64,000 nt of DNA. Origin: Chitinophagaceae bacterium DXS (lineage in GTDB: Bacteria; Bacteroidota; Bacteroidia; Chitinophagales; Chitinophagaceae). Location: assembly GCA_030345135.1 (NCBI GenBank), contig CP128386.1:3806550-3870549 (forward strand), read 5' to 3'. The position numbers and the translations under genes are program-made. The notes beneath the pieces were generated by a model. It did not search any database. It saw nothing but the letters and a program-made list of their open reading frames with translations, and was not told where the DNA came from. Shown here piece after piece: positions 1-64,000 of this stretch (the stretch's first letter is position 1; every line of letters begins with the position of its first letter).

Positions 1-266
1 GTTTCACCCACGTACTTCGTACTTCGTAATTCGTACTTTCCCCTTCTTTCACATCGTACCCTTAACATCCTACATCTATCGTCATACATTTAAATGAACC
101 TGTTTCACTTACGTACTTCGTACTTCGTAATTCGTACTTTCCCCTTCTTTCACATCGTACATCGTACACCTAACATCGTACATAACGTCATCCATCGTAC
201 ACCAACACCGTACATTTAATAACATTCCTCTTTTAGTTTTCCCTTTTGACTTATATTGCCGCCGCA
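1..266. repeat. CGTAC-rich direct repeats, non-coding left edge
   Basis: A block of about 58 bp occurs at 1-58 and again at 102-159, almost identical, giving a period of 101 bp. Its core is CGTACTTCGTACTTCGTAAT followed by a pyrimidine-rich stretch and ACATCGTAC. Further short CATCGTAC words follow up to about position 210. A related piece lies at 32174-32204. No reading frame in this stretch looks coding. Confidence 0.7.
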
Positions 267-986
267 ATGGCAAAGCAATCTAAGTCTTCTAAGTTCGGGC
301 GTTTTTGCAGAAAGCTTTTACGCATTTTTATAATACTCTTCATTCTATCCAATATTTACCTGGTGGTATGTAAGTGGGTTATGCCTCCAATTACCATAAC
401 GCAATTCACCAACTTTTTCGGTTATGGTTTAAAACGAGATTATGTAAAATGGGATGAGATCTCTCCCAATCTCAAGCTAGCGGTGATGGCCAGCGAGGAT
501 CAGCTTTTCCCGGATCACGATGGTTTTGACTGGAAGGCATTGGAAAAAAGTCTGTCGACCAATTCAAAAAAGAAAAACAAGATCAGGGGTACGGGTGCCA
601 GCACGCTCAGCCAGCAAACAGCCAAGAATGTTTTTTTGTGGCAGGGTAATGGCGTATTCAGATATATAAGAAAAGCGCCTGAATTCTATTACACCAAAAT
701 GATTGAATGGGTTTGGGGTAAGAAAAGAATACTGGACGTTTATTTGAATACTGTGGAAATGGGCCCCGGCATTTTTGGTGTTGAAGCTGCTGCGCAGGCA
801 TATTTCCATAAATCGGCCAAAAATGTCAGCCGGAGCGAAGCTGCGATGATCATTGCCTGCCTGCCCAATCCCAAAGTATTTACTGTAAAACCTATGAGCA
901 GGTTTGTTCAATGGAAGTATCAATGGATACTAAAACAAATGAACAATATTTCTGATGATCCGGATATAATGGCACTGACGAAATAA
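267..986 (+). CDS. mtgA: Monofunctional biosynthetic peptidoglycan transglycosylase
   Basis: The 239-residue product is a GT51 glycosyltransferase that polymerises lipid II into glycan strands at the outer face of the inner membrane. One N-terminal membrane anchor (LLRIFIILFILSNIYLVV) is followed by the GT51 motifs: ASEDQLFPDHDGFDW with the catalytic glutamate, GASTLSQQTAKN, then LDVYLNTVEMGPGIFGVEAA, and EAAMIIACLPNP. There is no transpeptidase domain, and the length fits MtgA. The ATG is preferred over an in-frame TTG seven codons upstream, because the anchor then begins with the usual short basic stretch. Confidence 0.93.
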   Translation: MAKQSKSSKFGRFCRKLLRIFIILFILSNIYLVVCKWVMPPITITQFTNFFGYGLKRDYVKWDEISPNLKLAVMASEDQLFPDHDGFDWKALEKSLSTNSKKKNKIRGTGASTLSQQTAKNVFLWQGNGVFRYIRKAPEFYYTKMIEWVWGKKRILDVYLNTVEMGPGIFGVEAAAQAYFHKSAKNVSRSEAAMIIACLPNPKVFTVKPMSRFVQWKYQWILKQMNNISDDPDIMALTK

Positions 987-1295
987 TGGCAAATACAAAA
1001 TGTGGTTCGGTTAAATCGGCATTGTCAATTCGAAAGTCGTGTATTGCTAAATAACGTCTTGTAAAAAAGAAAAACTCAAGCTCGATTATTATTGCGTTCG
1101 CCTCTGCTGAGAAACTGATACACGCAATTCATAAGACAAACAAATGTCTTCGGCATTTTCGTTGCGCCTTAGCTCCTCTGCGTTCGTTGCGTGAAACCTT
1201 TTGAAAGATTAAGATGACCTTTGCCTGAAACTATTCTTAACTATACCGTAAATTGCTTTGCTGTTATTCGATTTTTATAAGCAAAACCAGCAAGG
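987..1295. other. Intergenic stretch with a decayed repeat copy
   Basis: No gene is seen here. At about 1150-1198 the bases GGCATTTTCGTTGCGCC and then CTGCGTTCGTTGCGTGAAAC match, in reverse orientation, the units of the GC-rich array at 62.1-62.8 kb, with several substitutions. A weak -7-like box TTGCTTTG at 1253-1260 may belong to the downstream aminotransferase gene. Confidence 0.5.
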
Positions 1296-2462
1296 ATGAA
1301 CGTTCAGGAACTGCTAACTTCAAAACTACCTAATGTAGGCACCACAGTTTTTACTACAATGAGCCAACTGGCGCTTGAACACAATGCTATCAATCTCGGA
1401 CAGGGCTTTCCCGATTTTCCTATGAGTGAAGAACTGACTGCATTGGTTTGCAAGGCTATGAGGGATGGTTTTAACCAATATTCACACATGAATGGAGTAC
1501 CCTCGTTGCGGGATGGTATTGCCGAAAAAGTTTCCGCTTTATATAAGACAAATATTCATCCCAATGAACAGATAACTGTAACGCCGGGGGGAACCTATGC
1601 CATATATACTGCGCTTACAACTATTTTGCAACCCGGTGATGAGGTGATTGTATTTGAACCGGCATACGATAGCTATATACCTAATATAGAAGTAAACGGT
1701 GCGGTCCCTGTCCGCATTTCATTGCAATATCCTGACTACGCAATTCCCTGGCAAACCGTGAAGGAACGTTTAACAGCAAAAACAAAAGCTATCATCATCA
1801 ATTCGCCACATAACCCAACTGGTGTTGTGCTTAGCGCAAATGATATACAGCAACTGAAGAACCTGGTAGAAGGAACCGGCATATTTATTATTAGCGATGA
1901 AGTATATGAGCACCTGGTTTTTGATGGTCTTCAACACGAAAGCATACTGCGTTATCCGGAGCTTTTGGCTAGAAGTTTTGTTTGTTTTTCATTCGGCAAA
2001 ACCTATCATTGTACAGGATGGAAAATAGGTTATTGCATTGCACCTTCTGCATTAATGAAAGAGTTTAGAAAAGTGCACCAGTTCAATTGCTTTTCAACAG
2101 ATACACCCAAGCAAATTGCATTAGCCACATATATCCATAACAAAGACGCCTATCTTTCATTAGCGGCTTTTATACAAAAGAAAAGAGATTATTTTAAAGA
2201 GCTAATGTCCGGTACGTTATTCAGACCGTTAACATCACACGGAAGTTATTTTCAATGCTATGATTACTCCGCTGTCAGCAATGAAAAAGATATTGACTTT
2301 GCTACACGCATTACCAAAGAATATGGCGTTACTGCTATTCCCGTATCCGTTTTTTATAAAGATGGAGAGGATAATAAGGTTGTGCGTTTCTGCTTTGCCA
2401 AGCAGGAAGAAACATTGCGCCTTGCAGCAGAGAGACTAAGAAACATTAAACCGGTATTGTAA
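1296..2462 (+). CDS. PLP-dependent class I/II aminotransferase (methionine/kynurenine aminotransferase type)
   Basis: This is a fold-type I aminotransferase of 388 residues, the family's usual length. Visible landmarks are NLGQGFPDF near the N-terminus, the PGGTYAIYTAL phosphate-site region, INSPHNPTG, ISDEVYEHLVFDG with the aspartate that contacts the pyridine nitrogen, and SFGKTYHCTGWKIGY with the Schiff-base lysine. The closest relatives I recognise are YbdL-like methionine aminotransferases and kynurenine-oxoglutarate transaminases, which convert methionine or aromatic amino acids to oxo acids. The exact substrate cannot be read from sequence. It stands alone, convergent with the next gene. 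Confidence 0.88.
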   Translation: MNVQELLTSKLPNVGTTVFTTMSQLALEHNAINLGQGFPDFPMSEELTALVCKAMRDGFNQYSHMNGVPSLRDGIAEKVSALYKTNIHPNEQITVTPGGTYAIYTALTTILQPGDEVIVFEPAYDSYIPNIEVNGAVPVRISLQYPDYAIPWQTVKERLTAKTKAIIINSPHNPTGVVLSANDIQQLKNLVEGTGIFIISDEVYEHLVFDGLQHESILRYPELLARSFVCFSFGKTYHCTGWKIGYCIAPSALMKEFRKVHQFNCFSTDTPKQIALATYIHNKDAYLSLAAFIQKKRDYFKELMSGTLFRPLTSHGSYFQCYDYSAVSNEKDIDFATRITKEYGVTAIPVSVFYKDGEDNKVVRFCFAKQEETLRLAAERLRNIKPVL

Positions 2463-2470
2463 ATAAAAAA

Positions 2471-2490
2471 GCCGCTTATAAATAAGCGGC
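2471..2490. terminator. Intrinsic terminator between convergent genes
   Basis: A perfect 8-bp stem GCCGCTTA/TAAGCGGC with a TAAA loop. The T-run (TTTTTTATTT) is on the minus strand, so it chiefly ends transcripts of the minus-strand coiled-coil gene. It may also stop readthrough from the aminotransferase gene. Confidence 0.75.
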
Positions 2491-2519
2491 CCTATCAATA
2501 CCCAATTTATAGAAGCTAA

Positions 2520-3503
2520 TTAACCGAATATTCCAGCTTTCTTCAAAGTCTTTACACCTTCGCCAATTTTGTAACCATTCTGGTAGATCTGAATTTTGTA
2601 ATCACCAGTCTGATAGTGGCTATCTTGTTTCCAGTCGAAGCTGATCGGAGTGCGTTTGCCCTGTTCGTAGTTAACATTTACTTTGTTAGTGAAAACTTTC
2701 TCACCTTCATCGCGAGTCTGGAAAGTTCCGCTTGTTGAAGGAACAGAAATTACTTTTCCATCAGGACCAGTAACTACAACATACAGATCTTTACTTCCGC
2801 TTGGAGCAATTCTGTTTTCATCCAGATCAAAAGATACCCGTAACAGATCTGCGCGCTTTGCTTTTGTAGTAGATACTTCTTTACCACTGCCTTTTACATT
2901 GATCGCAGCGATGTTAATATTGGAAGCGTGCAGTGTAGAACCAACATCTTCAATATGTGCTTTTTCAGTCTGAGTAGTAGTAAGTGTTTGCTCAACTACT
3001 TTCTTCTGAGAAGCAAGTGTATCTCTTTCTGTTGTTAATTGCTGATTAGAAGTAGTAAGCTGTGCATTTTCGGCTTTCAACTGTTCTACTTGTGCAAGCA
3101 AATCGTTGATCTTGCCATTCAGCTCAGCGATCATCGCTTTTGCTTTACCAAGATCAGAATTTTTCTTGCGCAGTTCATCTTTAATGTTTTGTTTCAGTTT
3201 GTCAATCTCAGCTTTACGTTCGCCAAGCTGGCCCTGAAGCTGTGTATTGCTACCTGTTAAAGAATCCATTCTGGCTAAAGCAATGTTATATTCTTCCTGA
3301 ACAGCATTGCGGGCAGAGTCAACATTTGAAAATTGTGTTTGAAGCTGGTCAATCTTTTCAGATGACTTATTTTTGTCATAAATGATGTAACCCCAGGTTA
3401 CCAACAAAGCTGCTATAAGAACACCATAAATAACTTTGCGGTTATCCTTCGGGGTCTGTTGGGGTTGATCTCCGCCTGTTGAAGGATAATTTGTGTAAGC
3501 CAT
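2520..3503 (-). CDS. Membrane-anchored coiled-coil protein of unknown function
   Basis: The 327-residue product has a short proline/glutamine-rich start, one membrane helix (VIYGVLIAALLVTWGYIIY, about residues 24-42), then a long heptad-like coiled coil rich in K, E, Q and L up to about residue 185. A C-terminal globular part begins near LLRVSFDLDENRIAPSG and looks all-beta (TGPDGKVIS, VNVNYEQGKRTPISFDW, YKIQIYQNGYKIGEG). This suggests an inner-membrane protein projecting a rod tipped with an immunoglobulin-like domain. I do not recognise a named family. It is divergent from the exonuclease gene, with only 41 bp between them. Confidence 0.8.
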   Translation of the reverse strand: MAYTNYPSTGGDQPQQTPKDNRKVIYGVLIAALLVTWGYIIYDKNKSSEKIDQLQTQFSNVDSARNAVQEEYNIALARMDSLTGSNTQLQGQLGERKAEIDKLKQNIKDELRKKNSDLGKAKAMIAELNGKINDLLAQVEQLKAENAQLTTSNQQLTTERDTLASQKKVVEQTLTTTQTEKAHIEDVGSTLHASNINIAAINVKGSGKEVSTTKAKRADLLRVSFDLDENRIAPSGSKDLYVVVTGPDGKVISVPSTSGTFQTRDEGEKVFTNKVNVNYEQGKRTPISFDWKQDSHYQTGDYKIQIYQNGYKIGEGVKTLKKAGIFG

Positions 3504-3544
3504 GTTTCTAGTTTTTGTTTTAAATTATTTTATAAATATTTTAA

Positions 3545-4270
3545 ATGAACAACGGTATATCCCTTTTTGATTTATTGGTACTGGACATTGAAACCGTGCC
3601 TCAATTTGAAGGTTTTTCTCACTTAAATATACAATGGAAATCCCTCTGGATCGACAAAAATTCCAAAATCGTGCCAGAAAATATTACACCCGACGAAAGC
3701 TATGAACAACGGGCTGGAATACTTGCTGAGTTTGGTAAAATCATATGCATCTCAACCGGTTATTTTTTTGAAGATGAGCAAAAAAACATATGTTTTAAGA
3801 TCAAAAGTTTTTACGGAGATGACGAGAAAGAATTACTCAATTCTTTTGTTGCAATATGTAATAAATTTTATCAGCGTAACAGAAACTTTCAGTTTTCAGG
3901 CCATAACATTAAGGAATTTGATATTCCCTATATATGCAGAAGAATGCTTATTAACCAGATTCCTTTACCGGAATATTTACAGATTCACGGAGCCAAACCA
4001 TGGGAAATAAAAATGCTGGATACATTACAGTGGTGGCGTTTTGGCGACTATAAGAATTATATCTCTCTCAATCTTTTGGCAAGCGTATTGGATGTACCTA
4101 CTTCTAAAACAGACATTGACGGAAGTATGGTGCAGCATGTATATTATAAAGAGAAAAACCTGCAGCGTATTGTTGAGTATTGCCAGAAAGATATAATTGT
4201 AGTGGCGAATGTTATACTAAGGTTTAAGAACTTACCGATTCTTAAAGATGAACTTATAGGCGTTGTATAA
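3545..4270 (+). CDS. Predicted 3'-5' exonuclease, PolB-exonuclease-like
   Basis: The product (241 residues) has the RNase H-like fold of DEDD exonucleases in the group called DNA_pol_B_exo2. Exo I is LLVLDIETVP near residue 12, with the D and E metal ligands. Exo II is FSGHNIKEFDIPYICRRM, and Exo III is VEYCQKDIIVV near the C-terminus. A polymerase domain is absent, so it is a stand-alone nuclease, presumably acting on DNA ends in repair. Its biological substrate is not established from sequence. It is not in an obvious operon. Confidence 0.85.
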   Translation: MNNGISLFDLLVLDIETVPQFEGFSHLNIQWKSLWIDKNSKIVPENITPDESYEQRAGILAEFGKIICISTGYFFEDEQKNICFKIKSFYGDDEKELLNSFVAICNKFYQRNRNFQFSGHNIKEFDIPYICRRMLINQIPLPEYLQIHGAKPWEIKMLDTLQWWRFGDYKNYISLNLLASVLDVPTSKTDIDGSMVQHVYYKEKNLQRIVEYCQKDIIVVANVILRFKNLPILKDELIGVV

Positions 4271-4772
4271 GTAAGGTGTCGGCGGCGTCAATATTTCGTT
4301 ATAAACAACAGGCCTAAAGCCTAAAGCTTAAAGCCAAAAGCTAACCGAAGCGAAGTTTTTTAAACCGTATAAGGCATATAAGAGCAAATAGTATTTTGCC
4401 TACAATAATAATTGCACTTAAACGAATTTATATTTACTTAGCCAGACCGGACTTTCACCATTGACTACTGACTATTCACTAGTTGTATAGAAGAATATGA
4501 AGGCGTTTAATTCATTAGCGCGTTATCCATCAGATGTCGCGCTATATCTTTCAGATGAACGGGAACGTACAATTCTATTTATAGGTGCTGCTTTGTTTGT
4601 TGAGCAAAACAACTTCTATACTGTTTTCTTCAAGCCGGCCCTTTATAATATTGGCTTCAGCATAATTACGGGTAGTATAAAGTAAAAACCAATCCATCGT
4701 TTAATTGAGAATTGAAAGTTGAAAATGGAAAATGATTTTAATACAATACTTTAGTTTGAGTCTAATGCATTG
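4271..4772. other. Intergenic region with short repeats, no supported gene
   Basis: At 4308-4342 the word CCTAAAGC/TTAAAGCC is repeated in tandem, and a similar string occurs near 11270. From 4700 onward come GAATTGAAAGTTGAAAATGG and TGTCAATTGTC, words shared with the 8.4-9.2 kb repeats. A 62-codon frame from 4497 lacks a convincing ribosome site and resembles no family I know. Confidence 0.5.
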
Positions 4773-5720
4773 TCAATTGTCCCCGCCTGAATGAATTCTG
4801 TCGGGCAGAAATTGTCCATTGTCAATTATTCTATCGCTTTCGCGTTTAAATAATATCATTACGAATATAACAGTTAATGCGCCGGCAATACCAAGGTACC
4901 AGGGAAAATGATCATCCATAGATTCCGTGTTCATCTTACCGGCTTTGCTCAAGGCATACATTTGAACTACCACAATTGCGTTGTTGAAGAAATGAGCGAA
5001 AATATTCAGCCAGGCATTTTTACTGAAGTAATAAATATAACCAAGCAATAAACCGAGAAACATGCGTGCTAAAAAACCGTAAAAAGAAAAATGTATAGCG
5101 CTGAACAAAATGCTTGTTATCAAAATTCCGACAAAAACATTTCTTGTAAGGTTGATCATTACAGGCTGCAGACACGACCGGAATAATAATTCCTCAACAA
5201 CCGCCGGAATAAGTGCTATGGTAATAAGTGTTAATATTAAATCCCGGTAGTTTTTCATAGTCGCAATAACCACTACCTGGTCTTTATATTCATCTTCCAT
5301 TCTTTTAAATTTTTCCATAAGGGACTTTCCCACCGGAATCATCTGATTCAGTTCTCCCAAAGCGGCACTCACAAATATGGCTGTAAACATCGCAATAATG
5401 ACATAGGTCAATTGTTTGGCGGTTGCATTTTTGTTAAAACCGAGATAATTGAAAGGCTTTCCTCCTACTATAACAGCAAAAATCACCGCGGGAATACCAA
5501 AACTAACAAGTGCTCCAACACATTGCGCCATCCGTGCCGCGTCAACATATTTAGGGTCTTTTATAGCATTAATTGCCTCAGTCATAGGCAAATGCGTCAT
5601 TCCTATAACCGTAGCAAGCACCGCAAATCCTCCTAAAATCAGCCCCGCTCCCGTAACTCCTAATAAAATAGCCACCTGCGACCATGGCGCAATTGTTTGC
5701 CTGGAATACATAACATTCAT
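4773..5720 (-). CDS. CPBP family intramembrane metalloprotease (CAAX-protease-like)
   Basis: The 315-residue polytopic membrane protein carries the Abi/CPBP motifs: EELLFRSCL (Glu176, Glu177, Arg181), a conserved His210 in FSAIHFSFYGF, and His243 in NIFAHFFNNAIV. The family includes type II CAAX prenyl endopeptidases and intramembrane glutamic proteases, and the substrate here is unknown. About seven to eight membrane helices are apparent. The last 15 residues (NGQFLPDRIHSGGDN) are translated from the dispersed palindrome described separately, so the ancestral C-terminus was probably close to residue 300. Confidence 0.85.
   Translation of the reverse strand: MNVMYSRQTIAPWSQVAILLGVTGAGLILGGFAVLATVIGMTHLPMTEAINAIKDPKYVDAARMAQCVGALVSFGIPAVIFAVIVGGKPFNYLGFNKNATAKQLTYVIIAMFTAIFVSAALGELNQMIPVGKSLMEKFKRMEDEYKDQVVVIATMKNYRDLILTLITIALIPAVVEELLFRSCLQPVMINLTRNVFVGILITSILFSAIHFSFYGFLARMFLGLLLGYIYYFSKNAWLNIFAHFFNNAIVVVQMYALSKAGKMNTESMDDHFPWYLGIAGALTVIFVMILFKRESDRIIDNGQFLPDRIHSGGDN
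4781..4820. repeat. Dispersed palindromic repeat, copy 1
   Basis: The unit starts CCCCGCCTGAATGA, has a four-base loop, then GTCGGGCAG and AATTGTCCATT. As RNA it folds into a stem with an internal mismatch. Other copies lie at 10059-10100 (inverted) and 47138-47177. This copy lies inside the last codons of the CPBP protease gene and encodes its C-terminal tail. Confidence 0.75.
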
Positions 5721-5836
5721 AAATAAGAGTGTAAATTTGCGATTCTTTTAGATTAGTTATAAAAATATTGTATTCCTTCCGGCAAGATTAGAAAATATAT
5801 AACCTCTTTTTATTTGGCGGAGGAGCATTTAAGCAC

Positions 5837-6880
5837 ATGATTAAGATCGGCGATATACAACTACCGGATTTTCCTTTATTATTAGCTCCAATGGAGGATG
5901 TAAGTGATCCCCCGTTCCGCGCAGTTTGCAAGGATAACGGTGCAGATCTTATGTATACTGAATTTATTTCCAGTGAAGGGTTAATAAGAGATGCTATCAA
6001 AAGCCGCCAGAAGCTGGACATCTTTGAATATGAAAGGCCGGTTGGCATACAAATATTCGGGGGTGATGAAGAAGCAATGGCACTGAGCGCTAAAATTGTA
6101 GCTGCAGTAAACCCTGACCTGGTTGATATTAACTTTGGTTGTCCCGTTAAAAAAGTTGTGTGTAAAGGTGCCGGTGCGGGCGTGTTAAAAGATATTGACC
6201 TGATGGTTCGCCTTACGAAAGCCGTGGTAAACTCAACAGATAAACCCGTTACGGTGAAAACCCGCCTTGGTTGGGACGAAGCTTCCATTAACATTGAGGA
6301 AGTGGCTGAAAGATTGCAGGATGTAGGAATAAAAGCGTTGAGTATCCATGGACGTACCCGTTCCCAAATGTACAAGGGCGAAGCTGACTGGAGACTGATC
6401 GCTAAGGTTAAGAATAATCCAAGAATACAAATTCCCATATTTGGTAACGGAGATATAGACAGTCCGCAAAAAGCACTGGAATATAAAAACCGTTATGATG
6501 TCGACGGTATTATGATAGGCCGTGCTGCCATTGGTTACCCATGGATCTTTAATGAGGTAAAACATTTCATTAAAACCGGCGAAACGTTGCCTTCCCCTAC
6601 TATTCAACAGCGCACGCAGGTAATTCGCAAACATCTACAGCGCAGCATTGAATGGAAAGGTGCAACACTAGGCATCCTGGAAATGAGACGGCACTACACT
6701 AATTACCTGAAGGGATTTCCACACATAAAAGAGTACAGGAACAAACTTGTAACATTTAAGACTTTTGAAGAAATTGACGAAGTGTTGAATGAAATTGCTG
6801 TTCGTTATGACGGCTTTGTTCCGGAGAGAATTGTTGCAGCGTTCTCTGCTTCACAAACCGAAGAGTGCGCAGTCATGTAG
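5837..6880 (+). CDS. dusB: tRNA-dihydrouridine synthase
   Basis: This FMN-dependent enzyme reduces specific uridines in the tRNA D-loop. The 347 residues begin with the TIM-barrel motif PLLLAPMEDVSDPPFR. NFGCPVKKVVCKGAGAGVL contains the family's catalytic cysteine, followed by VKTRLGWD, SIHGRTRSQMYKGEADW, the FMN phosphate-binding IPIFGNGDI, and DGIMIGRAAIGYPWIF. The pattern matches the DusB subgroup. The C-terminal helical domain (about residues 245-340) contacts tRNA. It is divergent from the CPBP gene with 116 bp between them. Confidence 0.93.
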   Translation: MIKIGDIQLPDFPLLLAPMEDVSDPPFRAVCKDNGADLMYTEFISSEGLIRDAIKSRQKLDIFEYERPVGIQIFGGDEEAMALSAKIVAAVNPDLVDINFGCPVKKVVCKGAGAGVLKDIDLMVRLTKAVVNSTDKPVTVKTRLGWDEASINIEEVAERLQDVGIKALSIHGRTRSQMYKGEADWRLIAKVKNNPRIQIPIFGNGDIDSPQKALEYKNRYDVDGIMIGRAAIGYPWIFNEVKHFIKTGETLPSPTIQQRTQVIRKHLQRSIEWKGATLGILEMRRHYTNYLKGFPHIKEYRNKLVTFKTFEEIDEVLNEIAVRYDGFVPERIVAAFSASQTEECAVM

Positions 6881-7027
6881 AACATGCCAGCCTGGTCGTC
6901 TGTACTATTTAATTTTTACCAATCATACAATGCATTATGACAGTAGCACTCCAAAAAGAATAAGTGTGGTAAACAATAATTTTTCCCTGCTGTTCTACTT
7001 CTTTACTACACCACGCAATACACTACA

Positions 7028-8398
7028 ATGAATGTAATTACCCGGGTAAGAAATTATATTAAAAAACGCTTTGATCACATCAGAAATGAACGGGTTAAAT
7101 TAAGCATACTACAGGCCATTCCTTTCTGGATCGCGTCTTTACTTACCGGACTAATTGCGGTACTATATGCCAAACTTTTTGCCTGGACAGAAAGTGTTTC
7201 CGCATCTGTCTATGGACCGCACCGCTGGATGCTGTTTATCCAGGCTCCGGTGTTTATGTTGTTAGGCTGGTGGCTGGTAAAACTGTTTGCACCGGGATCA
7301 AGAGGCAGTGGGATTCCACAGGTAATGGCAGCAATTGATATGGCGGCCGCACCAAAATATAAAAAAAGCATAAGCAGCCTTTTAAGTATTCGTATAGCCA
7401 TTACCAAAATTGCATCCAGTTTATCTTTAGTGATGGGCGGCGCCGCTATTGGCCGCGAAGGACCAACAATACAAATCGCAGGTTCCGTGTTTGACTTTAT
7501 ATACAAATACATCCCTTCGAGCTGGCCAAAACTTGCCAGGCCGAATATGATTGTTGCCGGCGCAGCGGCAGGGCTGGCGGCAGCTTTCAACACCCCGCTT
7601 GGTGGTGTTGTGTTTGCCGTTGAAGAATTATCAAGAACACATATCAGTTTTTACAGAACAGCATTGTTTTCTGCAGTTATCATCGCCGGTTTAACAGCCC
7701 AGGGAATACTCGGGCCTTATCTCTATCTCGGTTATCCCGAAGTAGCAGGCACTTCCTGGTTCATGTTCCTTTTAATCTTCCTGGTTGCCGTTCTGGCCGG
7801 TATAGCCGGAAGTTATTTGTGCCACCTTATACTCCGCGTTCTGCGGTGGAAAGCTGCCACGTTTACAAAAACATTTCAGCACATTTTGTTTATAACCATC
7901 TGTGCACTGCTTCTTGCATCATTTGCATTTTTTGTGAATACGGCCATCCTTGGATCGGGCAAAGAGATTATGCAGGAAGTCCTCTTTACTGCTGAAAAAA
8001 CACAGGCATGGTACATAACACCACTAAGGCTTATCGGTCCGCTGTTCAGCTTTACAACCGGAGGAGCAGGCGGCGTATTTGCACCTGGTTTAACGGCAGG
8101 CGCTTGCATGGGCGCATCGGTTGCCGATTGGTTTCATCTTTCTGCAACAGATACCAACTTGTTAATACTTGCAGGAATGGTTAGTTTTCTAACCGGCATT
8201 ACAAGAACCCCTTTTACATCGGCAATATTGGTATTGGAAATGACGGACAGGCATTCTGTGATCTTCTATCTTATGCTGGCTGCGCTTGTAGCAAACATAG
8301 CATCGTTGGTGATTGATAAGAAATCATTCTATGATTACCTGAAACACGATTTCATTCATGAATTTGGAAAGACGGATCAATTGAAAATTGAAAGTTGA
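7028..8398 (+). CDS. ClC-family chloride channel or chloride/proton antiporter
   Basis: The polytopic membrane protein of 456 residues has all three ClC ion-path signatures: GSGIPQVMAAI, GREGPTIQIAG with the external gating glutamate, and GGVFAPGLTAGA. A second glutamate pair in VFAVEELSRTHISF matches the position of the internal proton glutamate of E. coli ClC exchangers, which favours Cl-/H+ antiport over a pure channel. No cytoplasmic CBS domains follow. The last residues (QLKIES) are encoded by the left arm of a 27-bp inverted repeat, so the extreme C-terminus appears repeat-derived. Confidence 0.9.
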   Translation: MNVITRVRNYIKKRFDHIRNERVKLSILQAIPFWIASLLTGLIAVLYAKLFAWTESVSASVYGPHRWMLFIQAPVFMLLGWWLVKLFAPGSRGSGIPQVMAAIDMAAAPKYKKSISSLLSIRIAITKIASSLSLVMGGAAIGREGPTIQIAGSVFDFIYKYIPSSWPKLARPNMIVAGAAAGLAAAFNTPLGGVVFAVEELSRTHISFYRTALFSAVIIAGLTAQGILGPYLYLGYPEVAGTSWFMFLLIFLVAVLAGIAGSYLCHLILRVLRWKAATFTKTFQHILFITICALLLASFAFFVNTAILGSGKEIMQEVLFTAEKTQAWYITPLRLIGPLFSFTTGGAGGVFAPGLTAGACMGASVADWFHLSATDTNLLILAGMVSFLTGITRTPFTSAILVLEMTDRHSVIFYLMLAALVANIASLVIDKKSFYDYLKHDFIHEFGKTDQLKIES

Positions 8399-8596
8399 GA
8401 ATTGAAAATGATGTGCGAATGGGCAAATATGCGAATGTGCAAATTCGTGTAGTTGGTAGCTCCTGTTTTATAAAAATGAAACAAAAGAGAAAGGATTGTA
8501 TTCAATTAACAATTCCGCACAGAACAAATCAGACATCTTCAAATCAGCTATCAGCGATCTCCCTCATTGTCAATTCTCAACTTTCAATTTTCAATT
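8379..8596. repeat. Perfect 27-bp inverted repeat pair
   Basis: The arm at 8379-8405 (AATTGAAAATTGAAAGTTGA, then GAATTGA) is the exact reverse complement of 8570-8596. The enclosed sequence of about 165 bp has no credible gene. The left arm overlaps the ClC stop codon. The right arm forms the end of the first 85-bp repeat unit. Confidence 0.8.
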
Positions 8597-9165
8597 AACG
8601 AAGCATGTGCGAATGTGTAAATATGAGGATGTGCAAATGTACCAGGATTAGGACTTAATGGGTTTGATCTTTCTATTTTGCTATCGCCCTTTCAGGGCTT
8701 GTTTGCATCTTGATTTGGTTCACAGGGCGGTGACTTGTGCTAGTGCCATCGCCCTTTCAGATACTTATTGAAGCGAGTAAACCACATGCGAATTTGCAAA
8801 TATGCGAATGCAGGAATGTCCGAATGTGTACACCTACATGCTGCAATCAAGCTCTAATCAAATGAAATAGATCGAAAGAAAAAAGATTGAATTCGATTAA
8901 CAATGTCGCCGAGAACAACGGACATCCCAACTCAGCAATCAGACATCTCCCTTCATTCTCAATTCATCATTTTCAGTTAATTTCAGCAATTTTGCCGAAA
9001 ACATATCAGACATCTTCAAATCAGCCATCAGCCGTCTCTCTTCATTGCCAATTCTCCATTTTCAATTAATATCAACAATTTCGCAGAAAACAAATCAGAC
9101 ATCTTCAAATCAGCCATCAGCGATTTCCCTTCATTGTCAACTCTCAACTTTCAATTTTCAATTAA
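8399..9165. repeat. Long non-coding region built from repeats
   Basis: Four related units of about 85-95 bp end in a TTCAATTTTCAATTAA-like string: about 8510-8598, 8899-8980, 8985-9068 and 9071-9166, the last three nearly in tandem. Their shared core is CAGACATCTTCAAATCAGCC. Between them are short words of the type ATGTGCGAATGTGCAAAT (8410-8440, 8604-8640, 8787-8830) and two copies of ATCGCCCTTTCAG (8690 and 8749). Frames through the region are repeat translations. Confidence 0.75.
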
Positions 9166-10047
9166 CTAAAAGAATTCAGCGGTCCATTCACGCGCAAACG
9201 TCTCTCCCGCTGCCAACGAATTAATGCCTTCTTTTTCTTCCAGCTTGCCGGAGGCATTTACACTATCTGCAATACCGCACCAGGGTTCGATGCAAACAAA
9301 ATCTGCATTCTTAGCGCTCCAGATTCCCATGTATGGAAATCCATCGAACTGCAACACCAGGCCATGGCTGGTTTTGTTGCTTAATAAAGAAATCCGGTTA
9401 GATTGAAGATTTTTAAAGACCAGCGCGTCTTCGTAAAACAATTCTTTTTGTAAAGCCAATTCATCGGTATTCTCCAAAAAAGGCACCGGCTTTTCCTCTA
9501 TCAGGCCATCACCGGAAAGCGGCCATTTACCCGCATTTTCAACCGAACTGAACTGTAAATAATAATCCTCAAATGTAGTATTGATAACAAGCGGCACTGC
9601 AAAAGCAGGATGACCTCCAACAGAAAAATAAATTTTCTCATTACCCGTATTATGCACCGAATAAGCTACTCTGAGCATACTGCCCTGCAATGTGTAGGTA
9701 ATAAAAAAACGGAAATCAAACGGGTATCTGATATGTGTTTCTTCGCCGCTTTGGATGCCGAACGTAACTGATGTTTCGTCCTGGGCCGTTACAACAAAGG
9801 TCATATCTCTTGCAAATCCATGACGTCCCAACTCAAAAGTCTTGCCGTTAAATGAGTATTTATTTTCTTTCAGACCACCAACAACAGGAAATAATACAGG
9901 ACTTTTCTTTCCCCAGAATTTACTGTCTCCACTCCACATATACTCAATGCCAAAATCTTTGTTGATTATGCTTTGAATTTCTGCGCCTTTCGCACTAATC
10001 ACTACCTGCAAGATATCGTTTTCGATCGTGTAAAAAGGAATACTCAT
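9166..10047 (-). CDS. Aldose 1-epimerase family protein
   Basis: The 293-residue protein has the galactose-mutarotase fold of the LacX-like branch. Landmarks are GAEIQSIINKDFGIEYMW, FPVVGGLKENKYSFNGK, the HGFARDM region, and VGGHPAFAVP with the histidine expected to contact sugar. ENADFVCIEPWCGIADS follows with the likely catalytic glutamate. It probably interconverts sugar anomers, though this branch is poorly characterised. The ATG at 10047 is chosen because an upstream in-frame extension is only a translation of the dispersed palindrome. Confidence 0.85.
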   Translation of the reverse strand: MSIPFYTIENDILQVVISAKGAEIQSIINKDFGIEYMWSGDSKFWGKKSPVLFPVVGGLKENKYSFNGKTFELGRHGFARDMTFVVTAQDETSVTFGIQSGEETHIRYPFDFRFFITYTLQGSMLRVAYSVHNTGNEKIYFSVGGHPAFAVPLVINTTFEDYYLQFSSVENAGKWPLSGDGLIEEKPVPFLENTDELALQKELFYEDALVFKNLQSNRISLLSNKTSHGLVLQFDGFPYMGIWSAKNADFVCIEPWCGIADSVNASGKLEEKEGINSLAAGETFAREWTAEFF

Positions 10048-10058
10048 AGATAATTGAA

Positions 10059-10100
10059 AATGGATAATTCCTGCCCGACGAAGGTCGTTCAGGCGGGGAA
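10059..10100. repeat. Dispersed palindromic repeat, copy 2 (inverted)
   Basis: This is the reverse-complement orientation of the unit at 4781-4820: TGGATAATTCCTGCCCGACG, then AAGGTCGTTCAGGCGGGG. The arms CCTGCCCGAC and GTCGTTCAGG pair at 8 of 10 positions. It sits between the pdxA stop and the epimerase start, both on the minus strand. Confidence 0.75.
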
Positions 10101-10137
10101 AATTGAAAATGTCAATCAACACTCACTTAACATCAGA

Positions 10138-11235
10138 TTATTCATCACTTTCTTTGATCACTTCATCTTGCGCATTGGCAACAAGCACGGCGCTCATTTT
10201 ACGCAACGGGTTCTTGTTATTTTCAGCGTATTCAGAACGCTTCCTTATAATGTCTACCGCTACAAATATGGCCTCAAGAAAAGAACTTTGATCCGCCTTT
10301 CCTTTTCCCGCAATATCAAAAGCTGTTCCGTGGTCAGGGCTTGTTCTAATTGCAGGCAATCCTGCAGTATAATTTACGCCCTCACCAATTGCCAGCGATT
10401 TAAAAGGAATCAATCCCTGATCGTGATACATGGCTAAAACCGCATCAAATTTTTCATAGCTGCCGCGTGCAAAAAAAGCATCGGCACTATAGGGCCCAAA
10501 AGCCATTATATTTTGATTCTTTGCTTCTTTGATAGCAGGCTTGATAATGGTTTCTTCTTCGGTGCCGATCAAACCTTCGTCTCCGGCATGCGGGTTAAGT
10601 CCTAACACGGCAATTTTGGGTTTGCTGATACCAAAATCTTTCTGCAGACTGCTATTCAATATTCTCAGCTTACTCAGAATATTCTCCTTTGTAACAAAGC
10701 CTGTGATCTCTTTTACAGGCACGTGCTCGGTTAGCAGACCAACACGAATGTTTTCAGCTGTCATCAGCATTACAACATCCTGGGCACCGAATACATCCTT
10801 GAAATAAGGTGTATGACCACTATACCTGAAATCCTCGCTTTGAATATTTTTTTTATGAATAGGCGCAGTAACGATGGCATCTATCGAACCGTCCTTTAGT
10901 GCGGCAGTTGCCTGCTGCAATGACGAAAGCGCATATTTTCCACCGGTTTCATTAAGTTGCCCCGGATTGATCTGAACCTCTTCTTCCCAACAACTAAAAA
11001 GATTGATCTGTTTATTGTTCAATCTGCTGAAATCTTTTACAGGCTGATAGCTCAAATTGATGTCTGGCAACGATTTTCTGTAGAAATTGATGCTTTTATT
11101 GCTTGCAAATACTACAGGAATACAGATATCAAGAAGGCGGGCATCGCCCAACGCTTTGATGATCAGTTCCAAACCTATGCCGTTCAGGTCGCCACAAGTG
11201 AATCCAACAACCGGCTTTTTCAACTCGTTACTCAT
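10138..11235 (-). CDS. pdxA: 4-hydroxythreonine-4-phosphate dehydrogenase
   Basis: PdxA oxidises 4-phosphohydroxy-L-threonine in DXP-dependent pyridoxal phosphate synthesis. The 365 residues show GDLNGIGLELIIKAL, APIHKKNIQ and SGHTPYFKDVFG. The metal-binding histidines fit HVPVKEI, LNPHAGDEGLIG and MYHDQGLIPFK. The C-terminal YTAGLPAIRTSPDHGTAFD is the family signature. The epimerase gene lies downstream, only 90 bp away on the same strand, so co-transcription is possible. The length is slightly above the E. coli enzyme (329). Confidence 0.94.
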   Translation of the reverse strand: MSNELKKPVVGFTCGDLNGIGLELIIKALGDARLLDICIPVVFASNKSINFYRKSLPDINLSYQPVKDFSRLNNKQINLFSCWEEEVQINPGQLNETGGKYALSSLQQATAALKDGSIDAIVTAPIHKKNIQSEDFRYSGHTPYFKDVFGAQDVVMLMTAENIRVGLLTEHVPVKEITGFVTKENILSKLRILNSSLQKDFGISKPKIAVLGLNPHAGDEGLIGTEEETIIKPAIKEAKNQNIMAFGPYSADAFFARGSYEKFDAVLAMYHDQGLIPFKSLAIGEGVNYTAGLPAIRTSPDHGTAFDIAGKGKADQSSFLEAIFVAVDIIRKRSEYAENNKNPLRKMSAVLVANAQDEVIKESDE

Positions 11236-11334
11236 CTTGTAAAAAATTTGAAGTGTAAATGTAAGGGTAAAAGGCCAAAGCTTAAAGTCTGGTTCCGCCG
11301 GCCGATAACCAATATTATTTAGCTAAGTCATAGA

Positions 11335-11392
11335 TGCCAAAGGCATTTTCGCTGCGTCACAGCTTCTTTGAGCTCCCGCATGAACCCATTTA
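11335..11392. repeat. Decayed copy of the array-type repeat
   Basis: GGCATTTTCGCTGCGTCACA followed by GCTTCTTTGAGCTCCCGC and ATGAACC aligns loosely with the stretch at 1150-1198 and with the reverse complement of array units at 62.1-62.8 kb. It is the only recognisable structure between pdxA and gcvT, apart from the CCAAAGCTTAAAG word near 11275. Confidence 0.4.
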
Positions 11393-11480
11393 AATTCAGA
11401 TGATTTATTTAGAAACTAGTCTGGCCCGGTGCCATTGCCTTCTGCAGAAAGCCTGTAGTTAATTCAATGCTCAATTAACT

Positions 11481-11488
11481 TATTTTTG
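11481..11488 (+). promoter_or_regulatory. Probable -7 promoter element of gcvT
   Basis: TATTTTTG matches the Bacteroidota -7 consensus TAnnTTTG and leaves a short leader of about 14 bases before the gcvT ATG. The -33 element, expected 19 bp upstream, is poor (GTTA). Confidence 0.5.
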
Positions 11489-11508
11489 CGGCCAATAAAA
11501 AGTTATAC

Positions 11509-12600
11509 ATGAAAAGTACTCCTTTTACACAAAAACACATTGCACTAGGTGCAAAAATGGCGGAATTTGCAGGCTACAACATGCCCATCAGTTATTCGGG
11601 CATTAACGATGAACATGCAGCAGTAAGAAAAAATGCAGGTGTTTTTGATGTAAGCCACATGGGAGAATTCATTTTAAAAGGTGAAAATGCACTCGATCTT
11701 ATTCAGAGAGTAACCACAAACGATGCTTCCAAATTAACAGCCGGAAAAGCGCAATACAGCTCGCTGCCCAACGAAAAAGGCGGCCTGGTTGATGACCTGC
11801 TGGTATATTGTATTGAGGAAAACAAGGTTTACATGCTTGTTGTAAATGCATCCAACATTGAAAAAGACTGGAACTGGATAAGCCAACACAATAACAAAAA
11901 TGTTGAAATGCACAATGTAAGCGATAAGACCGGGCTGCTGGCAATACAGGGACCTAATGCCTGCAAAATACTGCAACCACTTACTGATCTTGATATCCTT
12001 AATCTTAAATATTACACTTTTGTTAAGGGCAAATTTGCTGGTGTTGATAATGTTTTGATCAGTGCAACGGGTTATACCGGCGCCGGGGGTGTGGAGATCT
12101 ATTTTGAAGACAAAGATGGTAATGCTGAAAAAATATGGAACGCCATTTTTGAGATCGGTGCGGCATCTGGCATTAAACCGATAGGTCTGGGTGCAAGAGA
12201 TACGCTTCGTTTAGAGATGGGCTTTAGTCTTTATGGAAACGACATTGATGATACTACATCTCCATTAGAAGCTGGCCTGGGCTGGATCACCAAACTGAAT
12301 AAGCCATCTGATTTTGTAGCAAAAGATATTTTTGCAAAACAAAAAGAAGAAGGTGCAAAAAGAAAGCTTGTGGGTTTTGAGATGATTGAAAGAGGCATTC
12401 CAAGACACCATTATCAAATTAAAGATGCACAGGGAAATGTTATTGGTTATGTTACGAGCGGCACGCAAGCTCCATCATTGAACAAAGCAATTGGACTTGG
12501 ATATGTTACAGTAGAAAATTCAGCGCTTGATTCGGAGATCTTTATTGATATTCGTAACAATCCTGTTAAAGCAAAAGTGGTTAAGTTTCCTTTTGCATAA
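11509..12600 (+). CDS. gcvT: Aminomethyltransferase, glycine cleavage system T protein
   Basis: The T protein transfers the methylene carbon from the lipoyl H protein to tetrahydrofolate and releases ammonia. The 363 residues have the usual full length. Visible motifs are [20 protein letters not shown] near the start, [42 protein letters not shown], and the folate-binding [20 protein letters not shown]. The C-terminal barrel includes [19 protein letters not shown]. The H and P protein genes are not in the window. A strong terminator follows. Confidence 0.95.
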
Positions 12601-12606
12601 CCAGTT

Positions 12607-12643
12607 AAAAGGCAAATGAGTTTAACCGGATCATTTGCCTTTT
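12607..12643 (+). terminator. Intrinsic terminator after gcvT
   Basis: A perfect 13-bp stem AAAAGGCAAATGA/TCATTTGCCTTTT with an 11-base loop, ending in TTTTC. It begins six bases after the stop codon. Confidence 0.8.
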
Positions 12644-12659
12644 CTTATCTCAATATTCC

Positions 12660-13151
12660 ATGCCACTAATCCATCTTACAACAGTAATACATGCGCCCGC
12701 GCAGCGCGTGTTCCATCTTTCCCGCAGCATAAAGCTTCATGAAATATCTATGAGGCAAACCAATGAAAAAGCCATATCGGCGACGGCAACCAATCTAATG
12801 CAGCCCGGAGATGTAGTTACGTGGCAGGCTCGTCATCTGTTTAAGAAACGATTGCTAAAGGTTACAATAACAGAAATGCAACAGCCGGATTACTTTAAAG
12901 ATGAAATGATAGAAGGTGACTTCTTAAGCATGAACCATGAACATCACTTTAAGGCGATTGTCAACGGAACTATAATGATTGATCTTTTCAAATTTGAATC
13001 GCCATTCGGAATTGCCGGAAAAATATTTAACAGCGTTTATCTCACCAACTATATACGCAAGCTTCTTACCCAACGAAACATGGTTATAAAACAGTATGCA
13101 GAGTCTGACAATTGGCAAACTGTTTTACACGCTGAAGTAACAGCTGTATAG
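12660..13151 (+). CDS. SRPBCC (START-like) family protein
   Basis: The 163-residue product starts with the beta-strand pattern IHLTTVIHAPAQRVFHLSRS typical of polyketide-cyclase/START-like ligand-binding folds. The repeating strands VTWQARHLFKKRLLKVTITE and MNHEHHFKAIVNGTIMIDLF follow, and a C-terminal helix (LTNYIRKLLTQRNMVIKQYA) would close the cavity. No signal peptide or catalytic motif is visible and no ligand can be named. It follows gcvT but is separated from it by the terminator, so it likely has its own promoter. Confidence 0.75.
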   Translation: MPLIHLTTVIHAPAQRVFHLSRSIKLHEISMRQTNEKAISATATNLMQPGDVVTWQARHLFKKRLLKVTITEMQQPDYFKDEMIEGDFLSMNHEHHFKAIVNGTIMIDLFKFESPFGIAGKIFNSVYLTNYIRKLLTQRNMVIKQYAESDNWQTVLHAEVTAV

Positions 13152-13291
13152 TTACAAGTTGCCTTCACCGTGCTCCTGCACATACTTATGCTATGTCTCT
13201 TTTTAAAAAATGAAACGAAGTGTTGTGCACAAATAGAGCCTGCAACCCGCATTAATTGACGAGATTAATTGTTACATTCGATCATTCTATT

Positions 13292-13654
13292 ATGAAGAAG
13301 TACCTTTCAGTTCTTATCATTTTTGTGACGCTTACATCATGTAGCAGACGCGTAACTGAATCTGGTGTTGCCTCATTTTATTCTGACAACCTTGAAGGAA
13401 GAAAGACTGCAAGTGGCGAAACATTCCATCAATCAGATTATGTAGCGGCACACAAAACACTTCCATTCGGTACAAAAGTGAAAGTGAAAAATCTTTCTAA
13501 CGGAAAGACAGTGAAGGTTCGCATCAATGACCGCGGGCCTTATGTTAAGGGACGCATTATCGATCTCTCTAAGATTGCTGCAAAAAAGATTGACATGGAA
13601 AATAAAGGTATAACCAAGGTCACGATACAGTACAAACGAAAGAAAAATAAATGA
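13292..13654 (+). CDS. rlpA: RlpA-like septal-ring lipoprotein
   Basis: A short (120-residue) double-psi beta-barrel protein. [17 protein letters not shown] is a lipoprotein signal with the lipobox cysteine at residue 17. The barrel motifs are [57 protein letters not shown] and AAKKIDM. RlpA family members bind or cleave denuded glycan at the division septum. The SPOR domain of longer homologues is absent, so only the catalytic barrel is present. An in-frame TTG 12 codons upstream is rejected because the lipoprotein signal starts at the ATG. Confidence 0.88.
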
Positions 13655-13704
13655 TCGCGAGTAGGTGAGTTGAAGTAAATGCAGAAACATCTCAAAACTT
13701 TTTT

Positions 13705-13721
13705 ATAACAACGGTTGTTAT
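13705..13721. promoter_or_regulatory. Perfect palindrome, candidate operator
   Basis: ATAACAAC and GTTGTTAT flank a single G, giving perfect 8-bp arms. It lies in the 210-bp gap between rlpA and the glycosyltransferase gene, about 145 bp before the latter. Such symmetry suits a dimeric repressor, but no candidate regulator is adjacent. It could instead be a weak hairpin after rlpA. Confidence 0.3.
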
Positions 13722-13864
13722 TATTGCAACACATTGGAATAATTTCAGGACTCCGGCAACGATACGCGGAAAAGGTTGGTGTATCTGAATTTTAATTGCC
13801 TGTTTCTGAGTTTTGTCTCACATTTCTTTATTCTTTTGCTTTTTAATCTGTTTCCACTAAACTG

Positions 13865-15010
13865 ATGCTCTTGGAGAAGCACCTACATATCATTGTGCCA
13901 CGGATTCCACATCCGGTGGATAATAGTAATCATTATGATGTGTACCAGATGATTGCCGCACTACACAAAAATGGTGTAAAAATCCATCTTCATTGTTACA
14001 ACAGCAGCCATGATGATATTCAGAATATTGTGCGACAACTTTGTGAATCTATAGATTTTTACCATTCAGAAAACAGTCCAAAAATATTTTCAAAACCCCT
14101 GCCATATATTGTTGAACACAAGAAAAATGAATTACTGATTGAAAAACTTGTGTTAGATGATCACCCAATATTAATATTTGGTATTGCTTGTAGTTATGTA
14201 GCAACTTCTCCCCGCCTACAACAAAGAAAGAAATTTGTGCGGCTTTATCATATAGAATTTCAAACCTACAAAACCAGGTGCTTTTATTCGTACAATCCGT
14301 TCAGAAGAATTTATTACTGGAACGAAAGCAGGTTGCTTCATGCATATGAAAAAGCATTAATTGCCAATATTGATGGTTACGCAGCAACATGCAAACGGGA
14401 TATGCGGATGTACCACAAAGAGTTTGATTGTACATCTGTAAGATTTATTCCGCCTTTTTATTCGCGTGTTGCAGAAGCGCCGGAAGGTGTTGGCGCATAC
14501 AGTCTTTATTTTGGGGACCTTAGCGACGTAATGCATGAAAAAACAGTGCTGACACTTTTAAAAGAAGTGTATAAGTTTATTCATATTCCTCTTGTTATTG
14601 CAGCAAGCAATCCTTCGCAAAAAGTGTTAGATGCTGTAGCAAAACATCCTCATGTTCATCTTGTTATCAACCCTGATGAAGCTTCATTGCAAGATATACT
14701 TTCCAAAGCCCATATTATCTTACTGCCATCGAGATATGAAACAGGTATTCAGCCCGGATTATTGCAGGCCTTATATAACGGAAGACATTGCCTGGCGAAT
14801 TCAAAGGTTGTTATGAATACGGGTCTTGAAAGTATTTGCCATATTGCAGATTCGCCCGAGGCATTCCGCCAACGTATATCACAACTATATCATCAGCCAT
14901 TTACAAAACAGGAAGGATTAGACAGGAAAGTTTTACTGGACAATTTATATCCCAACAAAACAGCAGCAATGCTTATGGATTGGATATGGGGACATTCATT
15001 TGAGATTTGA
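13865..15010 (+). CDS. Glycosyltransferase, GT4-like
   Basis: The 381-residue protein has a two-domain GT-B outline. The N-terminal half starts with LHIIVPRIPHPVDNSNHYDV and resembles the acceptor domain. The C-terminal half has SLYFGDLSDVMHEKTVLTLL, PHVHLVINPDEASLQDIL and AHIILLPSRYETGIQPGLLQ, where the family's sugar-nucleotide-binding loop and glutamate-rich motif lie. ALYNGRHCLANSKVV completes that part. There is no signal peptide or membrane segment, so it acts in the cytosol, possibly on a lipid-linked acceptor. Donor and acceptor are unknown. The gene stands alone, and its stop lies inside an inverted-repeat arm. Confidence 0.8.
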   Translation: MLLEKHLHIIVPRIPHPVDNSNHYDVYQMIAALHKNGVKIHLHCYNSSHDDIQNIVRQLCESIDFYHSENSPKIFSKPLPYIVEHKKNELLIEKLVLDDHPILIFGIACSYVATSPRLQQRKKFVRLYHIEFQTYKTRCFYSYNPFRRIYYWNESRLLHAYEKALIANIDGYAATCKRDMRMYHKEFDCTSVRFIPPFYSRVAEAPEGVGAYSLYFGDLSDVMHEKTVLTLLKEVYKFIHIPLVIAASNPSQKVLDAVAKHPHVHLVINPDEASLQDILSKAHIILLPSRYETGIQPGLLQALYNGRHCLANSKVVMNTGLESICHIADSPEAFRQRISQLYHQPFTKQEGLDRKVLLDNLYPNKTAAMLMDWIWGHSFEI

Positions 15011-15127
15011 AATTTCAGATTTAAGATTATCAGGCTTACTAACGCGAACGGTCCTACATATTGTCATCATTGATTAGCTCTGGCATCAAAGCAACGGAAC
15101 TGCCTTATTCAATTTCAAATCTCAAAT
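14998..15127. repeat. Perfect 17-bp inverted repeat between glycosyltransferase and ftsE
   Basis: ATTTGAGATTTGAAATT at 14998-15014 is the exact reverse complement of 15111-15127, so the whole 130-bp intergenic segment can fold as one hairpin. The left arm covers the glycosyltransferase stop codon, and the right arm ends just before the ftsE stop codon. Confidence 0.75.
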
Positions 15128-15130
15128 CTG

Positions 15131-15820
15131 CTATATTTCTACCGCTGCAGCACTATCAACAACCCGGTTTCTTTCAGTTTTAAGCATACGTGAAGGATAG
15201 CGATTGATCACAATAAAATCGTGCGTTGCCATAATGATTGCGGTGCCGTAATCTTTACAGATATTGAACAACAACTGCATTATCTCGTCACTGGTTTCAG
15301 GGTCAAGGTTACCGGTAGGTTCATCGGCCAGCATTACCTTAGGAGAGTTTAGCAGCGCTCTGGCAATATCTACACGTTGCTGCTCTCCGCCACTCATTTC
15401 AAAAGGCATTTTAAATCCCTTACTTTTCAAACCAACTTTATCCAGCACATCGTTTATCTTTTCTTCCATCAGTTTTTCATCCTTCCAACCGGTGGCTCTC
15501 AACACAAACTTCAGGTTCTCATAAACATTTCTATCCGTAAGCAATTGAAAGTCCTGGAACACAACACCAAGGTTTCTACGCAAAAAAGGCACTTTTTTCC
15601 AGGTCATCTCTTTTAAGTTGAAGCCCGCAACGGTTGCCTCGCCTTCTTTTAAAGGAAGTTCACCATAAAGCGTTTTTAATAAACTACTTTTTCCTGTTCC
15701 TGTTTTTCCTACCAGGTAAACAAATTCTCCCCTGTTTACATTAAAATTCACATCCTGCAACACAAGATTACTTCCCTGATATATATTGGCGTTTTGTACT
15801 GATAGAACGACTTCCGGCAT
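15131..15820 (-). CDS. ftsE: Cell-division ABC transporter ATP-binding protein FtsE
   Basis: A 229-residue ABC ATPase. Walker A is [13 protein letters not shown], the Q-loop is [10 protein letters not shown], the signature is [15 protein letters not shown], Walker B is [13 protein letters not shown], and the H-loop is [11 protein letters not shown]. The sequence fits FtsE, which with the membrane protein FtsX controls peptidoglycan hydrolases at the septum. The partner ftsX lies about 35 kb away in the same window rather than next to it. The ATG giving [14 protein letters not shown] is preferred over an in-frame upstream start that would add 23 residues absent from the family. Confidence 0.9.
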
Positions 15821-15898
15821 AGTGATTAAAATTCTTGTCCAAAAAGATAACTGTAAAGTTAGCAGTCTATGCTTATATATAGAAATCAATCATCATCC

Positions 15899-15934
15899 AA
15901 CTAAAAAAATAGTTTTAAAACTAAATTATTAGTT
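15899..15934. promoter_or_regulatory. Two identical-arm palindromes, candidate BlaI operators
   Basis: AACTA-N6-TAGTT occurs at 15899-15914 and again at 15919-15934, centres 20 bp apart, about two helical turns. Both spacers are A/T only. The pair covers the putative -33 element and the spacer of the blaI promoter, as expected for autorepression by a dimeric BlaI-type winged-helix protein. Confidence 0.55.
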
Positions 15935-15943
15935 ATACCTTTA
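15913..15943 (+). promoter_or_regulatory. Probable blaI-M56 operon promoter
   Basis: TTTT at 15913-15916 (consensus TTTG), 19 bp spacer, TACCTTTA at 15936-15943 (consensus TAnnTTTG). This places the transcript start near 15950, about 30 bases before the blaI ATG. Confidence 0.5.
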
Positions 15944-15979
15944 GACTGGTTTAGTTTAGCTAACCACAATAATAAAGCC

Positions 15980-16354
15980 ATGAAACCGAGAGAACAGATA
16001 AAACAACTTACGAAGGCCGAAGAACAGGTGATGCAGGTTCTTTGGAAAATCGAGAAAGGTTTTCTCAAAGATATACTGGATGAAATGCCGTTGCCCAAAC
16101 CACATTCCAATACAGTTGCTACTATTCTAAAAATATTGATAGATAAAAAATTTGTATCCACAGTAACCTTTGGAAGAATGCACGAATACCATCCCCTTGT
16201 TACCAAAGAGGCGTATTCTAAAAACAGTTTCAGTGGTCTTGTAAAAAATTATTTTGGCGGGTCTTACAGCAAGGCCGTTTCATTTTTGGTGGAAGAAAAC
16301 AAGGTAAGTGTTGAAGACCTTGAGTTACTATTAAACCAGATTAAAAAGAAATAA
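15980..16354 (+). CDS. BlaI/MecI/CopY-family transcriptional repressor
   Basis: The 124-residue winged-helix protein begins LTKAEEQVMQVLWKIEKGFL, the family's typical first helix, followed by a recognition region PHSNTVATILKILIDKKFV and the wing VTFGRMHEYHPLVTKEAYSK. The C-terminal helices (SFLVEENKVSVEDLELLLNQ) form the dimer and the peptidase-sensitive part in homologues. Two palindromes in its promoter are likely its operators. One base separates it from the M56 peptidase gene, so the pair should be co-expressed as a sensor-repressor switch. It is not evidence of beta-lactam resistance, because no beta-lactamase gene is nearby. Confidence 0.9.
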   Translation: MKPREQIKQLTKAEEQVMQVLWKIEKGFLKDILDEMPLPKPHSNTVATILKILIDKKFVSTVTFGRMHEYHPLVTKEAYSKNSFSGLVKNYFGGSYSKAVSFLVEENKVSVEDLELLLNQIKKK

Positions 16355-16355
16355 C

Positions 16356-17840
16356 ATGCATACATTGCTGCTATACGTATTAAAGATGACAGTTTGCGCT
16401 GCACTTTTTCACGCATACTATTTTTTCTTTTTAAGAAATGAGCGGTTTCATTATTACAACCGGTTCTATTTATTGGCGGGATGTATATTATCGTTGTTGA
16501 TTCCATTGCCCGAGTTGAACTGGTTCACCGTTGAAAGTGACAGCACCAGCACAATTGCATGGATGAACATTTTGCATCAGGCAAAAAATACCACACCAAC
16601 AGAGCCTGCAGCAAGCGTTTCATGGCAATCAATAACCCTGTATATCAGCCTGTCTGTGTCTGCCATTCTATTAATCACCCTTATTTATCGTATCATAAAA
16701 ATTTTTCGTCTCAAGCACCAGAACAACTACGTACGACTGGACGATTTTGACCTGATAAACACTGAGGCACGCGAAGCGCCCTTCTCATTCATGAGGAATC
16801 TGTTCTGGCGGAATGATATAGACTTAGATGATGCTGCCGGCAAACAGATCATGCAGCATGAAATAACGCACATCAGGCAAAAACACACCTGGGACAAGTT
16901 GTTTGTTGAAACGCTTTTATGTGTGTGCTGGTTTAATCCTTTCTTTTGGCTGATGCGAAAGGAACTGTGGATGATTCACGAGTTTATTGCAGACCAGGAG
17001 TCCGTAAAGGACCGGGATGCCTCGGCATTTGCCGCCATGTTACTTCAATCTCAGTTTGGCAAAAGTATTTTTGCACCGGCACAATCATTTAGTTATTCGC
17101 CTGTGAAAAGAAGACTGCTAATGCTTACTATTTCCAAACAAGCCAAATATTCATACACAAGAAAGATGATGATCCTGCCGGTGTTTGGCGCAATTGTATT
17201 GCTTTTTGCCTGTAAACTTCAACAAAAAGAACGATTGGTGAAAGACGAAGTTGCCAGGACAAATGATACACTTCAACCAGCTGCTAAAGACACATTAAAC
17301 ATCCGACCGTCGCTTGAGGATCTGGTCGCAAAAACAGTGACAAAATCGCAAGCGGATACACACAAAACGGCGCAAATTCAAAATAGTGCAAAGGAGAAGG
17401 CTGCTCAACAACAAAAGCTGGCGATAAAAACCAGTATCGATAAAACTTTGGCAACTACAAATAATAGAGAAATCCATGAAGCTAAAACAATACCTGGCCA
17501 AAACATGCTTTCCCAGCAAAAGGGAGCAATAATATGGGGATTTTCTGATAGTGATACAGCAAAGGTTTCAGCCGTTACAATCAAAAGCGCGCAGCAGCCG
17601 TTATTTATTATAGACGGATATGAAAAAGGGAGCGCTGATGTGGCACAACTTGATCCTGCAAATATTGAATCTCTAACGGTATTGAAAGATGAATCTGCAA
17701 GATCGCTGTATGGCAGCAAAGGCGACAATGGCATCATTATCATAAAAACGAAGAAATTATCAAACAAAGGAGAAGCGCCTTTACACATACCACAAACCAG
17801 CAACCGTGTGCTTGATGTAAAAACTTCTGCGACCAATTAA
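16356..17840 (+). CDS. BlaR1-like M56 peptidase with TonB-receptor-plug-like C-terminus
   Basis: The 494-residue protein has membrane helices near residues 1-25, 35-52 and 93-117. A zinc-peptidase core follows (HEITH at 168-172, HEFIADQES near 208-216 supplying the third ligand), then a fourth helix near 265-285 (MMILPVFGAIVLLFAC). A low-complexity Q/K/T-rich linker leads to a C-terminal segment near 415-470 (PLFIIDGYEKG, IESLTVLKDESARSLYG, NGIIIIKTKK). That segment matches the plug signature of the SusC protein in this window (IESMTVLKDAAAASLYG, NGVIVITTKK). The M56 domain likely cleaves the BlaI partner on signal. The plug-like tail would lie in the periplasm as a possible sensor or docking domain, which is inference. 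Confidence 0.88.
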   Translation: MHTLLLYVLKMTVCAALFHAYYFFFLRNERFHYYNRFYLLAGCILSLLIPLPELNWFTVESDSTSTIAWMNILHQAKNTTPTEPAASVSWQSITLYISLSVSAILLITLIYRIIKIFRLKHQNNYVRLDDFDLINTEAREAPFSFMRNLFWRNDIDLDDAAGKQIMQHEITHIRQKHTWDKLFVETLLCVCWFNPFFWLMRKELWMIHEFIADQESVKDRDASAFAAMLLQSQFGKSIFAPAQSFSYSPVKRRLLMLTISKQAKYSYTRKMMILPVFGAIVLLFACKLQQKERLVKDEVARTNDTLQPAAKDTLNIRPSLEDLVAKTVTKSQADTHKTAQIQNSAKEKAAQQQKLAIKTSIDKTLATTNNREIHEAKTIPGQNMLSQQKGAIIWGFSDSDTAKVSAVTIKSAQQPLFIIDGYEKGSADVAQLDPANIESLTVLKDESARSLYGSKGDNGIIIIKTKKLSNKGEAPLHIPQTSNRVLDVKTSATN

Positions 17841-17860
17841 TTATTGTTCGCAGAAGTTTT
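17820..17860. terminator. Bidirectional terminator between convergent genes
   Basis: A perfect 13-bp stem AAAACTTCTGCGA/TCGCAGAAGTTTT. The M56 gene's stop codon is in the loop, so the left arm encodes its final residues. The T-rich flank on either strand lets it serve both this gene and the PKD-repeat gene. Confidence 0.75.
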
Positions 17861-17866
17861 CAATCT

Positions 17867-20800
17867 TTATTTACCGCCCTTTATAAATCTGCGCGTTAAA
17901 GAGATTTTACCAATATAAACATCAACAAAGTAAACTCCGGAAGCATAATTGGCTACATCGATTGTTTGTTGCCAATTAACCGTTTGTTTATCATAGTTTT
18001 TCAGGAAGACAATCTTGCCGTTAAAATCTGTCACACGAACTGTCAGCTTACCTTTTTCATCGTTAGACAACCGCACATTTAATGTGCTTATTGCAGGAAC
18101 AGGAGCAAGCACAAACATATCCGGCACTTCGGTGTGAGACATTCTATCTTTTACTTTAAAGCTAAATGTTGATGTTGCTGATTGTCCTTTATTATCTGTC
18201 ACGCGCAATTCAAGTTTGTAGGATCCGGCAGCCAATCCGGATACATGGATTTCAGAGCTGGAGCTATTATACAGCGCTACCCCGGACGGAGCGTTTAACA
18301 GGCGCCAGCTATACGCCCTGATGGTACCATCAGGATCATATGAAGCACCTCCATTTAATCCTATCACAGAAAGCGGTAAAGTATATACAGAATCGCCCTC
18401 TATGATTGCTATGGGCGCAATATTTACGGTTTGCTGTTTCACAATAAAGTTGACAACAGTATCAGCAATGCTGCCGGCGTTATCTGTTACTGAGAATCTG
18501 AATTTGTAATTGCCCTCCGTAAGGTTATTTATCGTGAGCTCAGGTTTATCCAACCCTTTAGCAGAATAGCCTGATGGACCCGAAATATACAACCACTGAT
18601 ACGTATGTATACTTCCGTCCGGATCATAAGATGCAGAGCCATCCAGTTCTATTGAGTTGTCGGGCAACGTTATAACGGAGGGCGCCTTGACGATAGCGAA
18701 AGGCGATGCATTACCCAGTGCAGGTTTCACCACAAAACTAAAAAGAGCTGAATCGGTATTGTTCTTGTCATCTGTTACAATCAGCATGAATGAATATTCT
18801 CCATCAACAAGATCACTTATACTTATTTCAGCCTGGGTTGTCCCCTGCATTTTAAACTCCGGAGGTCCCGAAACAAATCTCCAGACATAAGACTTGATAT
18901 GACCATCCGGATCATAAGAGGAAGTTCCGTCAAGATTAATAGAATTATCCGGCAACATTACTTCTGATGCTGCTTTGATGACTGCAACAGGCCCTCGGTT
19001 TGCTACCGGTGCGGCACTAACCTGCAAAGTATCAGTAGCTGTTGCAACTCCTCCCTGGTCATCCTTCACTGTTAATCTGAAAACGTACAAGCCTTCGGAT
19101 AGATTACTCAAGGACCACGCAGGACTAGAATTGTCATCCGCATTAAATCGCGCCGGCCCGGAAACATATTGCCATAGATACGATTCTATTTTTCCGTCTT
19201 CATCAAATGAAGCCGAGCCATCAAGCGTTACCGTTTGCTGCGGAAGCGTAATAACGGATGGTGCCCTTATGATGGCAACAGGAAGAATATTTGCTCCTTC
19301 ATTTTTAACAACAAAGTTTGTGATGGCTGTATCTTTCAACCCTATGCTGTTCCGCACAATTACACCAAACCTGTATGAACCCACCGATAATTTCTTTAAC
19401 GTTAGTGTCTGGCGATCAACACTGGCAGTAAAACCCTGAGGACCGAATACGTACCGCCAATCATAGCCGGCGATACTTCCTGAACTGTCATAAGAAAAGC
19501 CGGCATCGAGTACAATTGAATCTTTCGGCAAAACAATCACTGATTCATTCTTTATAATGGCGACCGGTGGTGTTGGACGTTTAGGCCCATTCTTTACAAC
19601 AAAGTTAGTTATGGCTGTATCTTTTAACCCCGTATTGTCCGTTACAATTACACCAAAACGATATGAACCGACGCTTAGGCCATCGATGGACAATGTTGGC
19701 TGACTACTATCTGAAACAGTAAAACCTTTTGGTCCAAAAACATAGCGCCATTCATAGGACTTTATCGTTCCGGTAGAATCATATGATGAGCTTGCATCCA
19801 GGGTAATATAGTTTTTAGGCAGTATAACAAGTGCCTCATTATTTATAACGGCAACCGGAGGCGTTTTTTCCTGCTGTGGATTTTTTACAGAGAACCTTGC
19901 GAAGCCTGTATCCTTTAGGCCTGCACCATTGGTTATAATTACACCAAAGCGGTAAAAACCTTCAGTGAGATTTTTAATTTCAATGACAGGTAGCCTGTCA
20001 TTGACAATTGTAAAGCCCGTTGGACCGGAGATATAACGCCATTCAAAACTGCTTATCCTGCCTGCCTTATCATAAGAAGCACTGGCGTCCAATATTGTCG
20101 AATCCTTCGGTAAAAGAACGATCAGGTCATTGGTTACAACAGCTATGGGCGGCGTAGTTTCCTGGGGAGCTTCTTTCACCACAAAGCCGGAAACAGCGGT
20201 ATCTTTTAAACCCAAATTGTTCGTTACAATCACGCTGAATTTATAGCTTCCCGCAACAAGATTGTCAATCATCAGAGATGGCAATTTATTGTTGCTCATG
20301 GTATATCCTGACGGACCTGAAATATATTTCCATTCATAAGTGCTGATCTTTCCTGAACTATCATAGGAGGCACTTGCATCAAGTTTAATAGAATCCTGAG
20401 GCAGAACGATCACTCCTTCATTTTTAATTATCGCAACAGGAGGTTTCCTAATTTCCGGAGCCGGCTTCACGATAAAGCTTGTTATCGCTGTGTCCTTCAG
20501 TCCCACATCATTGGCTACGATCACTCCAAACCGGTAGCTTCCGGCGGAAAGATGACTAATCATTACGGAAGACTGTTTGTTATTGCTCATCGTAAAGCCC
20601 CAGGGCCCTGAAACGTATCGCCATTCATAAGAACTGATCTTTCCGGCACTATCATAAGAACTGCTTGCATCCAGCAGTATTGAATCTTTGGGCAAAACGA
20701 TCACCGCATCGTTTTTCACAACAGCAACAGGTGGCTTCTTAACCGGTGGAGCGCTTCTGACGATAAAGCTTGCAATGGCGGTATCTTTCAGGCCGGCATC

Positions 20801-22426
20801 ATTGGTAACTGCGACACCAAACCGGTAGGATCCCGGAACCAATTCTTTAACCATAACGGAAGGCGCCTTGTTGTTCGTCAGTATAAATCCGGACGGACCT
20901 GATACATACCACCATTGAAATAAATTGATTTTCCCCGTCTTGTCGTGTGATGCGCTGGCATCCAGCAATATGGAATCTTTAGGAAGAACAACAACCGCAT
21001 CATTTTTTACAACAGCCACAGGAGGCGTTCTTGTTGGTGGTGTATTTACAACCCTGAACGAAGTAATTGCGGTATCTTTTAAGCCGGCATCATTGGTTAC
21101 AACAACCGCGAATTGGTACGTTCCTGCAGAGAGCTTTTCCAACGTTAAAGAAGACTGCTTTCTATTGGAAGCTGAAAATCCCTGAGGGCCTGAAATATAT
21201 TGCCAATTGAAGGCAACTATTTTTCCAAAGCGGTCATACGAAGAGCTGGCGTCCAAAACAATTGAGTTATCCGGCAATTCAATTACCGGATCATTCTTAA
21301 TTATTGCAACAGGTTGTACTCTCTCAATAACAGTTAACGTTTTTGTCAGGGAAGCTGAAATGCCCCGGTTATTGTAAACTGTTAACTTCACCACATATTG
21401 CCCTGCTTGCCTTACATAGAAATAAGTTTTGTCATCATTTGGATTGGTAATATTAAACCCGCCCGGTCCGGATACATATTCCCATTTATAAAACAGCCGT
21501 GACTGATCATCCGAATATGACCCTGAGCCATCCAACAGTATAGGATCTTTACGATTGAGAATTACAGTATCCGGGGCTTTGATTACAGGATGCACTTTTA
21601 CATCTGAGGGTGGCGGCCGCTCGCCGCCTCTTGTATATTGCAACATCCATTCATAAACGTTCAGGCCGTTTGGACGCCAATCAGGATTAAATGTTGTGGA
21701 CCATGCATCGTGCCCGGACTGTTCAAAAATATTCATAATGGGCTGAGGATCCATCGCCGGCTTATAAGAAGTGAGATAGTCGTACCAACCAAGCGTATAT
21801 TTTACAGAAATTTTGCGATCGTATCTGTTATGTGTCATCCATAATGGCAGATTGGTTGAAGCCACATTCTGGCCGCCATTACCTGTAACATTCTGATTTT
21901 GAGAAGCTGTTACCATCGCTGCTACTCTCCCGGCATAAGTACGTGAACTTCCTGCGTAATACATGCACGTACCTCCGCCAAGGCTAATGCCTGTGAGATA
22001 TATGCGGGATTCATCTACCCGGTATTTACGAACCATGTAATCAATGAGCTCGTCAATTTCAACAGCACTCCGGCCAATCACGGTGAGCTGAGGACAAATA
22101 ACAATAAATGAAAATTTTTTACCACCAACAGTAATGGTTTCCGGAAATTTTTTTTCCTTGATTAATTTAGGTATCGCATTTTTCGGCACTTTTTTAAGGG
22201 CATGCTGCGAGCCATCGCCTACCTCATCAATTCCATGGAAGAATATAATCAGTGGATATTTTTCAGCGGAAGAATGATAACCTGCAGGTAGATATTCCCA
22301 ATAACCGTTTATATGTTTTGTTACGGGTGTGGTTATGGGTGTGTTGGTCTGCGCAAATAGCATTCCGCTCCAAGCCAACAACAGCATTAGAACAATTCCG
22401 GCCTTATTAAAATGAGACGTGTACAT
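17867..22426 (-). CDS. T9SS-exported esterase-like protein with 12 PKD-like repeats
   Basis: The 1519-residue protein has a signal peptide (VLMLLLAWSGMLFAQ) and an alpha/beta-hydrolase domain at about 30-265. The triad is visible: GISLGGG with Ser148, NRYDRK with Asp203, SGHDAW with His239. The fold resembles PHB-depolymerase/feruloyl-esterase-like enzymes. Twelve repeats of about 90 residues follow, each marked by LP.DSI.LDASSSYD and a W.Y.SGP motif, resembling PKD domains. The last 85 residues (LAPVPA, VRVTDFNGKIV, ASGVYFVDVYIG, RRFIKGGK) form a type A T9SS sorting signal. A secreted or surface-held esterase is expected, with substrate unknown. A shorter paralogue follows on the same strand. 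Confidence 0.88.
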   Translation of the reverse strand: MYTSHFNKAGIVLMLLLAWSGMLFAQTNTPITTPVTKHINGYWEYLPAGYHSSAEKYPLIIFFHGIDEVGDGSQHALKKVPKNAIPKLIKEKKFPETITVGGKKFSFIVICPQLTVIGRSAVEIDELIDYMVRKYRVDESRIYLTGISLGGGTCMYYAGSSRTYAGRVAAMVTASQNQNVTGNGGQNVASTNLPLWMTHNRYDRKISVKYTLGWYDYLTSYKPAMDPQPIMNIFEQSGHDAWSTTFNPDWRPNGLNVYEWMLQYTRGGERPPPSDVKVHPVIKAPDTVILNRKDPILLDGSGSYSDDQSRLFYKWEYVSGPGGFNITNPNDDKTYFYVRQAGQYVVKLTVYNNRGISASLTKTLTVIERVQPVAIIKNDPVIELPDNSIVLDASSSYDRFGKIVAFNWQYISGPQGFSASNRKQSSLTLEKLSAGTYQFAVVVTNDAGLKDTAITSFRVVNTPPTRTPPVAVVKNDAVVVLPKDSILLDASASHDKTGKINLFQWWYVSGPSGFILTNNKAPSVMVKELVPGSYRFGVAVTNDAGLKDTAIASFIVRSAPPVKKPPVAVVKNDAVIVLPKDSILLDASSSYDSAGKISSYEWRYVSGPWGFTMSNNKQSSVMISHLSAGSYRFGVIVANDVGLKDTAITSFIVKPAPEIRKPPVAIIKNEGVIVLPQDSIKLDASASYDSSGKISTYEWKYISGPSGYTMSNNKLPSLMIDNLVAGSYKFSVIVTNNLGLKDTAVSGFVVKEAPQETTPPIAVVTNDLIVLLPKDSTILDASASYDKAGRISSFEWRYISGPTGFTIVNDRLPVIEIKNLTEGFYRFGVIITNGAGLKDTGFARFSVKNPQQEKTPPVAVINNEALVILPKNYITLDASSSYDSTGTIKSYEWRYVFGPKGFTVSDSSQPTLSIDGLSVGSYRFGVIVTDNTGLKDTAITNFVVKNGPKRPTPPVAIIKNESVIVLPKDSIVLDAGFSYDSSGSIAGYDWRYVFGPQGFTASVDRQTLTLKKLSVGSYRFGVIVRNSIGLKDTAITNFVVKNEGANILPVAIIRAPSVITLPQQTVTLDGSASFDEDGKIESYLWQYVSGPARFNADDNSSPAWSLSNLSEGLYVFRLTVKDDQGGVATATDTLQVSAAPVANRGPVAVIKAASEVMLPDNSINLDGTSSYDPDGHIKSYVWRFVSGPPEFKMQGTTQAEISISDLVDGEYSFMLIVTDDKNNTDSALFSFVVKPALGNASPFAIVKAPSVITLPDNSIELDGSASYDPDGSIHTYQWLYISGPSGYSAKGLDKPELTINNLTEGNYKFRFSVTDNAGSIADTVVNFIVKQQTVNIAPIAIIEGDSVYTLPLSVIGLNGGASYDPDGTIRAYSWRLLNAPSGVALYNSSSSEIHVSGLAAGSYKLELRVTDNKGQSATSTFSFKVKDRMSHTEVPDMFVLAPVPAISTLNVRLSNDEKGKLTVRVTDFNGKIVFLKNYDKQTVNWQQTIDVANYASGVYFVDVYIGKISLTRRFIKGGK

Positions 22427-22607
22427 GCAGCATTTTTTAGCATTCTGCGATCACCATTCAAAGCCTTTAGGGCTATTCCTTAATTAAGCTGCCTGAAAAA
22501 TACATTGTTCTCCTGATTTTGGCGGTATATCCTTCCCGGATTCTTATATGCCTTTTTCACTAATACTTAATTAAATGGGTTTCTTTCAGAGGTTGATGCT
22601 GAGCTTT

Positions 22608-25424
22608 CTACTTAATAAATCTTCCTCTAAAAAACTCTTTTCCTACTATCACTTCCACAAAATAAGAACCAGTAGCAAGGTTTGCAACATTCATAATCGT
22701 TTTCCAGCTGGCAGTTGCTTTAGTCTCATTTTCTTTACGCACAACAATCCTGCCATTCATATCTACTATACGGATGCTTAGTTTACCGGTCGTGCTATCA
22801 TTGAGGTATACGCCAAGGTATGAATTAGCCGGTACAGGTGCAAGCGTTAAACCTGGCTTTGTTACAATTTGCAAAGAGGGCATACCGGGGTCGCCACCAC
22901 CCTGCTTTCGGAGTACCAAAAAGTTAATGCTGTCCGCAGCGGAAACACCATGGGAATTGTATACAATCAGTTTGAAAACATATGCACCTTCACTAAGATT
23001 CTGAATGGTTAAATCAGGAAGTGTAGTATCGGAAACGGAAAAACCTTGTGGACCAGAAACATATTGCCATTTGTAAGATGTGATACTGTCGCCGGAGGAA
23101 TATGAATATCTTCCATCCAAAGACAGTGAATTAACCGGCAGCACAATTGTAGAACTACCAAAAATTACAGCGACCGGTGGATTTGTTTGGTAGGAGCGGG
23201 AAACGTCAAACCTGAATGTATCTTGTGCTATCTTTCCGAGATCGTTCGTCACCGTTAAGCTAATCGTATAAATGCCCGTACTAAGATTATGAAGTGTGAT
23301 GGATGGGCTAAGTGAATCTACAATACTTAGTTCCGTTGGTCCGGAAATAAACTTCCACAAGTACTTACGGATATTGCCGCTCAGATCATAAGAAGACAAA
23401 CCGGTAAGCCTCACGGAATCAGCAGGCAAGTTAACAAGCGTATCTCCCTGGATGATTGCAACTGGTTTCTTTTGTGCTGGCAGACTATCTGGTCTAACCA
23501 AAAAACTGAAAGTGTCAGTTGAAGATCCGCCCTGGGAATTCATGACAGTTAGCGAAATAACATACATGCCCACAACAAGACGATTGATATTTACCGATGA
23601 TTTGGAAGAATCGCTTATGCCAAAGCTTTGAGGACCTGCAACATATTGCCATTTATAAGATGTAATGGCTGCAACGGTATCGAACGACGCATTGCCACTC
23701 AACACAATTGAATCCACAGGCAACGTAACAAGTGTATCGCCTTTGATAATTGCAACCGGTTTAACTGGCGGTTTTGGCGGATGCACGACAAATCTAAATG
23801 TATCGGAAGCAAAGCCTCCTCCTGAGTTTCCCACTGTTAATGTAAAGGTGTAACTACCCTCCACCAAATGATGCAGTTTTAATTGCTCATTCGTCCCGCC
23901 GCCAAATGTATAACTGAATGGCCCCGATATGTATTGCCAGTTATATGAAGTAATATTACCGACTGTGTTGAAAGATGACGTTCCGCTAAGTGTTAATGAA
24001 TCAACAGGTAAAGTAATTGCTGTATCCCCTGTAATAACAGGTATTGGCTTCACAGGCGGCAGCACTTTAAAACTAAAAGTATCAGAAGCAGTTTCTTTCC
24101 GGTTATCTGTTACCGTAAGTGCAAAACTATACGAGCCTTCAACCAGACGCTGCAGATGCAGAACGGGCCCTGAGACATCTTTTACATTGTCATACGCTTT
24201 AGGTCCGGAAACCTGTTGCCATGCATACGAAACAATATATCCATCACTATCATGCGATGAAGTTCCGTTAAGACTAACCGAATCAACAGGTAAAGTGATT
24301 AACGAGTCAGCAGAGACAACTGCAACGGGCAGCATATTTCTCACCACAACCACACGTTTGTTTGTACTGAACATTGTGCCCGAACTGTTTTTAACTGTCA
24401 GTCTAAAAGTATATAAACCAGGAAGCAGATTTTGCACAGATGTTATTGGCGTTGCCTGGCTTTGAAATGATGGGTGGCCCGGGCCATTAACATATTGCCA
24501 TTCATAAGAAGCTATTGGCATAATGCGCCCCCCGGTTGACGAGCTTCCGTTAAGCACAATCGAGTTGACAGGAAGATAAACTGTATCAGGTGCAGTTATA
24601 CTGGGATGTAAAGAGTCAATCTGCCGCCGATACTGCAGCATCCATTCATAAATATTCAGTCCCCGGGGTCGAAATTTCGGACTAAACATATGTGACCATG
24701 CATCGTGACCGCTTGTATCAAATATATCAAGCAACGGTTGTGGCTGATAAGCTGTTTTTTTAATGCGGTCTACCCAATCAGTTGTGGTACTTGGAAGAAC
24801 TACGTGGTCTCCTTTATTTACTGCAAACCAGATCGGCAATTCGGTTTGCATGAGATTTTTTAAAGGAACATCCCTTACTACCAGGTTTTGCGAAGCAGTG
24901 GCAAATGCGGCAAACCGGTTGCTTCCCATAGTAGAATCGGTGCAATAAAACATTGCAGTGCCCCCTCCATAACTGAGCCCCATGATGTACATTCTGCTTT
25001 GGTCTATGTTATAGCGCGAAACAACACTATCAACAAAATCATCAATTTCTGTCCATGTTCTCCCGGAAACAGAAAGTTGCGGGCAAATGATCACAAATTG
25101 AAAAGTGTCTTTATTTACAATGAATGAATCAGGAAATTTTTTGTATGCAATCAGCCTGGGAATATCATTTTTCAACAACTTTTTCAAATCGTAAAAATCG
25201 CCATTGCCTATTTCTCCTATTCCATGAAAGTAAAGCAGCAGCGGATATTTTTTGGGAGATGACGAATCATATCCATGCGGTAAATATTCCCAATAGCCAC
25301 CGATATGCTTGGTAATGCGTGCGGTTACAGGAGTAAAAGTCTGTGCTGCTGTTCTTATGGAAAAAGCAGCTATCAATATGAGAAAAAATGGCATATGAAC
25401 TTTGCTGACGTAAAGTTTCTTCAT
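22608..25424 (-). CDS. T9SS-exported esterase-like protein with 6 PKD-like repeats
   Basis: This 938-residue paralogue of the neighbouring 1519-residue protein has the same order: signal peptide ending near residue 28 and a hydrolase domain with GLSYGGG (Ser151), NKGDHV (Asp206) and SGHDAW (His240). Six PKD-like repeats follow (LPVDSV.L.G.SS.D and W.Y.SGP marks). It ends in a type A T9SS sorting domain (LAPVPANSYLGVYL, IRIVDMNGRIVV, LATGSYFVEVIVG). The hydrolase halves align throughout (HI.GYWEYLP.GY, FHGI.E.G, VI.CPQL). It lies upstream of its paralogue with 181 bp between, so both may be transcribed together. Repeat number, not the enzyme domain, accounts for most of the size difference. 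Confidence 0.88.
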   Translation of the reverse strand: MKKLYVSKVHMPFFLILIAAFSIRTAAQTFTPVTARITKHIGGYWEYLPHGYDSSSPKKYPLLLYFHGIGEIGNGDFYDLKKLLKNDIPRLIAYKKFPDSFIVNKDTFQFVIICPQLSVSGRTWTEIDDFVDSVVSRYNIDQSRMYIMGLSYGGGTAMFYCTDSTMGSNRFAAFATASQNLVVRDVPLKNLMQTELPIWFAVNKGDHVVLPSTTTDWVDRIKKTAYQPQPLLDIFDTSGHDAWSHMFSPKFRPRGLNIYEWMLQYRRQIDSLHPSITAPDTVYLPVNSIVLNGSSSTGGRIMPIASYEWQYVNGPGHPSFQSQATPITSVQNLLPGLYTFRLTVKNSSGTMFSTNKRVVVVRNMLPVAVVSADSLITLPVDSVSLNGTSSHDSDGYIVSYAWQQVSGPKAYDNVKDVSGPVLHLQRLVEGSYSFALTVTDNRKETASDTFSFKVLPPVKPIPVITGDTAITLPVDSLTLSGTSSFNTVGNITSYNWQYISGPFSYTFGGGTNEQLKLHHLVEGSYTFTLTVGNSGGGFASDTFRFVVHPPKPPVKPVAIIKGDTLVTLPVDSIVLSGNASFDTVAAITSYKWQYVAGPQSFGISDSSKSSVNINRLVVGMYVISLTVMNSQGGSSTDTFSFLVRPDSLPAQKKPVAIIQGDTLVNLPADSVRLTGLSSYDLSGNIRKYLWKFISGPTELSIVDSLSPSITLHNLSTGIYTISLTVTNDLGKIAQDTFRFDVSRSYQTNPPVAVIFGSSTIVLPVNSLSLDGRYSYSSGDSITSYKWQYVSGPQGFSVSDTTLPDLTIQNLSEGAYVFKLIVYNSHGVSAADSINFLVLRKQGGGDPGMPSLQIVTKPGLTLAPVPANSYLGVYLNDSTTGKLSIRIVDMNGRIVVRKENETKATASWKTIMNVANLATGSYFVEVIVGKEFFRGRFIK

Positions 25425-25593
25425 TAGACTTTATCATTTTAAAAATGATTCAGGCAAAATGCAATCGGGGACATTTTTTTCTCAATTAAATATTGGATCA
25501 GAATTTCTCAGAGGGAGGAATAAATAAGTGGAGATTGAGTATTAAAAATAACATTTCTTTTATAACATATACATTAAAATGCCGTTATTACAC

Positions 25594-25624
25594 AAAAAAT
25601 GCCGGCGTTTGGCCAGCATTTTTA
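25594..25624. terminator. Terminator downstream of purM
   Basis: An imperfect stem AATGCCGGC / GGCCAGCATT around a short loop, flanked by A6 on the left and T5 on the right. On the minus strand it follows the purM stop and ends in T6. It could also serve any plus-strand readthrough. Confidence 0.65.
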
Positions 25625-25644
25625 TATTGAAGAAATAAAATTAT

Positions 25645-26817
25645 TTAGTACTCTATTATATTGCTATTTACAGTAAGCTGTAATTTTTTTTCAGTTGATG
25701 TTTCAACACGTCCGATTATTTTAGCCTCGATTTTAAATGATGAAGCAATTTCAATCATTTTTTCCGCAGCTTTTTCATTGGTGAAAATTTCGAGTCTGTG
25801 CCCCATGTTAAACACCTGGTACATCTCCTTGTCATCAGCTCCAGAATTTGCCTGTATAAGTTTAAACACAGGAGGAGCCTCAAACAAATTATCCTTAACA
25901 ACTTTCAGAGAAGCGGGGAGATATTTCATGCATTTTGTCTGGCCACCTCCACTGCAATGGATTACGCCATCTATGTCATCAAAATAATTATCCAGCAAGG
26001 CTTTCATTAAAGGTGCATATGTACGTGTTGGGCTCAGAATTAATTTGCCAATATTAATATCAGCAAAACCCGGAACACCGGCGGCATCGGTCATCCTGTT
26101 TTTGCCAATGTAAACTACATTCTTATTTAAAGAGGGTTCGAATGTTTCAGGGAAATTATCGCCATAATATTTATTCAGCACATCATGACGAGCGCTGGTT
26201 AAGCCGTTGCTTCCAATCCCGCTGTTGTAAGCAGTTTCATACGTTGTTTGTCCGGCACTTGCGAAACCCACAATAACGTTGCCTGCTTTTATATTGTTAT
26301 TGGTGATCACTTTGCTTTTGGGCCAGCGTGCCATCATGGTTCCATTTACAGCAATTGTTCTTACCACATCTCCCACATCTGCTGTTTCGCCGCCGAGATA
26401 CTGAATGTTTACACCGTATTTTTTCAATTCATCAAAAAACTCCTGTGTACCGTTAATCACTTGTTCCAATACTTCACCGGGAATGATCGTTTTATTTCTA
26501 TCAATAGTTGAAGAAAAAAGCAGATTATCACACACGCCCACACACAGCAGATCATCAAGGTTCATGGCCACAGCATCCTGGGCAATTCCTTTCCATACGG
26601 AAATATCGCCTGTTTCTTTCCAGTACAAATAAGCAAGAATGCTTTTGGTGCCTGCACCGTCGGCATGCATAATATTTACAAAATCATTGTCCTGCCCTAT
26701 GAAATCCGGATACATCTTACAAAATGCATGTTCATATAAACCCTGGTCCAGCTTTTTAATAGCCGCATGAACTTCTTCTTTTTGTGCAGAAACACCTCGT
26801 TGTGCGTATAATGACAT
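25645..26817 (-). CDS. purM: Phosphoribosylformylglycinamidine cyclo-ligase (AIR synthetase)
   Basis: PurM makes 5-aminoimidazole ribonucleotide from FGAM with ATP, the fifth step of purine synthesis. Landmarks in the 390 residues are MHADGAGTKSILAY (metal/ATP site), DAVAMNLDDLLCVG, LGGETADVGDVV, NGIGSNGLTSAR-like text (SGIGSNGLTSAR), TRTYAPL, and HCSGGGQTKCMKYLP. It is longer than E. coli PurM (345). The extra length lies in the middle and in the C-terminal half. A -7-like TACATTTG on the minus strand (26840-26847) may serve it. No other purine gene is adjacent. Confidence 0.92.
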   Translation of the reverse strand: MSLYAQRGVSAQKEEVHAAIKKLDQGLYEHAFCKMYPDFIGQDNDFVNIMHADGAGTKSILAYLYWKETGDISVWKGIAQDAVAMNLDDLLCVGVCDNLLFSSTIDRNKTIIPGEVLEQVINGTQEFFDELKKYGVNIQYLGGETADVGDVVRTIAVNGTMMARWPKSKVITNNNIKAGNVIVGFASAGQTTYETAYNSGIGSNGLTSARHDVLNKYYGDNFPETFEPSLNKNVVYIGKNRMTDAAGVPGFADINIGKLILSPTRTYAPLMKALLDNYFDDIDGVIHCSGGGQTKCMKYLPASLKVVKDNLFEAPPVFKLIQANSGADDKEMYQVFNMGHRLEIFTNEKAAEKMIEIASSFKIEAKIIGRVETSTEKKLQLTVNSNIIEY

Positions 26818-27168
26818 CTATTTTTTAGTTGAATTGGTGCAAATGTACAATTCAAATATTAATCGGCTGTAAGGTCACGGTACGGATTTACACTTACATG
26901 GCTAAAGGTTATCTAGTGACTATTGCCTACTCATATAATCAGTTATTACTATTTGTTGCAAAATTCGCTGGCATTTTTAGAAATTATTCCGCATAACCCG
27001 GTAATCAATCGTTTGCGTAAATATTAAAAATAGCTTTAAAAAAAGTTAAAACCAGATAAATTTGAAGTTGCCACTGGTACGCTAACTACTAACGAATTAT
27101 GAGGTTGCTATTCCTTTCAATTCGGGTACAACGTACCGTTTTTTTAACCGCTAGATTAAAGTCAAATT
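26818..27168 (+). promoter_or_regulatory. susC upstream region with promoter and leader
   Basis: A -7 match TAAATTTG lies at 27057-27064, with a TTTA about 18 bp upstream (27035-27038) as -33, which predicts a leader of roughly 100 bases. Within it, 27123-27138 folds as CGG(G)TAC/GTACCG and is followed by T7 (27139-27145), a terminator-like structure ahead of susC. A 43-codon frame from 27099 overlaps the susC start out of frame and may or may not be translated. Confidence 0.5.
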
Positions 27169-30100
27169 ATGAGAAAATTGAACCTCCACAAACACTTGTT
27201 TGTGTGGCTGATTGCATGTTTTAGCGTTTCCCTTTTACATGCCCAGCAAACTACTGTTCGGGGAAAAGTGACCAACTCAAAAGGAGAACCGGTTTCATGG
27301 GCCAATGTTATTGTCAAAGAAACTAAAAAAGGAACTTTTACCGCACAGGATGGTACTTATTCAGTCACCCTGTCGACTAACTCGTCAGATCAGACATTAG
27401 TATTTTCTTCAACGGGATTTGTTGAAAAAGAAGAGCTGATAAATGGCCGCGCTGTAATAGACGTTGTTCTGCAGGACCAAACCAATAAATTGGACGAGGT
27501 GCTGGTTGTTGCATATGGTACAGCGAAAAAATCTACTTATACCGGTTCTGCCGTTACCATTAATTCAGAAAAAATAAGTAAGATCTCCGGCTCTGGATTA
27601 GCCGAAACGTTACAGGGTATGAGCGCCGGCGTAAACGTGGTAAATAATGAAGGGAATCCTGGTGGGGACACTCGTATTCAAATACGTGGAATTGGTTCTA
27701 TGAGCGCATCATCTAACCCGCTGTATGTAGTTGATGGTATGCCGTATGATGGTAAGCTGACTTCCATATCGCCCAGCGACATTGAGTCTATGACAGTTTT
27801 AAAAGATGCTGCTGCAGCTTCTTTATATGGGTCACGTGCGGCTAACGGCGTAATTGTAATCACCACTAAAAAGGGTAAAGCTGGTCAGCCCAGAATTAAT
27901 TTTAGAAGTGCTTTAGGTACATCTGATCTTGCTGTAAAAAATCCTACAAAAGCCAATCCCTACCAGCAATTAACCAATACCTGGGAGGGCCTGTATAATG
28001 ATCAGTTCTATAAATATGGTCAGACGGATGCGTTTGCCAGGCAATTCGCAACTGACAATGTATTGCCAAGACTATTAAAGAAAACATTTGATTCCAACGG
28101 AAAAGCCATTTATGTGTCGCCTTTTAAATACATAGACGAAGATTATGTTTTAACAACAGGTGAAATTAATCCGGATTTGAAGATGGCGTGGAACCCGTCA
28201 GACTATGATGCTTATGGCGCTGTATATAGCCGTAAACTTCGCCAGGATTATAGCATGGATGTAAGCGGTGCCAGTAAAGATGGTAAAACCAATTACTTTT
28301 TTTCAAGCTCTTATTTAGACGATAAAGGCTACGGACTTTCGCAGTATTACAAACGTTATGGCTTTCGCGCCAATATTTCTACCCAGGTAAACAACTGGCT
28401 GGAAGTTGGTGGTAATATGGCATACAGCAATTCCCGCCAAAACACGTCCGGCTTTATCCGTGCACTGGTATTTTCATCCACGATGGCTTCTCCGTGGTTA
28501 AGAAACCAGGACAATACTGATTGGGTTTATTCAGAAAAAACAGGCATCAGAATGCTTGATTACGGATCTTATATAAATAATTTCTTCGGCGCGCAACCAT
28601 TGTCGGGATCTGGGGATTATTGGAATAACCCAAATGATTTTGACTTCAATAACGTTGTAGGAAGTATGCTTTCTTCACGCTTTTATGCCAGCGCAAAATT
28701 GCCGTTCGATATTAAATTCAAAACCAACATCAGCATTGATGATAACCTGTTGCAAAATATAAGTTACGGCTCAGCTGTGCACGGCGGCGATCAGCTGGCG
28801 CCTTATGGTGTTACTGTTAAAACCAACGGCGGAACTGCTTCACGTGACAATGACCGAATCACTTCCCTTACGTGGAATAACTTGTTAACGTATGACAAAA
28901 GATTCGGCAACAATTCACTAAGTGTATTGGCCGGTCAGGAATTATATTCTTACAGGGACTTATATAATTCCGCTTACGGGGAAGGCATTATGCAGTTAGG
29001 CCAGTATGAGCTTGCAGCAACCACCAAAAACTGGTCAAACACTTCTTATAGAAACGTGTATGGCCTGTTAAGCTTTTTAGGTAAAGTAGACTATGGATTT
29101 ATGGATAAATACTTTGTATCCGCCAGCGTTAGAAGCGATGGCTCTTCCAAGTTTTCAAAAACAAACCGTTGGGGTAATTTCTTCTCTGCTGGTGCTTCAT
29201 GGAAATTATCACAGGAAGCTTTCATGAAAAATACCAGGTGGATAGATTATATGTCACTAAGAGCCAGCTACGGTACATCCGGTAACGATAAACTCCTGAG
29301 TCCACAAGGCGACATGATGTACTATGCTTACCAGGGCACTTATGAGAATGACAACATGTACAACATGCCGGGTTTAAAACCTGCAACTGTTCCTACGCCT
29401 AATCTTAAATGGGAAAAAAATGCGCAGTTTAACGCTGCAGTAGATTTCAAATTATTCCATTTCCTGAATGGTACTGTTGAATACTATGAACGTAAATCAA
29501 AAGATCTATTATATTATCAGCGAGCTCCATTGTCCAGCCAGGTCGGTTCAGCAATCGGCTTTAATACGAACCTGGGCGATATCTCGAACCGTGGTTTTGA
29601 AATTACACTTGGAGCAACAGCTATCAATACATCTGATTTCAGATGGAGTATTGACGCCAACTGGTCTTCTTTAACCAACAAGATAACCTACCTGCCCGGA
29701 GATCCATTTCTTTACACTGAAAGAGTTGCTTCCTACAGAATGGAAAAAGGTCATTCCCGTTATGAATTCTATATGCCCAGCTCAGCAGGTGTAGATCCCC
29801 AAACAGGCAGCGCTCTTTATTGGATTACTGATGCGTCCGGCAAAAAAGTAACAACTGACAACTTCAGCAAGGTAACTGCCAATGATTATACATGGCAGGG
29901 CTCAGCACTTCCAAAAGGTTACGGATCAATTACCAACAGCTTTCAGTACAAGGGATTTGATGGTTCGTTCATGTTCTACTATTCTTATGGATCAAAAATG
30001 TTTGACTATACCTATATGGAGCGCGTAACCTTACGTGGTGGCGTTGGCGTAATACAGGATTTAGTTGGAGACAGATGGAGAAAACCAGGTGATAACGCGT

Positions 30101-30423
30101 TACTGCCACGATGGTCTGATGATGATTATTCAAGCACGCGCAAACCAACCAACTTCTGGATATTCAATAATGATTACATAAGATTAAGAAACCTTAGCAT
30201 TGGTTATACATTCCCCAAACAATGGTTACAAAGAGCAGGCATCTCCAAATTGAGAATATATGTATCAGGCGATAACCTGCTAACTTTTGGAAGCGCCAAA
30301 CAACGTTACTCTGATCCGGAAACAGGTGTTACTGGTAATAACTATAATGGCAATAGCGTAACGGATAACGGCTATCCTGGTTCAAGGAGAGTATATATGG
30401 GCGGAGTACAAATTTCGTTATAA
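27169..30423 (+). CDS. SusC/RagA-family TonB-linked outer membrane transporter
   Basis: The 1084-residue outer-membrane receptor has a signal peptide ending near LLHAQQ, a carboxypeptidase-regulatory-like domain (RGKVTNSKGEPVSWANVIV) at about 30-105, and the SusC plug signature (DEVLVVAYGTAKKSTYTGS, IRGIGSMSASSNPLYVVDGM, IESMTVLKDAAAASLYGSRA). A large beta barrel ends in YMGGVQISL. With the SusD protein encoded next, it should import a glycan or peptide oligomer using TonB energy. No glycosidase, sigma or anti-sigma gene flanks the pair, so the substrate cannot be guessed from context. Confidence 0.95.
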   Translation: MRKLNLHKHLFVWLIACFSVSLLHAQQTTVRGKVTNSKGEPVSWANVIVKETKKGTFTAQDGTYSVTLSTNSSDQTLVFSSTGFVEKEELINGRAVIDVVLQDQTNKLDEVLVVAYGTAKKSTYTGSAVTINSEKISKISGSGLAETLQGMSAGVNVVNNEGNPGGDTRIQIRGIGSMSASSNPLYVVDGMPYDGKLTSISPSDIESMTVLKDAAAASLYGSRAANGVIVITTKKGKAGQPRINFRSALGTSDLAVKNPTKANPYQQLTNTWEGLYNDQFYKYGQTDAFARQFATDNVLPRLLKKTFDSNGKAIYVSPFKYIDEDYVLTTGEINPDLKMAWNPSDYDAYGAVYSRKLRQDYSMDVSGASKDGKTNYFFSSSYLDDKGYGLSQYYKRYGFRANISTQVNNWLEVGGNMAYSNSRQNTSGFIRALVFSSTMASPWLRNQDNTDWVYSEKTGIRMLDYGSYINNFFGAQPLSGSGDYWNNPNDFDFNNVVGSMLSSRFYASAKLPFDIKFKTNISIDDNLLQNISYGSAVHGGDQLAPYGVTVKTNGGTASRDNDRITSLTWNNLLTYDKRFGNNSLSVLAGQELYSYRDLYNSAYGEGIMQLGQYELAATTKNWSNTSYRNVYGLLSFLGKVDYGFMDKYFVSASVRSDGSSKFSKTNRWGNFFSAGASWKLSQEAFMKNTRWIDYMSLRASYGTSGNDKLLSPQGDMMYYAYQGTYENDNMYNMPGLKPATVPTPNLKWEKNAQFNAAVDFKLFHFLNGTVEYYERKSKDLLYYQRAPLSSQVGSAIGFNTNLGDISNRGFEITLGATAINTSDFRWSIDANWSSLTNKITYLPGDPFLYTERVASYRMEKGHSRYEFYMPSSAGVDPQTGSALYWITDASGKKVTTDNFSKVTANDYTWQGSALPKGYGSITNSFQYKGFDGSFMFYYSYGSKMFDYTYMERVTLRGGVGVIQDLVGDRWRKPGDNALLPRWSDDDYSSTRKPTNFWIFNNDYIRLRNLSIGYTFPKQWLQRAGISKLRIYVSGDNLLTFGSAKQRYSDPETGVTGNNYNGNSVTDNGYPGSRRVYMGGVQISL

Positions 30424-30443
30424 CCAATTAAAGCGAATTCAAG

Positions 30444-32063
30444 ATGCAAAAGAATATAAGATCATTTCGATTTATAGCCATGCTTATTACAGCCATTTCT
30501 TTTACGGCTTGTACTAAAGTAATGGATACAAATTCATCAACGGCAATTTCTGATGAAATGGCGGAGGCGAGTGCCACCAATTTAAATATGGTTCTCACTT
30601 CTACATACCGGGAGTTATTTTTTAACATACAAGGCAGTGAAAATGCTGGTCCACAAAATTTACCTGGTGGCGATGGTGTTTATGCAGGCTTAACTGGTTT
30701 ACAGATGTATGTTGACATTGGAGGCGCAGATATATTGAGCCATACGAACATGGGTTACAACCCCGTAACAACTTACAAATACGATCCGGTTAAAACACAG
30801 TTTACCGGTAATGCAAGCGCTATCTGGCAGTCAATGTATCTTTCAATTAACCAGGCAAATATCATACTGGATAATATTGATGCGGCTACGGGTGAAGCTG
30901 ATTTTAAAGATCAAATTAAAGGACAGGCGCTCGCTATTCGTGGCTTGTGTTACTTTCACTTAATTCAAAATTACCAGCAGACCTACATGCTGGCTAAAAA
31001 CAAGCCAGGTGTTATTTTGCGTACATCTTCAACACAGGACAATAGTTTGCCGCGCGCTACGGTTGAAGAATGCTATCAACAAATTCTAAGCGATTTAAAA
31101 GGAGCTAAAGAGAGCCTGGCCAAATTTACACGCAGCAACAAATGGACAATTGATAAAACAATTGTATCAGGTATTCTTGCCCGCGTTTACCTTGTAATGA
31201 ATGACTGGACAAATGCATTGGCCGAAGCCACAACCGTTTATAGCCAATACAACCAGCTAATGACACGTGACCAGTTCAGAAGCGGTTTTGATGATGCCAT
31301 TACCAATAACTATGCAGAAGTAGCATGGGCCGTACCATTTACCAGCACGGATAATTTAGGCGGCGAAACTCAGTTTAACTTTTGGTACAACCAGGATGCT
31401 TCTTATGGTGAAGGATATTCAGATGGGCCTATCTACAGCTTTCTTAATCTGTTCGCAGATGGTGAATTTGAACAGCTTTTTGAAAAAACAGATGACAGGT
31501 ACCAGTTCTGGAAACGCACCAACAATGCAAGCGCCGAAATCAATACCAAATGGGCTTATGATAAGTATAAACATTATGGTGACGGCGGCGGTGCAGTACA
31601 AAGCAATACGCGTCCCGAGGTGACATTAATGCGCGGTGCAGAGATGTTGTTGATTATGGCAGAAGCTTCTGCACAATTAAACAATGGAAATGGGTTGACT
31701 TATTTGAACAATCTGCAAAAAGCACGCAACGTTAAAAATTTGACCAACGCCAGCGGTAAAGACCTGCTGGAAGCCATTTATGTTGAAAGACGCAAAGAGC
31801 TTTTATGTGAGGGCGTTACCGGCATATATGATTTGTTGCGCTTACAAAAACCATTGATCCGCAAATGCCAGACGCCTTCATATGTAGAAGGTCACTATAC
31901 CTGGGGTGTATCGTTCCTTGATGGTTATAACGCATCTTCTGCAAACCCGGTTGGTACAATTCCTTCAAACGATTACCGCTTTATATGCCAGATTCCCCAA
32001 ATGGAGTTTGCCAATAATAAAGCACTGACTGCTGCCGATCAAAACCCCTTCCAGGGACAATAA
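30444..32063 (+). CDS. SusD/RagB-family surface substrate-binding lipoprotein
   Basis: The 539-residue lipoprotein has a signal MLITAISFTACTKV with the lipobox cysteine near residue 23, and the TPR-rich SusD fold (AIWQSMYLSINQANIILDNI, GQALAIRGLCYFHLIQNYQQ, SGILARVYLVMNDWTNALAE). The C-terminal part has EVTLMRGAEMLLIMAEASAQ and ERRKELLCEGVTGIYDLLRL. It is the lid protein that binds substrate over the SusC barrel. It starts 20 bp after susC and ends at a strong terminator, which makes a two-gene operon. Confidence 0.94.
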   Translation: MQKNIRSFRFIAMLITAISFTACTKVMDTNSSTAISDEMAEASATNLNMVLTSTYRELFFNIQGSENAGPQNLPGGDGVYAGLTGLQMYVDIGGADILSHTNMGYNPVTTYKYDPVKTQFTGNASAIWQSMYLSINQANIILDNIDAATGEADFKDQIKGQALAIRGLCYFHLIQNYQQTYMLAKNKPGVILRTSSTQDNSLPRATVEECYQQILSDLKGAKESLAKFTRSNKWTIDKTIVSGILARVYLVMNDWTNALAEATTVYSQYNQLMTRDQFRSGFDDAITNNYAEVAWAVPFTSTDNLGGETQFNFWYNQDASYGEGYSDGPIYSFLNLFADGEFEQLFEKTDDRYQFWKRTNNASAEINTKWAYDKYKHYGDGGGAVQSNTRPEVTLMRGAEMLLIMAEASAQLNNGNGLTYLNNLQKARNVKNLTNASGKDLLEAIYVERRKELLCEGVTGIYDLLRLQKPLIRKCQTPSYVEGHYTWGVSFLDGYNASSANPVGTIPSNDYRFICQIPQMEFANNKALTAADQNPFQGQ

Positions 32064-32080
32064 TCCAGTCTTTACTAATA

Positions 32081-32115
32081 AAAACGCCGTTAGTTTTTGC
32101 TAACGGCGTTTTTTT
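32081..32115 (+). terminator. Strong intrinsic terminator after susD
   Basis: A perfect 13-bp stem AAAACGCCGTTAG/CTAACGGCGTTTT with a six-base loop, followed by further T residues. Confidence 0.88.
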
Positions 32116-32173
32116 ATACCAAAATAAATCCTGCGTTTTCAGGAAGCCGCGCAAAATGAGGATGCTTTAAATT

Positions 32174-32204
32174 AAGTACTTCGTACATCGTAATTCGTAC
32201 TTTT
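32174..32204. repeat. CGTAC-type repeat copy
   Basis: AAGTACTTCGTACATCGTAA followed by TTCGTACTTTTT closely matches the core of the direct repeats at the left edge of the window (1-58, 102-159). It lies in the susD-ribF gap. Confidence 0.6.
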
Positions 32205-32271
32205 TAATGAACCCAACCGACTGGCTAAAGCTAATATTCAAATTTTCATCCACGATTGCAACAGTTTCTCT

Positions 32272-32279
32272 TAGTTTTG
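32272..32279 (+). promoter_or_regulatory. Candidate -7 element of ribF
   Basis: TAGTTTTG matches TAnnTTTG and ends only ten bases before the ribF ATG, so the transcript would have an extremely short leader. No good -33 is seen at the usual 19-bp distance. Confidence 0.4.
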
Positions 32280-32289
32280 CGCCACAATT

Positions 32290-33249
32290 ATGCAGGTACA
32301 TCGCGATTTGGATCTTTTGCCTAAGTTTAAGAATGCTGTTGTCACCATCGGTACTTTCGATGGCGTGCATCTTGGCCATCAGCAAATTATAGCACAATTA
32401 AAGACTGAAGCCGCAGCCATAAAGGGCGAAACGGTGATCATCACTTTCCATCCGCATCCCCGCATGATTGTTGGAACGCATCACAATATTCACATTCTCA
32501 CTACCTTAAACGAAAAAATCGCGCTTCTTGAGGCGCATGGTATCGACCATCTGGTTGTTGTTCCTTTTACAGAAGCCTTTGCCGCACAAACGCCCAAAGA
32601 ATACATCCGTGACTTCCTGGTGGCAAAATTCCAACCTCATACGGTGATCATAGGCTACGACCACCGGTTTGGCAAAGGACGTAAAGGAGATTATCACCTT
32701 TTGGAGAACAATGGAAAAGTATTTGGTTTTGAAGTAAAAGAGATTCCGGAACATGTATTAAACAATGTTACCATAAGCTCCACACGCATACGCACAGCGC
32801 TGCTTCACAACGATATTACGACTGCTGACAGTTATCTCGGCTATGATTATTTTTTTGAAGGGACAGTAATAAAAGGCAACCAGTTAGGAAGAACAATCGG
32901 CTATCCTACAGCCAACCTGATGATTGAAAATGAAGAAAAACTGGTACCCGGTAATGGTGTATATGCAGTAGAAGTAACGCTGATACCCAATGACGCTGCA
33001 CCCGTTTACAGATCCGGCACTATTTACCAGGCCATGATGAATATTGGCAACCGTCCGACTGTTGACGGAAAGAAACGCACAATCGAGGTAAACATTTTTG
33101 ATTTCGACAAGGACATTTACGGGCAGATGCTTCGCGTCTATGTAAAAAAATATTTACGTGGCGAGGTTAAATTCAACGGACTGGATGCATTAAAAGAACA
33201 ACTGGCCAAAGATAAAATACACGCGCTCGGGGAACTAAGTGGAAAATAA
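32290..33249 (+). CDS. ribF: Bifunctional riboflavin kinase / FAD synthetase
   Basis: RibF converts riboflavin to FMN and then FAD. The 319 residues carry the N-terminal FAD-synthetase nucleotidyltransferase motifs GTFDGVHLGHQ and FHPHPR, then IGYDHRFGKGRKGD and VTISSTRIRTAL. The C-terminal kinase domain has GRTIGYPTANL, NGVYAVEV, MNIGNRPTVDGKKRTIEVNI and VYVKKYLRGEVKF. Length and order are standard. It is convergent with holA, with an 11-bp gap. Confidence 0.95.
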   Translation: MQVHRDLDLLPKFKNAVVTIGTFDGVHLGHQQIIAQLKTEAAAIKGETVIITFHPHPRMIVGTHHNIHILTTLNEKIALLEAHGIDHLVVVPFTEAFAAQTPKEYIRDFLVAKFQPHTVIIGYDHRFGKGRKGDYHLLENNGKVFGFEVKEIPEHVLNNVTISSTRIRTALLHNDITTADSYLGYDYFFEGTVIKGNQLGRTIGYPTANLMIENEEKLVPGNGVYAVEVTLIPNDAAPVYRSGTIYQAMMNIGNRPTVDGKKRTIEVNIFDFDKDIYGQMLRVYVKKYLRGEVKFNGLDALKEQLAKDKIHALGELSGK

Positions 33250-33260
33250 AGCCACAAGCG

Positions 33261-34259
33261 CTACGTCATAATCTTTACAATCAACTCTTTCATCAGATCA
33301 GCATCTTCCGTTCCTGCGTCGCCAATACCAATACTTCTCAGGTTATATTGATGAAGTAACAGCAATATTCTTTCAACTCCGCTGTATCCATAAGTCTGCA
33401 TTGCCTGCATACCTGTTCTTGCGGCAAAGGGGTTTCTGTTGAATACAGGAATCAACGCCTGCTCGCTTTTGTTGTCCATCCCGAAAGCAGCATATACTTT
33501 ACTAAAAAATCCGTAGATGGTAGGTAATATCAGCTGAATCGGCGCGGCTTTAGGGTTGGCTTTAAAGTATTGAATAATCCTGATTGCCTTAGCCATGTCT
33601 TTTTTTGCCACAGCATCCTGCAATTCAAACACATTAAACTCTTTACTAAAGCCAATGTATTCTTCAATATCATCCTCGTTTATATCTTTTCTTGCCCCAA
33701 GGTTAACGGCCAGTTTTTCTACCTCATTCTGCAAGCGGCTTAAATCGTTGCCGATATGGTCAACCAACAGAGCCAGTGCTTTCTGATTGATGGAAAGGCC
33801 GTGTTGTTGAACCATTTGGTTCGTCCAATCAGGCAACTGATTATCGTATAATTTTTTTGTTGTAAGCATTTCGCCATGCTTTTGAACCTGCTTGGCAAAT
33901 TTGGTGCGGGCATCCAGCTTTTTCTCTTTATAACTTACAACGAAAACTGTTGATGGCTGCGGATTTTCAATATAAGGTTCCAGTTTTTCAATATCACGCA
34001 TTTGCTGCGCTTCTTTGAGCAGAACAACCTGGCGCTCGGCAAACATCGGGTAACGGCGGCACGCATTTACCACAGAAGCCCAGTCTGCATCGCGTCCGTA
34101 AAAAACAGTAAGATTAAACCCCGCTTCGCTCTCTGATAAAATATGATGTTCGGCGTAGTCAACAACGCGGTCAATAAAATAGGACTCCTCTCCTTCCAAC
34201 CAGTAAACCGGCTTAAACGATTGCTTCTTCCAATCAGCTAAAATTTTTTCCGCAGACAT
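33261..34259 (-). CDS. holA: DNA polymerase III delta subunit
   Basis: The clamp-loader delta subunit opens the beta clamp during replication. The 332 residues show the N-terminal KPVYWLEGEESYFIDRVVDY, then AERQVVLLKEAQQM, and a domain II around LLVDHIGNDLSRLQNEVEKL. FELQDAVAKKDMAKAIRIIQ begins the C-terminal collar. No Walker A motif is present, as expected for delta. The C-terminal ILLLLHQYNLRSIGIGD fits the family. Confidence 0.9.
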   Translation of the reverse strand: MSAEKILADWKKQSFKPVYWLEGEESYFIDRVVDYAEHHILSESEAGFNLTVFYGRDADWASVVNACRRYPMFAERQVVLLKEAQQMRDIEKLEPYIENPQPSTVFVVSYKEKKLDARTKFAKQVQKHGEMLTTKKLYDNQLPDWTNQMVQQHGLSINQKALALLVDHIGNDLSRLQNEVEKLAVNLGARKDINEDDIEEYIGFSKEFNVFELQDAVAKKDMAKAIRIIQYFKANPKAAPIQLILPTIYGFFSKVYAAFGMDNKSEQALIPVFNRNPFAARTGMQAMQTYGYSGVERILLLLHQYNLRSIGIGDAGTEDADLMKELIVKIMT

Positions 34260-34509
34260 GCGGCAAATATAGTTGTTATGTGCGATGTAAGGTGTGAGGC
34301 ATGAGGTATCAGGTGTGAGGTTTGAGGTTTGTGTCCTTACGCCTTACACCTCATGCCTCATGCCTCCACCTGACGGCTGATAGCTAATAGCTGACAGCTG
34401 GATTTGCTTTTCCTTAAAATAACACTAATTATTACATTCGGATTTTATTTTATCTATGCGCGTGCGTTTTTATTATATATTTAAAGTAAAAGGCTTTTTT
34501 AATTAACGA
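34260..34509. repeat. Inverted-repeat-rich intergenic region
   Basis: TAAGGTGTGAGGCATGAGG near 34289 is mirrored by CCTTACACCTCATGCCTCA near 34344, giving a long hairpin. After it comes GCTGATAGCTAATAGCTGAC (from 34376), words that recur at 50386-50416 and 50535-50565. No gene is seen. Confidence 0.65.
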
Positions 34510-36306
34510 ATGCTGACAATGACACCATACAGATTATTTGATGCGATTGAATACCAGTTGAACAAGTTTCCTAAAAGTGATATGCTGACTTCTAAAGTAA
34601 ACGGAGAATGGAAACCTAACAGCACTCAACAGGTAAAAGAGATTGTGAATAGATTTAGTGCTGGTCTTCTGCGATTGGGAGTGGCTGCAAACGATTTTTC
34701 GGCAGAAAACTCAGATAAGATAGCCATTATTAGCGGCAACAGGCCGGAATGGTTACTTACAGATATGGCAGTACAGCAAACCGGGGCGATCCTTGTTCCT
34801 ATTTATCCTACAACCAATCCTATTGAGCTGCAATTTATTTTGAATGATGCCTCTGTCAAATACATTTTTGTAAGCAACAAAGATCTGCTGGACAAAGTAA
34901 AAAGCATCAGTAGCGGCGTTCCCTCACTTAAAAACATCTATACTTTCGATGAAATTGATGGCTCTGATAATTATAAAACAATTCTCGATCTGGCCGATGA
35001 AACTGCTCTAAACGAGGTGGAACAAATAAAGCAAAAAATTGACTGGGAACATCTTGCAACCATCATCTACACATCGGGAACAACCGGTACGCCAAAAGGC
35101 GTTATGCTCACACACAAAAATATTGTGAGCAATGCTTTTCTGTCAAAAGAAAGCTTTCCGTTTGAAGATGCACCGCAACAAAAAATATTGAGTTTTCTTC
35201 CACTGAATCACATTTTTGAAAAGATGGTAAGCTATATCTACATCTTTAGCGGTATAAGCATTTACTACGCAGAAGGAATGGAAACGATAGCGGAAAATCT
35301 CAAGGAAATTAAACCGGACGGGTTCTGCACTGTTCCAAGATTGCTTGAAAAAGTTTTTGAAAAAGTAATGGAAAAGGGCCGCGAATTAACTGGCATTAAG
35401 AAAAAGCTATTCTTCTGGTCGGTAAGGCTGGGAGAAAAATATGATAACAATATCGACGGCGGCTTTTGGTATAACGTTCAGTTGCAACTGGCTAACAAAA
35501 TTGTTTTTAGCAAGTGGCGGGAAGCACTGGGGGGTAATATCAGCTTTATTGTAACCGGAGGCGCAGCCTGCCAGGAAAAATTATTACGCATATTTAATGC
35601 AGCGCAAATACCTGTGTACGAAGGCTATGGACCTACTGAAAACAGTCCGGTTATAAGCGTAAACCGCAAGCTGCCAGCCGGGAACACTATGTACGGCACT
35701 ACGGGACCTCCAATTGATGGCATTGAAGTTAGACTTGCCGAAGATGGCGAGATTTGCGTAAAGGGCCCTTCCGTAATGAAGGGTTATTATAAACGCCCTG
35801 ATCTTACTGAAGAAGTGTTAATAGACGGGTGGTTACATACCGGGGACATTGGCGTTTGGGTAAACAATAAATTCCTGAAAATCACCGACAGAAAAAAAGA
35901 GTTGTTCAAAACCAGCGGAGGAAAATATGTAGCTCCGCAACCAGTAGAAAACAAGCTAAAAGAAAGCCCGTATATTGAACAGGTTATCGTAGTAGGTGCA
36001 GAGAAGAAGTTTGTAGGTGCACTGATTGTCCCTTCGTTTTCTATGATAAAAAAATGGTATGTAGAAAATAGCCTCCCTTATACCAGCAACGAAGACGCGA
36101 TTAAAAACCCAAAAGTAATTCAGTTATTTAGAGACATTGTTAACAGTTACAATGGCTTTTTCAACCATGTAGAACAAGTTAAGAAATTTGAATTGCTACC
36201 AAAAGAATGGGGCATTGACACCGGGGAAATGACGCCTAAACTGAGCATCAAACGCAAAGTAATAATGGAAAAGTTCAGGAATGAAATCGATAAAATTTAT
36301 TCCTGA
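34510..36306 (+). CDS. Long-chain fatty acid-CoA ligase (AMP-forming)
   Basis: The 598-residue adenylate-forming enzyme activates fatty acids to acyl-CoA. The ATP/AMP signature is TIIYTSGTTGTPKGVMLTHK, and FLPLNHIFEKMVSY follows. The acyl-site loop is YEGYGPTENSPVISVN, then WLHTGDIGVW, and the hinge region ITDRKKELFKTSGGKYVAPQ with the conserved lysine and aspartate. It belongs to the long-chain group with the extended C-terminal part. The start could equally be the ATG three codons later. It ends 9 bp before a convergent small gene. Confidence 0.92.
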   Translation: MLTMTPYRLFDAIEYQLNKFPKSDMLTSKVNGEWKPNSTQQVKEIVNRFSAGLLRLGVAANDFSAENSDKIAIISGNRPEWLLTDMAVQQTGAILVPIYPTTNPIELQFILNDASVKYIFVSNKDLLDKVKSISSGVPSLKNIYTFDEIDGSDNYKTILDLADETALNEVEQIKQKIDWEHLATIIYTSGTTGTPKGVMLTHKNIVSNAFLSKESFPFEDAPQQKILSFLPLNHIFEKMVSYIYIFSGISIYYAEGMETIAENLKEIKPDGFCTVPRLLEKVFEKVMEKGRELTGIKKKLFFWSVRLGEKYDNNIDGGFWYNVQLQLANKIVFSKWREALGGNISFIVTGGAACQEKLLRIFNAAQIPVYEGYGPTENSPVISVNRKLPAGNTMYGTTGPPIDGIEVRLAEDGEICVKGPSVMKGYYKRPDLTEEVLIDGWLHTGDIGVWVNNKFLKITDRKKELFKTSGGKYVAPQPVENKLKESPYIEQVIVVGAEKKFVGALIVPSFSMIKKWYVENSLPYTSNEDAIKNPKVIQLFRDIVNSYNGFFNHVEQVKKFELLPKEWGIDTGEMTPKLSIKRKVIMEKFRNEIDKIYS

Positions 36307-36315
36307 ACCGGCAGT

Positions 36316-36762
36316 CTAAAATAAATGAAATGCGCGCCTTAAACTCATGCGACTTTTGTAATAAAAGCCTATGCCGGGAATTACCTTAAGCATAGGTAAT
36401 AATTTATTGTAGAAGGATGGTTTCGGCTCCCGTTCAACAAGCGGAGAATAGTGAAGCTTTGTAATGGTAAACTTTATACACATTGAATCAAAGCATTTAA
36501 TTTCCGCCACTCCTTCTGCAATAATATTATAGGATTCACCTTTTTTATAAAAAAATAGTTCTCCCGCAAAAAAGTCGTAGTCAATATCAGTAACTGGTAA
36601 ACGGTCAAGATTGAACCATATTACCTTATCCTTTTCAATAGAAAAAGGTTCAACTATACTTACAGGCAATTTTGCATGTAAGCCGCTGCAATTGTAAAAC
36701 ATTGCCTTCTGCAACCGCAGGATTTTTTCAGATAGATAGATGTTGGGCGGGGTCGTCTCCAT
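36316..36762 (-). CDS. Small conserved protein, possibly split-barrel flavin-binding-like
   Basis: The 148-residue product has no signal peptide. Its central part (KVIWFNLDRLPVTDIDYDFF, GELFFYKKGESYNIIAEGVA, IKFTITKLHYSPLVE) alternates strands as in the pyridoxamine-phosphate-oxidase/general-stress split barrel. That likeness is a guess from pattern, not a firm match. The C-terminal YKSRMSLRRAFHLF is basic. An in-frame GTG 19 codons upstream would give 167 residues. The ATG is preferred because the extension is proline-rich and poorly structured. Confidence 0.6.
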   Translation of the reverse strand: METTPPNIYLSEKILRLQKAMFYNCSGLHAKLPVSIVEPFSIEKDKVIWFNLDRLPVTDIDYDFFAGELFFYKKGESYNIIAEGVAEIKCFDSMCIKFTITKLHYSPLVEREPKPSFYNKLLPMLKVIPGIGFYYKSRMSLRRAFHLF

Positions 36763-36819
36763 ATAAAAAGTATTTAATTCTGGCTTCGTCGGCTCCACAG
36801 GACGAACAAAATCTTTCAC

Positions 36820-37177
36820 AGGAGGGGCGTGTTATAAATATAAGACAATTAAGACAGATTTTTGTTGCATGGGTTCTGAAAAATTATTCACAACATAAAT
36901 GCCAGTCCGTTAAAAAAGATAACACGGATAATCAGCAGAAACCCTTATATTTTATATAAGCAACCACATTTTTTAAAATGCAGTCCCAATCGCTTGTTTT
37001 GAGACTCAAAGGTTGTTTAGCCGGGGTAAATAAATACAGCGAAAAATCACAGTACTTCATAAAATTTTTCACAAAGCACACTATCTTCTCCAACAAATCG
37101 TGTTATAGTTTGTCCGTCCGGGAGTTACGCATTTTTATTAATAATTTTCCATTCACTACTTTTATGCAAACTGTACT
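36820..37177. other. A/T-rich intergenic region before the response regulator
   Basis: No gene, clear hairpin or repeat is seen. It must hold the promoter of the two-component genes, but I see no good TAnnTTTG match. The closest, TATAGTTTG near 37102, has one base too many. The TCTAA direct repeats found upstream of tolC are not repeated here. Confidence 0.4.
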
Positions 37178-37870
37178 ATGCATATTTTAATTATTGAAGA
37201 TGATCAGCGTGTGGCAGATTTGATTAAACGCGGACTGGACGAACAAGGTTATTCGACCACTGTGGCATATGATGGTGAAATGGGCAGGAAACTTGCGCTA
37301 AATAACGATTACGATCTCATTATAACAGATATCATTCTTCCCAAAATAAACGGCATTGATTTGTGCAAGGAAATAAGACAGGCGCTGCCGGATATTCCTA
37401 TTATCATGCTTACTGCATTGGGAACTACTGATGACAAGATAGAAGGGTTTGATGCCGGAGCAAATGACTACCTGGTAAAACCGTTTGATTTTCGTGAATT
37501 GCATGTACGTATAAGAGAATTACTCAAGCGAAAAGGTAGCCAGGCACAGGGAAAAGGTTTTGTATTGAAAGTTGCCGACCTGGAAATGAACATTCAAACA
37601 AAAACGGTAAAACGTGGTAACACACCAATAGACCTGACCCCAAAAGAATTTCGCCTGCTTGAATATATGATGCAAAACAGCGGGCGCGTACTTTCACGCG
37701 TTGAAATTGCAGAGCAGGTTTGGGAAACAACTTTCGATACGGGAACCAACTTTATAGATGTATATATTAATTATCTGAGGAAAAAAATTGATAAAGATTT
37801 TGATGATAAATTGATCCATACAAAAACGGGCATGGGATTTATTTTTCAAAGCAGCAAGCAAATGACATAG
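37178..37870 (+). CDS. OmpR/PhoB-family response regulator
   Basis: The 230-residue regulator starts with a receiver domain: ILIIEDDQRVADLIKRGLDE with the acidic pair, LIITDIILPKINGIDL with the phosphoacceptor aspartate near residue 51, IIMLTALGTTDDK and DYLVKPFDFRELHVRI. A winged-helix DNA-binding domain follows (IDLTPKEFRLLEYMMQNSGR, VLSRVEIAEQVWETTFDTGT, VDVYINYLRKKID). It resembles CusR/CopR-type metal regulators. The kinase gene follows at once and an RND metal-efflux operon comes next. Four 11-bp-phased TCTAA elements before that operon are its likely target. Confidence 0.93.
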   Translation: MHILIIEDDQRVADLIKRGLDEQGYSTTVAYDGEMGRKLALNNDYDLIITDIILPKINGIDLCKEIRQALPDIPIIMLTALGTTDDKIEGFDAGANDYLVKPFDFRELHVRIRELLKRKGSQAQGKGFVLKVADLEMNIQTKTVKRGNTPIDLTPKEFRLLEYMMQNSGRVLSRVEIAEQVWETTFDTGTNFIDVYINYLRKKIDKDFDDKLIHTKTGMGFIFQSSKQMT

Positions 37871-37938
37871 TCAGGAAACACCTGGCATTGCTATATTTCC
37901 AAAGTAATGAATTCTATTAATGAACGCCAACACCGGCA

Positions 37939-39306
37939 ATGAAAATAAGAAATAAACTTACACTACTCTTTACCGCAATGATTGCGGCACTCATGATTGC
38001 ATTCGCATTATTTGTTTACTACACTTATGACCAATACAGAAAAGACGAATATTACAGGCGTATTCATCAGCAGGCCATTACAAAAGCAAACTTATTGTTT
38101 GATACAAAAGTTGACTCATCCACATTACAGGTAATTTACAAAAGCTCAAATGACGTTTTGTTCCAGGATGAGATGGCGATTTATGATACTGACTTTAACC
38201 TCATTTATCACGATGCTGCGGAGATTGATAAGGTAAAGGAAACGCGTTCTATGATTGATGAAATCCTCAAAAAAAAAGAAATAATGTTTGAGGCTAATAA
38301 CCTTCAAATAGTTGGCTTTTTATATACACACGGAGGAAAGAATTATATTATTACAGCCGCAGCCAAAGACAAGCCGGGACTGGCAAAACTTGCAAACCTG
38401 AGATTCACCTTGATAACAGCTTTGATATCTGCCATTGTGATCATTTTTATTGCAGGCAGATTTTTTTCAAAGCAGGCACTACAACCCGTGTCGAACCTTG
38501 TTGACAATGTTAACGAGATAACGGTCACCAACCTTGACCTGCGTGTTAATGAAGGCAATGGCAAAGACGAAATTGCCGAACTGGCTGTTACCTTTAACCA
38601 AATGCTTAACAGGCTTGAAAGATCTTTTAATGCACAAAAAGATTTTGTGTCCAACATATCGCACGAATTGAGAACGCCATTGGCCGCAATGATAGGAGAG
38701 CTTGATCTTGCTGCAGCAAAAGACAGAAGCGAAGAGGAATACAAGCATGTGATCAATCTGCTAAGAAACGATGCGCAAAAACTTGTGCGATTGATAAATG
38801 GGCTTCTAAACCTCGCCAAGGCAAATTATGATGAAATAAATATTACGTTGAGAGATGTGCGTCTTGACGAAATTCTGCTTGATGCACGGCACGATATCAT
38901 TACTTCAAATAAAGATTACAAAATAAACCTTTCCTTTGAAAAGGAAATAGAGAACGATGACTTCATCTCTATCCATGGCAATGAATACTTACTAAAAGTT
39001 GCCTTTATGAACCTAATGGAAAACGGGTGCAAATTTTCCGGAGACAAATCCTGCAATGTTATCATCAACTATTATAAAGACAAAACTGTAGTCCGTATTT
39101 CAGACAACGGAATAGGCATTGCCGAAGAAGATATTTCGAAAATATTCACTCCTTTCTATCGTGGCAAAAACAAAAAATATGCAGAAGGCTATGGCATCGG
39201 CATGTCCCTTTGCAACAGGATCATCCATTTACATAAGGGAGAGATCTACGTGAGCTCTGAAGTGAATAAGGGTACGACGTTTACGATTGAGTTGCCGCAT
39301 GTGTGA
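37939..39306 (+). CDS. HAMP-domain sensor histidine kinase
   Basis: The 455-residue inner-membrane kinase has two membrane helices (about 8-28 and 155-175) bracketing a periplasmic sensor of about 125 residues, then a HAMP linker (QALQPVSNLVDNVNEITVTN). The H-box is DFVSNISHELRTPLAAMIGE, with the phosphorylated histidine. The N-box is NLMENGCKFSGDK, G1 is RISDNGIGIAEED, F is FTPFYRG, and G2 is GYGIGMSLCNRI. The sensor lacks an obvious Cys/His metal cluster. The partner is the adjacent response regulator, and context suggests metal or envelope stress as the signal. Confidence 0.93.
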   Translation: MKIRNKLTLLFTAMIAALMIAFALFVYYTYDQYRKDEYYRRIHQQAITKANLLFDTKVDSSTLQVIYKSSNDVLFQDEMAIYDTDFNLIYHDAAEIDKVKETRSMIDEILKKKEIMFEANNLQIVGFLYTHGGKNYIITAAAKDKPGLAKLANLRFTLITALISAIVIIFIAGRFFSKQALQPVSNLVDNVNEITVTNLDLRVNEGNGKDEIAELAVTFNQMLNRLERSFNAQKDFVSNISHELRTPLAAMIGELDLAAAKDRSEEEYKHVINLLRNDAQKLVRLINGLLNLAKANYDEINITLRDVRLDEILLDARHDIITSNKDYKINLSFEKEIENDDFISIHGNEYLLKVAFMNLMENGCKFSGDKSCNVIINYYKDKTVVRISDNGIGIAEEDISKIFTPFYRGKNKKYAEGYGIGMSLCNRIIHLHKGEIYVSSEVNKGTTFTIELPHV

Positions 39307-39308
39307 TG

Positions 39309-39458
39309 TCGAGTTGTAGGTTATAAGTTGTACGTTGTACGTCTATGGTAGCGAAGGTATGGTCGCGGCCCCTCACGAAGATTCATCCAAATACATTTAA
39401 CTGACAATCGTGATGATCTAAAATGGTCTTAAACGTACAACGTATAACCTACAACTTC
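39309..39458. repeat. Inverted repeat of TTGTACG / ACAACGTATAACC type
   Basis: GAGTTGTAGGTTATAAGTTG then TACGTTGTACG (39309-39340) is mirrored by CGTACAACGTATAACCTACA then ACTTCTC near 39432-39458. The same words occur at 47078-47105 and at 57425-57506. It lies between the kinase stop and the efflux-operon regulatory site. Confidence 0.7.
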
Positions 39459-39465
39459 TCACTTC

Positions 39466-39503
39466 TCTAATAACTTTCTAATAACATTCTAAAACATTTC
39501 TAA
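39466..39503 (+). promoter_or_regulatory. Four 11-bp-phased TCTAA direct repeats, probable response-regulator site
   Basis: TCTAA begins at 39466, 39477, 39488 and 39499, exactly 11 bp apart, within the consensus TTTCTAATAAC. Direct repeats on one helix face are typical for tandem OmpR-family dimers. The last repeat ends where the -33 element should be. Confidence 0.65.
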
Positions 39504-39526
39504 CGGCTCTCCCAGGCATATCAAAG

Positions 39527-39534
39527 TACTTTTG
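39527..39534 (+). promoter_or_regulatory. -7 element of the metal-efflux operon
   Basis: TACTTTTG matches TAnnTTTG exactly. The position 19 bp upstream reads CGGC rather than TTTG, so the promoter appears to need an activator. The leader to tolC would be about 45 bases. Confidence 0.6.
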
Positions 39535-39585
39535 TTATTGTTTTAATGCTCGTGCGACTTATATGCAGAATTAAACAATTAAGCA

Positions 39586-40836
39586 ATGCAGATTAAAATA
39601 CTTTTTACCCTTATTGCCGGCATTTGCGTCAATACAATGTATGCGCAAACAAGCTACAGCCTGCAAAAAGCCCTGCAAACGGCAAGGGAAAACAATCCAA
39701 CATTAAAATCAGCGGAATTAAATATCAACATAGCACAGAGTGATGTTATTACTGCGAAGCTTCGTCCCAACCCGGTACTTAATAATCAGTCGCTGCAACT
39801 TGTTAACTCCTCTAAGTTCCCTGCTGACACCAAATGGTACAATGGCGAGAACCGACAGATCTGGTGGCAGCTAACCAAGCCATTTCAGTTACCTCCTGTC
39901 CGCAAAAACAAAATTGAAGTTGCCAACCAAAGTGTAAAACTTTCCGAAAAACTATTCACCGAAACCCAAAGAAACCTGTTCCAGGACGTTGCATTAAAGT
40001 GGCTTGATGTGTGGACCGCACGTAAGCAGTGGGATATGATCATCATTGCCAAAGCCAATGTGGACAGCCTTGTTAGCACCAACCAATTGCGCCTTAAAAA
40101 CCAGGTAATTTCCGAAACAGAGTTAATGAGAACGCAGCTTTTAGCCAATCAATATGAGTTGCAAATAAAAAATGCTGAGCAAAACTATAAGAATGAGCTG
40201 GCTAATTTGAAGCTGATCATGGGCGTGCAGGAAGATATAGGTGTGGATACTTCCATCAAGTTTATAACAAGTATACCTGAAGATGCCGATAGTCTTCTGC
40301 AGCAGGCACTTGCCAACAGAAGTGATGTACAATCATTGAAGTCAACAATTGATGTCGCAAATGCCAACATTAAATTACAAAAATCGCTTGCTACACCTGT
40401 GCCGGAACTTGGTGTGATCTATAACCCCCAAAACACCATTCCATACGTCGGATTTTTCGGGACAATTGAAATTCCGATTTTCAGCCGTAACCAGGGAGAA
40501 AGAAAAAAATCAGGCATTATTAAAGATCAGGCACAGCAGAATCTCGCATTGCTGCAAAAGCAGATCAACACTGAGCTGGGCACCTCCTACAGCAGTTATG
40601 TGTTGCAAAAGATGAACCTGGAAAAATTCAAGGCAATTCAACAAAAAGCTGAACAAATTTTATCCAACGTTAAATACGCTTACCTGCATGGAGGCACAAC
40701 AATCGTCGATTTTCTTGAAGCACAAAGGTCATGGCTGGACACACAACACGACTATTATAATAACATGCAGCAGTTTAGAGAAAGCTATATAAAACTTCTG
40801 TATGCAACCGGATTGATTAACCAGTTAGCGCAATAA
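39586..40836 (+). CDS. TolC-family outer-membrane efflux protein (CusC/CzcC-like)
   Basis: The 416-residue protein has a signal peptide ending at MYAQTS. It has the two repeated TolC-type helical halves: LQKALQTARENNPTLKSAEL, SDVITAKLRPNPVLNNQSLQ, then LQQALANRSDVQSLKSTIDV and ATPVPELGVIYNPQN. Long amphipathic helices near the C-terminus (LEKFKAIQQKAEQILSNVKY, TIVDFLEAQRSWLDTQHDYY) form the periplasmic tunnel. No lipobox is visible. It is the first gene of the efflux operon and should form the outer-membrane exit duct. Confidence 0.92.
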   Translation: MQIKILFTLIAGICVNTMYAQTSYSLQKALQTARENNPTLKSAELNINIAQSDVITAKLRPNPVLNNQSLQLVNSSKFPADTKWYNGENRQIWWQLTKPFQLPPVRKNKIEVANQSVKLSEKLFTETQRNLFQDVALKWLDVWTARKQWDMIIIAKANVDSLVSTNQLRLKNQVISETELMRTQLLANQYELQIKNAEQNYKNELANLKLIMGVQEDIGVDTSIKFITSIPEDADSLLQQALANRSDVQSLKSTIDVANANIKLQKSLATPVPELGVIYNPQNTIPYVGFFGTIEIPIFSRNQGERKKSGIIKDQAQQNLALLQKQINTELGTSYSSYVLQKMNLEKFKAIQQKAEQILSNVKYAYLHGGTTIVDFLEAQRSWLDTQHDYYNNMQQFRESYIKLLYATGLINQLAQ

Positions 40837-40867
40837 CATCAACCAACTACGAATAAAAAATAAACGC

Positions 40868-41917
40868 ATGAAACGTATTCTTTTATACAGTTGTTCACTT
40901 ATCGTCATACTTTCTTCTTGCAGCAGCAAAGAGCAAAAACCTGTGGCGATAGAAAATACTACTCCGAAAGTTTCTGCGGACGGATCAAGTATTGCTTTCC
41001 CAACGGCATCGCAGGCAGATTTTTTTGCAACAGAAACCATTGGCAGCTCTTCTCTTACGTCCGGAATGATAGCGCCGGCAAAGGTATCAGCAACTGTAAC
41101 AACATCACAGGAAGGCGCAGCGCAAAACATTGTGCTGTTTGAAAATCCGGACCTGTCAACTTCATATACAGCATTGCTGCAAAGCCTTGTAAGCATTCAG
41201 CAAAAGAACGCGGTTATTCAGCAAAAGAAAGCCATCATAGAAAAGAAAAAAATTGAAGTGGATCGTTTTAAAGATCTGGCTGCACATGGCGCGGGAACCG
41301 GTAAGGACGTTGCAGATGCACAAGTTGATCTGATGAGTGCAGAAACGGATCTTACCGTAACACAAAGCGAAATTGTTAACGCAAAAACAGCGATTACTGA
41401 ATACGAATCAAAACTGAAAACGGGTGGCTTCAATCCGCTTGAATTGCGCAGAGCAGCTCCCGGCACCGCATACATCGTTTGTGACATTCCCGAAAGTGAG
41501 TTAAGCAGGATTAAAGAAGGAAGTGAATGTTCTATTGTATTTACCTCATTCCCGAACGAAAAATTTACAGGAAAGATTGATGATATAGCAGACATGATTG
41601 ATGCAACCACACGCATGGTAAAGCTGCGCATTATATTAAATAATGCAACCGGTAAATTTAAAGCCGGCATGTTCGCAACTGTTTATTTCGGTATTAGTGA
41701 AGGCACGCAGATAAGTGTAAGTAAAAACTCTCTTGTTACAGTGCAGGCAAAGAATTATGTGTTTGTAAAGAAATCTCCAACAGAATTTATTAGGAAGGAA
41801 GTAAATGCGGGATCCCAGGTGGGCGAAAGGTTCATCGTTTACAATGGTGTTCAGAACGGTGATAGCGTTGCGATAAAAGGTGTTATGCAATTGAAAGGAT
41901 TAAGCTTCGGTTATTAA
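40868..41917 (+). CDS. RND efflux periplasmic adaptor lipoprotein (CusB/CzcB-like)
   Basis: The 349-residue lipoprotein has a signal YSCSLIVILSSCSSKEQ with the lipobox cysteine near 18. The central hairpin of coiled helices (VSIQQKNAVIQQKKAIIEKK, VDRFKDLAAHGAGTGKDVAD) is flanked by the lipoyl-like and beta-barrel parts (RAAPGTAYIVCDIPESELSR, IKEGSECSIVFTSFPNEKFT, TRMVKLRIILNNATGKFKAG). The end (VFVKKSPTEFIRKEVNAGSQ) fits the membrane-proximal domain. It bridges pump and duct, 31 bp after tolC. No histidine- or methionine-rich metal-binding extension is seen. Confidence 0.9.
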   Translation: MKRILLYSCSLIVILSSCSSKEQKPVAIENTTPKVSADGSSIAFPTASQADFFATETIGSSSLTSGMIAPAKVSATVTTSQEGAAQNIVLFENPDLSTSYTALLQSLVSIQQKNAVIQQKKAIIEKKKIEVDRFKDLAAHGAGTGKDVADAQVDLMSAETDLTVTQSEIVNAKTAITEYESKLKTGGFNPLELRRAAPGTAYIVCDIPESELSRIKEGSECSIVFTSFPNEKFTGKIDDIADMIDATTRMVKLRIILNNATGKFKAGMFATVYFGISEGTQISVSKNSLVTVQAKNYVFVKKSPTEFIRKEVNAGSQVGERFIVYNGVQNGDSVAIKGVMQLKGLSFGY

Positions 41918-41938
41918 TACATAACAGCGGCAAAAAAT

Positions 41939-43318
41939 ATGCATCCGAAAAACTTCAAAGAAAAAATTATCAAAGGCAATTTCAGCGCCTTAACCAACTA
42001 TGTGGAAAACGCACGTTATGTGCATGCCACAGAGCTGGCGCAATTGCTTGCTTCATTGCCGGAGCAAAAAGCCTTCGATACTTTTCATGTACTGCCGGTT
42101 TTTCACCAGGTAAAAACGTTTCCTCTGCTTAGCTTTCTGTTGCAGCAAAAAATAATACAGCGTGTTACTCCAACAAAAGCAGCACACCTGCTCAATGAAA
42201 TAAATGCAGACGATCGCATCATTTTTTTCTCGCGGCTGCAACAAACAGAATTGCAGGAAAACATCGATCTCTTAAACACAAAAAACAAAGCTTCTGTTAT
42301 TGCTTTGTTGGCTTACCCACAAAACAGCATTGCAAGATGCACAAATACCTCCTGTATAACAATTACCAAAAACATCACCATCGGAGAAGCCAATGAACTT
42401 ATCAGGAATAATTATAAAGATGACAGGACGGCCGATATAGTTTATGTGGTTGATGCAAAAGGCAGGTTTCTCGGAGATATCCCCGCGAGAAGAATATTAA
42501 TGACCGATCCGTCAAAACATGTAGAAGAGGTAATTGATGATTCAGTTGTGGTGCTTCATGTAACATACACTAAAACAACGGCCCTCGCTTTGTTCAGGGA
42601 ATACAACTGCACCATGTTACCTGTGGTTGATGAAAAACAGGTACTGATAGGCGCCGTAGCCCTGGATAACGTAGAGCGTGCGGAGGAGGAAGCGGCAGCG
42701 ACAAAGCTTCAATGTTTTGGCGGAGTTGCACCGTTGTCACTTTCCCATGCTCAAACAACCATCACAACATTGGTAAGAAAGAAAGTACTATGGTTGCTTG
42801 CCCTTTTTATTCTCGAAGCGTGCTCGCTTATATTGTTTTCGTTAAGCAAAAGTGTGTTGAACCGGTCTTTGTTATTCCTGCTTTTTATTCCGATAATACT
42901 GGCCGGCGGAGGTAATGCAGGCACACAATCTGCTTCACTCGTCAGCGGAACATTTTCGTCAGCTGGGTATAATAATTCAAGCAGGTGGCGGTTCTTCCGG
43001 AAAGAATTTGCAACCGCCGTTATTTGTGCTTTAATACTTGGCGCAATCTGCTTTGCATTCATTACGATCTGTAATCAACTGGGTGTATTGTACGACGCAG
43101 GTCATTGGAGCACTGTTGCATTTGGCATATCTGCATCGCTCGCATCTGTAGTTCTTGCCGGTTCTGTTATCGGCACAATGCTTCCGCTGCTCGCAAACAA
43201 ATTCAAACTCCGGTATCCGCTGGTGTCTGCACCACTGGTTAATGTGGCTACCGACATAGCCGGAATAGCGCTATATTTTTTTATAACAAACAATCTGATT
43301 GATCAATCATTTCCATAA
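41939..43318 (+). CDS. mgtE: MgtE-family magnesium transporter
   Basis: The 459-residue protein has an N-terminal helical domain (AHLLNEINADDRIIFFSRLQ), a pair of CBS domains (ADIVYVVDAKGRFLGDIPAR, CTMLPVVDEKQVLIGAVALD) and a five-helix pore. The pore signature is GGGNAGTQSASLVSGTFSS. The last helix has VATDIAGIALYFF, with the aspartate that lines the ion path in Thermus MgtE. It imports Mg2+ (possibly other divalents) and is gated by the cytoplasmic domains. Its position between the adaptor and pump genes of a metal-efflux operon, 21 bp after the adaptor, is unusual. Confidence 0.92.
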   Translation: MHPKNFKEKIIKGNFSALTNYVENARYVHATELAQLLASLPEQKAFDTFHVLPVFHQVKTFPLLSFLLQQKIIQRVTPTKAAHLLNEINADDRIIFFSRLQQTELQENIDLLNTKNKASVIALLAYPQNSIARCTNTSCITITKNITIGEANELIRNNYKDDRTADIVYVVDAKGRFLGDIPARRILMTDPSKHVEEVIDDSVVVLHVTYTKTTALALFREYNCTMLPVVDEKQVLIGAVALDNVERAEEEAAATKLQCFGGVAPLSLSHAQTTITTLVRKKVLWLLALFILEACSLILFSLSKSVLNRSLLFLLFIPIILAGGGNAGTQSASLVSGTFSSAGYNNSSRWRFFRKEFATAVICALILGAICFAFITICNQLGVLYDAGHWSTVAFGISASLASVVLAGSVIGTMLPLLANKFKLRYPLVSAPLVNVATDIAGIALYFFITNNLIDQSFP

Positions 43319-43328
43319 ATCTCCCCAT

Positions 43329-43631
43329 ATGTTACAAGCGCAGATTTATATTGACAAGGACGACCTGAAAGGATCCAAACCTTTGTACGAGTACATCATG
43401 CAATTTCTTATCGAACACAAAATTGCAGGAGCTACGGCGTTCAAGGGTCAAATAGGATACGGACCGAGTCAGCACCTTAACAGACCACATGCTTTGTTCA
43501 GCTTTGATGAAATTCCTATCGTAATAATTTTTATTGATGAAGAAGAAAAAGTGAAGAATGCGCTTACAGCTTTGCGTAAGGAAGTAAAAAACGGGCTGAT
43601 TATTACTCATCATGTTGAGAAATGGCAATAA
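43329..43631 (+). CDS. DUF190 family PII-like protein
   Basis: This 100-residue protein fits DUF190, a ferredoxin-like fold related to PII and CutA proteins. Landmarks are LQAQIYIDKDDLKGSKPLYE, then HKIAGATAFKGQIGYGPS, FDEIPIVIIFIDEEEKV and KNGLIITHHVEKW. The ATG is chosen over an in-frame TTG ten codons earlier that would overlap mgtE. It starts 10 bp after mgtE and its stop directly abuts the pump gene's ATG, so translation is probably coupled. PII-like trimers bind small ligands and regulate transporters, and control of MgtE or the pump is inference. Confidence 0.85.
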   Translation: MLQAQIYIDKDDLKGSKPLYEYIMQFLIEHKIAGATAFKGQIGYGPSQHLNRPHALFSFDEIPIVIIFIDEEEKVKNALTALRKEVKNGLIITHHVEKWQ

Positions 43632-46600
43632 ATGATAAAGAACTTACTCTTATTCTCGTTAAGAAACCGCTGGGCGGTTATCGCCATAAGTATTGTACTG
43701 ATGGCCACAGGCTATTGGTGCTTCAGACAGTTAAAGATCGAAGCTTATCCTGATATTGCGGATACCAATGTAATTGTTGTTGCGGAATATCCCGGGCGTG
43801 CTGCAGAAGAAGTGGAGCAACAGGTTACCGTTCCTATTGAGCGTGCCTTACAGAATACACCAAATGTGCTGGACAGAAGAAGCAGAACCATCTTTGGCCT
43901 CTCTGTTGTTCAGCTGACTTTTAAAGATGGCACTGATGATTACTTTGCGCGGCAGCAGGTAATTGAGCGTTTAAAAGACGCACAGTTGCCGGATGGTGTA
44001 TCTACAGATCTTGCTCCGTTAACAACTGCGGTTGGAGAAATATTGCGTTATGTGGTTGAAGCTCCGCCAACATATAGCCCGACACAGCTGCGCGATTTGC
44101 AGGACTGGGTGATTAAGCCTGCTATACTGCAGGTTCCCGGCATTGCAGACGTAACAACATTCGGAGGACCGCTGAAACAATTTCATATCCTTACCTCTCC
44201 GGATAAGCTGCGCAAGTATAACCTGAAATTGCAGGATGTGATTGATGCCGTAAACTCCAACAACCAGAATACAGGCGGTAACGTAATTGAACGTGGAGGA
44301 CAGGGCTTTGCGATCCGTGGTTTAGGTGCTATCAAAAATGAGCAGGACATCCAAAACATCGTACTTAAATCTGATGCCGGCGTACCGGTGTTTGTTCGCG
44401 ATGTGGCCACCGTTGAAATTGGCCCGCCGCCACCAAACGGTGTATTGGGTTACACAGTTACCAAAGACAGCGTGAATGTGAACAGTGGTGTTGAAGGAAT
44501 TATATTGCTGCGCAGGTACGAGAATCCGAGCGAAGTATTGAAATTACTGAAGGACAAAATGGACGAGATACAACAGACTGAATTACCCGATGGTGTTAAA
44601 TTCAGGGTGTTATACGATCGTAGCTTCCTCATCGACCATTCACTTGAAACAGTGGCCCATACGTTAATGGAGGGTATATCGATCGTAATCATTTTGCTGG
44701 TACTGTTTCTTGGAAGTATTCGCAGTGCATTGGTCGTTGCCCTTACTATTCCATTTTCGCTTCTGTTTGCATTTATCCTGATGCGCTTTGTAGGCATACC
44801 GGCCAACCTGCTTTCATTGGGTGCCATTGACTTTGGTATTATCGTAGACGGCGCTTGTGTGATGGCAGAACACCTGATACGCAAATACAGGACCGTTACT
44901 CCGGAAGAGAGATCGCAGGGGATTGTCCGCATTACATTGCTGGCAGCCCAGGAAGTTGGCAGGGAAATTTTCTTCTCTGTAACTATTATCATCCTGGCTT
45001 ACATGCCGATCTTGATGATGACAAGGGTTGAAGGAAAATTATTTTCTCCGATGGCGCTTACACTTGCGTTTGCAGTAATAGGCTCAATGCTTGCAGCGTT
45101 AACATTCATACCGGTTCTTATTTCCTTCTTCTATAAAAAGGCAATATCGGACGTTGACAAACCTTTGAAAGAACACAGGAATCCGGTGCTTGATTTCCTG
45201 GAAAAACAATATGGCAAGTTTTTGAATAGGCTTTTGAACAATACAAAGAAGACGGTGATTATTGGATTTGGTATTGTTTTAATCATCATTCTTTTTGGAT
45301 TAAAACTCGGTACCGAATTCTTACCTACACTTGATGAAGGATCTATTTTTCTTAGAGGTAATTTTCCTGCAGGTATAACCATCCAGGAAAACGCTAAGTA
45401 TGCACCTACCATCAGAAGTACAATCGCCAAGTATCCGCAGATTGCTTTTGTGATCACACAATCTGGCCGTAATGACGATGGAACCGATCCGTTCCCTGCA
45501 AACAGAAATGAAATACTTGTAGGCCTGAAAGATTACAAACTTTGGAGTGACACTATTTCGAAAAAGCAACTGGTTCAGGACATTAAGAGTGATCTGCAAA
45601 AGCAGTTGCCTTCGGTGCAATTCTCATCTGGTCAGCCGATCATTGACCAGGTGATGGAAATTGTAACAGGTAGTGCTGCCGACCTTGCTATATCAATTGT
45701 TGGTGATGATCTTCAGTTTATGCGTAAGAAGGCGGATAGCATTGTGAACATTGTCAAGAATACGCAGGGAGCAGACAATGTAAACATCGAGCAGGAAGGT
45801 CCGCAGGAACAGCTCGCCATCAATATCAATCGTGAACAGGCTGCACGTTTCGGCATTAACGTTGCCGATATACAGAACATGATTGAAGCGGCCATTGGAG
45901 GTAAGGCAATTTCAATCTTGTATGATGGCACCAAGAGATACGACATTGTTGTACGTTATCTTCCGCAAGACAGAAATAACCTGGAAGCTATTAAAAATTT
46001 GCAGGTACCTTCTGTGGGCGGCGCGCTGATCCCGATGAGCCAGTTGGCTGATATAAAATTTGTAGAAGGCCAGACAAACATTTACAGATACAGCAGCAAG
46101 AGAATGGTAACCGTTCGTACAAACATCCGCGGCCGGGACCAGGGAGGATTTGTAAAAGAATTACAGGCCAAGATTGATGCACAGATACATGTGCCGAAAG
46201 GCTATAATGTTATTTATGGTGGTCAGTATGAAAACCTGGAAAGAGCGGGCAAACAATTGTCTTTAACCATTCCGCTTACAATTATTATTGTATTGCTCTT
46301 CTTGTTTATGTTATACAAAAACATTGCACATACACTTGTTACAATGAGCTGTATCTTATTTGCGCTGGCTGGAGGAATATTCGCGTTACTAATGCGTGGA
46401 TATTACTTTAACGTGTCTGCAGGTGTGGGATTTGTGAGCATCTTCGGGATCTCTGTAATGGCCGGTGTGTTATTGGTTTCGGCAATTAACAGAAGGCGCG
46501 AGCTGGATGACAGTAAATTAAAAACTGTTGTACTGCATACTTCCAGAGAACAATTAAGAGCATTGCTTTCAATTCTGATAGTGGCGATTGTAGGCCTGGT

Positions 46601-46781
46601 GCCTGCAGCCAAATCATCCGGCATCGGATCTGACGTACAACGTCCGCTGGCTACTGTTATTATCGGAGGATTGACAAGCACATTAATATTTGCCCCTATG
46701 ATTATACCCCCATTGTATCTATGGGTATCTAAGAGTAAAAAGAAGGTAACCCCCATGAAAAAAGAGGAAGAGTTAGTTTAA
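43632..46781 (+). CDS. Heavy-metal efflux RND pump (CzcA/CusA family)
   Basis: The 1049-residue pump has the RND layout of 12 membrane helices and two large periplasmic loops. LKIEAYPDIADTNVIVVAEY, YPGRAAEEVEQQVTVPIERA and DRRSRTIFGLSVVQLTFKDG mark the porter domain. The heavy-metal-RND signature in helix 4 is DFGIIVDGACVMAEHL, which keeps both aspartates and the glutamate of the proton relay. The usual asparagine after the glutamate is replaced by histidine. Both Czc (Zn/Co/Cd) and Cus (Cu/Ag) assignments are possible. A very strong terminator follows. Confidence 0.93.
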   Translation: MIKNLLLFSLRNRWAVIAISIVLMATGYWCFRQLKIEAYPDIADTNVIVVAEYPGRAAEEVEQQVTVPIERALQNTPNVLDRRSRTIFGLSVVQLTFKDGTDDYFARQQVIERLKDAQLPDGVSTDLAPLTTAVGEILRYVVEAPPTYSPTQLRDLQDWVIKPAILQVPGIADVTTFGGPLKQFHILTSPDKLRKYNLKLQDVIDAVNSNNQNTGGNVIERGGQGFAIRGLGAIKNEQDIQNIVLKSDAGVPVFVRDVATVEIGPPPPNGVLGYTVTKDSVNVNSGVEGIILLRRYENPSEVLKLLKDKMDEIQQTELPDGVKFRVLYDRSFLIDHSLETVAHTLMEGISIVIILLVLFLGSIRSALVVALTIPFSLLFAFILMRFVGIPANLLSLGAIDFGIIVDGACVMAEHLIRKYRTVTPEERSQGIVRITLLAAQEVGREIFFSVTIIILAYMPILMMTRVEGKLFSPMALTLAFAVIGSMLAALTFIPVLISFFYKKAISDVDKPLKEHRNPVLDFLEKQYGKFLNRLLNNTKKTVIIGFGIVLIIILFGLKLGTEFLPTLDEGSIFLRGNFPAGITIQENAKYAPTIRSTIAKYPQIAFVITQSGRNDDGTDPFPANRNEILVGLKDYKLWSDTISKKQLVQDIKSDLQKQLPSVQFSSGQPIIDQVMEIVTGSAADLAISIVGDDLQFMRKKADSIVNIVKNTQGADNVNIEQEGPQEQLAININREQAARFGINVADIQNMIEAAIGGKAISILYDGTKRYDIVVRYLPQDRNNLEAIKNLQVPSVGGALIPMSQLADIKFVEGQTNIYRYSSKRMVTVRTNIRGRDQGGFVKELQAKIDAQIHVPKGYNVIYGGQYENLERAGKQLSLTIPLTIIIVLLFLFMLYKNIAHTLVTMSCILFALAGGIFALLMRGYYFNVSAGVGFVSIFGISVMAGVLLVSAINRRRELDDSKLKTVVLHTSREQLRALLSILIVAIVGLVPAAKSSGIGSDVQRPLATVIIGGLTSTLIFAPMIIPPLYLWVSKSKKKVTPMKKEEELV

Positions 46782-46824
46782 AAAACTTAAGCGTACAATT
46801 CCTCCGACTTTTTACTTCCAGACC

Positions 46825-46861
46825 GCCGGGACTTATCTAGTATAGGTTCCGGCTTTTTTTT
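46825..46861 (+). terminator. Strong terminator of the metal-efflux operon
   Basis: A 12-bp stem from GCCGGGACTTAT to ATAGGTTCCGGC (with G-U pairs), loop CTAGT, followed by T8. Confidence 0.88.
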
Positions 46862-47175
46862 GAACCACGGAGGCACGAAAGACACGGCGAAACACGACGG
46901 TTTTGCCACGAAGACACAAATACTCAAAGATGCACGAAGATTTTTAACCCACAGCAACACTGAAGCACAGAAGAAAGAACTCTAACCACAGAACTAAAGA
47001 AGTTTATTAAGGAGTTTCACATAAAAATATTCTGTGCTTCAGTGCCTCTGTGGCAAAACCTTCGCTTCGATAAACGTATTACGTATAACTTACAACTTAT
47101 AACCTCCCTTGGACTGTCATTTTCAATTTTCAAATTTCCCCGCCTGAATGACATCTGTCGGGCAGGAATTGTCCA
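46862..47175. repeat. Region of inverted and dispersed repeats
   Basis: GAACCACGGAGGCACG at 46862 begins a repeat shared with 55386-55424. CCACAGCAACACTGAAGCAC near 46952 is mirrored by GTGCTTCAGTGCCTCTGTGG near 47033. ACGTATAACTTACAACTTAT at 47080 matches the 39.3 kb and 57.4 kb repeats. No gene is seen. Confidence 0.65.
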
Positions 47176-47177
47176 TT
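47138..47177. repeat. Dispersed palindromic repeat, copy 3
   Basis: CCCCGCCTGAATGACATCTG then TCGGGCAGGAATTGTCCATT has the same orientation as copy 1. CCTGAATGAC and GTCGGGCAGG pair over eight positions with a two-base internal mismatch. Its last bases overlap the stop codon of the DtxR-family gene. Confidence 0.75.
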
Positions 47178-47826
47178 AAACAACGAGCAGATTCTCACAA
47201 ACCGTTTGACTGAAAATTGTCTTGCTCTTGTTGTTTAGCAGAACGGACATAGAGCGGTCAAAGTCCTGGATGTCTTTAATAACAATCACTGAACCGATGC
47301 TTAACCCTACCGAATCAAGGAATTTAAGAAATGCAGTTTCATGATTCAGGACACCAGTAAGTTTATATTTTTTATTGATTACACCTTCGGATAGTTGTGT
47401 TGCTTTAAAAACAGGAAGCTTACCATTTGCGTCTGGAATGGGTTCGCCATGCGGATCGAATTTTGGATGCCCCAGCATTTCATCAATCCTGTCGAAAAAC
47501 AGGTCTGACTGAATATGTTCTATTTGTTCGGCAATGTCATGTACTTCCTCCCAGCCAAGGCCCATCACCTTACTCAGGAAAAGCTCTGTCAGCCGGTGTT
47601 TTCTGAGTATGTGCAAAGCCATCTTCTTTCCTTTTTCGGTCAGCTCAATGGCCTTATATTTTTCGTATCGCAATAGTTTTTTTTCAGCAAGTCTTTTGAT
47701 CATGCTGTTAACGGTAGACATCTTTATGTCCAAACTATCGGCAATATCCTTTACAGAAATTTCTTCAGTTTCAAGGGATAGGCGATATAGTGCCTTTAGA
47801 TAATTTTCCTCGGTTAAAGTTATCAT
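47176..47826 (-). CDS. DtxR/MntR-family metal-dependent repressor
   Basis: The 216-residue regulator begins MITLTEENYLKALYRLSLET, the usual start of the family. The winged helix follows (VKDIADSLDIKMSTVNSMIK, LAEKKLLRYEKYKAIELTEK), then the metal-binding dimer domain (ILRKHRLTELFLSKVMGLGW, EEVHDIAEQIEHIQSD, MLGHPKFDPHGEPIPD). A C-terminal SH3/FeoA-like domain (VLNHETAFLKFLDSVGLSIG) is present. It senses Mn2+ or Fe2+. The divergent TonB-receptor promoter 60 bp upstream contains a DtxR-box-like palindrome. In-frame TTG/ATG codons up to 30 bases upstream are rejected. Confidence 0.92.
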   Translation of the reverse strand: MITLTEENYLKALYRLSLETEEISVKDIADSLDIKMSTVNSMIKRLAEKKLLRYEKYKAIELTEKGKKMALHILRKHRLTELFLSKVMGLGWEEVHDIAEQIEHIQSDLFFDRIDEMLGHPKFDPHGEPIPDANGKLPVFKATQLSEGVINKKYKLTGVLNHETAFLKFLDSVGLSIGSVIVIKDIQDFDRSMSVLLNNKSKTIFSQTVCENLLVV

Positions 47827-47882
47827 ACCCGTAAAAATATCATCTTTTAGCATCAAAAGATCGTGGTTTAAACAAAATTTAA

Positions 47883-47913
47883 ATTGTTAGATTAGTCTAA
47901 CTTTTTAGTTTTG
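47883..47913 (+). promoter_or_regulatory. TonB-receptor promoter
   Basis: ATTG at 47883-47886 (consensus TTTG), exactly 19 bp, then TAGTTTTG at 47906-47913 (perfect TAnnTTTG). The transcript would start near 47920, a dozen bases before the ATG. Confidence 0.65.
47886..47901. promoter_or_regulatory. DtxR-box-like operator
   Basis: GTTAGATTAGTCTAAC has perfect 6-bp arms (GTTAGA/TCTAAC) around TTAG. Its TTAGATTAGTCTAAC portion agrees at 13 of 15 positions with the classical DtxR/IdeR box TTAGGTTAGCCTAACCTAA. It fills the -33/-7 spacer, so a bound repressor would block the promoter. It also lies upstream of the divergent regulator gene. Confidence 0.7.
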
Positions 47914-47931
47914 TACATCAAATTATAAAAT

Positions 47932-50385
47932 ATGAAGTCTCTGCTGCTCATCTTTCTCTCCACCTTAGTATTAAAATCGAATGGCCAAAACAAATTAGTT
48001 AGTATAATAGTAAAAGACAACATCAAAGCCTCAACATTAAACAAATGTTCTATATTTTCTCTCAATTCTGCCGTTTCAGGTGTTACAGATGATTTTGGAG
48101 TTTTTTCATTTCCGGCTGCAAAAGTAAAATCCGGCGACAAAATCGTCGTTTCATTCACCGGTTTTAAAAATGACACCATTTTAATTTCCGGAGAAAAAAG
48201 TATTTACCGTGTTTTTTTGCAACCCGCTCAGCAACTTTTGGAAGAAGTGGTTGTTACCGGCGTTTCCAAGGCCACACATATAAAAGAGAATCCGGTTGCG
48301 GTGATCAGCGTTTCTTCCAGAACGATTGAAAAAACGATTGAGAGCAACATTATTGATGTTCTCACTAAAAACGTCCCCGGTCTTACCGCTGTTAAAACCG
48401 GCCCGAATATTTCAAAACCGTTTATTCGCGGTCTTGGCTACAACAGGGTGTTGACGCTCTATGACGGAATTCGCCAGGAGGGTCAGCAATGGGGCGACGA
48501 GCATGGCATTGAAGTGGATGGATATAATTTGGAGAGAGCTGAAGTAATAAAAGGCCCCGCAAGTCTGATGTTCGGCTCTGATGCTTTAGCGGGTGTAGTA
48601 AGCCTTATCCCGCGTTTGCCAAAAGAAAAAGATGGCAAACTTCATGGCAAATTCACTTCTGAATACCAAAGCAACAATGGTCTTATCGGTAACGGGATCC
48701 GCCTTGATTATAGCAGCGAGCATTGGATGTTCGTGGGCCGCGGCTCATACAGGCTTGCTAAAAATTATACCAACAAAGCCGATGGACGTGTTTACAACAC
48801 TGGTTTTAAAGAAACCAATCTTGCCTTTACTGCGGGCTACAATTCGCCCAAAGGCTTTACAACGCTGAATGCAACACTCTATGATAATCTGCAGGGAATA
48901 CCCGACGGTAGCCGCGATTCATTGACGAGGCAGTTCACCAAACAGGTATTGGAAATGCCGCTGGATGATATTAAAAAGAGACCGGTTGTAACGGATGATG
49001 AACTGAATGGCTATGCACTCAGCCCGTTGCATCAGCATATTCAGCATTACAGAATTTATACAAACAACCAGTACAGAATTGCAACAGGAATGCTTGATGC
49101 CAACGTGGCTTTCCAGCAAAATATCAGAAGAGAATACAATCATCCTACCGAAACAAACCAGGCTGGACTTTTCGTAAGATTAAACACGATTAACTACAGC
49201 ATGGCCTACACGGAGTCAGGAATTACCAATATGGATATTTCCGTTGGCGTTAATGGAATGTATCAATCTAATGTCAACCGGAACGGCACTGATTTCCCTA
49301 TACCAGACTACCGTCTTTTCGACGCAGGCATTTTTGGTCACGCGAAGTGGAAATACAATAAGTGGACAATAAGCGGGGGAGTACGTTACGACACAAGGCA
49401 GTTAAAAGGCAATGATTTTTATGTAGCTAAAAATCCGGCAACCGGGTTTGAGCACCAGGTGTTTCCGCCCGATACAGCCAATGCAAGGCCGCAATTTCCA
49501 GCCCTGCGGCAGTCGTTCCAGGGTACATCTCTCAGCTTCGGAATAACCTATCAACTTAATAACCATATCAACCTGAAAGCTAATATTGCCCGTGGTTATC
49601 GCGCACCCAATATCACAGAAATTGCCTCCAATGGATTGGATCCCGGAGCGCATATCGTTTATATTGGCAACAGGAACTTTTTACCTGAATTCAGTTTGCA
49701 GGAAGACATCGGAGTTGGCCTTGAATACCCGGATCTTTCGGCATCACTAAGTTTGTTCAACAATTCTGTGCAGCAGTACATTTACCTGGCCCAGGTAGTT
49801 GATGCACAAGGTAATCCGGTAATTGTAGAAGGTAATAAAACCTTTCAATATCAGCAGGCTTCGGCGCATTTATACGGGCTGGAGGCAATATTAAATCTGC
49901 ATCCAAAGAACCTTACAGGTTTTTCATTCAATAACGCTTTCTCCGCCATTCGGGGAATTAATACCAAACCTGATTTCAAAAATACAGGAGTACAGGGCGA
50001 ATACCTGCCGTTTATTCCGCCGCTCAAACTTCTAAGCAGCGTTAATCAGCAAATAAAGACTTCTTCAAAAGTCCTCCGCCAGATCAGCCTCACTGCGGAA
50101 GCGGATGTTAATGCTGCCCAAAACAGGTTTATGGCGCTTTACCAAACTGAAACTGCAACGCCCGGCTATACATTGGTCAATTTCTCAACCGGAGCAGATA
50201 TTTATTACGGTAAGAACAATTGCGTTCAGCTCCAACTACAGGTCAATAACCTTTTCAACGCAGTATATCAATCCAACCTGAGCAGGCTTAAATATTTTGA
50301 ATACTACACCGCCTCGCCAAACGGAAGATCCGGCATTTATGGTATGGGAAGAAATGTGTGTGTGAAGGTGGTGGTGGGACTGTAA
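47932..50385 (+). CDS. TonB-dependent outer-membrane receptor, probably metal-related
   Basis: The 817-residue receptor has a short signal (LLLIFLSTLVLKSNGQN), a carboxypeptidase-regulatory-like domain up to about residue 100, and a plug (KENPVAVISVSSRTIEKTIE, FIRGLGYNRVLTLYDGIRQE, GQQWGDEHGIEVDGYNLERA, EVIKGPASLMFGSDALAGVV). The barrel ends in MGRNVCVKVVVGL. The plug's GDEHGIEVD is often seen in receptors for metals or metal complexes. With the DtxR-family repressor and its box, import of a Mn, Fe or Zn species is likely. No periplasmic binding protein or ABC transporter is adjacent. Confidence 0.9.
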   Translation: MKSLLLIFLSTLVLKSNGQNKLVSIIVKDNIKASTLNKCSIFSLNSAVSGVTDDFGVFSFPAAKVKSGDKIVVSFTGFKNDTILISGEKSIYRVFLQPAQQLLEEVVVTGVSKATHIKENPVAVISVSSRTIEKTIESNIIDVLTKNVPGLTAVKTGPNISKPFIRGLGYNRVLTLYDGIRQEGQQWGDEHGIEVDGYNLERAEVIKGPASLMFGSDALAGVVSLIPRLPKEKDGKLHGKFTSEYQSNNGLIGNGIRLDYSSEHWMFVGRGSYRLAKNYTNKADGRVYNTGFKETNLAFTAGYNSPKGFTTLNATLYDNLQGIPDGSRDSLTRQFTKQVLEMPLDDIKKRPVVTDDELNGYALSPLHQHIQHYRIYTNNQYRIATGMLDANVAFQQNIRREYNHPTETNQAGLFVRLNTINYSMAYTESGITNMDISVGVNGMYQSNVNRNGTDFPIPDYRLFDAGIFGHAKWKYNKWTISGGVRYDTRQLKGNDFYVAKNPATGFEHQVFPPDTANARPQFPALRQSFQGTSLSFGITYQLNNHINLKANIARGYRAPNITEIASNGLDPGAHIVYIGNRNFLPEFSLQEDIGVGLEYPDLSASLSLFNNSVQQYIYLAQVVDAQGNPVIVEGNKTFQYQQASAHLYGLEAILNLHPKNLTGFSFNNAFSAIRGINTKPDFKNTGVQGEYLPFIPPLKLLSSVNQQIKTSSKVLRQISLTAEADVNAAQNRFMALYQTETATPGYTLVNFSTGADIYYGKNNCVQLQLQVNNLFNAVYQSNLSRLKYFEYYTASPNGRSGIYGMGRNVCVKVVVGL

Positions 50386-50565
50386 TAGCTGTCAGCTTTT
50401 AGCTATCAGCTATTAGCCCCGTGCAAAAGCGTAACTGTAACCAACATTTCTTCTTTATAAAAACAAAAAAGACCGTAGTAACAGCGGTCTTTTTTTATAG
50501 AGATTTATTCATTAATTATCCATATCTCGCCAAAGCTAAAAGCTGATAGCTGACAGCTCACAGCT
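50386..50565. repeat. AGCTGATAGCTGACAGCT-type repeats flanking a terminator
   Basis: TAGCTGTCAGCTTTTAGCTA then TCAGCTATTAG after the receptor stop is roughly mirrored by GCTAAAAGCTGATAGCTGAC then AGCTCACAGCTAATA before the ftsX stop. The same words occur near 34376. The right arm overlaps the ftsX stop codon. Confidence 0.65.
50466..50497. terminator. Bidirectional terminator between TonB receptor and ftsX
   Basis: A perfect 11-bp stem AAAAAAGACCG/CGGTCTTTTTT with a nine-base loop, with T-runs on both strands, between convergent genes. Confidence 0.85.
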
Positions 50566-51439
50566 AATAAAGATCGTCCAGCTTCATCTTCAAATACTTA
50601 ATCACACTTCTATGAGTGCTGAACACTGAAATGCCTACACCCATCAATACCAACCCTCCGAAAAGAACAAGCGTTAGTGAATTGTCGCGAATTGCTTTTA
50701 ATTGAGGGAACTGGCTTTCGGCCCATTGCATCAACGAAAAAAGAATGGCGATTGCAATACCGGAACTGATCAAGCCATTCACAATAGCACGTAAAGCCAT
50801 TGGACGGGCAATAAAGTTGCGGGTTGCTCCTACCATTTGCATGGTCTTGATCAAAAAACGGTTACTAAACATGGCAAGTCTTATAGTATTGTCTATACTA
50901 ACAATAACGATCAGGCATAACACAATGGCTACCACCAGGAATATCAGGCCTATTTTAGAAGTCTTCTCATTAAGATTGTTCACCAGCAACTGCGGATATT
51001 GTAAATCAGTGATTTGATTACCGTAAGCATTCAGGATGGAGGATTGCATTTTGGCCAGGCTATCTTTATTAACGTAGGCCGCCTTTGCGTAAAAATCTAT
51101 ACTTTCCGGAAACGGATTGTCTTCCAGTATTTTGCCCCAGTCTTCATTATTTTCCTTGTTCCAGATCTCTTTGGCTTTTTCCTTGTTTACGTAGGTAACA
51201 TCTTTCGCAAAGGGCTGGGCCGTTATGAACTGCTGAATCTGCGCGATGGTGTCTTTATTCATGGTGCGCAGGTAAGCACTGATGCGGATATCTTCCTTAA
51301 ACGTGTTACCAACCTGTCTGAAATTCAAAAAAATCCATCCCATCACACCCAGGATGAGCAACACAATCGCCACGCCAACAATGCTATAGATGTAACTGGG
51401 TTTGCTCCGCCTCAATGAAGATTTACCTGTTTCTGCCAT
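50564..51439 (-). CDS. ftsX: Cell-division ABC transporter permease FtsX
   Basis: The 291-residue membrane protein has four helices. Helix 1 is IVGVAIVLLILGVMGWIFL, and a periplasmic domain of about 120 residues follows (ISAYLRTMNKDTIAQIQQFI, KDVTYVNKEKAKEIWNKE). Three C-terminal helices follow (IGLIFLVVAIVLCLIVIVSI, ALRAIVNGLISSGIAIAILF, TLVLFGGLVLMGVGISVFS), with IRLAMFSNRFLIKTMQMVGA between. This is the FtsX pattern, partner of FtsE in activating septal peptidoglycan hydrolases. It is encoded alone, far from ftsE. Confidence 0.92.
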   Translation of the reverse strand: MAETGKSSLRRSKPSYIYSIVGVAIVLLILGVMGWIFLNFRQVGNTFKEDIRISAYLRTMNKDTIAQIQQFITAQPFAKDVTYVNKEKAKEIWNKENNEDWGKILEDNPFPESIDFYAKAAYVNKDSLAKMQSSILNAYGNQITDLQYPQLLVNNLNEKTSKIGLIFLVVAIVLCLIVIVSIDNTIRLAMFSNRFLIKTMQMVGATRNFIARPMALRAIVNGLISSGIAIAILFSLMQWAESQFPQLKAIRDNSLTLVLFGGLVLMGVGISVFSTHRSVIKYLKMKLDDLY

Positions 51440-51733
51440 GCCAATATATTATAGGATTAGTGAAGAAAGCAAATTTAGGGGATTCGCTTACATTTGCACA
51501 CACTCTTAACGATTGTTTCTTGGCCTTAGTATGGTCTCATGTGAAAAAAAATGCGAATATTTATTTCAATGTTAACGGCAACACATTTGCCCGCGGCTAA
51601 ATTGAAACCATAAGCGCTATTCCGGGATTTTTATTATACCATGAATGGCAACTGCTTTTTCTTTAAGATCCAAAGCGGCATTTGAGTAATTTTCGCAATA
51701 CAAATAGTAAACGAACAAACGACATATAGTACA

Positions 51734-54493
51734 ATGGAATACAACTTTCGGGAGATAGAAAAAAAATGGCAGAACAACTGGAAAAGCACCAATGCCTACC
51801 AGGTGAGCAACGATTCTTCCAAACCTAAATATTACGTGCTGGACATGTTCCCCTATCCGAGTGGAGCAGGCCTTCACGTGGGACATCCGCTTGGTTACAT
51901 CGCCAGCGATATTTTCGCCCGTTTCAAAAGATTAAAAGGGTTTAACGTACTTCACCCAATGGGTTACGACGCATTCGGCCTTCCGGCAGAACAATATGCC
52001 ATTGATCATGGCGTTCATCCGGCAACCAGTACTGCGCAGAACATCAGCAACTTCCGCGGACAGTTAGATAACCTGGGATTTTGTTACGATTGGTCAAGAG
52101 AAGTACGCACCAGTGATCCATCTTACTATAAATGGACACAATGGATCTTCCTTCAATTATTTAACAGCTACTATAACAGGCAGACCAACAAAGCTGAAAG
52201 CATTGAATCACTTGTTGCCCTGTTTGAAAAAGAAGGTAATGCAAACCATATTTGTCCCGGCGATGCTTCACTAAGTTTTTCTGCTGATGAATGGAAAAGC
52301 TATTCTGAAAAAGAACAACAGGATATTCTGATGTTGTATCGCCTCTCCTATTGCGGTTATGGAGAAGTAAACTGGTGCGAAGCATTGGGAACCGTTTTAG
52401 CCAATGATGAAGTGATCAATGGCGTTAGCGAAAGAGGTGGCTATCCTGTTGTTAAAAAGAAGCTTCGTCAATGGTACCTCCGTATCACTGAGTATGCAGA
52501 CCGTTTGTTGCAGGGACTTGAGACAGTTGACTTCAGCGATGCGATGAAAGAAATGCAGGGCAACTGGATTGGCAAGAGCTATGGAGCTGAAATAGATTTC
52601 GCCGTTAAAAGTGAGCAGGGAAAAGTAAGGCAGATGCGTGTTTATACCACACGCCCTGATACAATTTTTGGTGTGGACTTTATGGTTGTTGCTCCCGAAC
52701 TCGATTGGATTGATGAGGTGAAAGGCTCAGCGCAGGCTCAGTCTGTTGATGAATATATTGCATATGTAAAAAGCCGCAGTGAAAGAGAACGCATGGCTGA
52801 GAAGAAAATCTCCGGCTGTTTTACAGGCGCTTATGCCATCAATCCTTTTGATGGTCGTGAAATTCCTATCTGGATCAGCGAATATGTGTTGGCGGGCTAC
52901 GGTACCGGCGCTATCATGGCCGTGCCTTGCGGCGACGAACGTGACTTCAAATTTGCGCAGCATTTTGGTATTCCGATCACTAATATCATCGGTGAACATT
53001 ATAATGGCGAAGAAGCCAATCCTACCAAAGATGCTATCCTGGAAAACAGCGGATTCTTAAATGGCCTGGTAATGCGCGAGGCAATGACCGTAGCAATTGA
53101 CAAGATTGAAGAGATGGGTATTGGTAAACGCAAGGTCAATTTTAAAATGCGCGATGCCGCATTCAGCCGCCAGCGTTATTGGGGAGAACCGTTCCCTATC
53201 AAATGGATCAATGGTATCGCCTATCCGTTGAGCGAAGATCAACTGCCACTTGAATTGCCTTACGTAGAGAAATATGGACCGGGACCAGAAGGTGAAGGAC
53301 CTTTGGCCAATATTGAAGCATGGACGTCGGAGCATCTGGAAACAAACACAATGCCCGGATATGCAGGATCTTCCTGGTATTTTCTCCGCTACATGGACCC
53401 TGACAACAATGAAATTTTCTGCAGCCGCAAAGCAAGTGACTACTGGGGCCAGGTAGATCTTTATATCGGAGGAACTGAACATGCTGTTGGGCATTTGCTG
53501 TACAGCCGCATGTGGACGAAGTTTTTATTCGACCTCGGATTGATAGGTCATGATGAACCTTATAAAAAACTGGTTAACCAGGGGATGATACAGGGTTCGT
53601 CAAGGTTTGTATATAGAGTTCATGGTGCCAACAAATTTGTTTCTGCAGGATTAGCTGATCAATACCAGACAGACAGATTACATGTAGATGTAAACATGGT
53701 GGATGGTGTTGAACTCGATACCGAAGCTTTCAAAAAATGGAAAGCTGAATATGCTGATGCAGAATTTATCCTGGAAGACGGAAAATATATCTGCAGCTCA
53801 GAAGTTGAAAAAATGAGCAAGAGCAAATTCAATACTGTTAATCCTGATGACCTGGTTAACAGATACGGCGCAGATACTTTCCGCATGTATGAAATGTTCC
53901 TTGGACCTGTTGAACAAAGCAAGCCATGGGATACAAAAGGTATTGAAGGGGTGCACCGTTTCCTCCGTAAACTGTGGCGCCTGTTCTTTGATGAATTGAA
54001 AGGCAAGATTTGGAACGAGGAAAAAGCAACAGATGCCGAATTGAAAATATTACACAAAGCGATCAAAAAGATTGAAGAAGATACAGAACGCTTCTCTTTT
54101 AATACCGGGGTTAGTGCTTTCATGGTTTGTGTGAATGACCTCTCTGATGCTAAATGCCACAAACGCGAAGTGTTGGAATCTTTACTGATCATGCTTACGC
54201 CTTACGCACCGCACGTTTGTGAAGAGTTGTGGAGCCAATTGGGCAATCAATCATCTATACTCGATGCTTCTTATCCTGCGTTTGAAGAAAAATATCTTGT
54301 TGAATCAACCAAAGAATATCCTATCAGTGTAAACGGAAAATTAAGAACAACCATGAATATTGCATTGGATGCCACGCAGGAACAGGTTGAACAGCTGGTA
54401 CTACAGAATGAGGTTGTGATAAAATGGCTGGATGGCAAACAACCCAAGAAGATCATTTATGTAAAAGGACGCATGGTTAACCTGGTGATCTAA
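51734..54493 (+). CDS. leuS: Leucyl-tRNA synthetase
   Basis: The class Ia synthetase has 919 residues. The HIGH-type motif is PYPSGAGLHVGHPLGY, the editing domain carries VYTTRPDTIFGVDFM and GYGTGAIMAVPCGDERD, and KMSKSKFNTVNPDDL is the KMSKS loop. SSWYFLRYMDPDN lies in the catalytic domain. It is longer than the E. coli enzyme (860), with an insertion at about residues 150-205 that is rich in acidic residues (IESLVALFEKEGNANHICPG, DEWKSYSEKEQQDILMLYRL). A strong terminator follows. Confidence 0.96.
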   Translation: MEYNFREIEKKWQNNWKSTNAYQVSNDSSKPKYYVLDMFPYPSGAGLHVGHPLGYIASDIFARFKRLKGFNVLHPMGYDAFGLPAEQYAIDHGVHPATSTAQNISNFRGQLDNLGFCYDWSREVRTSDPSYYKWTQWIFLQLFNSYYNRQTNKAESIESLVALFEKEGNANHICPGDASLSFSADEWKSYSEKEQQDILMLYRLSYCGYGEVNWCEALGTVLANDEVINGVSERGGYPVVKKKLRQWYLRITEYADRLLQGLETVDFSDAMKEMQGNWIGKSYGAEIDFAVKSEQGKVRQMRVYTTRPDTIFGVDFMVVAPELDWIDEVKGSAQAQSVDEYIAYVKSRSERERMAEKKISGCFTGAYAINPFDGREIPIWISEYVLAGYGTGAIMAVPCGDERDFKFAQHFGIPITNIIGEHYNGEEANPTKDAILENSGFLNGLVMREAMTVAIDKIEEMGIGKRKVNFKMRDAAFSRQRYWGEPFPIKWINGIAYPLSEDQLPLELPYVEKYGPGPEGEGPLANIEAWTSEHLETNTMPGYAGSSWYFLRYMDPDNNEIFCSRKASDYWGQVDLYIGGTEHAVGHLLYSRMWTKFLFDLGLIGHDEPYKKLVNQGMIQGSSRFVYRVHGANKFVSAGLADQYQTDRLHVDVNMVDGVELDTEAFKKWKAEYADAEFILEDGKYICSSEVEKMSKSKFNTVNPDDLVNRYGADTFRMYEMFLGPVEQSKPWDTKGIEGVHRFLRKLWRLFFDELKGKIWNEEKATDAELKILHKAIKKIEEDTERFSFNTGVSAFMVCVNDLSDAKCHKREVLESLLIMLTPYAPHVCEELWSQLGNQSSILDASYPAFEEKYLVESTKEYPISVNGKLRTTMNIALDATQEQVEQLVLQNEVVIKWLDGKQPKKIIYVKGRMVNLVI

Positions 54494-54535
54494 TTGCACG
54501 ATCATTTGGTTTTTGAATACCTGAAATTACTTTTT

Positions 54536-54567
54536 AATGAGCTGCCGCATGGCAGCTCATTCTTTTT
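54536..54567 (+). terminator. Terminator after leuS
   Basis: A perfect 11-bp stem AATGAGCTGCC/GGCAGCTCATT, loop GCAT, followed by CTTTTT. Confidence 0.88.
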
Positions 54568-54644
54568 GTTATATTAGCATTGTGTTGCATGCATTAACAA
54601 ACATGAAAGTGTGGAAATATAATCTTGTATTAACATCATTCATT

Positions 54645-55379
54645 ATGAGAAACCTTTTATCAATTTGCCTCATCGCATTGCTCTTTGCCTGCAATAACAA
54701 TGCATCCAAACACGCTGCAAAAGATTCCACGATTACAAAAGAAGATGACAATAGCAAGGCTGATGATATAACCATGCAGGAAGTTGAAGGTGTTTACCAG
54801 GGTACTTTACCTTGTGCCGATTGTCCGGGTATTGCTACTACCATTCAGCTGAATGAGGATAGTACTTTCCTGATAGAACAGGTATACAAGGACAGGAATA
54901 AAGGCAGTGCATTTTACAGCCTGGGAACATGGTCACTAAGCGATAGCATTGTTTCCCTAAAGGGTATTAAAGACGGCCCTTCCATGTACAAAGCAACACT
55001 CAATGGTCTGCAACAATTGGATATGCAAGGCAAGGAAATAGTGAGCACAGGCAACCTGAATTTTAATCTGCCTCGTGTGGCAAACAAAAGCTTCAACACA
55101 AAATCAAATATTCCGCTTGAAGGCATGTTTGTTTATTACGCTGATAGCCATTTACTCACAGTTTGCGCAACAGGTAAAACGTATCCTGTGGAATTGACAA
55201 AGGAAACCGTTAACATGGAAAAAGATTACAGCGCACTTAAAAAGAAAGATAAAGAAGCTTTACTGGTGAATGTAGAAGGCACGTTTGAATTCCGGCCGTC
55301 GATGGAGGGTGATAAACAGGTGCTGACTTTTGTAGTTAGGAAGTTTATTAAGTTTCTGCCGGGGGAAAAATGCAAATGA
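54645..55379 (+). CDS. NlpE-like lipoprotein (copper-resistance NlpE N-terminal domain)
   Basis: The 244-residue lipoprotein has a signal MRNLLSICLIALLFACNN with the lipobox cysteine near 16. It has an acidic linker, then VEGVYQGTLPCADCPGIATT, the NlpE N-terminal signature with the CxxC pair, and lipocalin-like strands (IQLNEDSTFLIEQVYKDRNK, LGTWSLSDSIVSLKGIKD). A second half (PLEGMFVYYADSHLLTVCAT, EGTFEFRPSMEGDKQVLTFV) resembles the C-terminal domain. NlpE links envelope stress and surface contact to signalling in E. coli, and the role here is unknown. The ATG is preferred over an in-frame start inside the preceding terminator. Confidence 0.85.
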   Translation: MRNLLSICLIALLFACNNNASKHAAKDSTITKEDDNSKADDITMQEVEGVYQGTLPCADCPGIATTIQLNEDSTFLIEQVYKDRNKGSAFYSLGTWSLSDSIVSLKGIKDGPSMYKATLNGLQQLDMQGKEIVSTGNLNFNLPRVANKSFNTKSNIPLEGMFVYYADSHLLTVCATGKTYPVELTKETVNMEKDYSALKKKDKEALLVNVEGTFEFRPSMEGDKQVLTFVVRKFIKFLPGEKCK

Positions 55380-55386
55380 TTTTTTG

Positions 55387-55509
55387 AACCACGGAGGCAG
55401 TGCGGCACGGAGAAACACGACGATCATTTTCTTCCACAAACTTTGCGCTAAAGATATCGTCGTGCTGCTTTTCGCCGTGATTCTTTGTGCCGTTGTGCCT
55501 CCGTGGTTT
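55387..55509. repeat. ACCACGGAGGCA inverted repeat
   Basis: The left arm begins AACCACGGAGGCAGTGCGGC and ends AACACGACGAT. The right arm begins ATCGTCGTGCTGCTTTTCGC and ends GTGCCTCCGTGGTTT. Outer and inner ends pair well, and the middles less so. A single-arm relative lies at 46862-46904. The right end overlaps the glycosylase stop codon. Confidence 0.75.
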
Positions 55510-56182
55510 ACTCGCTGCGTAGCAGCGTTTCAACGTATCGTTTAATGTAGTCTTGTTTTTGCTTGAGTTTGTATTGCATGATGAACCGCGGATGCGGGAC
55601 AGCTTTAATGTTTTTAAACCACTGATATTTCTGGTTTAGCTGGTTGAGATAAGTAAGATTTTCCCCTTCTCCGATACAAAAACAAACATCGGTATTTAAT
55701 CCCCACGATAACTGCTTATTGATACAATCAACAACGAACGGTTCGATTAATTGTTTCAATAATTTATCGTCATAATAATTCAGATTCTTACCTTTTTTCA
55801 CAAAGCCAAGCGGACTTATTGCAGTGATATAGACCTTACCGTAAAATGCATTCGTGCCACCAAATGCCTCGATCATATCATAGATGAAAACGGATGATAA
55901 TTCCTGTTTCTTCTGAAAGTCATTTGCAATACCACAATCCCGTTCAAGACGAATTGGATCAGTAAAGGGAATACCCGTTATGCCGCCACCGAAGCGACCG
56001 GGATTTATACCCATCATGATATGTCGCGGCTTATTATCGTTGTAAAATTTTTTATAGAATGCAGAACAAGCTTCCCGCACTTCTTCATCTTTATGTGAAT
56101 CTAATACTCCCACACCTTCGGGAAGATCGAACGGCATTTTGAGATGAAACAAAAAGTCAAGTATTTTTTTGGAGAGGGACAT
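55508..56182 (-). CDS. SMUG2-like uracil-DNA glycosylase family protein
   Basis: The 224-residue protein belongs to the SMUG2-like group of the uracil-DNA glycosylase superfamily. It shows IMMGINPGRFGGGITGIPFT (motif 1 with the conserved asparagine), YITAISPLGFVKKGKNLNYY, CFCIGEGENLTYL, and the DNA-intercalating loop KAVPHPRFIMQYK (motif 2). The reaction would be removal of damaged or deaminated bases. The ATG is preferred over a TTG two codons upstream. The stop codon lies in a repeat arm. Confidence 0.82.
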   Translation of the reverse strand: MSLSKKILDFLFHLKMPFDLPEGVGVLDSHKDEEVREACSAFYKKFYNDNKPRHIMMGINPGRFGGGITGIPFTDPIRLERDCGIANDFQKKQELSSVFIYDMIEAFGGTNAFYGKVYITAISPLGFVKKGKNLNYYDDKLLKQLIEPFVVDCINKQLSWGLNTDVCFCIGEGENLTYLNQLNQKYQWFKNIKAVPHPRFIMQYKLKQKQDYIKRYVETLLRSE

Positions 56183-56453
56183 GTACAAAAGTAGGAGGAT
56201 TGGAGATTGGAATCATTATTGTCAGACTAAATTTCAACAGATTGAGTCACGATCCTTGTTAGCTAATAGTGACAGATGAACTTTCATCCAGCTAATCCCT
56301 CTTAATAAATTAAACCTCGTCGATGCAATCATTATCAGGCAACCTATCTTTTCACACTTTTAGTCGAACAATAATGATCTTAATGTTTGAGAGGAACATA
56401 CGTTCATTGGAACTATCAGCTCAGTCCAGTATGAAAGCCACCCTAACTATTTC

Positions 56454-56461
56454 TACCTTTG
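56454..56461 (+). promoter_or_regulatory. Candidate -7 element of the AHSA1-type gene
   Basis: TACCTTTG matches TAnnTTTG and ends 16 bases before the ATG. The -33 region (ATGA) is poor. The 289-bp gap between the glycosylase and this gene otherwise shows nothing recognisable. Confidence 0.4.
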
Positions 56462-56477
56462 CATCAAACGATCTGCT

Positions 56478-56978
56478 ATGCAAGACTATAACTGGAGCAC
56501 CTTTACAAAACGTGTCCCTATAAAAGCAAGCAAAGAAGCAATTTACAACGCGTGGACCACGCAAGCCGGACTTGAAAGCTGGTTTCTGCGTGAAGCCCAT
56601 TTTACAACAAAGGATGGCGTTGCTAGAACTCCTTCAGAACAAGTTAAACCAGGTGACAAATACAAGTGGCTATGGCATGGTTATGATGACTCAGCTGTTG
56701 AACAAAATGAAATATTGGAGGCTAACGGCACCGACTTGTTGAAATTCATTTTTAGCGGAAACTGTATTGTCACCGTCAGCATCAAGGAAGAAGCCGGAGA
56801 AACACTCTGCGAACTGACGCAACAAATGCCAATGAATGACGAAAAGGAACAACGTTATTTCTATATTGAATGCGGAAAAGGATGGTCGCTCTATCTGCTC
56901 AATTTAAAATCAATACTGGAAGGAGGTCTGGATCTTCGCAACAAGAATATAAACTTACCGAATGTTGTTAATGCTTAA
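56478..56978 (+). CDS. AHSA1/START-like SRPBCC protein
   Basis: The 166-residue protein has the AHSA1-type SRPBCC pattern: FTKRVPIKASKEAIYNAWTT, then AGLESWFLREAHFTTKDG, KPGDKYKWLWHGYDD and DLLKFIFSGNCIVTVSIKEE. A closing helix (GKGWSLYLLNLKSILEGGLD) ends the fold. Such proteins bind hydrophobic ligands or assist chaperones, and nothing here indicates which. It is not in an obvious operon, and thioredoxin follows 126 bp later. Confidence 0.85.
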   Translation: MQDYNWSTFTKRVPIKASKEAIYNAWTTQAGLESWFLREAHFTTKDGVARTPSEQVKPGDKYKWLWHGYDDSAVEQNEILEANGTDLLKFIFSGNCIVTVSIKEEAGETLCELTQQMPMNDEKEQRYFYIECGKGWSLYLLNLKSILEGGLDLRNKNINLPNVVNA

Positions 56979-57104
56979 TGCTCATTAAGTCATAATGTAA
57001 AGTCCGATAAATTTCATCTATCGCACATTCAGATTATCGATGTTCAGGAATGATGGCAACGAATCAATTTTGAGATTCATTAAATCACTTCAAAAACACG
57101 CATT

Positions 57105-57422
57105 ATGGTATTGGAATTAACTGATCACAATTTTGCATCACAAGTGGCGAATGATAATAAGCTAACTGTTGTGGATTTTTGGGCCGAGTGGTGCGGTCCC
57201 TGTCGAGCGCTCAGCAATGTTATTGATGAACTTTCCGAAGCCTATAGTGGGCAGGCTAATATGGCCAAAGTAAATGTGGCTTACAACCCGGAATTATCCA
57301 TTCAGTATAATGTTAGTGCAACTCCTACACTTCTGTTTATCAAAGATGGTGCAGTAGTGGATAAACAGGTTGGCACACTTTCAAAGATCGCGTTGGAAAA
57401 ACGCATCCGCGAGAACCTTTGA
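57105..57422 (+). CDS. trxA: Thioredoxin
   Basis: The 105-residue thioredoxin has the active site VVDFWAEWCGPCRALS, the cis-proline region NVSATPTLLFIKDGAVV, and the C-terminal helix SKIALEKRIRENL. There is no signal peptide, so it is cytosolic. It reduces disulfides using thioredoxin reductase, which is not in the window. The stop codon is followed at once by an inverted repeat. Confidence 0.94.
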   Translation: MVLELTDHNFASQVANDNKLTVVDFWAEWCGPCRALSNVIDELSEAYSGQANMAKVNVAYNPELSIQYNVSATPTLLFIKDGAVVDKQVGTLSKIALEKRIRENL

Positions 57423-57424
57423 GT

Positions 57425-57506
57425 GGTAAGTGATAAGTTATACGTTGTACGTTTAAGCCCTTCGCTTAGAAAAACGTATAACGTATAACTTACAACGTAT
57501 AACTTA
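57425..57506. repeat. Inverted repeat between trxA and the metH C-terminal gene
   Basis: GTAAGTGATAAGTTATACGT then TGTACGTTT (57426-57453) is mirrored by AAACGTATAACGTATAACTT and the following ACAACGTATAACTTAC (57472-57506). It belongs to the family seen at 39.3 and 47.1 kb. The right arm includes the stop codon of the downstream-facing metH gene and is a likely hairpin terminator for both. Confidence 0.75.
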
Positions 57507-60173
57507 CTCCATATTTTGTCTCAGCCACTTCTCTGCTTCTTCTGCAGTCCAGCCTTTACGTTGGGAGTAATCATTCAACTGGTCCTGCGAAATTTTACCT
57601 ACGCCAAAGTACTGGCTTTTTGGGTTGCTGAAGTACCACCCGCAAACACTTGCTGCCGGATACATAGCCAACGATTCAGTCAGCTCAATACCAGTATTTT
57701 CAGTTGCATTTAAAAGATCGAACAATTTGTATTTCTCAGTATGATCCGGACAAGCGGGATAACCGGGGGCAGGTCTTATTCCGGTATATATTTCCTTGAT
57801 CAGTTCTTCGTTGGTAAGATGTTCATCCTTAGCGTAGCCCCAGTAATCTTTACGCACACGTTCGTGTAACACTTCAGCAAAGCCTTCTGCAAATCTGTCC
57901 GCCAGGGCCTGTAACATAATCTTGTTGTAGTCATCGTACTGGTCGGCAAATTTTTTCAGGTGAGGTTCAATACCGTGAATAGTAACGGCGAATGCACCTA
58001 TATAATCTTCTATGCCTGTCCCCTCCGGCGCTATAAAATCAGCAAGTGATAGATTTGGCTGATCCGCAGCTTTCTTCACCTGCTGGCGAAGGAACTCCAA
58101 TTTTACCGGCTCTCCATTATGATTTACGCGCACACTGTCCGCGCCCGTTTTTGTTGCCTCATAAAAACCGATAACACCTTTTGCCGTCAGCCATTTTTCA
58201 GTAACAATTTTGTCCAACAACGCGTTGGCATCGTTGTACAGTTTCGTTGCTTCTTTTCCAATTACAGCATCTTCCAGCAACTGAGGAAATCTTCCACCCA
58301 TTTCCCACGCAATAAAGAACGGACCCCAGTCTATGTATTTACGGATCTCGGCAAGATCGAACTCTTCAAAAACTTTTGTCCCAAGGAATGAAGGTTTCAC
58401 AGGTTTATACTCGCTCCAATCAACTTTTACAGCATTGTTTTGTGCATCTGCAAAAGAAATATATTGTTTGAACGACTGGCGCTTGCCAAAGTCATCTCTT
58501 AATTTCTGATACTCAGCTGCTACACCTTGTAAAAACGCGGGCTTGTTTTCATTGCTAAGTAATGATCCGGCTACTGTAACACTTCTTGATGCATCCAACA
58601 CATGCACAACTCCGTTACCATACTCAGGTTCTATTTTAACGGCTGTATGTGTTCTTGATGTAGTAGCGCCACCAATCAACAGTGGTTGTTTCATGCCGCG
58701 GCGTTTCATTTCCCGCGCAACATGCACCATTTCATCAAGCGAGGGTGTTATCAATCCGCTCAGACCAATAATGTCGGCCTTTTCTTTTTCCGCTGCATCT
58801 AAAATTTTATCAGCCGGCACCATCACGCCCATATCAATGATATCATAGCCATTACAGCCTAATACTACGCCTACAATATTCTTACCAATATCGTGTACAT
58901 CACCTTTAACAGTCGCCATTAAAATACGGGGTGCGTTAGATGTGTTACCTTGTTTCTCTGCTTCAATAAAAGGCGTTAACCAGGCCACGCTTTTCTTCAT
59001 TACCCTCGCGCTCTTCACCACCTGTGGCAGGAACATTTTACCTGCACCAAACAGATCACCCACCACATTCATGCCGTCCATTAAAGGACCTTCAATTACA
59101 TCCAGTGGTCGGGGATATGTCTGCCTTGCTTCCTCTGTATCTTCATCAATGTATTCAGTAATACCGTTTACCAGTGCATGTTTTAAACGCTCTTCAACAG
59201 ATGTTTGTCTCCACGCATCATCTTTCTTTTCCTCTTTACCTGTTGCTTTTACTGTTTCGGCAAAAGCAATCAATTTATCTGTAGCCTCGTTATTATCATT
59301 GTTCCTGTTAAAAATTACATCCTCACATAATTTTTTCAGCTCAGGTTCAATCTGGTCATACACCACTAACTGACCTGCATTGACGATGCCCATGTCCATG
59401 CCCGCCTGGATTGCATAAAAAAGAAACACGGAATGCATTGCCTCACGCACATGATCATTTCCTCTGAAAGAGAACGAAAGGTTACTAACACCACCGCTGA
59501 TCTTTACGAGAGGAAACTTTTGTTTGATAATGCGGGTCGCTTCAATAAAGTCCACCGCATAGTTATTATGCTCTTCAAGACCGGTAGCTATCGCGAATAT
59601 GTTAAGATCGAAGATGATATCCTGCGGATCAAAACCTACTACTTCAGTTAAGATCCTGTATGCTCTTTCACTGATGTTTACTCTTTTCTCCAGAGTATCA
59701 GCCTGGCCATTTTCATCAAAGGCCATTACAATAACTGCAGCACCGAAGCTTAAGCAGATTTGTGCCTGGTGGATAAATTTCTCTTCGCCTTCTTTTAATG
59801 AGATAGAGTTAACAATACACTTACCCTGCACACATTTTAATCCCGCCTCTATCACTTCAAATTTGGAAGAATCGATCATCACCGGAACCTTGGCGATATC
59901 CGGTTCACTCTGCAGGTAGTTCAAAAAAGTGGTCATCGCCTGCACACCGTCAAGCAATGCATCGTCCATGTTCACATCGACGATCTGAGCGCCGCCTTCT
60001 ACCTGCTGACGCGCAACACCAAGGGCCTCCTCAAATTTATTTTCTTTGATAAGCCTGGCAAATTTTTTAGACCCGGTAACGTTGGTACGCTCACCAACAT
60101 TCACAAAATTTGTCTCCGGCCTAACAATCAAAGGCTCTAATCCTGATAAACGTAAATATGGTTTAATGATCAT
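57504..60173 (-). CDS. metH: Cobalamin-dependent methionine synthase, folate/B12/activation part
   Basis: The 889-residue protein corresponds to E. coli MetH from about residue 340 onward. It has a pterin-binding barrel ([37 protein letters not shown]), a cap helical domain, the B12 domain ([19 protein letters not shown], with the cobalt-ligating histidine, and [11 protein letters not shown]), and the AdoMet reactivation domain ([15 protein letters not shown] near the end). The homocysteine domain is on a separate gene upstream on the same strand. Together they total 1224 residues, almost the E. coli length (1227). A GTG six codons upstream lies in a repeat, so the ATG giving [11 protein letters not shown] is used. 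Confidence 0.93.
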
Positions 60174-60186
60174 GATAAATTGTTTT

Positions 60187-60250
60187 GCCACTAAGACGCT
60201 GAAGCGAAAAGGTTAGCCACCAAGACGCTAAGACGCAAAGAAGCACAAAG
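60187..60250. repeat. Left inverted repeat flanking the GxxExxY gene
   Basis: GCCACTAAGACGCTGAAGCG, AAAAGGTTAGC and AAAGAAGCACAAAG match the reverse complement of 60745-60820 (GCCACGAAGACGCTAAGAC, AAAGGTTAGC, AAAAGAACACAAAG) with substitutions and small indels. Its outer end starts 14 bp upstream of the metH C-terminal gene. Confidence 0.7.
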
Positions 60251-60291
60251 TTTAAAACTGAGATCCCAAGTATGCAATGAAAAAAATTGCA

Positions 60292-60681
60292 TCAAAGGAC
60301 CATTCTTTTAATTCCATCCTTTATAAGTGGGACCGTAAAATTTATTATATATCCCAATCGTTTATTGCTCAAACGCAAATAACTCAGCAACTGAGCCTCC
60401 CAAACCGGATGATAGATTTCCTGCGCCTTCAACTCAACTACCACTAAATCACCTACTAATAAATCCAGTCGCAATCCCTCTTCAAACATTACCCCATCAT
60501 ACATGATCGGAACTTTTAACTGCACACTATGAGGAATATCCCTTTTATTCAATTCATAGCAAAAGCACGACTCGTAAACTTTCTCCAACAAACCAGGCCC
60601 CAATTTTTTATGCAAATGAAATGCAATATCAACAACCTGTTTACCGATCCATTCTTCTTCGCCACTTAATACTCTTACCAT
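60292..60681 (-). CDS. GxxExxY family protein
   Basis: This 129-residue protein has the name motif G30-LL-E33-KV-Y36 in HKKLGPGLLEKVYESCFCYE. RLDLLVGDLVVVELKAQE then gives a D...E-x-K arrangement like PD-(D/E)XK nucleases, and WEAQLLSYLRLSNKRLGYII and NFTVPLIKDGIKRM complete the family pattern. The function is unestablished, and a nuclease-like fold is inference. It sits between the two metH genes on the same strand and is flanked by imperfect inverted repeats of about 65 bp. Confidence 0.88.
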   Translation of the reverse strand: MVRVLSGEEEWIGKQVVDIAFHLHKKLGPGLLEKVYESCFCYELNKRDIPHSVQLKVPIMYDGVMFEEGLRLDLLVGDLVVVELKAQEIYHPVWEAQLLSYLRLSNKRLGYIINFTVPLIKDGIKRMVL

Positions 60682-60744
60682 GGCATGTTTTTTAAGTTTA
60701 GGGATTTCTTCGGGTTTTAGGCACTACGCCAATTCCAAAATTTG

Positions 60745-60820
60745 AAGCTTTGTGTTCTTTTTTGGCTTTAGCTAACCTTTCCTTTGAGCTTCTTTTTGTC
60801 TTAGCGTCTTCGTGGCCAGG
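60745..60820. repeat. Right inverted repeat flanking the GxxExxY gene
   Basis: AGCTTTGTGTTCTTTTTTGG then GCTAACCTTTCCTTTG and GTCTTAGCGTCTTCGTGGCC form the mirror of 60187-60250. Its outer end lies 5 bp from the stop codon of the homocysteine-domain gene. Confidence 0.7.
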
Positions 60821-60825
60821 CTTTT

Positions 60826-61833
60826 TTAATAAACTTCCTCCACTACAGGTAACTGCCTTGGCACAAATTTCTTCACTTGTTCTGCTATATGCTTAATATG
60901 ATCGGGGGTAGTGCCGCAGCACCCACCAACGATGTTCACAAAACCCTCCTTGGCCCACTCTTCAATAAAATGCGCTGTCTGGTGGGGTTGCTCATCATAC
61001 TCACCCATCGCATTGGGTAAACCCGCGTTGGGGTACGCAGATGTATAGCAGGAAGCAATCTGAGAAAGCTCCTCAATATGCCCGCGCATTTCCTGTGCAC
61101 CCAAAGCACAGTTAAGGCCAATGCTCAGCGGTTTCGCATGCTTAACGGAGATATAGAAAGCCTCGAGCGTTTGACCGCTCAGCGTTCTTCCGCTTGCATC
61201 AGTGATGGTACCACTGATCATTATCGGTAACTCCTTACCGGTTTCTCTAAAATATTTTTTAGCAGCATAAATAGCAGCTTTGGCGTTCAGTGTGTCGAAG
61301 ATCGTTTCGATCAACAATGCATCAACACCGCCATCAGCCAACCCTTTGATCTGTTCATAATAGCCATCAGCAGCTTCGTCAAAAGTTAATCCCCTTGAAC
61401 CCGGGTTATTTACATCCGGTGAAAGGCTCAGCGTTTTGTTCAATGGTCCGATAGCGCCAGCGACAAATCTGGGTCTGCCGTCTTTCTTCACATATTTCTC
61501 TACCGCTTTTCTTGCACACGCAGCAGCGGCTACGTTCAGTTCGTAAGCCAGCGACTGCATGTCATAATCAGCCTGGGCTATGTTGGTGCTGCTGAAAGTA
61601 TTTGTTTCAATGATATCCGCACCGGCTTCAAGGTACTCTTCGTGAATACCGGTAATTATGTCCGGCTGCGTAAGGCAAAGCAGGTCATTATTGCCTTTAA
61701 CATCAGTATGCCAGTCTTTAAACCGCTCGCCACGATAATCGGCTTCCGTTAATTTATGACGCTGGATCATAGTACCCATGGCACCGTCAATAATTAAAAT
61801 ACGCTCCTGCAAACATTCCTGTATTGTCTTCAT
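60826..61833 (-). CDS. Methionine synthase homocysteine-binding part
   Basis: The 335-residue barrel protein matches the N-terminal homocysteine methyltransferase domain of MetH. It has [20 protein letters not shown], then [39 protein letters not shown] and [19 protein letters not shown]. The zinc ligands are supplied by [13 protein letters not shown] and [12 protein letters not shown]. It demethylates methylcobalamin on the separately encoded B12 module to make methionine. It is transcribed first, with the GxxExxY gene and the larger metH gene downstream. Confidence 0.93.
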
Positions 61834-61855
61834 CCTCTTAAGTTTTAATCCGGCG

Positions 61856-61983
61856 CATATAAATGCAGGGGCATTTATACCGATCCGGTCCGTTCAGGTA
61901 AAAAACTTTTACCGCAACAAATGCGTAATTGAAAATGCTAATAAAACGTGTGGGAAACGAAGTGAGGTTTCTTTGCGTTTATT
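61856..61983 (-). promoter_or_regulatory. Structured 5' leader of the metH locus
   Basis: Three structures lie ahead of the homocysteine-domain gene, given on the plus strand. TATAAATGC/GCATTTATA (61858-61879) is a perfect 9-bp stem, and GGTAAAA/TTTTACC (61897-61913) is a perfect 7-bp stem. A nested pair (AATAAAACG with CGTTTATT outside, GAAAC/GTTTC inside) lies at 61940-61983. I do not recognise a known SAM or cobalamin riboswitch core. Confidence 0.4.
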
Positions 61984-62090
61984 AGTTCAATTTTTTTTAG
62001 CAGGCCGAACAATAAACAAATCCGCCTGAGTATGCAAAAATAAATGAAATGTATTAGAATCCGAAAATTTAAGGTTTTTCACGTGGTGAA

Positions 62091-62810
62091 GGGTTTCACG
62101 CAGCGTGCGCGGAGAAGCAACGGCGCGGCGGATAATGCTGCGTCTTTGCCCCGTTGCGCCCGCTGCGAGAAAGTGAATGTTTCACGCAGCGAACGCGGAG
62201 AAGCAGCGGCGCGGCGGATAGGGTTGTAGCTCAGTTTTGTTTTCAGCGAGAAATTTTGGGAAATCCAGTATTTCGCTGCGTCTCTGCCCCGTTGCGCCCG
62301 CTGCGAGAAATGAAATTGTTTCACGCAGCGAACGCGGAGAAGCAGCGGCGCGGCGGAAGGTGCATCTTTAGCTCAGCTTTGCTTTTGGCGACAAATCTTG
62401 GGCTGCAATATGTCGCTGCGTCTTTGCCCCGTTGCGCCCGCTGCGAGAAAAGGAAATGTTTCACGCAGCGAACGCGGAGAAGCAGCGGCGCGGCGGAAGG
62501 TGCATCTTTAGCTCAGCTTTGCTTTTGGCGATAAATCTTGGGCTGCAATATGTCGCTGCGTCTTTGCCCCGTTGCGCCCGTTGCGAGAGAAAGAAATGTT
62601 TCACGCAGCGAACGCGGAGAAGCAACGGCGCGACGCGGCAGTTCGCTGCGCCGCCTTTTCGTTGCGACCGCTGCGAGAAAGAAATGTTTCACGCAGCGAA
62701 CGCGGAGTAGCAGCGGCGCGGCGGACATCGCTGCGTCTCTGCCCCGTTGCGCCCGCTGCGAGAAATAGCTGTTCAAATGCGCCCATTGCGAGAAAAGAAA
62801 GCTCTTTTAA
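62091..62810. repeat. GC-rich tandem array of alternating inverted units
   Basis: Unit A (TTTCACGCAGCGAACGCGGA, then GAAGCAGCGGCGCGGCGGA) starts at 62094, 62180, 62319, 62459, 62599 and 62687. Between the A units lies unit B (CGCTGCGTCTTTGCCCCGTT, then GCGCCCGCTGCGAGAAA), which resembles A reversed. Spacings are 86, 139, 140, 140 and 88 bp. The long ones add a shared 53-bp insert containing TTTAGCTCAGCTTTGCTTTT. The array is far richer in G and C than its surroundings. All six frames stay open across parts of it only because of the repeats. Confidence 0.88.
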
Positions 62811-62841
62811 AGAGATTTTGCCGTACGTTTGACCCCAATTT

Positions 62842-63834
62842 ATGCAATTAAGCCGCCGAAATAAGATCATTCTCAATTATATAATAGGCCCATTGCTTTT
62901 TGTTGGATTATCATTTTCCATCTATCAAAAAGTCAGAAATCAAACAAATCTTCATGGTTCATGGCAACTCATGAAAGATTCTTACAAGGGTCCGCATGGC
63001 TGGTATTTGTTTGCTGTTGGCGTCTTTAGCATCGTAAACTGGGGAATTGAAGCCCGTAAATGGCAGGTTTTAGTGAGGCATGTGCAAAAAGTCGGCTTCT
63101 TTACGGCATTCAAGGCGGTGTTGTCCGGGTTATCCTTCTCTCTTTTTATACCCAACCGTGTAGGGGAATATGTAGGAAGGATTGTTTACATGGAAGAAGG
63201 AAATCGTTTAAGATCTATTTCCCTTACCATTGTCGGTAGCATGAGCCAGGTAATTATTACCCTTGTTGCCGGTATTGCCGGATTGTTCTACCTGCGTTAC
63301 AATATTCTTACCCCTGGTCATCCCCTGCAGGGATTATCGACACTTTGGCTAAATGGATTAATTTACATAATAATAATAGGCACGATACTTATGATTATTG
63401 CATATTACAGGGTGTCGTGGATAGCAGCCATTGTGGAAAAACTACCTTTTGTTTCGAAATATAAATACCTGATTGATAAGGTAGAAGAGTTTCACTGGAA
63501 AGAATTAACAAGAATTTTGGTGCTGTCAACCGCAAGGTATATTGTCTTTATCGTTCAGTACCTGCTTATGTTCCGGGTGTTTGATGTATATGTAAGTGTG
63601 GCAGACGGCGCAAATATGGTATGCGTATTGTTTTTAGTATTGGCAATCCTTCCAACAATTCCAATGGCAGAGTTGGGCGTTAGGGGCGAAGTGAGTACAC
63701 AGTTGTTTGGATTACTTAGCGCGAATACGATCGGCATTTTATACGCCGCTGCGGGTATATGGCTTATAAACCTTATTATACCCGCATTGGCAGGAAGTTT
63801 GTTCATTTTGACAGTAAAATTATTTAGAAAATAG
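62842..63834 (+). CDS. Lysylphosphatidylglycerol-synthase-type transmembrane protein
   Basis: The 330-residue protein has about eight membrane helices and no soluble domain. It fits the UPF0104/LPG_synthase_TM family: NWGIEARKWQVLVRHVQKVG, FKAVLSGLSFSLFIPNRVGE, RIVYMEEGNRLRSISLTIVG, and LAILPTIPMAELGVRGEVST, the last two being typical of the flippase-like fold. The C-terminal lysyl-transferase domain of true MprF is absent, so the substrate may be another lipid. It starts just after the tandem array and is followed 1 bp later by a DUF3108 gene, so they may form an operon. Confidence 0.86.
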   Translation: MQLSRRNKIILNYIIGPLLFVGLSFSIYQKVRNQTNLHGSWQLMKDSYKGPHGWYLFAVGVFSIVNWGIEARKWQVLVRHVQKVGFFTAFKAVLSGLSFSLFIPNRVGEYVGRIVYMEEGNRLRSISLTIVGSMSQVIITLVAGIAGLFYLRYNILTPGHPLQGLSTLWLNGLIYIIIIGTILMIIAYYRVSWIAAIVEKLPFVSKYKYLIDKVEEFHWKELTRILVLSTARYIVFIVQYLLMFRVFDVYVSVADGANMVCVLFLVLAILPTIPMAELGVRGEVSTQLFGLLSANTIGILYAAAGIWLINLIIPALAGSLFILTVKLFRK

Positions 63835-63835
63835 C

Positions 63836-64000
63836 GTGAAGAAATTAATTGCAATCATCTGTGGACTTATTAGTTCTATTTCGTTAACTGCGGGAGATGA
63901 TTTCTGCGGTATCCGTAACACTGCTTTTCAGTCTGGCGAACAATTAACCTACAATGTATTTTACTCTGTTGTGGGCATTTATGTAAATGCAGGAACCGCA
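63836..64000 (+). CDS. DUF3108-type protein, 5' part only
   Basis: A frame opens with GTG one base after the previous stop codon and runs 55 codons off the end of the window. It encodes a signal-peptide-like start (KKLIAIICGLISSISLTAG), then FQSGEQLTYNVFYSVVGIY and VNAGTA. The pattern of F.SGE.L.Y.V.Y...V.AGTA is typical of the DUF3108 family. A secreted or envelope protein is expected, with function unknown. Confidence 0.7.
   Translation, partial: MKKLIAIICGLISSISLTAGDDFCGIRNTAFQSGEQLTYNVFYSVVGIYVNAGTA

Follow-up and report, generated by a model that had tools for sequence, protein, structure and literature searches.

Inverted repeats bordering GxxExxY nuclease-family genes tend to follow the protein lineage: a candidate REPtron-like partnership

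A GxxExxY gene between inverted arms at the metH locus

The window, by which we mean the whole stretch of 64,000 nucleotides analysed here from Chitinophagaceae bacterium DXS (contig CP128386.1), carries a small GxxExxY gene between the two metH genes (Table 1). All three genes share one direction. The start listed for the metH C-terminal gene is a GTG inside the arm, and the likely start is an ATG near 60173. Each side of the GxxExxY gene holds one arm core of 44 nt, together with a weaker second copy. The class A arm motif, RCCACNRAGNCRCNRAG, is found exactly at 60216-60232 and, on the minus strand, at 60800-60816, and with one mismatch at 60187-60203.

Table 1. Features of the GxxExxY unit and its neighbours, in positions of the window
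Feature	Position	Strand	Basis
GxxExxY gene, 129 aa, TIGR04256/PF13366, PD-(D/E)XK nuclease family	60292..60681	minus	ORF, profile searches and AlphaFold2
Arm core, metH C-terminal side, AAAAGGTTAGCCACCAAGACGCTAAGACGCAAAGAAGCACAAAG	60207..60250	plus	84% complementary to 60782-60825
Degenerate second arm monomer, outer, metH C-terminal side	60187..60211	plus	Weaker copy
Inverted arm core, homocysteine-methyltransferase side	60782..60825	minus	Complementarity to 60207-60250
Degenerate second arm monomer, inner, homocysteine-methyltransferase side	60741..60768	minus	71% complementary to 60230-60257
metH C-terminal gene: pterin, B12 and activation domains	57504..60191	minus	ORF and profile search
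metH N-terminal part, the homocysteine S-methyltransferase gene	60826..61833	minus	ORF and profile search

An earlier note on this DNA had described imperfect inverted repeats around the 129-residue gene, and its description was borne out. Local alignment of the exact gaps between the coding regions gave an arm score of 53, against a mean of 19 and a maximum of 42 in first-order Markov redraws of the same gaps, none of which (0 of 5000) reached 53. The extents given in the note, 60187-60250 and 60745-60820, agree with about two arm monomers per side. The outer ends lie where it had placed them, one at a distance of about 14 nt from the probable ATG of the metH C-terminal gene, the other adjoining the homocysteine-methyltransferase stop. 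The ORF list likewise agrees that the unit contains no transposase. No recognised transposase family matched, PDDEXK_3 being the only family found even at E values up to 10, and no Rfam family reached its gathering threshold between 56000 and 64000. A chance meeting of two host repeats at metH was ruled out by the redraws together with the frequency of arms at other GxxExxY loci, given below.

Further class A near-matches, with one mismatch each, occur in the window at 46864-47054 and 55491-55507; one pair of them is inverted, about 120 nt apart. A tandem array at 62137-62632 (a 140-nt unit in 3.6 copies) is made up of TTTCACGC/GCGAGAAA-type segments whose orientation alternates and resembles, by eye, the type B arms of the GxxExxY copy at nuoF/nuoG in the same genome.

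The GxxExxY protein is a likely nuclease

The window protein belongs to both TIGR04256 (128.4 bits, cut-off 35) and PF13366 PDDEXK_3 (121.8 bits, cut-off 22), and its AlphaFold2 model has a PD-(D/E)XK fold with a pLDDT of 92.7. The best Foldseek matches of the model were lambda exonuclease and the Cas4-like SSO0001, none of them at E ≤ 0.001. With VIA-align, the nearest structure was SSO0001 (4ic1; Z 9.1), followed mostly by PD-(D/E)XK proteins; archaeal Holliday junction resolvases came out near Z 6, and a Z below 8 can reflect a common arrangement. A PDB profile search returned no match. In the 114 aligned sequences, window copy included, D73 and K85 are present in all and E83 in 112. The confidently predicted fold and the conservation of D73, E83 and K85 suggest that the GxxExxY protein is likely an active nuclease.

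GxxExxY matches were found in 39 of 59 genomes of the host's order, the own genome included. The part of the openly accessible literature that was searched holds almost nothing on GxxExxY or PF13366, and the comment texts of the TIGR04256 and PF13366 families might mention repeats. Six 16-base arm strings had a sole match in that same part of the literature, and it was unrelated.

Inverted arms are common at GxxExxY loci

The host genome (7.29 Mb, one contig) holds six GxxExxY genes, five of them with inverted arms. The left and right arms of these five elements aligned with scores of 57, 44, 74, 53, and 40, and those of the sixth copy (L001) with only 17. Scores between elements did not exceed 26, each pair of arms being private to its element. 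The other five proteins are 26-43% identical to the window copy.

Outside this genome, we sampled the best 80 of at least 526 confirmed relatives, taken from titled genome contigs, and a second set of 30 loci from relatives, one of which was L001 again. The arm test used 111 of the 118 loci with a GxxExxY match; the omitted loci were the duplicates L007 and L122 (copies of the window and of L001), the broken L011, and four with less than 100 bases of flank. Arms with a score of at least 28 bordered the GxxExxY gene at 79 of the 111 loci, in many phyla; the corresponding figures were 17 of 271 for other genes in these loci and 10.6% for 2000 mismatched pairs of flanks. The remaining 32 loci, L001 among them, scored below 28. 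As some of the 111 loci are orthologues at shared sites, each site was also counted once only, and arms were then present at about 60 of 82 loci. Several high-scoring control genes turned out to be second GxxExxY copies (L071, L093, and L098) or other arm-bounded genes, and the control rate is therefore more likely an overestimate than an underestimate.

The earlier note had also suggested that the unit chose the gap between cooperating genes, and in the wider sample the units favour gaps whose flanking genes run in one direction. Both neighbours were co-directional with the gene at 61 of 90 GxxExxY loci, compared with 113 of 257 control triples, and at about 42 of 67 when one locus was taken per site. 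Neighbour directions were read for 90 of the 111 loci, the neighbours being too far away at three and no usable neighbour being present at 18.

Some other genes in the sampled loci also lie between repeats. In one case, an AhpC-like gene (named by eye) is bounded by CCAC-type arms. An AAA_14/DUF4143 gene (L058, 6742-7905) sits in a 43-nt inverted repeat of another type, both arms of which lie within 20 nt of it. Two IS200-like Y1 genes near GxxExxY loci (L049, 2918-3334, and L058, 2733-3179) are accompanied by palindromes followed by GCTAGT, a REP-like pattern. Movement of the GxxExxY units by such nearby Y1 genes, seen at two loci, was considered; the Y1 repeats differ from the arms.

Arm sequence tends to follow the protein lineage

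Among 132 arms of 66 GxxExxY loci (score of at least 30), the best period was 8 in 81 and 9 in 33. By eye, the commonest arm has an outer end of A/G-CCAC and repeats CCAC-RAAG-RCRC-NAAG. We assigned arm types by fixed expressions at 90 loci with a score of at least 26, the expressions for types B to D having been worded after the arms were viewed in tree order. Type A (CCAC) accounted for 55 loci, which makes CCAC..AAG the prevailing sequence, followed by type B (TTTCnCGC; 8), type D (GTCnGA/GATT; 4), and type C (CAGAT; 3), with 19 loci of other sequence and one ambiguous.

On a protein tree with 114 rows, 3 changes of arm type, the minimum possible, suffice for the 70 typed loci. Shuffled labels required 14.6 on average, and none of 200 shuffles needed as few as 3. 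When 'other' was treated as a fifth state, 16 changes were needed. For the number of its rows, the tree rests on few columns, and 17 of 111 inner branches are starred; the broken copies L037, L088, and L119 were omitted from it, and the duplicates L267 and L273 from the type test.

Because types B to D had been worded with the tree order in view, we also ran a test that uses no types. Over 3939 pairs of loci at different sites, arm similarity rose with protein identity, with a Spearman coefficient of 0.417, the largest value among 500 permutations being 0.168. In the 1171 pairs from different named phyla, the correlation was 0.21, with a p-value that ignores non-independence. Host background fails to explain the type, since the host genome combines types A (L002 and L005), B (L006), and D (L004), and L003 fits none. 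In the Flavobacterium set at the asnS/rpoN site, arms of the same element are no more alike than arms between species, and strict matching of left and right arms is therefore not universal. Strict left-right concerted evolution everywhere was considered; it is clear in the host genome and not in this set. Protein lineages tend to have their own arm sequence.

Arms are scattered through the genome without the gene

The class A motif occurs 67 times in the host genome (2 for the reversed control), and the window-type arm, allowing up to three mismatches, 44 times (control 0). Forty stretches around such sites held single arms in intergenic DNA as well as tandem arrays, whose repeats measure roughly 82-90 nt. 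Among 60 motif sites in these 40 fetched stretches, with some pairs counted from both ends, an inverted partner at 60-360 nt and a score of at least 24 lay on the inner side in 16 and on the outer side in none; at a score of at least 28, the numbers were 11 and none. As partners lie on the inner side only, the gene-less doublets share the outward-CCAC layout of the gene-bearing units. Across 59 genomes, the host included, gene and motif showed a modest co-occurrence, any motif being present in 18 of 39 genomes with GxxExxY versus 3 of 20 without (p 0.02). One genome (G016) has 34 motifs and no GxxExxY match.

Repeats so common without the gene would suit a reading in which the gene is a passenger, the repeats being spread by host recombination, replication slippage, or a different enzyme, for instance an IS200-like Y1 protein, and genes trapped between two inverted copies persisting by chance. 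It also gains from the other genes found between inverted repeats, namely 23S_rRNA_IVP, Y1_Tnp, AAA_14/DUF4143, and, once, the AhpC-like gene. We nevertheless consider it unlikely, as arm type tracks the GxxExxY tree across phyla and sites, the arm periods differ (7 nt for IVP versus 8-9 nt for GxxExxY), and both Y1 genes seen carry repeats of their own kind. The same tracking of protein lineage across phyla and sites makes recognition of the arms by the protein the best explanation.

Alternatively, the arms could matter as RNA, forming a stem around the gene in the operon transcript that is processed by RNase III or insulates the flanking genes, with a separate role for the nuclease. Folded as a transcript, the window unit gave a z of -4.27 (20 shuffles only) with the arms paired at its base, and the preference for co-directional gaps also fits. 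There is a precedent in the intervening sequences (IVS) of 23S rRNA, which have complementary ends and are cut out by RNase III, according to the accessible portion of one report (PMC4990558). An RNA stem alone would leave both the match between arm and protein lineage and the scattered intergenic single arms unexplained, and we regard this alternative as quite improbable.

Sites, inheritance, and mobility

The earlier note had suggested a search for an empty site at metH, and had counted the same gene and repeats at this locus in all relatives as evidence against its proposal. In the sample, some relatives have the unit and most lack it. The gap between the metH genes, taken from the best-scoring 29 of 54 matching relatives (that of L027 unread), was short and gene-less in 24 of the 29 loci. 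It contained a broken GxxExxY copy in G029 and another ORF in three relatives. We take two of these ORFs to be ORF6N-like and DUF1016-like; the third is unrelated. Leftover CCAC-type arms persist in three of the gene-less gaps (L015, L021, and L034), and a class A match in L035, where an unrelated ORF fills the gap, may be due to chance. The empty metH sites were not close enough in nucleotides to the occupied ones for a target duplication to be read.

Other GxxExxY genes at metH were found in Bacteroidota (L047 and L053, with both neighbours, and L052, with metH motifs on both sides) and in Verrucomicrobiota (L107, with both neighbours, and L079, with one neighbour at a contig end). The Bacteroidota metH copies fall within one starred set of 12 rows, which also holds copies from other sites. 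Descent from one insertion is therefore likelier for them, and independent insertion in each genome was set aside as less likely. The Verrucomicrobiota copies are placed elsewhere on the tree, so a second metH origin is possible; two changes are needed, and the starred branches allow one. In G029, the better-kept piece shares 53 of 72 residues with L005 and 52 of 72 with L047, its nearest copies; those nearest to the short other piece come from other sites. The metH unit was probably gained by an ancestor and has since been passed on, with occasional loss; we infer a single ancestry.

Two further sites are shared between genomes. A GxxExxY gene follows nuoF in the host genome. Comparison of coordinates places one there in 8 of the 35 relatives from the same family as well, and in G003 the site is taken by an IVP gene. 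The arms at nuoF/nuoG are mostly of type B. Among the 26 readable gaps of 30, type B motifs occurred in eight, two of them gene-less (L275 and L293), and type A in one; none of 29 readable metH gaps held a type B motif. At asnS/rpoN, nine Flavobacterium-type loci carry the gene, eight of them with both neighbours and L075 with a single one; one copy among the nine is broken. All 30 loci of a sample based on asnS lack GxxExxY in the asnS/rpoN gap. In L237 and L238, the closest by AsnS to the Flavobacterium-type loci, this gap holds gene-less inverted stretches that by eye have the look of a 7-nt quasi-repeat.

We compared 13 pairs of GxxExxY genes, and dN was far below dS in all of them. Seven pairs share both neighbours, four share one, L052 and L053 both lie between metH genes, and no shared neighbour was found for L103/L110; dS was saturated in L040/L045 and L049/L058. 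At 1e-5, matches to the window protein were found in 4 of 72,556 plasmid records, and a set of 50,697 phage records gave none. Of the plasmid copies, two were read (L305 and L306), and both have arms.

These results divide the claim of the earlier note that the locus is a small mobile unit. The gene-less metH gaps, the arms found elsewhere, and the preference for co-directional gaps support it, and the shared sites, the 26-43% identity, the low dN, and the near-absence from plasmids and phages argue against recent mobility. A small active cassette that cuts at its terminal repeats would account for the inverted ends, for the many metH gaps without the gene, and for the occurrence of different lineages at different sites. 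However, the copies in the host genome are diverged singles, none near-identical to another, and some sites are common to more than one genus. Together with the dN values and the plasmid and phage counts, this makes an active cassette very improbable, and recent transposition was discarded as the principal reading. The evidence points to an old resident that has seldom moved and has sometimes been lost. Like insertion sequences and MITEs, the GxxExxY units have terminal inverted repeats and gene-less inverted pairs, but they differ in having no transposase family match and no near-identical copies in the host genome.

A proposed REPtron-like partnership of nuclease and repeats

In REPtrons, a TnpA-REP/RAYT gene is bordered by inverted repeats that also occur genome-wide and as inverted doublets; the genes within a genome are distinct, repeat and gene co-evolve, and the gene lacks signs of recent movement, as described in the accessible portions of two papers (PMC8266576, PMC3116915). 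The GxxExxY units resemble this arrangement in having a small enzyme gene with bordering repeats, genome-wide repeats, and inverted doublets. Within the limits set by the wording of the types and by the tree, gene and arms also co-diverge, and the gene behaves as a resident. The enzymes differ, as the GxxExxY protein is a PD-(D/E)XK nuclease and a gene for an HUH Y1 transposase is absent here. The repeats differ as well: those of REPtrons are GTAG-tagged palindromes, whereas the window arms are quasi-repeats without GTAG, complementary from arm to arm. We rate the GxxExxY unit as one that would work like a REPtron although it lacks the HUH enzyme and the GTAG palindromes, both among the features that define REPtrons.

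The reading that we find somewhat probable is an old resident partnership of gene and repeats, REPtron-like and built from unrelated parts, namely a PD-(D/E)XK nuclease and its cognate repeats. The GxxExxY protein would act on its own arms, a proposal strengthened by the match between arm type and protein lineage. The nuclease may recognise the arms of its own lineage, probably as a hairpin or as single-stranded DNA during replication or repair. By analogy with REPtrons, processing of the arms in such a structured or single-stranded form could enable their spread: cuts by the nuclease would allow the arms to be copied into intergenic gaps and, on rare occasions, the unit as a whole, the gene itself moving rarely. 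Within an operon, pairing of the arms in the transcript could enclose the gene in a stem, and this may render the insertion tolerable; such a stem might spare the operon or be a target of RNase III, as in the 23S rRNA IVS.

A partnership with its own repeats, if true, would give GxxExxY, a common family without a known function, a testable substrate. It would also explain a class of interspersed repeats, and would mean that the REPtron principle was invented a second time, with another enzyme.

A parallel in 23S_rRNA_IVP genes

The 23S rRNA IVS resembles the GxxExxY unit as a single small gene with complementary ends, its product being the S23/IVP four-helix bundle protein. The two differ in location and product, the IVS lying in an rRNA gene and the GxxExxY unit, with its PDDEXK_3 protein, between metH genes. 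We examined IVP genes of relatives outside rRNA and found inverted arms (score of at least 28) at 16 of the 29 loci tested (from a set of 30), compared with 3.4% of mismatched pairs. The best period of the IVP arms was 7 in 33 of 36, counted at a score limit of 26 (30 for GxxExxY), and thus differs from the 8-9 nt of the GxxExxY arms.

IVP genes also occur on cyanobacterial plasmids. Eight of the 23 matching records were read (L297-L304), and periods of 6-9 were tried. Arms were present in seven of the eight, with a period of 7 in six and of 9 in one, and no inverted arms were found in L303. Two of these genes separate cas6 from cas4, and another is placed between the two ribonucleotide reductase genes. 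Cyanobacterial short tandemly repeated repetitive sequences (STRRs) are usually 7-bp repeats, capable of forming hairpins, that lie between hupS and hupL among other places and whose function is not known, according to the accessible portion of one report (PMC2670836). STRRs share with the GxxExxY arms a short period, hairpin capacity, and a position between genes that cooperate, hupS and hupL being an example. With their usual 7-nt units, they resemble the IVP arms, unlike the GxxExxY arms. In appearance, the arms of L297-L304 look like STRRs. In the openly available text of the STRR papers that matched our search, no IVP term appeared.

We propose that STRRs are the arms of IVP genes, and the IVP parallel offers a direct test of this origin. 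A general class is conceivable, in which unrelated small proteins, GxxExxY and the IVP four-helix bundles, would each maintain and spread short-period arms of their own (8-9 nt and 7 nt, respectively) and favour operon gaps, with the STRRs as the arms of the IVP branch. We hold this wider proposal tentatively, as somewhat short of probable.

One IVP protein (L081, 6691-7071) gave a weak match to the bAvd-like family PF22296, at 21.8 bits against a cut-off of 40. We take bAvd to be an accessory protein of diversity-generating retroelements, to which L081 possibly links the IVP proteins.
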